A DNA stretch of 22,536 bases from a virus: IMG/VR virus record IMGVR_UViG_3300030419_006173, positions 1 through 22,536 of that record. One strand, 5' to 3'. Both the position numbers and the translations under genes were made by a program. The notes under the pieces were generated by a model. The model worked only from the letters and a program-made list of their open reading frames with translations. It was not told the origin of the DNA and made no database searches. Positions 1-22,536 of the stretch are shown here, piece by piece; the first letter of the stretch is position 1; each line of letters begins with the position of its first letter.

Positions 1-17
1 GGATCTGTGTATTTCAT
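1..17 (-). CDS. Start of a gene cut by the left edge (unknown)
   Basis: An ATG at 17-15 on the minus strand is preceded by a GAGGT Shine-Dalgarno-like sequence about 8 nt upstream and lies 14 nt after the stop of the neighbouring tail-tube-like gene. Only five codons (MKYTD) are inside the window, so no function can be given. It is probably another late structural gene cotranscribed with its upstream neighbours. Confidence 0.45.
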
Positions 18-31
18 TATAAAACCTCTTT

Positions 32-637
32 TTATCTAGGAGCATTCAATACAGGTGCTTCTGCTGTATCTGTGTTACCTCCTGATGATATTCTCGCTAT
101 TTTAAATAAACTGTAACGGAATGAACAAGTACATTCCAAATAATCAACACTACCAGCTGTTGTTGTAAAAGTTATATCACTTAGTGCAATTGGAAAACAT
201 TGTTCAAAAGTAACACTCAAAGATGGCCTCATAGCACTGTTTAATATTGTTAACGTACCATCACTATACGGCCCCTCGCCCATAGAGTCAACAGCTGTTA
301 ACTTATCTTGCTTATCATATATATGTTTTGCTTGTGAAAAGGATTCAGGAAAACCAAGTTCTGTCATCCAGTTATACAGCTCAACATAGTTTTGCATATC
401 TTCATCAACTTTAAAGTTCAATTGAAACTCGCTGTACACTAAGTGGTCACCTGCAATTGGATGAGCTACAAATGGTCCTGGTAATTCAGCAACACCAAGT
501 TGTACATTAGGAATGTTAGCCGATTGAACAAAGTAGTTCACATGCGGTAACTTTCTAATTGCAAACCTATATCCTAAAGGGGATAAAAAGTTTACATTAT
601 CTGGTTGAGAGTTTAGAACCCCTTTTGATAAAGCCAA
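32..637 (-). CDS. Tail-tube-fold virion protein (second gp19-like protein)
   Basis: A 201-aa protein that looks like a T4-like tail tube or baseplate-tube protein. It has an N-terminal segment with a predicted beta-hairpin (residues 20-60), a YSEFQLNFKVDEDMQNY segment followed by an amphipathic helix, and a C-terminal strand (about residues 165-180) ending in FRYSLFKI that resembles the end of tube proteins. The true gp19 lies at 7010-7561, so this is a separate paralog. It could be a baseplate tube-initiator relative (gp48/gp54-type) or a tail-completion protein. The start codon is TTG at 637-635: a strong AGGAG lies 6-7 nt before it and no ATG is suitably placed. It overlaps the end of the Usg-like gene by 25 nt, so translation is probably coupled. 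The fold assignment is by inspection only. Confidence 0.6.
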   Translation of the reverse strand: MALSKGVLNSQPDNVNFLSPLGYRFAIRKLPHVNYFVQSANIPNVQLGVAELPGPFVAHPIAGDHLVYSEFQLNFKVDEDMQNYVELYNWMTELGFPESFSQAKHIYDKQDKLTAVDSMGEGPYSDGTLTILNSAMRPSLSVTFEQCFPIALSDITFTTTAGSVDYLECTCSFRYSLFKIARISSGGNTDTAEAPVLNAPR

Positions 638-849
638 TCTATTCTCCTGTACGATGCTCCATCTGAATGCACAACATTCACTTCATTTATTACTGCTTCA
701 ATCTCCGCATGCCAAAAATTTAAAAACTTATGTACTCTTGGAATCTCTGGCACGATATCTTTAGTCTGCCAGATAAACTCCTGAAGTATATCTTGATAAT
801 CAGGCATCCAATAATAAATTTGTACTGTAACATCTTTTTTTATTATCAT
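613..849 (-). CDS. Usg-like family protein
   Basis: A 78-aa protein whose core (YYWMPDY, ILQEFIWQT, VPEIPRVHKFLNFW, then EIEAVINEV) follows the pattern I know from the Usg-like family (PF06233) of alphaproteobacteria, where members read roughly YHMPDHP-LLQTYIWQ-PRFPELHRFLDFW. The biochemical function of that family is unknown; usg was named from an ORF near tryptophan genes. The ATG at 849-847 lies only five bases after a perfect late-promoter octamer, so its mRNA is predicted to be leaderless, and there is no Shine-Dalgarno sequence. An internal ATG at codon 15 would cut into the conserved core. The gene sits between the gp23 terminator and a tail-tube-like gene, and is therefore expressed late. 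The family call rests on remembered motifs, not a search. Confidence 0.6.
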   Translation of the reverse strand: MIIKKDVTVQIYYWMPDYQDILQEFIWQTKDIVPEIPRVHKFLNFWHAEIEAVINEVNVVHSDGASYRRIDWLYQKGF

Positions 850-854
850 GTATC

Positions 855-862
855 TATTTATA
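855..862 (-). promoter_or_regulatory. T4-type late promoter for the Usg-like gene
   Basis: Perfect TATAAATA on the minus strand, one base after the T-run of the gp23 terminator. With T4 spacing (octamer at -13 to -6) the predicted start of transcription is base 849, the A of the Usg-like ATG. Confidence 0.75.
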
Positions 863-894
863 CAAAAAAAGAGGGGGCCAAAAAGCCCCCTCTT
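863..894 (-). terminator. Rho-independent terminator after the major capsid gene
   Basis: A perfect 10-bp inverted repeat (869-878 with 885-894, GC-rich: AAGAGGGGGC / GCCCCCTCTT) with a 6-base loop. On the minus strand it is followed by a run of T (870-864). On the plus strand no T-run follows, so it acts on leftward transcription. It begins 24 bases after the gp23 stop and should end the abundant capsid transcript. Confidence 0.9.
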
Positions 895-918
895 AATTCA
901 GGTTGGTTGTCCCAACTC

Positions 919-2280
919 TTACATGATGTTGTTGACAATAATCTTTCTGTAGTACTCATTCGAGTCTGCAGTGATTGTGCCAGCAGCAGCGATTGCATTA
1001 GTACCTCTAGCAAACGGATTCTCGATGACTCCATAACGAGTCTTGAATCCGATTTTCGGCTGGAAGGTGTCTTCACCAACCGCACGAACCATCTGTAGAG
1101 GAACGTATGGGCAGTAGAACACGCCAGCGTCGAATGCACTAGAGCCCTTATAACCAACAGTCATATAGTTGCCTGTCGTATAAGGATCGATGTACACACG
1201 CATGCGACCATTGAGGACACCAGCAAACGTGTTGCCTGTATCATCAACTTGCAAGTTGTTAGAATTGAGAGCAGGAGTATAGTCAAGGACACCAGCCATC
1301 TGCAATGCGGATGCAACATCCGAAGAACAGAGAACGATGTTTCCTTTGCCCCGACGAGTACCTTTGGCAATACTGTTAGCCTCTCTCTCGATTTGGAACA
1401 TAAGGCCTTTGAACTTTTCAACCATCCAACGACCGTTAGAGTCGGTGTCAAGGTCAAATTTACCAGCTGTGGTTGTATCGTCCTGTGCACCCACTTTAGC
1501 AATGACGTTCACATTACGGACCATCTCTCTGTTGATCTCCGCAAGGATTTCAGTAGAAAGAATGTTGGCCAGCTCGGACTCAGCATCGAGACCATGAATA
1601 GCTTTCAGGTCCTGTGCCAATTCCATTGTGTATTCGGCTTTGAGAGCTCTGGACTTTGCAGTCACAGCAATTTTCTCAATGCTGAATGCCATTTCTGGGA
1701 AGGCGTTGCCGGAACCATCACCCAAGCGCTCAGCTTGAGCTGTGGTCATGCCAGCAGCATAGTTGTACAGTTCGATGTTAGAAGCGGAACTGTTGAGATA
1801 GCCATTACCGACGAATGTACCAAGGTTCTGATCAGCACCACCAACGTTTGTGTTGGTCGAGCTGTCTTTGTCCATGGCGAAGCCGGTGTTGACTTCGTTA
1901 TAGAATGTCTCCGTACCAGTTTGCGAAGCATAACGGGACCGCATTGCAAAGATCAAGCCGGTGGGGCCTGTCATGGGCTGAACACCCATAATGTCATATG
2001 CAACAAGGTTTGGCATCGCACGACGAACCAAGCTGATCAAAACCGGGTCGTAGATGTCAATGTTACCATCGCCAGCTGTGGATGACGAAGCACCCATAGC
2101 ATTCTCTGGTGCAGCTTCAAGCAAGCTCTGCGGATTGAAACCCGCAGACTCACGAAGAGCACTCTCTGTGTTTTCTAGCATAACAGCAGTGACGTTGCGC
2201 TTATGAACATCCCCAATCTTCTCGAGGTCAGGATGCTCAATAATTGGCTGCCACTTCTGCATTAGATCTTCATTTAGCAT
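919..2280 (-). CDS. 23: Major capsid protein gp23
   Basis: A 453-aa T4-like major capsid protein (T4 gp23 is 521 aa) that forms the hexamers of the head. Recognisable stretches are IDIYDPVLISLVRRAMPNL, YDIMGVQPMTGPTGLIFAMR and a C-terminal KTRYGVIENPFARG. The N-terminal arm contains LLE at residues 53-55 followed by AAPENAMG, which fits the L/I-x-E rule for prohead protease cleavage, so the mature chain probably starts at Ala56. The ATG at 2280 has AGGAG 8 nt upstream, and a late-promoter-like octamer lies just before that. The gene is visibly richer in G+C than the right half of the window, and its antisense strand carries a long open frame as a by-product. A strong terminator follows. Confidence 0.96.
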   Translation of the reverse strand: MLNEDLMQKWQPIIEHPDLEKIGDVHKRNVTAVMLENTESALRESAGFNPQSLLEAAPENAMGASSSTAGDGNIDIYDPVLISLVRRAMPNLVAYDIMGVQPMTGPTGLIFAMRSRYASQTGTETFYNEVNTGFAMDKDSSTNTNVGGADQNLGTFVGNGYLNSSASNIELYNYAAGMTTAQAERLGDGSGNAFPEMAFSIEKIAVTAKSRALKAEYTMELAQDLKAIHGLDAESELANILSTEILAEINREMVRNVNVIAKVGAQDDTTTAGKFDLDTDSNGRWMVEKFKGLMFQIEREANSIAKGTRRGKGNIVLCSSDVASALQMAGVLDYTPALNSNNLQVDDTGNTFAGVLNGRMRVYIDPYTTGNYMTVGYKGSSAFDAGVFYCPYVPLQMVRAVGEDTFQPKIGFKTRYGVIENPFARGTNAIAAAGTITADSNEYYRKIIVNNIM

Positions 2281-2307
2281 TTGTGTCTCCTTTTGAGATA
2301 TCTCTAT

Positions 2308-2315
2308 TATTTATG
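2308..2315 (-). promoter_or_regulatory. Late-promoter-like octamer for gp23
   Basis: CATAAATA on the minus strand, one mismatch from TATAAATA. It overlaps the stop codon of gp22, about 28 bases before the gp23 start. Predicted start of transcription is near 2302, giving a short leader that includes the AGGAG ribosome-binding site. Confidence 0.6.
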
Positions 2316-3429
2316 ATCTAAGGGTTCTCGAAATAGCCTGAGCATAAGCAGCCATCGATGGGTCGGAACGTGTAACAGGTCCTTCGTCATCAACGTCAAC
2401 TGGTTCACTTTCGTCAACTGCAGTGTCCGTAGCGGCTGGTTTATTGAAATACGTTTCAAGAATTACGTCCATCTTTTGTCCGTAATCTTCAATGTTGTCA
2501 TATTCAAGGCCTTCAACCAAATCGTTAAATTCATCTTTTTGCTTTAATGTAAGTCCTGCAGACTTCTCATGAAAAGCGATGACTCCGCTTTGGTCTTTCA
2601 TTGCACTAGAAAGTGCAATCTTTTCGTCGATCTCTTTATTGAGTTGCTCTTCGAGCTCATCAATCTTGGCTTCCATTTCACCAAAGTGATCGGCTTTGTC
2701 TTCTGGAATTTCGATGTGATTTTCAACAAACATTTGCTGTAGACCAGTAAGGAAATTCTCTGCCATCTCTACTTTCAAAGCAGACTCGATAGCAATTTCG
2801 TTTTCTTCCATCCAGGTATCAGCAACGTAGTTGAGATAATCATCAATCTTCTTTTCGTAATCTTCTTCGAGCTGTTCTTTAGCTTCAGCCAACTGCCGAT
2901 CAAACTCTTCTCTAAGAGCTTCTTCAACAATTGTTGCTTTGATGTTAAGTGCAGCTTCAAAAATTGTAGCTGCTTTATCAAAAAACTCTTCATTGAGAGC
3001 TTCTTGGTCGCCGAACAATTCTTCGAGATCTTCTTTAACTTTAATGTTAGCCAGCGTATGCAGCTTTACTTTTCCACCAGGGTTATCTTTGGCTTTGATG
3101 GAAGATTTATTACCTGCATCAGACATGAGACCTTTATAAGCCTTACCGGCTTGGCCAGGTGTCATCCCTGCCATTGCATCGACGACCTGAGCAATTACTC
3201 CTGTCTTACCGAGCTTCTGCATTGGCATAGCATTACCTTTATCAGCCTTGCGACGAGACGAGCCAGTTTCAATAGGATCGGGCACACTAGACGCCTCACC
3301 GGAAGCCTGGAACTCTACAAGCTCTTCTTCTGTATCCTCGTCGTCAGTGGCTTCAAGAAGATCTTCATCTTCTACTTCGGCTTCTTGAAGATCTTCATCT
3401 TCAATCTGCTCTAGTTCTTCTTTTGCCAT
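2311..3429 (-). CDS. 22: Prohead scaffolding core protein gp22
   Basis: A 372-aa scaffold protein that fills the prohead core and is destroyed by the gp21 protease during maturation. It has a very acidic N-terminal region (roughly residues 1-45, rich in E and D), a low-complexity linker, and a long Glu/Lys-rich helical centre (about residues 125-265) of coiled-coil character, as in T4 gp22 (269 aa). The position between gp21 and gp23 is the canonical one. I chose ATG 3429 (MAKEELEQ) because AAGGAG ends 6 nt before it. A preceding in-frame ATG (3432) and a TTG (3453) lie too close to or upstream of that site. Several L/I-x-E triplets are available for gp21 cleavage. Confidence 0.88.
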   Translation of the reverse strand: MAKEELEQIEDEDLQEAEVEDEDLLEATDDEDTEEELVEFQASGEASSVPDPIETGSSRRKADKGNAMPMQKLGKTGVIAQVVDAMAGMTPGQAGKAYKGLMSDAGNKSSIKAKDNPGGKVKLHTLANIKVKEDLEELFGDQEALNEEFFDKAATIFEAALNIKATIVEEALREEFDRQLAEAKEQLEEDYEKKIDDYLNYVADTWMEENEIAIESALKVEMAENFLTGLQQMFVENHIEIPEDKADHFGEMEAKIDELEEQLNKEIDEKIALSSAMKDQSGVIAFHEKSAGLTLKQKDEFNDLVEGLEYDNIEDYGQKMDVILETYFNKPAATDTAVDESEPVDVDDEGPVTRSDPSMAAYAQAISRTLRS

Positions 3430-3461
3430 CATTGACTCCTTTGAATTAATCAATCTTAATT

Positions 3462-3469
3462 TATTTATA
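3462..3469 (-). promoter_or_regulatory. T4-type late promoter for gp22
   Basis: Perfect TATAAATA on the minus strand in the short gap between gp21 and gp22, about 33 bases before the gp22 start. Predicted start of transcription is near 3456, giving a leader that carries the AAGGAG site. Confidence 0.8.
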
Positions 3470-3481
3470 ATAATTGGACTT

Positions 3482-4135
3482 TTACAAAGACTTTAAGAAC
3501 TTATCGAAAAGTTTTAAAGCATTTTCCTGTAATTTCTTAACGTCCTTGTCACCTAGCTCCTTGGTCTGCTCAATAACTTGTTGAGTAAAATGACCAGTAG
3601 CGGCATCATAAACCCAATCAACACCTTCCATCACTCCATTAACAAAGGCTTGAGGTGCAGAAGGATCTGCAACAATATCTGCTGCAGTCGAAAGCATAAA
3701 GTCGTCTTGAACAACTTGACAATCTGCTTTCTGCCTTAGAGTTCCCATACCTCGACTCGAAACACCTAGTTGTGCTCCTTCATCGATTAAGTTTTTAACA
3801 ATGTTACCGTATGGGGTATCTAATACTTTTGCTTTACCAATCCAGTTATTACCTTCTTGGTGCAATCCTTTAATCATATGGGAGACTCTTTCAAGATTAA
3901 TTGTCGGTCCATTAGGATGACCGAGCTCACCATATGCTCTATTTTTTGAGATGTATTCGTTGTTATATCGTGCAACTTCTTTAGCCATAGTTGAAGCTGG
4001 ATACATACGACCATTTCGATTCTTTAATTCACTCTGTAAGAATACACCTTCAATGAAGTGACTCTTCTGTTTTGTTTCTTCGTCGATCTGGACTCTTACG
4101 TCAACATGCTCGACAAGTTCAGTTACGAGTTTCAT
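3482..4135 (-). CDS. 21: Prohead maturation protease gp21
   Basis: A 217-aa serine protease of the T4 gp21 type (T4 is 212 aa), which degrades the scaffold and trims the capsid proteins inside the prohead. Catalytic candidates are His73 in GELGHP and Ser126/Ser127 in LGVSSRG, the two signature motifs of this herpesvirus-like protease fold. The sequence NRNGRMYP near residues 39-46 is also typical. The ATG at 4135 overlaps the stop of the upstream gene (TAATG). A longer frame from a TTG at 4147 exists but is less likely. It is a member of the prohead operon and precedes the gp22 promoter. Confidence 0.93.
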   Translation of the reverse strand: MKLVTELVEHVDVRVQIDEETKQKSHFIEGVFLQSELKNRNGRMYPASTMAKEVARYNNEYISKNRAYGELGHPNGPTINLERVSHMIKGLHQEGNNWIGKAKVLDTPYGNIVKNLIDEGAQLGVSSRGMGTLRQKADCQVVQDDFMLSTAADIVADPSAPQAFVNGVMEGVDWVYDAATGHFTQQVIEQTKELGDKDVKKLQENALKLFDKFLKSL

Positions 4136-4536
4136 TAGCCTGTCCAACCTCCATCTCTTTTCTTAAATTCGATAATGAGGAAGCCGGAAGTACCTCTTGT
4201 AACAGCTTCTACATCTGCAGATGTTGCTGTAGTATTTGTTGCGTTTCCTTCAATTAATCCAGCTGTGCCATCATAATGTCCAGAACCAGCTAATCTAATA
4301 GCATGTGTATCTGAAGATGATCCTTTGAACTCAATTTCAACATCACCAGTATTACCAGCTGCTGTACCTTGAGTAAGTCCCCACCAAATTCTTCTGATGT
4401 CAACTTTGGCGCCATTTGCAAAAGAACCAAGACCTGATCCATCTAAGATAAGATTGGAAGCAGTATCGTTATCGATATCAACAGCAATTGTTACCAGTGT
4501 TCCTGTGTCTCTTAGAGTTCTAGTTGCAAACGCCAT
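4135..4536 (-). CDS. Uncharacterised 133-aa protein of the capsid cluster
   Basis: The predicted protein begins MAFATRTLRDTG and is mostly beta-strand, with small and polar residues and a C-terminal GFLIIEFKKRDGGW. Proteins with this start and position (between gp68 and gp21) occur in marine T4-like phages, as I recall, but T4 lacks one here. No catalytic motif is visible. A structural role, for example a decoration or prohead protein, is inferred only from location. The ATG at 4536 overlaps the stop of the gp68-like gene (TAATG) and has GAGGAG about 10 nt upstream; the frame upstream of it has no better start. It overlaps the gp21 start in the same way. Confidence 0.8.
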   Translation of the reverse strand: MAFATRTLRDTGTLVTIAVDIDNDTASNLILDGSGLGSFANGAKVDIRRIWWGLTQGTAAGNTGDVEIEFKGSSSDTHAIRLAGSGHYDGTAGLIEGNATNTTATSADVEAVTRGTSGFLIIEFKKRDGGWTG

Positions 4537-5138
4537 TACTGAACACTCCTCACCCAATCAATTAATGTTGTATGTGTTTGTCTGTTTTCTGTAAACAACG
4601 CTTCAAATTGGTCTTGATGTTCTGGCTCTAAATCTTCAAACACTTCTTCAATTATAGCCATTGTTTCGTCATCAATTCCAATTTCAGATCCATCGTCGAG
4701 TTCAAGAATGGTAATGAATTCTTCAAATTCTTCCTCAACTTCTTCACTGGCCATTTTATTTGCTGTTGCATACATTACTGACTCAGCATCTTTACCATAT
4801 CGGCTTACAAAGTCAGCTTTATTTTTCTTCATACCTTTTACAATGTCTTCACGCTTCTCTTGATCAACACCTTCGTATGCTGCTTCTGCAGACTCTTGAT
4901 CATTGTCAGCTAGTCTTTTCTTTCTTGATTGTTTTGCACCAGAGAAGATGTCGTCATTGCTGCCGCTCTTTTGCGTTACTGGATAATCAGTCTTTTGAAC
5001 AACGTGCTTGTCCTTAAAGGCTTTTTCTCCAGGAGCTGCAGGATTGATATATGTGTCCATCTTACCTTGGCCTTGACCAGGAGTGGGGACAATCTCAATC
5101 TTAGTCCTCTCTGTCAGTTCCTTCAGTCTCTTCGGCAT
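4536..5138 (-). CDS. 68: Prohead core protein, gp68-like
   Basis: A 200-aa charged protein in the gp68 position, longer than T4 gp68 (141 aa). The central KKNKADFVSRYGKDAESVMY segment, continuing ATANKMA (around residues 120-145), is a motif widespread in phage head-cluster proteins. The C-terminal part is strongly acidic (EEVEEEFEEF, LELDDGSEIGIDD). T4 gp68 is an internal core component that is cleaved and lost from the head. I start at ATG 5138 (MPKRLKEL) because GAGGAG lies 8 nt upstream. The longer frame to 5234 would run antiparallel to that signal and deep into the upstream gene. It overlaps the gp67-like gene by 38 nt. Confidence 0.75.
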   Translation of the reverse strand: MPKRLKELTERTKIEIVPTPGQGQGKMDTYINPAAPGEKAFKDKHVVQKTDYPVTQKSGSNDDIFSGAKQSRKKRLADNDQESAEAAYEGVDQEKREDIVKGMKKNKADFVSRYGKDAESVMYATANKMASEEVEEEFEEFITILELDDGSEIGIDDETMAIIEEVFEDLEPEHQDQFEALFTENRQTHTTLIDWVRSVQ

Positions 5139-5388
5139 CTGAATGCTCCTCGTCTTCTTGTTCTGTTTCGGCTTCATCGCCTTGTTCTTCAGGACCCAAT
5201 TCCATTGCTGGTGTATCTGTTGGATCCTCTCCACCTAACTTAGCAGCTACTGCCTGCCGTATCTGATCGACTCTATCATTTACTCTGTCAACCATTACGC
5301 CAGAAAAATAGTCTGCAAACTTACCTGGTTCGCCTTTAATGGCAGTATCTACCATGTCTTTTACTGTATATTCCTCGGGCTCAGCCAT
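5101..5388 (-). CDS. 67: Prohead core protein, gp67-like
   Basis: A 95-aa protein directly after the portal gene, where T4 has gp67 (80 aa), a small acidic core protein. The first half is helical (VKDMVDTAIKGEPGKFADYF, then DRVNDRVDQIRQAVAAKL). The last third is almost entirely acidic (EEQGDEAETEQEDEEH and beyond). A small size, acid tail and position fit gp67; sequence identity with T4 is not obvious. The start at 5388 has GGAG about 8 nt upstream and a perfect late promoter 15 bases upstream. Confidence 0.72.
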   Translation of the reverse strand: MAEPEEYTVKDMVDTAIKGEPGKFADYFSGVMVDRVNDRVDQIRQAVAAKLGGEDPTDTPAMELGPEEQGDEAETEQEDEEHSDAEETEGTDRED

Positions 5389-5402
5389 AGTTTATCTCCA
5401 TT

Positions 5403-5410
5403 TATTTATA
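5403..5410 (-). promoter_or_regulatory. T4-type late promoter for the prohead operon
   Basis: Perfect TATAAATA on the minus strand between the portal stop and the gp67-like start. With T4 spacing, transcription starts near 5397, placing the GGAG ribosome-binding site at the extreme 5' end of the mRNA. Confidence 0.8.
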
Positions 5411-5414
5411 TTTA

Positions 5415-6980
5415 TCAATCGTTTGGGGGACCTTTTGTCCCGTCAATATTGTTGTTTCCATCCGCTGGATCTGCTAAAGCAGCATCCATTTCAGTGTCTG
5501 TTTCTGTTTCACTTGAAATTTGATCATCCATTTGATTGATTTCATCATCAGACATTTTAAGTATGTTACGTTTCACCCAATCCTTCGAGAAATATCTGCC
5601 AGTATAATTATCAATATTGTTCAATGTATTGATTCGCTCATTGAGTATTTCATTTTCTTTAAGCTCTGTAAAGTAGTTATCTGTTTTGAAATCGTATGTT
5701 ATATTTCTTGCAATAGATTTATACTCTTCGAGCGTAAGATGTCCTTTAAGGACCATTTGCTTTTCTAAAGCTGATTCAAACAGCATTGAGAATCGCATAC
5801 GTAACCTTTGAATAAACTTTTGAAACTTGACTTCGTCTCTATTAATTTCCGTTGCACGTCCTAATGTCATACCTGTTTCAGGCTCTAACCTAGATACTGG
5901 GACATTCAAAGACTTGTACATTTTCTTTTGGAAATATAAAACGTCATCCATCTCCCCAAGATTTTGACCGCCCGGCAGTGTTGTGATTTCTGTACCACGA
6001 CCACCTTCTCGTCTTGGCAACCAAAAGTCCTCAAGCATCGTCATAAATTTACGATCATCTCTGATTTCACCAGTTGCAGCATCGTAGATCAGACGGTTCT
6101 TATGTTTGACCATCATATCTCTGAGGTATTGCTCTGCTTTCATCTTGGGTAGATTACCAACATCGATATAGAAAATCCGCCTTTCAGGTGCTCTTGCTAT
6201 CCGGTAGATGACCGTTGCGTCTTCTAATATACGTAGTTGGTTAAGAGGCTTAATTGCTTTGTGAAGGTGAGACAAAACAAGTCTATTGTCTTCACTCATT
6301 ACTCCTGACGTGCAATGAAGTACTGCGTCCTTCGCTATTTTGACGCCTTGATCTTGGCCAGCAGCTGTAGGACTGCCTCCGGGATATCCTACAAATCCTT
6401 TATCGTTATATAAAAAGAATTCCTGAGTTGTTCTAGAAACTGTTACCTGTGTTCCAGGTAACCTTTCTTTCTTACTCTCTCTTACTTTTTTAATTTTTCT
6501 AGGATCGATATATCTAATTTCCACAATTCCATCATCAACATTTTTTGGATCAATAATAACATGATAAAAAAGTCTTCCATCAATATACCAATGTCTTAAA
6601 ATTTCATATGCTTTATTATTGAACTCTAATAGTTCAAGCACATTCTCAAATTCTTGTTGGATAGCTTTCTTTGTAGACGCTGATGCGCCTTTTACTTTGT
6701 CGAGATTAATTTCTACTAATCTTTGATGTTCATCATAAACAACTAACTCGTGTATAATATCATCAATTGCCATATCACATTCAGGTTGCATAGACATGCG
6801 GCGGTAACGGGTAACCATTTCCGCTTCTGTTCTTGTTGCACCTTCGAGATCGACATATGTGCCATACATGCCTCCTGTGGAAACATTATGTGCACCATCG
6901 TCAAGCTGAACGGGAGCAAAAGAAGCCGTTACTGGTTCCTTTTGCGCCCGTCTTAGCTCAAATCCAAATAGAGTAGCCAT
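5415..6980 (-). CDS. 20: Portal vertex protein gp20
   Basis: A 521-aa portal protein (T4 gp20 is 524 aa), which forms the dodecameric channel at one head vertex, starts prohead assembly and docks the terminase. Family stretches include YVDLEGATRTEAEMVTRYRR, QPECDMAIDDIIHELVV, HWYIDGRLFYHVIIDP and IRYIDPRKIKKVRE. The ATG at 6980 has AGGTGA about 7 nt upstream. It lies between gp19 and gp67 as in T4. The C-terminal tail is acidic and Asn-rich. No late promoter of good match is seen directly upstream, so it is probably read from the gp18 or gp19 promoter. Confidence 0.96.
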   Translation of the reverse strand: MATLFGFELRRAQKEPVTASFAPVQLDDGAHNVSTGGMYGTYVDLEGATRTEAEMVTRYRRMSMQPECDMAIDDIIHELVVYDEHQRLVEINLDKVKGASASTKKAIQQEFENVLELLEFNNKAYEILRHWYIDGRLFYHVIIDPKNVDDGIVEIRYIDPRKIKKVRESKKERLPGTQVTVSRTTQEFFLYNDKGFVGYPGGSPTAAGQDQGVKIAKDAVLHCTSGVMSEDNRLVLSHLHKAIKPLNQLRILEDATVIYRIARAPERRIFYIDVGNLPKMKAEQYLRDMMVKHKNRLIYDAATGEIRDDRKFMTMLEDFWLPRREGGRGTEITTLPGGQNLGEMDDVLYFQKKMYKSLNVPVSRLEPETGMTLGRATEINRDEVKFQKFIQRLRMRFSMLFESALEKQMVLKGHLTLEEYKSIARNITYDFKTDNYFTELKENEILNERINTLNNIDNYTGRYFSKDWVKRNILKMSDDEINQMDDQISSETETDTEMDAALADPADGNNNIDGTKGPPND

Positions 6981-7009
6981 ACATTCACCTGCTCATTAAC
7001 AAAAATATT

Positions 7010-7561
7010 TTAGTTACCACCAGCGTTTCCGGTAGTTCCTCCATCAACTTCCCACCAATCGTACTGGAAAGTAACTGTAAACGTCTCAATAGTATCGGTG
7101 GTGTTCCAATCTAACTCGATAGCACCTACTTCAATTGGCCACATACCATTAAAGGTATACTGACGAAGAGGTAAGCCCGTCTTGCTATATTGGGTTACGT
7201 TAGCATTTTCTTTATATAGCGAAGGTGCCGCCGAGCCAATCTTACGGAGGTTACCAAGATGAGAATTGATATTGTTCATCCATGCTTCCATAGCATTTCT
7301 AATCAAAAAGTCCTCATCGTTGATAATTGTTACCGTCCACTCAGCAAACGTCCTATCACCTGCAATCTTAATCTTCCTTCCAAAGTATGGAACTTCGATT
7401 GTTCCAACTGTAGAAGCAGGAATCTGGGCTGCTTGTGCCATGAATGGCAACTTCGCATCACCCGCTGCATCAACTGGATTATTCATAATGATCTGAAATA
7501 ATGATGGACGTGCTCCACCTAACGCTAAATTAGATCTTATTTCGTTGATATTAAAAGCCAT
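7010..7561 (-). CDS. 19: Tail tube protein gp19
   Basis: A 183-aa tail tube subunit (T4 gp19 is 163 aa), which forms the inner tube through which DNA passes. It opens with MAFNINEIRSNLALGGARPS and contains VPYFGRKIKIAGDRTFAEWT, NDEDFLIRNAMEAWMN and a C-terminal VTFQYDWWEV, the pattern of myophage tube proteins. It sits between sheath gp18 and portal gp20. The ATG at 7561 has AGGAG about 7 nt upstream. Confidence 0.93.
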   Translation of the reverse strand: MAFNINEIRSNLALGGARPSLFQIIMNNPVDAAGDAKLPFMAQAAQIPASTVGTIEVPYFGRKIKIAGDRTFAEWTVTIINDEDFLIRNAMEAWMNNINSHLGNLRKIGSAAPSLYKENANVTQYSKTGLPLRQYTFNGMWPIEVGAIELDWNTTDTIETFTVTFQYDWWEVDGGTTGNAGGN

Positions 7562-7583
7562 TGAACTCTCCTATTCCTATATC

Positions 7584-7591
7584 TATTTAGC
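7584..7591 (-). promoter_or_regulatory. Weak late-promoter-like octamer before gp19
   Basis: GCTAAATA on the minus strand matches TATAAATA at six of eight positions. It lies just after the gp18 stop and 23 bases before gp19. The location is right but the match is weak. Confidence 0.3.
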
Positions 7592-9802
7592 TTAGAATTT
7601 GCCAATGACTTCAGAGAACTCAACATTCGTTCGGACAGCAACGAAGTTCAACTGAATAAAGTTAATTGACCGAGCTGGCTTGATGTAAATGTCACCAATA
7701 AACTCGTTTCTGTCAATAACTTCTCCTGTATTATTCGTTTCGTCACAAATGACTGTAAAGTCAAAAATACCACGTCGACCTTGAACATCCCGAAGGAAAG
7801 GCTCGACCATATTTCTGAATTGAGCTCTCGTGAATTCGTCGTTGAATTCGAACAACAAGTACTTTGCAGCACGTGAGATTGCTTTCTCAAGAACAATGAA
7901 CAATCTACGAACATTGATTCTATCAAATGCACTCGGTCTTGCTAGCAATGTCTTGTCACCAAAGAGAATAGTTCCTTCACCTGGGAACGTAACAATAGGA
8001 TTAATGCCCTTTTTGTAAAGTAAGTCACGATCGGCTTTATCCGGATTGTATGGATTCTTGATAACATTTTTAATGATACCACGATTGAATCCACCAGGTG
8101 AGTACCAAGGCTCTCTTGTATTGTCTGTTCTTACAATAAGACCAGCAACGTCACCATTATATGGAACATATCTGTATACGTCATTATATTTGTCGTATTG
8201 ATATTTGTATCCACCATCCAACACACCATACGAAGATGATGTTAAGGCATCTCTGTGATCAATTGTATTAGCAGATTCTTTATTGAAGTTGTTAATAATG
8301 TCTGCTTTTTCTGGCGAGGCAATAACAATGCAGTCTTTTCTTGGCTCAGCAATGTTGTCAATCAGATAGTTTGTAAGTTGATGACCATGCGTGCCACCTT
8401 TTGACTTACCTGTAAGAACAAGAGAGATATCAATCTCTTCTGCATTCTTAAACAAATCATAACCATCTGTTATTTTAGCGATTGCAATGTTTGTATCACC
8501 CCAATCTTCTGATCCAGCAGTCGTTACATGAACAGTACCAGTGTTAACAATACCACCATCACGACCACACTTAAATGATCTTGTGAATGGTACGGTGTTT
8601 GTAACGACTGTGTTTGTCATGTTAATGGCTGTGTTGGTATATGTTGCCGTGCTGTTTTGTGTTTCACCAGCCGGGCGTATAACCTTACCACCATTCAATA
8701 ACCAACGACTTTGATTATCAATAACATTGTAGTAGTAAATTGATTCACCAGATTCGTTTTTAGCATCTGTAGCTCTTGAAAGATTGCTAAAGGATTCTAG
8801 TATTTGTCCTCTCACACCAGTGATTGCACCATCTTCGTCTTGGACAACAAGGTGAAGCTCATCAAATGCATCCGTATTGTTAGCAACGTTGTTGCACCAA
8901 AGAGATGTACCGGGCTCAGCTTCAAAGTTGCCGTAGAATTCCCACTTACGAGTAATTGAATCAGACTGAAGGTTTACACCAAAATCAGTCGACAGTGTGT
9001 ATTTTGATTCAAAACTAATATTTGCAGTTGCAGTGAACTGTGTATCAGCATCGCTGTTAGTAAGAGCACCACTTGTGGTTGTTGAACCAATAGCAGAAAC
9101 ACGCTTCTCAGTAAATCCAATTGAGGTATTACCTAAACGAACAAGGTCTCCAACTGCAAAGCTAGAAGCAACGTTTTGACATGTGTTCTGAGCAAGCAAG
9201 TACTCAGCAACTGTCACGTTTCCTGTACTCGCAAAAGACGCTTTTGTGTCTTTAGCTGTAATAACAAGCTCTGTATTACCAACAGTAATGTTTGCTGTAC
9301 AACTGTCTCCACCAGACATTGTGTTAGAAACTGTGCTTTCCCATGCTGAATTACTATCACAGACAGAAACTTTAAGCGAGTTACCTAGCGATCCAAAATA
9401 TCGAGCTAGGAACGCTGCATCTGCAGGAACTGTAATCTCGTTGTCGTAGTGTTCTTTGTTTTTAATCAAAAGACTGTGTGATGTATTACCAGAGTTAGCT
9501 GTGGTTGCGGATGCCTGAAGAACAGTTGCATTCCGGCCATTAGCTGACGCTGCACGCACAACAAATAGTTTATTGCCGTACGCTAAAAAGTTTGCGGCGG
9601 TGAAAAATGATTCGAAATTGGTACCGTCTGGCTTTCCAAACACATCAGCAAGCTCTCGTTCTGTTGATGTCATTGTTGCCACTTCAGCTGGTCCCCACCT
9701 GAAGTTACCACAAAAAGCACCTTCCGTTGTTGAAACGGCTGGCACTATACCAGTTAAGTCAATTTCTGTTACATTTACACCAGGACTGACTTGAAATCCC
9801 AT
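7592..9802 (-). CDS. 18: Tail sheath protein gp18
   Basis: A 736-aa contractile sheath subunit (T4 gp18 is 659 aa). The N-terminus, GFQVSPGVNVTEIDLTGIVP, is characteristic of sheath proteins. The C-terminal domain (RRLFIVLEKAISRAAKYLLF, then FEFNDEFTRAQFRNMVEPFL) is the conserved part that polymerises around the tube. The middle, about residues 130-420, is Ser/Thr/Asn-rich and beta-rich, corresponding to the variable surface domains. The ATG at 9802 has AAGGAG about 9 nt upstream. It has its own perfect late promoter and a leader of about 40 nt that begins with a hairpin. Confidence 0.96.
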   Translation of the reverse strand: MGFQVSPGVNVTEIDLTGIVPAVSTTEGAFCGNFRWGPAEVATMTSTERELADVFGKPDGTNFESFFTAANFLAYGNKLFVVRAASANGRNATVLQASATTANSGNTSHSLLIKNKEHYDNEITVPADAAFLARYFGSLGNSLKVSVCDSNSAWESTVSNTMSGGDSCTANITVGNTELVITAKDTKASFASTGNVTVAEYLLAQNTCQNVASSFAVGDLVRLGNTSIGFTEKRVSAIGSTTTSGALTNSDADTQFTATANISFESKYTLSTDFGVNLQSDSITRKWEFYGNFEAEPGTSLWCNNVANNTDAFDELHLVVQDEDGAITGVRGQILESFSNLSRATDAKNESGESIYYYNVIDNQSRWLLNGGKVIRPAGETQNSTATYTNTAINMTNTVVTNTVPFTRSFKCGRDGGIVNTGTVHVTTAGSEDWGDTNIAIAKITDGYDLFKNAEEIDISLVLTGKSKGGTHGHQLTNYLIDNIAEPRKDCIVIASPEKADIINNFNKESANTIDHRDALTSSSYGVLDGGYKYQYDKYNDVYRYVPYNGDVAGLIVRTDNTREPWYSPGGFNRGIIKNVIKNPYNPDKADRDLLYKKGINPIVTFPGEGTILFGDKTLLARPSAFDRINVRRLFIVLEKAISRAAKYLLFEFNDEFTRAQFRNMVEPFLRDVQGRRGIFDFTVICDETNNTGEVIDRNEFIGDIYIKPARSINFIQLNFVAVRTNVEFSEVIGKF

Positions 9803-9830
9803 GGCTTCTTTCTCCTTCTATAAGGTATTT

Positions 9831-9843
9831 AAGCATTATGCTT
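9831..9843 (-). other. Hairpin at the predicted 5' end of gp18 mRNA
   Basis: The 13-base inverted repeat AAGCATAATGCTT on the minus strand can form an AAGC/GCTT stem. With T4 late spacing, base 9843 is the first transcribed nucleotide, so the stem would sit exactly at the 5' end of the sheath mRNA. Confidence 0.4.
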
Positions 9844-9848
9844 CGTGA

Positions 9849-9856
9849 TATTTATA
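9849..9856 (-). promoter_or_regulatory. T4-type late promoter for gp18
   Basis: Perfect TATAAATA on the minus strand between the gp17 stop and gp18, with predicted transcription start at 9843 and a leader of about 40 nt before the gp18 ATG. Confidence 0.82.
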
Positions 9857-9868
9857 TTTTTGAGGTTT

Positions 9869-11524
9869 TTACCACGATCCTTCTATTTCATATGGATGAG
9901 CTACAATCAAGGAATCACCTTTGTATTTTTGCATATCATCTTCTGGATCATGAATACCATCATCAAAGAAACCAAATGGAAGCATCTCATCTTCCATTGC
10001 TTTTTCATTAGCTGCTAACAAATTCTTCCTTATATCTATATCTGTCATTTCTTTAAAATATTCTTGGCCTGTTAACCAAGAAAACAGCACCAATGACATA
10101 ACTAAATCATCATGATAACCTTCTTCAGCTGCATAGCTTTGACCTCTTACAACAAATGCCGTCAGCTCTTTAATAATTTCAAAATCGTTCAATACCAATC
10201 TGTCGTTTTCAATAATTGTTTTAAGACCTGCACAACCAACTCTCTTCAATTGTTTTGTAGTTCTTACACCAAGCTGTTGACCTTTACCGCCAAATCCAGC
10301 AGTAAGTAATTGACCAGCTCTACCTTTCCACTCTGCTGTCAATATGCCTTCATACTCCAAATCATGGTGAAGAATATCTGCTACTTGTTGTCCAATGTCA
10401 TTTATCTCTACAAGAATAATTGCATCATTATAATTACGAGCAGTATTGTAAATGATGTTAGGATAAAGCATCGGAGAGATAACATTAGAACGATAGGTAC
10501 ATACGACTTCATACGGTACAACAGTGCAATCAACCACCGTGAAAGCTGAGTAATCATTTCCTATTCCTCTTGATGTATCTACACTTATTGCATAGATATG
10601 ATCTGGTTGTTTCTCTTTCCATACCTTTAAGTTCTCGTTATGTTGAATTGGTTCATGAAATACTAAAGCAGCAAGTTTAGAAGGATTGATTAACGTGTTT
10701 GAAGAACCAATAAAGTCACATTCAAACTCTTGTCTAAATTGTTCTTCACTTGTGTTCTTGATCGTTTGTTCTTTCCAGACTTCATCTCTACCTGGAACAG
10801 CTGACCAATGAACCTCAATTGGAATATATTCATTTCTATTTTCAACTGCATCAACCCATAATTTGTAGAACAAGTTCATACCTTTAGGAGTAGATGTAAT
10901 CATAACTCTTGATGTACTACCAGATGAAATAGTAGGATAGACAGAAGCAAAGAACTCTTCTTGAAGTTCAGGCTGTACAAAAGCAAATTCATCTAAATAC
11001 ACAAGACTGAATGAACCACCCCTTATCGATGAAGCAGACGTAGATGACGCTAAAATCTTTGATCCGTTTTCTAATTCCAAACTACCTTTGTTCCACTCAA
11101 CGAGACCTTGCTGCAACCAGTAAGGAAGCCATTCATATGCCATTTGAAGGCGGCTCAGGATCTCACGAGCAGTACTGGCCTTATTTGCCAAAATAGCACA
11201 ATTGAATGATTCGTTGAATAAAACAAACCAAAGTATAACAGCAACCATTGTTGTTGTTTTACCTGACTGTCTAGGCATTTTACAAATTGAAAATCTATTT
11301 TGTACAACAGACTTCATAATATCTTTTTGAAAATCATATAGCTCTAGTGGAACAATACCTTCATCAACACTAACAATTTTCATATACTCTTTACAAAAGT
11401 AATCAATATCCTGAGAGCATCTTACTAGCTCTTGAATTTGTTCTTCTGTATAATCTAATTGAACTCCAGCTTTTTTAAGTCTGGGATTACCAAGATAGAT
11501 TTGATTAGATGACAAGCCCTGCAT
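9869..11524 (-). CDS. 17: Terminase large subunit gp17
   Basis: A 551-aa packaging motor and nuclease (T4 gp17 is 610 aa). The ATPase domain has Walker A MPRQSGKTT (residues 83-91), Walker B SLVYLDEF with Asp178/Glu179, and a coupling motif around MITSTPKG (208-215). The RNase H-fold nuclease domain has acidic candidates Asp316 in AISVDTSRG, Glu373 in ILVEIND and Asp472/Asp473 in GYHDDLVMSL. All of these look intact. The ATG at 11524 lies inside the end of the upstream nuclease gene (20-nt overlap), and there is no strong Shine-Dalgarno sequence, so it probably depends on translational coupling. Confidence 0.97.
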   Translation of the reverse strand: MQGLSSNQIYLGNPRLKKAGVQLDYTEEQIQELVRCSQDIDYFCKEYMKIVSVDEGIVPLELYDFQKDIMKSVVQNRFSICKMPRQSGKTTTMVAVILWFVLFNESFNCAILANKASTAREILSRLQMAYEWLPYWLQQGLVEWNKGSLELENGSKILASSTSASSIRGGSFSLVYLDEFAFVQPELQEEFFASVYPTISSGSTSRVMITSTPKGMNLFYKLWVDAVENRNEYIPIEVHWSAVPGRDEVWKEQTIKNTSEEQFRQEFECDFIGSSNTLINPSKLAALVFHEPIQHNENLKVWKEKQPDHIYAISVDTSRGIGNDYSAFTVVDCTVVPYEVVCTYRSNVISPMLYPNIIYNTARNYNDAIILVEINDIGQQVADILHHDLEYEGILTAEWKGRAGQLLTAGFGGKGQQLGVRTTKQLKRVGCAGLKTIIENDRLVLNDFEIIKELTAFVVRGQSYAAEEGYHDDLVMSLVLFSWLTGQEYFKEMTDIDIRKNLLAANEKAMEDEMLPFGFFDDGIHDPEDDMQKYKGDSLIVAHPYEIEGSW

Positions 11525-11930
11525 CTGCTAACTTCTTTCTGTTGGCTATATGCTCTTCAGCAATGTCTTCTTTGCTTTGTCCATGATAAGCTACACCATG
11601 ACCTTCTCTAATCATGATTTCTGTAATCGTTGATTCTTTATCAAACTCACCATCATAACATTTAAAGTCACCGAGTACTCTTCCAAACTTACCTGCTTTG
11701 TCCTTGAATGTAAGCAAGCATGTTGCATTGGCAAGCAGCTTTGTAATTCTGTCCTTAGCTGCTAATCCATATTTCTTTTCTTCAAGATCACGAGTTCTTG
11801 ATTCGGGTGTATCAATACCCATCATACGAATTCGTTCGTTTCTGATCCAGATTCCAAAACCCAAATCAATATCAACGTCGACAGTATCTCCATCAACGAC
11901 TTTCACTAACTTAAAATTGTAATCAAACAT
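11505..11930 (-). CDS. Staphylococcal-nuclease-type (thermonuclease) protein
   Basis: A 141-aa SNase-domain protein. Its motifs line up with staphylococcal nuclease: VVDGDTV (Asp15 as a Ca2+ ligand), RIRMMGIDTPES with Arg35, Asp40 and Glu43, then KYGLAA and KFGRVLGDF with Arg84. The catalytic set therefore appears complete and the enzyme should cut DNA or RNA non-specifically with Ca2+. No signal peptide or membrane segment is seen, so it should be cytoplasmic. I start at ATG 11930, just ahead of the domain. The frame is open to 11999, but those residues are outside the fold. It is wedged between gp16 and gp17 and overlaps gp17 by 20 nt; T4 has no nuclease here. Its role (DNA end processing, host DNA degradation) is unknown. 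Confidence 0.87.
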   Translation of the reverse strand: MFDYNFKLVKVVDGDTVDVDIDLGFGIWIRNERIRMMGIDTPESRTRDLEEKKYGLAAKDRITKLLANATCLLTFKDKAGKFGRVLGDFKCYDGEFDKESTITEIMIREGHGVAYHGQSKEDIAEEHIANRKKLADAGLVI

Positions 11931-12022
11931 CAGCAAATATATCCTATTGTTAATCGATCCATATACATTATCAGATGTTGATATGTATACCAATCCCAAA
12001 ATTGTTGCAAACTTTCTATCAT
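11930..12022 (-). CDS. Candidate 30-aa leader ORF before the nuclease
   Basis: An ATG at 12022 opens a 30-codon frame (starting MIESLQQFWDW, Trp/Tyr-rich) whose TGA overlaps the nuclease ATG by one base (TGATG). A GAGGT sequence lies about 11 nt upstream. The nuclease itself has only a poor ribosome-binding site, so this ORF could couple its translation. No homology is recognised, and it may be chance in an otherwise gene-free stretch of about 150 bases. Confidence 0.35.
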   Translation of the reverse strand: MIESLQQFWDWYTYQHLIMYMDRLTIGYIC

Positions 12023-12079
12023 TTTTCTGTTGACCTCTATGAGAATCCTTGTATAATCAGCTTTGCGTTAAGGACAGAA

Positions 12080-12523
12080 CTAGATATCCTTTTTAAGCAC
12101 ATCTCTAGCATTACCGCCTAACAGTCTTGTGAGCTCACTAGTATTACCTACGAAAAGGTTATTTGTAACCTTTGAGGGACCATCTTTTGGTTCTAATAAC
12201 TCTTGCGCTTTTTTCTGAATATCAACTATTCTATCATTAGTATCTGTAAGAGTCTTTATCAATTGGCCAACAACTTCATAAGCTCTAGGATGTTGAGATT
12301 GATTGGCTAACTCCAACAAGTCTTCTAAAGCGTCTCTTCCTCTTTCAGCTAGATGATATAAGTTTTCTCTAGCATACTTAATGTCTTCTTCAGTTCCTTC
12401 TGGTACATCTTTTGTTTCTTTTGGAAGTACTTGTAAAGGAGCTGTATTAGGTGTTAGATCCAAAGCGTTTGCTATAGGATCCGGATGCGTTGTGAAGGGC
12501 GCATTATCCTGTTCCGTCGCCAT
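12080..12523 (-). CDS. 16: Terminase small subunit gp16
   Basis: A 147-aa protein in the gp16 position (T4 gp16 is 164 aa), which recognises phage DNA and regulates the large terminase. After a Pro/Thr-rich N-terminus it is helical: EEDIKYARENLYHLAERGRD, LEDLLELANQSQHPRAYEVV and GQLIKTLTDTNDRIVDIQKK form the coiled-coil oligomerisation core. It ends NARDVLKKDI. I start at ATG 12523 because GAGGA lies 8-9 nt upstream, although the frame is open further. The start overlaps the end of gp15 by 20 nt. Confidence 0.88.
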   Translation of the reverse strand: MATEQDNAPFTTHPDPIANALDLTPNTAPLQVLPKETKDVPEGTEEDIKYARENLYHLAERGRDALEDLLELANQSQHPRAYEVVGQLIKTLTDTNDRIVDIQKKAQELLEPKDGPSKVTNNLFVGNTSELTRLLGGNARDVLKKDI

Positions 12524-13460
12524 CGAAGAAGTCCTCAAAGTTTGTAATGAATCCATAATTATCGTTTGCATCAATTAGACTTGAATCGACAGTCAATGAT
12601 GAGTTTGTAGTTGGGTCACCGTTAGCATCCAAACCAGGTGTAACAGTCACTCTCGATGCTAGTTCCCAAGCCTGGCCATTAGCATGTTTTGTTTTAACAG
12701 TAGAAAATACTAAGTTACCAGCTGAGCTATTTGCATATACTGTTCCACGAGTATCATTCTCATCTGGATTTTCTGTTTGTTGTCTACGATTACCAGGATA
12801 CGTATCAACATAAAACTGCGTATTTGCTTTCTTGATTAATCCAGTTTCAGTTACAGGTGCGAACAAATAACCTTTAAGAGTAAATGATAATGTATTAATT
12901 AATGCTCTTCTTTGTTGAAAGTCTGCTTCATACGTATCTTGTAATGATATTGCTTCAAGAATAATTGGTAGATCAACTTTCCACGACATATCAGAAATTA
13001 GCTCAGCAGTTACTGTAAACTCTGGTGTAAAGAATGGCATAATTTGTTCAACAATTTTAGTCGAATCTTCTGCATACTTAGAAAATATATTAAGTTCAAA
13101 ATTTAAATCATATGGTACTGGATTGTACATTGATCGTACATTTTTTCTTGAATCAGAAGCATTAGCTCCCATAGCTACATTTCTATGAACTGTATTTAAC
13201 TTTCTTTCAGTTGCATAGTTAATACCAATCCATTCAAATGACATTCTTGGTAATGTAATTGCTACTTCAGTATCTAAATCTGTATCTTGTTCTAATCTAG
13301 CTAATGTTTTATCACGTGGTCCATATGCAAGTGGTACCTTTATTTCTTGAATCTTATTTCCACTTGAATCAGTTCTGTAAATGAATATCTCATTAAACAG
13401 TGTTCCAAATATAATTATATACTTCCGTATAGTTTCATGATAATACTTATGACCAAACAT
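12504..13460 (-). CDS. 15: Tail sheath stabiliser / tail completion protein gp15
   Basis: A 318-aa protein (T4 gp15 is 272 aa) that caps the finished tail and forms the joint to the neck. Typical features are the start MFGHKYYHETIRKYIIIFGT, IKVPLAYGPRDKTLARL, a LPRMSFEWIGI stretch and NPVPYDLNFELNIFSKYAED. The ATG at 13460 overlaps the gp14 stop (TAATG) with GGAGG about 9 nt upstream. Confidence 0.94.
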   Translation of the reverse strand: MFGHKYYHETIRKYIIIFGTLFNEIFIYRTDSSGNKIQEIKVPLAYGPRDKTLARLEQDTDLDTEVAITLPRMSFEWIGINYATERKLNTVHRNVAMGANASDSRKNVRSMYNPVPYDLNFELNIFSKYAEDSTKIVEQIMPFFTPEFTVTAELISDMSWKVDLPIILEAISLQDTYEADFQQRRALINTLSFTLKGYLFAPVTETGLIKKANTQFYVDTYPGNRRQQTENPDENDTRGTVYANSSAGNLVFSTVKTKHANGQAWELASRVTVTPGLDANGDPTTNSSLTVDSSLIDANDNYGFITNFEDFFDGDGTG

Positions 13461-14293
13461 TAGAACCTACCTCCTTCACTAAACGGATCGCCTGTACTGA
13501 AGTCGATAAATGTATCAGCTTGTGTTTCAATAAAGACGTTTTCAGCATCTGTTCTATCATCGTAATCAACTTGATCTGGTTGTGATTCAAGAAGTAATCC
13601 AAATCCTGTCTCAAGTATAATTTTATCTAAGAGATTTTCAGCCATTAAGAAGTTGTAATCTTCACCTGTAGCTTCAACCTCTTGTACTAATCTGTAGCCT
13701 GTCTCGAGTAAGATATCATCGCCATTCTCGAGCAGTAGCCGTGTACCAAATACCGTATCAAGTGAATGCGTTTCTTCAAGTAGATCAATAACTTCGATAC
13801 CAGTATCAAATCTCTCGTTTGAGTATTCAAATAACTCACAAGTTATTTCGTAGAACTGTAAGGCACCCATTTGATAAAATACAGGCTCATGCTCAACAAA
13901 GTTAATCTGGAATATTTTTTCATTAAGAGGCAAGAAAACTAGATCACCCTCTCTTGGTCTTGATATACTTTGTTCTTGTTGTACAGTTTCTGCAAAATGT
14001 CTTCTAGCTATACATAATGTCATTTGATCTCTTATTTCAAGACCAAACTTAGATAAGAAATCTCCTTCTCCTTCAAATCCATCAGCACTCTTAATATACA
14101 TTACAACATCAGAAACTTGATTAAATTGAGCTAGGTCATCTTCAGTATACAATTCATCATATTCAACAATAGTCTTGGCTAGATAGCCAACACCCATTCC
14201 ATATATTGAAATAGATTCAGTAACTAGGTCAGCAATTAAATTTTGCTCACCAGAGTGTTGAAAATTGTTGAAGTAGAAGTTAGGCTGAGCCAT
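13460..14293 (-). CDS. 14: Neck protein gp14
   Basis: A 277-aa neck protein (T4 gp14 is 256 aa) that closes the packaged head together with gp13 and receives the tail. The N-terminal half is conserved (FNNFQHSGEQNLIADLVTES, SIYGMGVGYLAKT, REGDLVFLPLNEKIFQINFV, LQFYEITCELFEYSNERFDTG). Residues about 183-237 form an unusual run of imperfect Leu/Glu repeats (RLLLENGDDILLETGYRL, then IILETGFGLLLE). The start directly follows the stop of the previous gene with no gap. Confidence 0.93.
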   Translation of the reverse strand: MAQPNFYFNNFQHSGEQNLIADLVTESISIYGMGVGYLAKTIVEYDELYTEDDLAQFNQVSDVVMYIKSADGFEGEGDFLSKFGLEIRDQMTLCIARRHFAETVQQEQSISRPREGDLVFLPLNEKIFQINFVEHEPVFYQMGALQFYEITCELFEYSNERFDTGIEVIDLLEETHSLDTVFGTRLLLENGDDILLETGYRLVQEVEATGEDYNFLMAENLLDKIILETGFGLLLESQPDQVDYDDRTDAENVFIETQADTFIDFSTGDPFSEGGRF

Positions 14294-15253
14294 TTAGCAA
14301 TTCCATCTACGTCTTGCTGCTTTACCTCTTGGACCGGTCCAACTTCTGGATCTTGCACAAAAAGCTATACGTCTTTTGGCTGCCTTGCTTCCCTTTTTAA
14401 GTTTTGAGGGAGGAGTAGTAACTGCAGTTTTTAATTTACTACCTGGATTCCTTCTTCTATATGCAGCAACACCCTTTTGTGTCATGCCGGCACCAGATTT
14501 AACTGATCTCTTATGACCTGAGGATACCGACATTCCTTTCATATCATCTTCTGCAACAAAGTCTTTAAAGCTCATAAGCGTTTCTTCTTGAGCTCTTTTC
14601 ATCTGAGATGGTGTTGGAGCGCCTTTAGAACCAGGCTTTCTCATTCTCTCTCCGCTACCTCGCTTAATTCTTTCTCGTTTAGCATGAATGTTAGCCCAAA
14701 GGCCGTTACCTTCTAATAAATCTTTCGCTTCCATATGAAAAGTTCCTTCATTAAGTTTGTTTTCCCACCATGGAATTTTAGGGTCAACTTTATCGTTATC
14801 TATTATTTTTTTAAGACGCTTATCGTATTCAGCTCTAGTTGGTTTTGCATTACCATTTACAGCATCAATTACAAATTGTACTGTTGCAGCAGCTATTGTT
14901 AGACTTGCACACTTACCAATTACTAAACCATTTAACTCATCTATCATAATTGTAGGCGAGGCTTCTTTTAACTTACCAACCATATCATGAGGAACGTTGA
15001 AATACAAACCACCTTCAACATATATCTTTGCAGGATAAGGATGAAGTTTGTTTGTGTTTGAATCAACAACACGTACAATATCAAATCCATCAATGTTCTT
15101 GAATGTAGCAGACTCTGCTTCACAAGTATCTGGATTTTTTTCAACGTAGGTTGGAGGACCAAACTTATCCATAAGTTTTTTCACGAAGTCCTTAGGACCA
15201 TCATATTTCCAAGCTCCAATATCTACACCTTTATACTTTTCGCCTTTTTGCAT
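14294..15253 (-). CDS. Virion-cluster protein with a basic DUF6321-like C-terminus
   Basis: A 319-aa protein inserted between gp13 and gp14. The first 200 residues look globular, with a hydrophobic helix around residues 105-125 (GLVIGKCASLTIAAATVQFV). The C-terminal third is strongly basic: GHKRSVKSGAGMTQKGVAAY, SKAAKRRIAFCARS and a final ARRRWNC. As I recall, this tail is a recurrent module in phages annotated DUF6321. It may bind DNA, but that is inference. Its place among the neck genes suggests a virion or packaging role. It starts 2 bases after the gp13 stop and has a GGGG-type ribosome-binding site. Confidence 0.75.
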   Translation of the reverse strand: MQKGEKYKGVDIGAWKYDGPKDFVKKLMDKFGPPTYVEKNPDTCEAESATFKNIDGFDIVRVVDSNTNKLHPYPAKIYVEGGLYFNVPHDMVGKLKEASPTIMIDELNGLVIGKCASLTIAAATVQFVIDAVNGNAKPTRAEYDKRLKKIIDNDKVDPKIPWWENKLNEGTFHMEAKDLLEGNGLWANIHAKRERIKRGSGERMRKPGSKGAPTPSQMKRAQEETLMSFKDFVAEDDMKGMSVSSGHKRSVKSGAGMTQKGVAAYRRRNPGSKLKTAVTTPPSKLKKGSKAAKRRIAFCARSRSWTGPRGKAARRRWNC

Positions 15254-15255
15254 TG

Positions 15256-15999
15256 TTACCCCGTCATATCGTGTACTGGTAAAGAATAAGAACTTAACAT
15301 CTCTTCTTCTAATTTATTTTTAGCTTCTAAACCTTGACTCAGTATTGTATCACCATTAAACTGTACACCACCAGGCAGTTGCATACCAACAAACTTAGTA
15401 AGGTTTCTACCCCACTGTATTTGAATTAGAGCTGTGGCATACTCAGCTAGCCAACGATCTCCATACACATCTGTATATGTTTCAGGATCAACTTTGTTAT
15501 ACACTTCTGCAATTAAATAGTCGCCGGTGTTAAACTTATCCCAATCCATATCAACATACAAACGATTTATATGTCTGTTGAATTTTAAAGGTTGCTTACC
15601 AATAAGAATCTCTTCAATGAATCTAATGTTCATGAAGTTCATATAGAAAGGAACAAGGTCATATCTTGACAAATCATACAAGTCATTCAAGGCTATTTGA
15701 TATCGAATATTGAAGAGATTATTTGTACTTGTAGCATCTCCAATGTCGAAAATATCAATAATCCCAATAGTATCAGTATTGCTAATCGAAATGTATCCAT
15801 TGGTTTTATCGTCTGCTGTTACTTGGTGTTTAAGAAATGTTCTTTGACTGCCATCAAAATGATAATCGTGATAATAATTTAAAGCTGTATCAATAGCATC
15901 ACCAACTTGATCATCGTCAACATTAATCTCAATGACAGGCTTACCTAATCTTCTCAGGCAAAACTCTTTAAATGTTTCTCTTGAATCTGGGACTGCCAT
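15256..15999 (-). CDS. 13: Neck protein gp13
   Basis: A 247-aa neck or head-completion protein (T4 gp13 is 309 aa). It has the typical start (RETFKEFCLRRLGKPVIEIN, then VDDDQVGDAIDTALNYYHDYH) and a C-terminal domain ending QGLEAKNKLEEEMLSSYSLP, as in marine T4-like phages. It binds the portal after DNA filling, together with gp14. The ATG shares bases with the stop of the 47-aa ORF upstream (TAATG). Confidence 0.94.
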   Translation of the reverse strand: MAVPDSRETFKEFCLRRLGKPVIEINVDDDQVGDAIDTALNYYHDYHFDGSQRTFLKHQVTADDKTNGYISISNTDTIGIIDIFDIGDATSTNNLFNIRYQIALNDLYDLSRYDLVPFYMNFMNIRFIEEILIGKQPLKFNRHINRLYVDMDWDKFNTGDYLIAEVYNKVDPETYTDVYGDRWLAEYATALIQIQWGRNLTKFVGMQLPGGVQFNGDTILSQGLEAKNKLEEEMLSSYSLPVHDMTG

Positions 16000-16142
16000 T
16001 ACATTCCTACCCTTAGCTTGATTGGTGTTGACTGAGCTGTGTTAGCATATGGCTTTGTATTTGCAGATTGTGGAGTAAACTTTTGTTCAGTCCTCAACAC
16101 CAACTTTACATTCTTGCCATTCTCTAACTTCTTAACCGTCAT
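15999..16142 (-). CDS. Small basic protein of 47 aa upstream of gp13
   Basis: The frame begins MTVKKLENGKNVKLVLRTEQ and ends IKLRVGM. Its ATG overlaps the stop of the gene before it (ATGA) and its stop overlaps the gp13 start (TAATG), so it is tightly locked into the operon and very probably translated. It is basic (nine Lys, two Arg) with no recognised domain. Function unknown; a minor virion or assembly protein is possible. Confidence 0.72.
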   Translation of the reverse strand: MTVKKLENGKNVKLVLRTEQKFTPQSANTKPYANTAQSTPIKLRVGM

Positions 16143-16483
16143 GATGTACTCGCATTAACATGAACAAAGCCTTCAACCAATTTAGTAGTTGTACTTCCTG
16201 TAGTAACCTTTACGTCATATAAATATCTTTTTGGCGCTTGTAAATAACCAGTTTGTGTATCAGTTAAATTTAAAATGACCGAACCATTCGAATACCCAGT
16301 TGCAGTAAATTCAAGATTTGATGTACTGGTTGAATTGATCTGAGAATTTGTATGTGTTGCCTTTATTGTACTAGAGATTGAGTATGCAGCCATATTAATA
16401 GATGCATCACTAGCATTAACAACATCAAGTGTGGTTGTAAAATCAGATCCTTTATCTAGGAATAAATCTGCTTTTTCGGCCAT
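16139..16483 (-). CDS. Small beta-rich structural protein (114 aa)
   Basis: The sequence begins MAEKADLFLDKGSDFTTTLD and ends KLVEGFVHVNASTS; the segment LQAPKRYLYDVKVTTGSTTT precedes the end. This is an immunoglobulin-like or BppU-N-like beta pattern found in small structural proteins of T4-like cyanophages, as I recall. It is probably a virion protein. It is the first gene after the divergent promoter, with AGGAG 8 nt before its ATG, and its stop overlaps the next start. Confidence 0.78.
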   Translation of the reverse strand: MAEKADLFLDKGSDFTTTLDVVNASDASINMAAYSISSTIKATHTNSQINSTSTSNLEFTATGYSNGSVILNLTDTQTGYLQAPKRYLYDVKVTTGSTTTKLVEGFVHVNASTS

Positions 16484-16503
16484 CGAGCGCTCCTAATTAA
16501 CAG

Positions 16504-16511
16504 TATAAATA
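16504..16511 (+). promoter_or_regulatory. T4-type late promoter for the plus-strand operon
   Basis: Perfect TATAAATA on the plus strand in the only divergent intergenic gap. Predicted transcription start is 16517, giving a 25-nt leader before the first operon gene at 16542. Confidence 0.8.
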
Positions 16512-16519
16512 TATTTATA
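16512..16519 (-). promoter_or_regulatory. T4-type late promoter for the neck/packaging operon
   Basis: Perfect TATAAATA on the minus strand, adjacent to the plus-strand octamer. Predicted transcription start is 16506, giving a short leader with AGGAG before the gene starting at 16483. Confidence 0.8.
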
Positions 16520-16541
16520 CTATCACAAAAGTGGATACATA

Positions 16542-17105
16542 ATGTCGAAGATAAGTGAATTAAGATTACATGCCAGGAATAGGAGACTACCCTGTTGTGT
16601 AAAATTAAACGACCTAACTCCTGAATTACTTGCACATAACTTATTTATTTATGAGGATCTCAGCAGTGATCCTTCAAATATATCAACTGAGACTACATAT
16701 TCAGATAGAGTAGAAAATGCTGTTGCAGGTATAAGTTTAGGTAAGCAAGTACGAGATTTAGGTAAGTTTTACAAACAAATACACACAGATGAAATATCCT
16801 TGTTGTGTAAATATGATCCATATAATACTAGATTTGCCATGCTTGAACCAGATCATAGCATTAGTTATCATATGGATCCTCCAAACATATATAATTTAAT
16901 TTGTCCTTTAACTCATGATGTAATACTTGAGTTTAAAGATAAAAGTGAATCTTTATTTTATGTGTGTGAAATTGGAGAAGTGTGGTTTATTAATCCAAGC
17001 TATTTGCATGCTTCACATCATGAAGCAGAAGAGACACGAATAGCAATGCTAGCCAATTTTGATTACAGTGAGAAAGTTTATGAGTCCCTTACCAGGCTAT
17101 TATGA
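16542..17105 (+). CDS. Aspartyl/asparaginyl-hydroxylase-like Fe(II)/2OG oxygenase
   Basis: A 187-aa protein whose C-terminal half resembles a double-stranded beta-helix oxygenase. It has an HxD pair (His110, Asp112 in SYHMDPPN), a distal His156 in INPSYLHASHH and an Arg ten residues later (Arg166) in a position that could bind 2-oxoglutarate. Spacing and the GEVWFINPSYLH segment recall the aspartyl/asparaginyl beta-hydroxylase family (PF05118). The substrate is unknown; possible targets are a protein side chain or a sugar. It is the first gene of the plus-strand operon and has a weak ribosome-binding site (GTGGA). Its end overlaps the radical SAM gene by 26 nt. Confidence 0.65.
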   Translation: MSKISELRLHARNRRLPCCVKLNDLTPELLAHNLFIYEDLSSDPSNISTETTYSDRVENAVAGISLGKQVRDLGKFYKQIHTDEISLLCKYDPYNTRFAMLEPDHSISYHMDPPNIYNLICPLTHDVILEFKDKSESLFYVCEIGEVWFINPSYLHASHHEAEETRIAMLANFDYSEKVYESLTRLL

Positions 17106-18009
17106 ATTAGAACCAGAGGATAATCATTTTACAGATGTTACTGCTGATGTAACTCATCGGTGTAATATGACATGTACAAACTGTTATATTCCTAACAGAG
17201 ATGTTCCAGACATGGATATTAATAAATTGATTGAAGCAATTAGTCGTTTTCCTAAAAGGACAATGATTCGTATAATGGGTGCTGAACCTACAATGCGTAT
17301 GGACCTTCCAGACATTATTGTTAAAATAAGAGCAACCGGTCATCGTTGTACATTGCTAACAAACGGATTAAAGTTGGCAAGTATAAGATACACAAGGATT
17401 CTTAGAGAAGCTAAACTTTCTCATGTTTACCTAAGCCTCAATGGGGTGGATAATGATGATTGGTATGAACACATCGATGAGATGAGATGTGCGAAACAAA
17501 AAGTTATGGCGCTTGAAAATATTAAAGATGCAAGGTTTATTATTGACACAGGTACAATTATTTGTAAAGGCATCAACGATGATGCTCCATCGAGACTTAT
17601 GAACCTATTCAAACAAAAAGGTATTAACAATGCTTTGATGAGGTTCAAAAACGTAGGACAACATGGAAGATACTTGTTGCCAAGTTCAGATAATTATAGT
17701 ATGGATGGATTAATTCAATTGTGTGCTGATCATTATAACTTGTCTGTTGATTATATTAACTCGTGGAGAGATAAACCAATGTATGGCAATCACGTTGAAC
17801 CAGACACATTTATTTTTCCATTAGATCCTAAGTCAGAAGGCAAACTATTTCATAGAAGTGGTTATTGGGTAAAGATTGCTGATTGGGATAGTCATGGCGA
17901 TACTAGATTATATCCATTCATGGAACAAACAAGAAGAGGAAGAATCACTGAGGACTTTAAAGTTGCTCCTTTACCAGCTCACATCGTTGCAAATGAGGGT
18001 GGTTACTAA
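17080..18009 (+). CDS. Radical SAM enzyme
   Basis: A 309-aa radical SAM protein. Cys28, Cys32 and Cys35 form the CxxxCxxC motif (RCNMTCTNCY) that binds the [4Fe-4S] cluster. GAEPT (67-71) replaces the usual GGEP SAM-binding motif, and LLTNG (92-96) and a SLNG strand follow as in MoaA-like enzymes. Only scattered cysteines remain in the C-terminal half, so no SPASM domain with auxiliary clusters is apparent. It ends with RGRITEDFKVAPLPAHI. I start at ATG 17080; an in-frame TTG at 17059 is less likely. The stop overlaps the next start (TAATG). The substrate is unknown; neighbours suggest a sugar or a peptide. Confidence 0.9.
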   Translation: MSPLPGYYELEPEDNHFTDVTADVTHRCNMTCTNCYIPNRDVPDMDINKLIEAISRFPKRTMIRIMGAEPTMRMDLPDIIVKIRATGHRCTLLTNGLKLASIRYTRILREAKLSHVYLSLNGVDNDDWYEHIDEMRCAKQKVMALENIKDARFIIDTGTIICKGINDDAPSRLMNLFKQKGINNALMRFKNVGQHGRYLLPSSDNYSMDGLIQLCADHYNLSVDYINSWRDKPMYGNHVEPDTFIFPLDPKSEGKLFHRSGYWVKIADWDSHGDTRLYPFMEQTRRGRITEDFKVAPLPAHIVANEGGY

Positions 18010-18410
18010 TGGAGATACCTGAATACTTTGAAAAAGGAATTGACCTAGATCTTAATCCTATAAGATTATTGTATAATGAAAGACGATACAAATATTATCA
18101 CACCATTACATACGTTGACAAATACCAGGCATACTTAACACCAGATCATTTTAAGGCATCTGGTAGATTACCATTCAATTATAATCAGAGATTGAAAATG
18201 TTTGTGGTTGGTAAAGCATTTAAAGCAGCAAAAAATCATGGTGATAATACAATGTTTACCTTTTCGACAATTGAAGATCATCATACAGTAATTGATTGGA
18301 TTTGCAGCAAGTACTGGGTACCATTATCATTATTAGATGCTAAACCATTTGAACAAGTTGATGAATACTTAACAATTACGAGACGTTGGATTGATGACAC
18401 AGCCGATTAA
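18009..18410 (+). CDS. Unknown 133-aa protein after the radical SAM gene
   Basis: The protein begins MEIPEYFEKGIDLDLNPIRL. It is rich in aromatic residues (many Tyr, Phe and Trp), with a helical basic centre (RLKMFVVGKAFKAAKNHG) and DHHTVIDWICSKYWVPLSLL towards the end. No family is recognised. Start and stop overlap both neighbours, so it is cotranslated with the radical SAM enzyme and the first glycosyltransferase and may act as a partner protein. Confidence 0.78.
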   Translation: MEIPEYFEKGIDLDLNPIRLLYNERRYKYYHTITYVDKYQAYLTPDHFKASGRLPFNYNQRLKMFVVGKAFKAAKNHGDNTMFTFSTIEDHHTVIDWICSKYWVPLSLLDAKPFEQVDEYLTITRRWIDDTAD

Positions 18411-19212
18411 TATTTACTTAGTAAAAACAACTCATATAAAAACCCCAACACAATCTCAATATGATCCTAGTGAGTTGTATACAGATGAGCACGTTTACGA
18501 AATAAAGAAACAACTTGATACATATTTTACACTTCCGTATAAATTTAATCTTCTAACTAATGATACTGTTATAGGCATACCAGATATTAATTTTCATTAT
18601 ATTGGCAAAGAAGATTTGTGGGGATGGTGGAATAAAATGCTTTTGTTCAGAAAAGATATATCTGGTCCAGGATTAAATATATACCTTGATCTTGATACAA
18701 CAATCCAACGAAATATTGATATGCTTGTTGATTATGCTGTGCAAGATAAACTAACGATGTTATATTGCTATTGGAAACCAATTGATTGGGAGAAGATGGC
18801 CTATCCTCAATCTGGATATGATCCTACATTCAGATATGCAACTCTAATTAATTCATCCATTATGATGTGGTATGGGCAAGATTTAGAATATATTACAGAC
18901 GACTTTATGATTGATTGTGAAAGACATATGTTTCAGTTTAGAGGTAATGATGAATATATGTATCGATATCATAAAGATATAATTAATTGCTTGCCTCGTG
19001 GATGGGTATACTCTTGGTTTTTTGGTGCAGAAGAAGGATCAGAGTTTTTTCCAAAAGATAAAGACATGTTCAAGAAGAGAAATCAATACTATTTTAGATT
19101 ACTTAATGGCGAAGGTAAGCGAATGTCAGAAATGGAAGCAACAAGGCAGCCAGGACATGAAGCAAAGAAGATGATACGACAAGTAAAAGGAACAAGTTAT
19201 GGGTCTTTATGA
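18394..19212 (+). CDS. GT-A-type glycosyltransferase (first of three)
   Basis: A 272-aa protein with the signature of a nucleotide-sugar transferase: WGWWNKMLLF (76-85), then a hydrophobic strand ending in a DxD-type motif (YLDLDT, Asp99-Leu-Asp101) that would bind Mn2+ and the sugar nucleotide. A later GNDEYMYRY and GWVYSWFFG match the other two copies. The overall type resembles GT8 or capsular glycosyltransferases. The C-terminal 50 residues are basic and extra compared with its paralogs. The start at ATG 18394 gives a 17-nt overlap with the upstream gene. The sugar and acceptor are unknown. Confidence 0.75.
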   Translation: MTQPINIYLVKTTHIKTPTQSQYDPSELYTDEHVYEIKKQLDTYFTLPYKFNLLTNDTVIGIPDINFHYIGKEDLWGWWNKMLLFRKDISGPGLNIYLDLDTTIQRNIDMLVDYAVQDKLTMLYCYWKPIDWEKMAYPQSGYDPTFRYATLINSSIMMWYGQDLEYITDDFMIDCERHMFQFRGNDEYMYRYHKDIINCLPRGWVYSWFFGAEEGSEFFPKDKDMFKKRNQYYFRLLNGEGKRMSEMEATRQPGHEAKKMIRQVKGTSYGSL

Positions 19213-19378
19213 CATGCCAGCAATGGCAGACAAACAAACACGTGATGACATATTAATGCATAATGTTCGAGAACTACAAGAGCAACTAACCAATGCAAAC
19301 ATTAGGATTAAAGAGTTGACCGAACAGTTGCAAGCGTGTCATAAAATGATGGATGCTTATGCACTTGATGACAATTAA
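19199..19378 (+). CDS. Small coiled-coil protein (59 aa)
   Basis: The ATG at 19199 lies inside the end of the first glycosyltransferase. The predicted protein is MGLYDMPAMADKQTRDD, then a heptad-patterned helix (LMHNVRELQEQL, IRIKELTEQLQ) and an acidic end DDN. The Leu/Ile spacing supports a coiled coil of about 30 residues. An alternative start is the ATG at 19214. It overlaps both flanking glycosyltransferase genes, which argues for real translation; it could be an oligomerisation or scaffold partner for them. Function unknown. Confidence 0.68.
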   Translation: MGLYDMPAMADKQTRDDILMHNVRELQEQLTNANIRIKELTEQLQACHKMMDAYALDDN

Positions 19379-20108
19379 ATGGGGAACTAAGTTTCCTCCT
19401 GAATATCCTAATCTAATTCATAGAATGGCTAAGAAGTGGATGCCATGTGAATTTGAATCTGTTTGTATGACAGATGATGGTACAGGTTTAGATCCTGACA
19501 TTAGAATTGTTGAAACTACTGAGAAGTGGTTGTGGGATGATATTATAAACAATGACAAGTGGTTCTTTTGGGATGGAATTAAGATGTCATTGTTTGCACC
19601 ACAGCTATGTGGTATTGAAGGTAAAATACTATTCTCTGACCTTGATAATCTTTTCCATGGTCCAATGGATAGAATAGTTGATACACCTACTCCAGCAATC
19701 ATTGAATGTAATTGGATGCCTCCATGGCAAGTTGGTATGCATGGTGGTAACTATTTTCTAACAATGCTATTCAATGCAAGTTTAATTTATATCGACAACA
19801 CGCAACCAATTACAAATGAAATATGGGAACATTTTACAACAAATTACAAAAAGATAAAAGGATCGTTGTATAGTACAGATGCATACCTATGGAGAGTATG
19901 GCGTCATAAAATGAACACATATCCTAAACAAACTGTATATTCATTTAACAGAGGCGGAGATTATCCAGACAATTTTAGTTTAAGTCATGAAGCAAAATAT
20001 AAGTATAGACCAGAATATTCAGCTTGTATCTTTATGGAAGACACAGAACCAGATCCACTTGATATAAAAGAAGGGTGGGTTGCAGATATATGGAAGTCAT
20101 ATTTATGA
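19368..20108 (+). CDS. GT-A-type glycosyltransferase (second of three)
   Basis: A 246-aa paralog of the other two. It starts IKWGTKFPPEYPNLIHRMAK, matching the third copy's VGEAYGPEYVNEMFKRV. FFWDGIKMSLF precedes the strand that ends in the DxD-type motif SDLDN (Asp91, Asp93). C-terminal motifs are STDAYLWRVW, VYSFNRGGDYPDN and a YSACIFMEDTEPD tail. I start at ATG 19368; two earlier in-frame ATGs (19353, 19359) lie within the coiled-coil gene and lack a clear ribosome-binding site. Its TGA overlaps the ATG of the MIP18-family gene. Confidence 0.75.
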   Translation: MTIKWGTKFPPEYPNLIHRMAKKWMPCEFESVCMTDDGTGLDPDIRIVETTEKWLWDDIINNDKWFFWDGIKMSLFAPQLCGIEGKILFSDLDNLFHGPMDRIVDTPTPAIIECNWMPPWQVGMHGGNYFLTMLFNASLIYIDNTQPITNEIWEHFTTNYKKIKGSLYSTDAYLWRVWRHKMNTYPKQTVYSFNRGGDYPDNFSLSHEAKYKYRPEYSACIFMEDTEPDPLDIKEGWVADIWKSYL

Positions 20109-20407
20109 ATATTGAGAAAATTATAGATCAACTAAGAGAAGTGTATGATCCGGAAATGGATAGTGTCAATGTATATGATCTAGGTTTAATTTACAACATT
20201 AAGATAGACGAGGAGAATCGTTGGGTTGAAATAACACATACTTTAACGAGTGCATTCTGTCCGTTTGCAGATGAAATAGTTGCTAGTATCAGAGAAGCAG
20301 GAATGGTGCCAGGGGTTGAGCACGTAGAGGTTATTACTGTATTTGATCCACCATTTAGTATGGAGATGGTACCAGAAGAGACAAGAATGATGATGGGTTG
20401 GTTTTAA
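20105..20407 (+). CDS. MIP18-family (DUF59/SufT-like) Fe-S assembly protein
   Basis: A 100-aa protein with the full MIP18-family (PF01883) pattern: EVYDPEMDSVNVYDLGLIYN near residues 12-31, a THTLTSAFCPFADEI segment with the conserved Cys52, and DPPFSMEMVPEETRMMMG at the end, matching the family's WDPPW-xMSEEAR-LG. Relatives (SufT, MIP18/FAM96, PaaD) help deliver Fe-S clusters to target proteins. The natural client here would be the radical SAM enzyme three genes upstream. Start at ATG 20105 with GGAAG 7 nt upstream. It is placed between the second and third glycosyltransferase and overlaps both by 1-4 nt. Confidence 0.9.
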   Translation: MNIEKIIDQLREVYDPEMDSVNVYDLGLIYNIKIDEENRWVEITHTLTSAFCPFADEIVASIREAGMVPGVEHVEVITVFDPPFSMEMVPEETRMMMGWF

Positions 20408-21048
20408 TGGATTTTGTTTGTCTGAAGGTTGGTGAAGCCTATGGTCCTGAATATGTAAACGAAATGTTCAAACGTGTTGACAACTTAATGCCTGTTGGAG
20501 ATTTTATATGTTATACGGACGATCCATTAAATTTAAACGGCAACATAACAGTTAGAGGAATTACGCCTTTATACAATGATAGAATGTGGTGGAATAAGGT
20601 GATGCTTTTAAATCCAGCACATGAGCATAATGCATTATATTTGGATCTTGATACATATATGCATAAAAGTATACACGGTTTAAACCTTAAAGGACAAATA
20701 TTAAGAACAGCATGGTTTAGTGATGATATGGCTATGAAAGTTCATTACTGTAACATTAATTCATCAGTAATGAGATTGTTTGATAATAACTTTGAAAAAC
20801 AGTATCGTGATTGGTATGATAACAAAGAAAAGCTATATAAATCTTTTTATGGATTAGACTCATGGTTTTATAGAAGACATAATCTTGACTTCTTTGATCC
20901 AGGAATAGTATATTCTTATAAGTTTGGTTCTCAATTTCCAAATGATGTTGAACAAAATAAACTTCGCAGTGATCATGCTATATGTGTATTTGATGATTGT
21001 GAAAACAGATATGATATATTGAAGGAGCTGTGGAATGGATCATCCTAG
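20407..21048 (+). CDS. GT-A-type glycosyltransferase (third of three)
   Basis: A 213-aa protein, the most compact copy. It reads MDFVCLKVGEAYGPEYVNEM at the start, FICYTDDP near residue 35, MWWNKVMLL at 60-68 and ALYLDLDTY at 76-84 with DxD-type Asp80/Asp82. GLDSWFYRRH, GIVYSYKFGSQFPND and an SDHAICVFDDC tail correspond to segments in the second copy. The start overlaps the previous stop (TAATG). The set of conserved stretches suggests that all three copies descend from one gene and differ in donor or acceptor. Confidence 0.78.
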   Translation: MDFVCLKVGEAYGPEYVNEMFKRVDNLMPVGDFICYTDDPLNLNGNITVRGITPLYNDRMWWNKVMLLNPAHEHNALYLDLDTYMHKSIHGLNLKGQILRTAWFSDDMAMKVHYCNINSSVMRLFDNNFEKQYRDWYDNKEKLYKSFYGLDSWFYRRHNLDFFDPGIVYSYKFGSQFPNDVEQNKLRSDHAICVFDDCENRYDILKELWNGSS

Positions 21049-21637
21049 CTTAGATGAAATTTATAGATTGTTTCGTAAAGGTCTTGAGAAAGTACATAGT
21101 GATCATATCTATAAGTTTAAAGATTATGCTGAGTGCGTTTTTGATACACAAGTATTAAGTAAGAGGTGGTTAACAGATGAGCTTGGGGCATTTGATGTCA
21201 AGCATATATCAATACTTGCTAGTTGGTACGGAATTGTCATTGTTCCTATGCTAGTAAGAAAGTTTGGTAATATACCAATTGATCTTTATGATGTTGATGA
21301 GTATACGATGGACATAGCAAAACACATATACAAAGATGATTATCCAAACGTAACAGTAAACTGTAAGGATGTTATATTTGATGATGTTGAGTTTAAAGGT
21401 GATACTATCATCAACTGTTCGTGTGAGCATATGTATGACATGGCTGATATGGTTAATCAATACAGAGGCAGAACTTTTGTTCTTCAAAGCAACAACAACA
21501 GAAATGTTAAATGGTTACACATTAACTGTGTTGATACAGCTCAAGAACTTGTTGAGCAAGCTGACATTAAAGAAGTGCTGTACAAAGGCGACACAGAAAT
21601 GTATAGAGCAACAAGATTTATGGTGATTGGAAAATGA
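21035..21637 (+). CDS. Methyltransferase-like Rossmann protein
   Basis: A 200-aa protein whose centre fits a class I SAM-dependent methyltransferase: strand and loop ISILASWYG (58-66), acidic loop LYDVDEYTMDIAK (84-96), and KGDTIINCSCEHMYDM (121-136) where the fourth strand would be. Proteins with the SCEHM signature occur in marine T4-like phages, as I recall. The glycine-rich motif I is degenerate (LASWYG), so activity is uncertain. It overlaps the third glycosyltransferase by 14 nt and the next gene by 4 nt (ATGA). A plausible role is methylation of a sugar or a small molecule. Confidence 0.6.
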   Translation: MDHPSLDEIYRLFRKGLEKVHSDHIYKFKDYAECVFDTQVLSKRWLTDELGAFDVKHISILASWYGIVIVPMLVRKFGNIPIDLYDVDEYTMDIAKHIYKDDYPNVTVNCKDVIFDDVEFKGDTIINCSCEHMYDMADMVNQYRGRTFVLQSNNNRNVKWLHINCVDTAQELVEQADIKEVLYKGDTEMYRATRFMVIGK

Positions 21638-22023
21638 AATTATATGTAGACAATCAAGTATATGGATTCATTATACTATTGTACAGTCAACAATTACTAA
21701 CACAATTATACTTTTCAGATAAAGACTCTGAGTGGGTCAAAATTGAACCAGTAATAAAAGAGTTACATGATGCATTGAGCGAAAAGAACAAATGGGAAGG
21801 TTATCAAAGAGCTATTGAATACAATGGCCTTGATCCACTTATGTTCAAATCAATTGATGATCTATGGTATATCATGTATGCAATTACTAACTATAGAGTT
21901 GCAGAGATTGAGATGCATGATAGTATCACAAAAGAACACCATATTCTTTTGTTTCAAGTTATACAAAACGTACTTAAAAAATCACACAAGGTGTATGGTA
22001 GATTTAACTCTCGCTTTGTTTAA
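21634..22023 (+). CDS. Unknown 129-aa protein at the end of the operon
   Basis: Begins MKLYVDNQVYGFIILLYSQQ and is predicted mostly helical (IEPVIKELHDALSEKNKWEG, IMYAITNYRVAEIEM). No family is recognised and no catalytic motif is visible. Its ATG overlaps the methyltransferase-like stop. Its own TAA overlaps the stop of the opposing gene. Confidence 0.72.
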   Translation: MKLYVDNQVYGFIILLYSQQLLTQLYFSDKDSEWVKIEPVIKELHDALSEKNKWEGYQRAIEYNGLDPLMFKSIDDLWYIMYAITNYRVAEIEMHDSITKEHHILLFQVIQNVLKKSHKVYGRFNSRFV

Positions 22024-22536
22024 CGACTATAGTATTCATCACTATTAGGATCGTATGGTGCAAGAGGCCATACTAGTTCCTCACCAGCAATTTCTTCAAC
22101 AGTGTTTTGCCAAAGCTTTTCCTCAAAGATAACATATCCTAAAGTCATTCTTGGACTGTTTGAAAAAGCTGTATGCCAAACAATCTTTTCGTGTTCTGAC
22201 TTACGGCCATAGTAACCTACCTTGCAAGTCCAACCTGGCCTATCAGGAATATGAACTAAGCCTTCTTCATTCTCACCTAAGTTAGGAGCAGGTGAAGTAG
22301 ATCCTTGAGGGTTGATGTGTCGCCAATAGCCTAACTCTTTACCTGGTTCATTGTATGTAAATAAAATATTGTAGCTTGGAACATTCCAATTTGTGTGCCA
22401 AGAGATGTATCCATCTTTTGGATACCATATCTTTAAAGCACAAAAACGATAGCCCAAATAATTACCGAGATTGTCATCAAGCCAATTAGACTTTGAAATA
22501 ATGGGTCTGGCATATTTTTCCTCTATATCTCCTTCT
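22020..22536 (-). CDS. Oxygenase-like (cupin-fold) protein, partial at the right edge
   Basis: The frame is open to the window end, so the N-terminus is missing; 171 codons are visible. Conserved-looking parts are WYPKDGYISWHTNWNVPSYN with an HTN triplet (near 22389-22397), DRPGWTCKVGYYG, and VWHTAFSNSPRMTLGYVIFE with a second His (near 22173-22175) and an Arg (near 22149-22151). The layout resembles the metal-binding beta-helix of Fe(II)/2OG oxygenases, but the first metal motif is HxN rather than HxD. It may be non-canonical, or a non-enzymatic cupin. No terminator separates it from the opposing operon. Confidence 0.55.
   Translation of the reverse strand, partial: EGDIEEKYARPIISKSNWLDDNLGNYLGYRFCALKIWYPKDGYISWHTNWNVPSYNILFTYNEPGKELGYWRHINPQGSTSPAPNLGENEEGLVHIPDRPGWTCKVGYYGRKSEHEKIVWHTAFSNSPRMTLGYVIFEEKLWQNTVEEIAGEELVWPLAPYDPNSDEYYSR

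Follow-up and report, generated by a model that had tools for sequence, protein, structure and literature searches.

Gene blocks on either side of the gap

The window, that is, the whole stretch of DNA that was analysed, is a virus record of 22,536 bases in which two gene blocks diverge from a short intergenic gap. On the minus-strand side of this gap stands a phrog_1084 gene, followed by T4-type neck, tail and terminase genes. The plus-strand side holds a hydroxylase-like gene, a radical SAM gene, an Fe-S assembly gene and other putative modification genes. The genes to which we refer below are the following.

15256-15999, minus strand: neck protein resembling gp13 (head-tail adaptor Ad2, phrog_211), encoded next in the virion operon
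16139-16483, minus strand: phrog_1084 gene of unknown function, first of the virion-side operon
16542-17105, plus strand: Asp/Arg hydroxylase-like gene, first of the plus operon (match just under the Pfam cut-off)
17059-18009, plus strand: radical SAM protein, plus operon (PF04055, E 6.2e-16)
20075-20407, plus strand: Fe-S assembly protein, plus operon (PF01883)

The protein of the phrog_1084 gene matches an LtfC-like beta-sandwich domain in Pfam, though below threshold. Three further plus-operon proteins (18391-19212, 19353-20108 and 20398-21048), for which Pfam gave no convincing match, contain LDLDT or SDLDN stretches that we take to be reminiscent of DxD glycosyltransferases. A search for sigma-70 promoters in the plus operon and its surroundings gave 42 matches, with 35.2 expected, and thus no signal.

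The 58-bp gap between the two operons harbors AGTATAAATATATTTATACT, which is palindromic without mismatch over 20 bp; no other perfect palindrome in the window reaches 16 bp. Within this site, two perfect copies of the octamer TATAAATA face each other and abut.

16502-16521, no strand: perfect palindrome AGTATAAATATATTTATACT, putative core of a two-way late promoter (from sequence)
16504-16511, plus strand: late octamer TATAAATA directed towards the plus operon, 11.3 bits, predicted start near 16517
16512-16519, minus strand (read from 16519 to 16512): late octamer TATAAATA directed towards the virion operon, retained in all 10 distinct orthologous junctions, with a start predicted near 16506

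In the late position matrix described below, each octamer reaches 11.3 bits, and at the level of sequence the two form symmetric -10 elements. They have no base in common, hence the two directions do not share one -10 element. The original prediction described this locus as a palindrome of 18 bp, made up of two perfect octamers abutting in opposite orientation, between a virion operon and a modification operon. The palindrome exists and is 20 bp long, the octamers lie as described, and the operon layout is roughly right, with virion genes on the minus side and the radical SAM and Fe-S genes on the plus side.

The octamer as a probable late promoter

On sequence evidence, the phages of this group use TATAAATA as their T4-type late promoter. 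It occurs 7 times in the window, compared with 2.29 expected, and none of 100 shuffles contained as many. Besides the facing pair there are five copies, of which four are located a short way upstream of virion-strand genes, on the minus strand, and the fifth within the phrog_1084 gene.

855-862, minus strand: one-way late promoter (putative) before gene 613-849
3462-3469, minus strand: one-way late promoter (putative) before gene 2311-3453
5403-5410, minus strand: one-way late promoter (putative) before gene 5101-5388
9849-9856, minus strand: one-way late promoter (putative) before gene 7592-9802

The same orientation prevails in gp23 relatives, which were found via the major capsid protein. 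Within 80 bases before genes, TATAAATA is sense rather than antisense by 27 to 0 at 148 gene starts, and by 94 to 3 at 562 gene starts of a second gp23-relative set. The four variants summed as NCTAAATA give 31 sense and 1 antisense in gp23 relatives of 66-75%. A position matrix derived from 732 upstream regions is near-invariant from -11 to -6, with mostly A and sometimes C at -12. When the same 732 regions that trained the matrix are scored with it, best sites of at least 8 bits are sense in 179 cases and antisense in 8; two 14-base rows of the matrix analysis that were out of register (labels L204 and L213) are disregarded. Genes were called with a simple longest-ORF script, with a looser overlap limit in the later counts, and in the radical-SAM set a GCTAAATA row appears antisense where gene calling missed the hydroxylase gene. 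With this matrix, we found no other plus-strand late site of at least 7.5 bits ahead of the gene starts of the plus operon.

A homologue of the late sigma factor gp55 (phrog_234, E 9.7e-66) is encoded by G001, a 128-kb relative that has this junction. This makes one of nine records with a gp55-type sigma, the other eight being shorter and the window record measuring 22.5 kb. A search of G001 for the gp45 sliding clamp (PF02916) returned no match, and the controls likewise gave none.

Conservation at the junction

The orthologous junction was recovered at 18 loci, representing 10 distinct sequences. Most loci were found through their proteins, and L506, L551 and L588 via a variant pattern. The core TAAATATATTTA is present without exception in the protein-found junctions and unchanged in all 10 distinct sequences. 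On the virion-directed side it is always preceded by TA, completing a full TATAAATA in each of the ten, and the offset of +8 between the octamers is likewise retained throughout. The octamer facing it is more variable. It reads TATAAATA in three distinct junctions (the window, L202 and the L213 group), GCTAAATA in six and ACTAAATA in one, differing at its first two positions and keeping those from -11 to -6. In the late matrix, GCTAAATA reaches 8.7 bits compared with 11.3 bits for TATAAATA, and ACTAAATA, found in L731, scores under the 7.5-bit listing cut-off. The radical SAM protein of L213 is 72% identical to that of the window; L202 is hardly an independent case, as its radical SAM protein is 98% identical.

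The first gene opposite the virion side changes from hydroxylase-like (window) to radical SAM (L002) to a small protein (L731), with the core remaining constant. In L002, a hydroxylase-like gene is present but away from the junction, and in L731 neither a hydroxylase-like nor a radical SAM gene adjoins it.

The outer arms of the palindrome are not preserved in relatives, and its perfect 16-mer is absent from 7 of the 10 distinct junctions. Judged from these junctions, the conserved element is the pair of facing putative promoters rather than the palindrome as such. The original prediction had asked whether relatives keep the palindrome and had named a divergent gap devoid of it as evidence to the contrary. 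As far as the core is concerned, the expectation is borne out in 10 of 10 junctions; as far as the perfect 16-mer is concerned, the contrary case occurs in seven, and the promoter pair survives it.

Facing motifs and gene orientation

If a second late motif serves the opposite strand, it should depend on the orientation of the neighboring gene. In the gp13 and gp23 sets taken together, 9 of 29 divergent gaps contain an opposite-directed late motif, versus 8 of 484 codirectional gaps (Fisher p 2.9e-8). With inclusion of the radical-SAM set, which was picked because it contains relatives of this junction, these numbers become 41 of 88 and 11 of 581. A comparable picture emerges upstream of phrog_1084 genes, where 23 of 80 loci were omitted as duplicate, too short or lacking a called neighbor. 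With a codirectional neighbor, none of 52 distinct regions has an opposite motif; with a divergent neighbor, a clear one is present in 3 of 5. The count is three and not four because the doubtful motif of L731 overlaps the start codon of the neighbor. The remaining locus, L765, has the same virion gene and a divergent neighbor but no facing motif. The proposal of two facing late promoters serving divergent operons is thus well supported, both by the way the motif tracks gene direction and by the core found in 10 of 10 junctions.

Late motifs point both ways in 33 of the 88 distinct divergent gaps of T4-like and radical-SAM loci, a count that is inflated by relatives. The offset is +8 in 11 of these; the others adopt +6, +9, -4, -6, -11 to -13, +17, +19 and a few wider values. 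In L221-L225 and in L037 (at about 3510-3535), three or four interleaved late octamers occupy a single divergent gap on alternating strands, for instance TATTTATATAAATATATTTATATAAATA in L037.

Scans across all viruses were set aside as evidence of function. Among the matches listed, the exact palindrome is divergent in 34 of 71 intergenic sites, compared with 9 of 41 for a control palindrome of the same dinucleotides (p 0.009) and 12 of 38 for a palindrome broken on one side (p 0.11). The excess over the latter control is weak, and these scans carry little weight because all kinds of viruses are mixed in them. A complete scan for the GCTAAATA variant gave 105 stretches with 22 intergenic sites, 6 of them divergent; it brings no independent support, as the five compact divergent sites are this junction family.

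Proposed working of the site

Taken together, the site is probably a bidirectional late promoter of the T4 type in compact form, and most likely represents a tightly packed T4-late version of the bidirectional promoter already known. The T4 late octamer occupies positions -13 to -6 (PMC1524935), which places the predicted starts at 16506 and 16517, 11 bp apart and in agreement with the positions originally predicted; both sets of values are predictions only. Polymerase carrying a phage late sigma of the gp55 type would, when bound at the minus octamer, initiate near 16506 and read the virion operon and, when bound at the plus octamer, initiate near 16517 and read the plus operon. Since the octamers abut and each predicted start falls within the other octamer, a single DNA copy would be occupied by only one such complex at once. 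We infer the starts, the use of both directions and the mutual exclusion, the last of these from geometry and polymerase size.

Regulation of output by competition between the two directions is an unproven proposal. We give appreciable weight, though short of even, to the alternative that both promoters work and exclusion is immaterial, with many copies of late DNA, rare firing and a layout that merely saves space. In 5 of 5 sigma-70 bidirectional promoters tested, the basal level of transcription did not suffice for polymerases to compete, and competition arose only upon activation (PMC12825309). The varied spacings of divergent late pairs, both face to face and back to back, would also be expected if spacing is uncritical. 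However, clamp-activated T4 late promoters open far faster than basal ones (PMC2988020), and rapid activated opening is the regime in which activated sigma-70 pairs did compete (PMC12825309). The constancy of the +8 spacing in all ten distinct orthologous junctions likewise points away from indifferent spacing.

The sliding clamp of T4 activates late promoters with fixed polarity, and a break on the other strand reverses the direction that is activated (PMC2988020). Given this polarity, a symmetric late promoter might act as a switch whose direction is dictated by replication: the strand with breaks or primer junctions, and hence the passage of the fork, would pick the operon without a repressor. 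We regard such a switch as unlikely.

We also consider it unlikely that the virion-directed octamer works alone and that its mirrored half is an A+T-rich downstream stretch kept for easy melting. T4 late promoters do show a preponderance of A+T downstream of the TATA box (PMC2988020), and it is the virion-directed octamer that is perfect in all ten distinct junctions, with variation confined to the first two positions of the facing one. On the other hand, none of the one-way late promoters elsewhere in the window is followed by TATTTA, and the six bases kept in the facing octamer coincide exactly with the near-invariant part of the late matrix, from -11 to -6. The scarcity of the facing motif where the neighbor is not divergent (8 of 484 codirectional gaps and 0 of 52 phrog_1084 upstream regions) and the lack of another plus-strand late site of at least 7.5 bits before a gene start of the plus operon further argue against this reading.

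An operator for a dimeric DNA-binding protein would suit the perfect 20-bp dyad, yet we consider it very improbable. The two octamers already account for the symmetry, relatives lose the outer arms and keep positions -11 to -6, and TAAATATATTTA occurs in exactly one copy in each of nine records of relatives (421,933 bases, for which about 0.16 copies would be expected). Chance symmetry of A+T-rich DNA can practically be dismissed: when the window was simulated 100 times with a Markov model, some perfect 20-bp palindrome did arise in 3 cases, but the exact 16-mer has an expectation of 5e-5 per window, and the lack of any change in the core across all 10 distinct junctions contradicts chance.

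As the symmetric site has no sequence preference for either direction, it would offer a clean test of how clamp polarity and polymerase exclusion apportion late transcription. Two-way promoters have recently become appreciated in bacteria, and the patterns described here suggest compact late forms of them in T4-type phages including T4, for which the enzymology is already known.

Relation to known promoter systems

With the T4-type late promoters served by gp55, gp33 and gp45, the site has in common the position of TATAAATA immediately upstream of virion genes, the dispensable -35 element and the gp55 homologue in the longest relative. It differs from an ordinary promoter of this type in combining two perfect opposed octamers in one 20-bp site; its starts are predicted. 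Aeh1 late promoters generally use CTAAATA (PMC1524935). In most relatives the octamer on the facing side is GCTAAATA, which includes this motif with its C at -12, whereas the main form in the phage group of the window is TATAAATA.

In bacterial bidirectional promoters, the two divergent starts are separated by 7 to 25 bp and the -10 sequences are near-symmetric, with polymerase bound in a single orientation at a time (PMC12825309, PMC10268837). The 11 bp predicted for the window falls within this range. In contrast to those promoters, which use sigma-70 and share one box, the window site would depend on a gp55-type phage sigma with a box of 8 bp and on activation by a sliding clamp, and it has two abutting boxes.

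To place the pair among cultured phages, ten records were screened for facing 7-mers with up to 13 bases and back-to-back 7-mers with up to 18 bases between them. Facing pairs occur in 2 of the 10 and back-to-back pairs in 2 of the 10, with no close pair of either kind in 7. A reversed control pattern gave similarly small counts in T4, RB49 and Mosig. All six pair sites lie in divergent gene gaps, namely 4/53, inh/segE and 26/51 in T4, 4/53 and inh/uvsW in RB49, and, in the pelagiphage Mosig, the gap that separates an Asp_Arg_Hydrox gene from a nitroreductase gene. The T4 and RB49 pairs, recognised here by pattern, resemble the window in having late octamers on both strands of a divergent gap, in their case of 47 to 70 bp, and the 4/53 and inh pairs are also arranged face to face. 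Their offsets are 14 to 19 bases with predicted starts 0 to 5 bp apart, whereas the window pair has an offset of 8 and predicted starts 11 bp apart. Unlike in the window, the octamers of T4 26/51 are back to back and overlapping. For T4, the predicted divergent starts are separated by 4 bp at 4/53, by 5 bp at inh/segE and by 23 bp at 26/51, where a second pair gives 32 bp.

In the open-licence part of the PubMed Central literature, we came across no description of T4 late promoters that are bidirectional or arranged face to face; most T4 promoter mapping is in subscription papers, outside that scope. Late-promoter prediction was reported as unsuccessful in a survey of pelagimyophages (PMC7029224). 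In Mosig (L503, MT647606 60955-60989), the two-way late motif at 60971 consists of overlapping octamers and lies beside the Asp_Arg_Hydrox gene.
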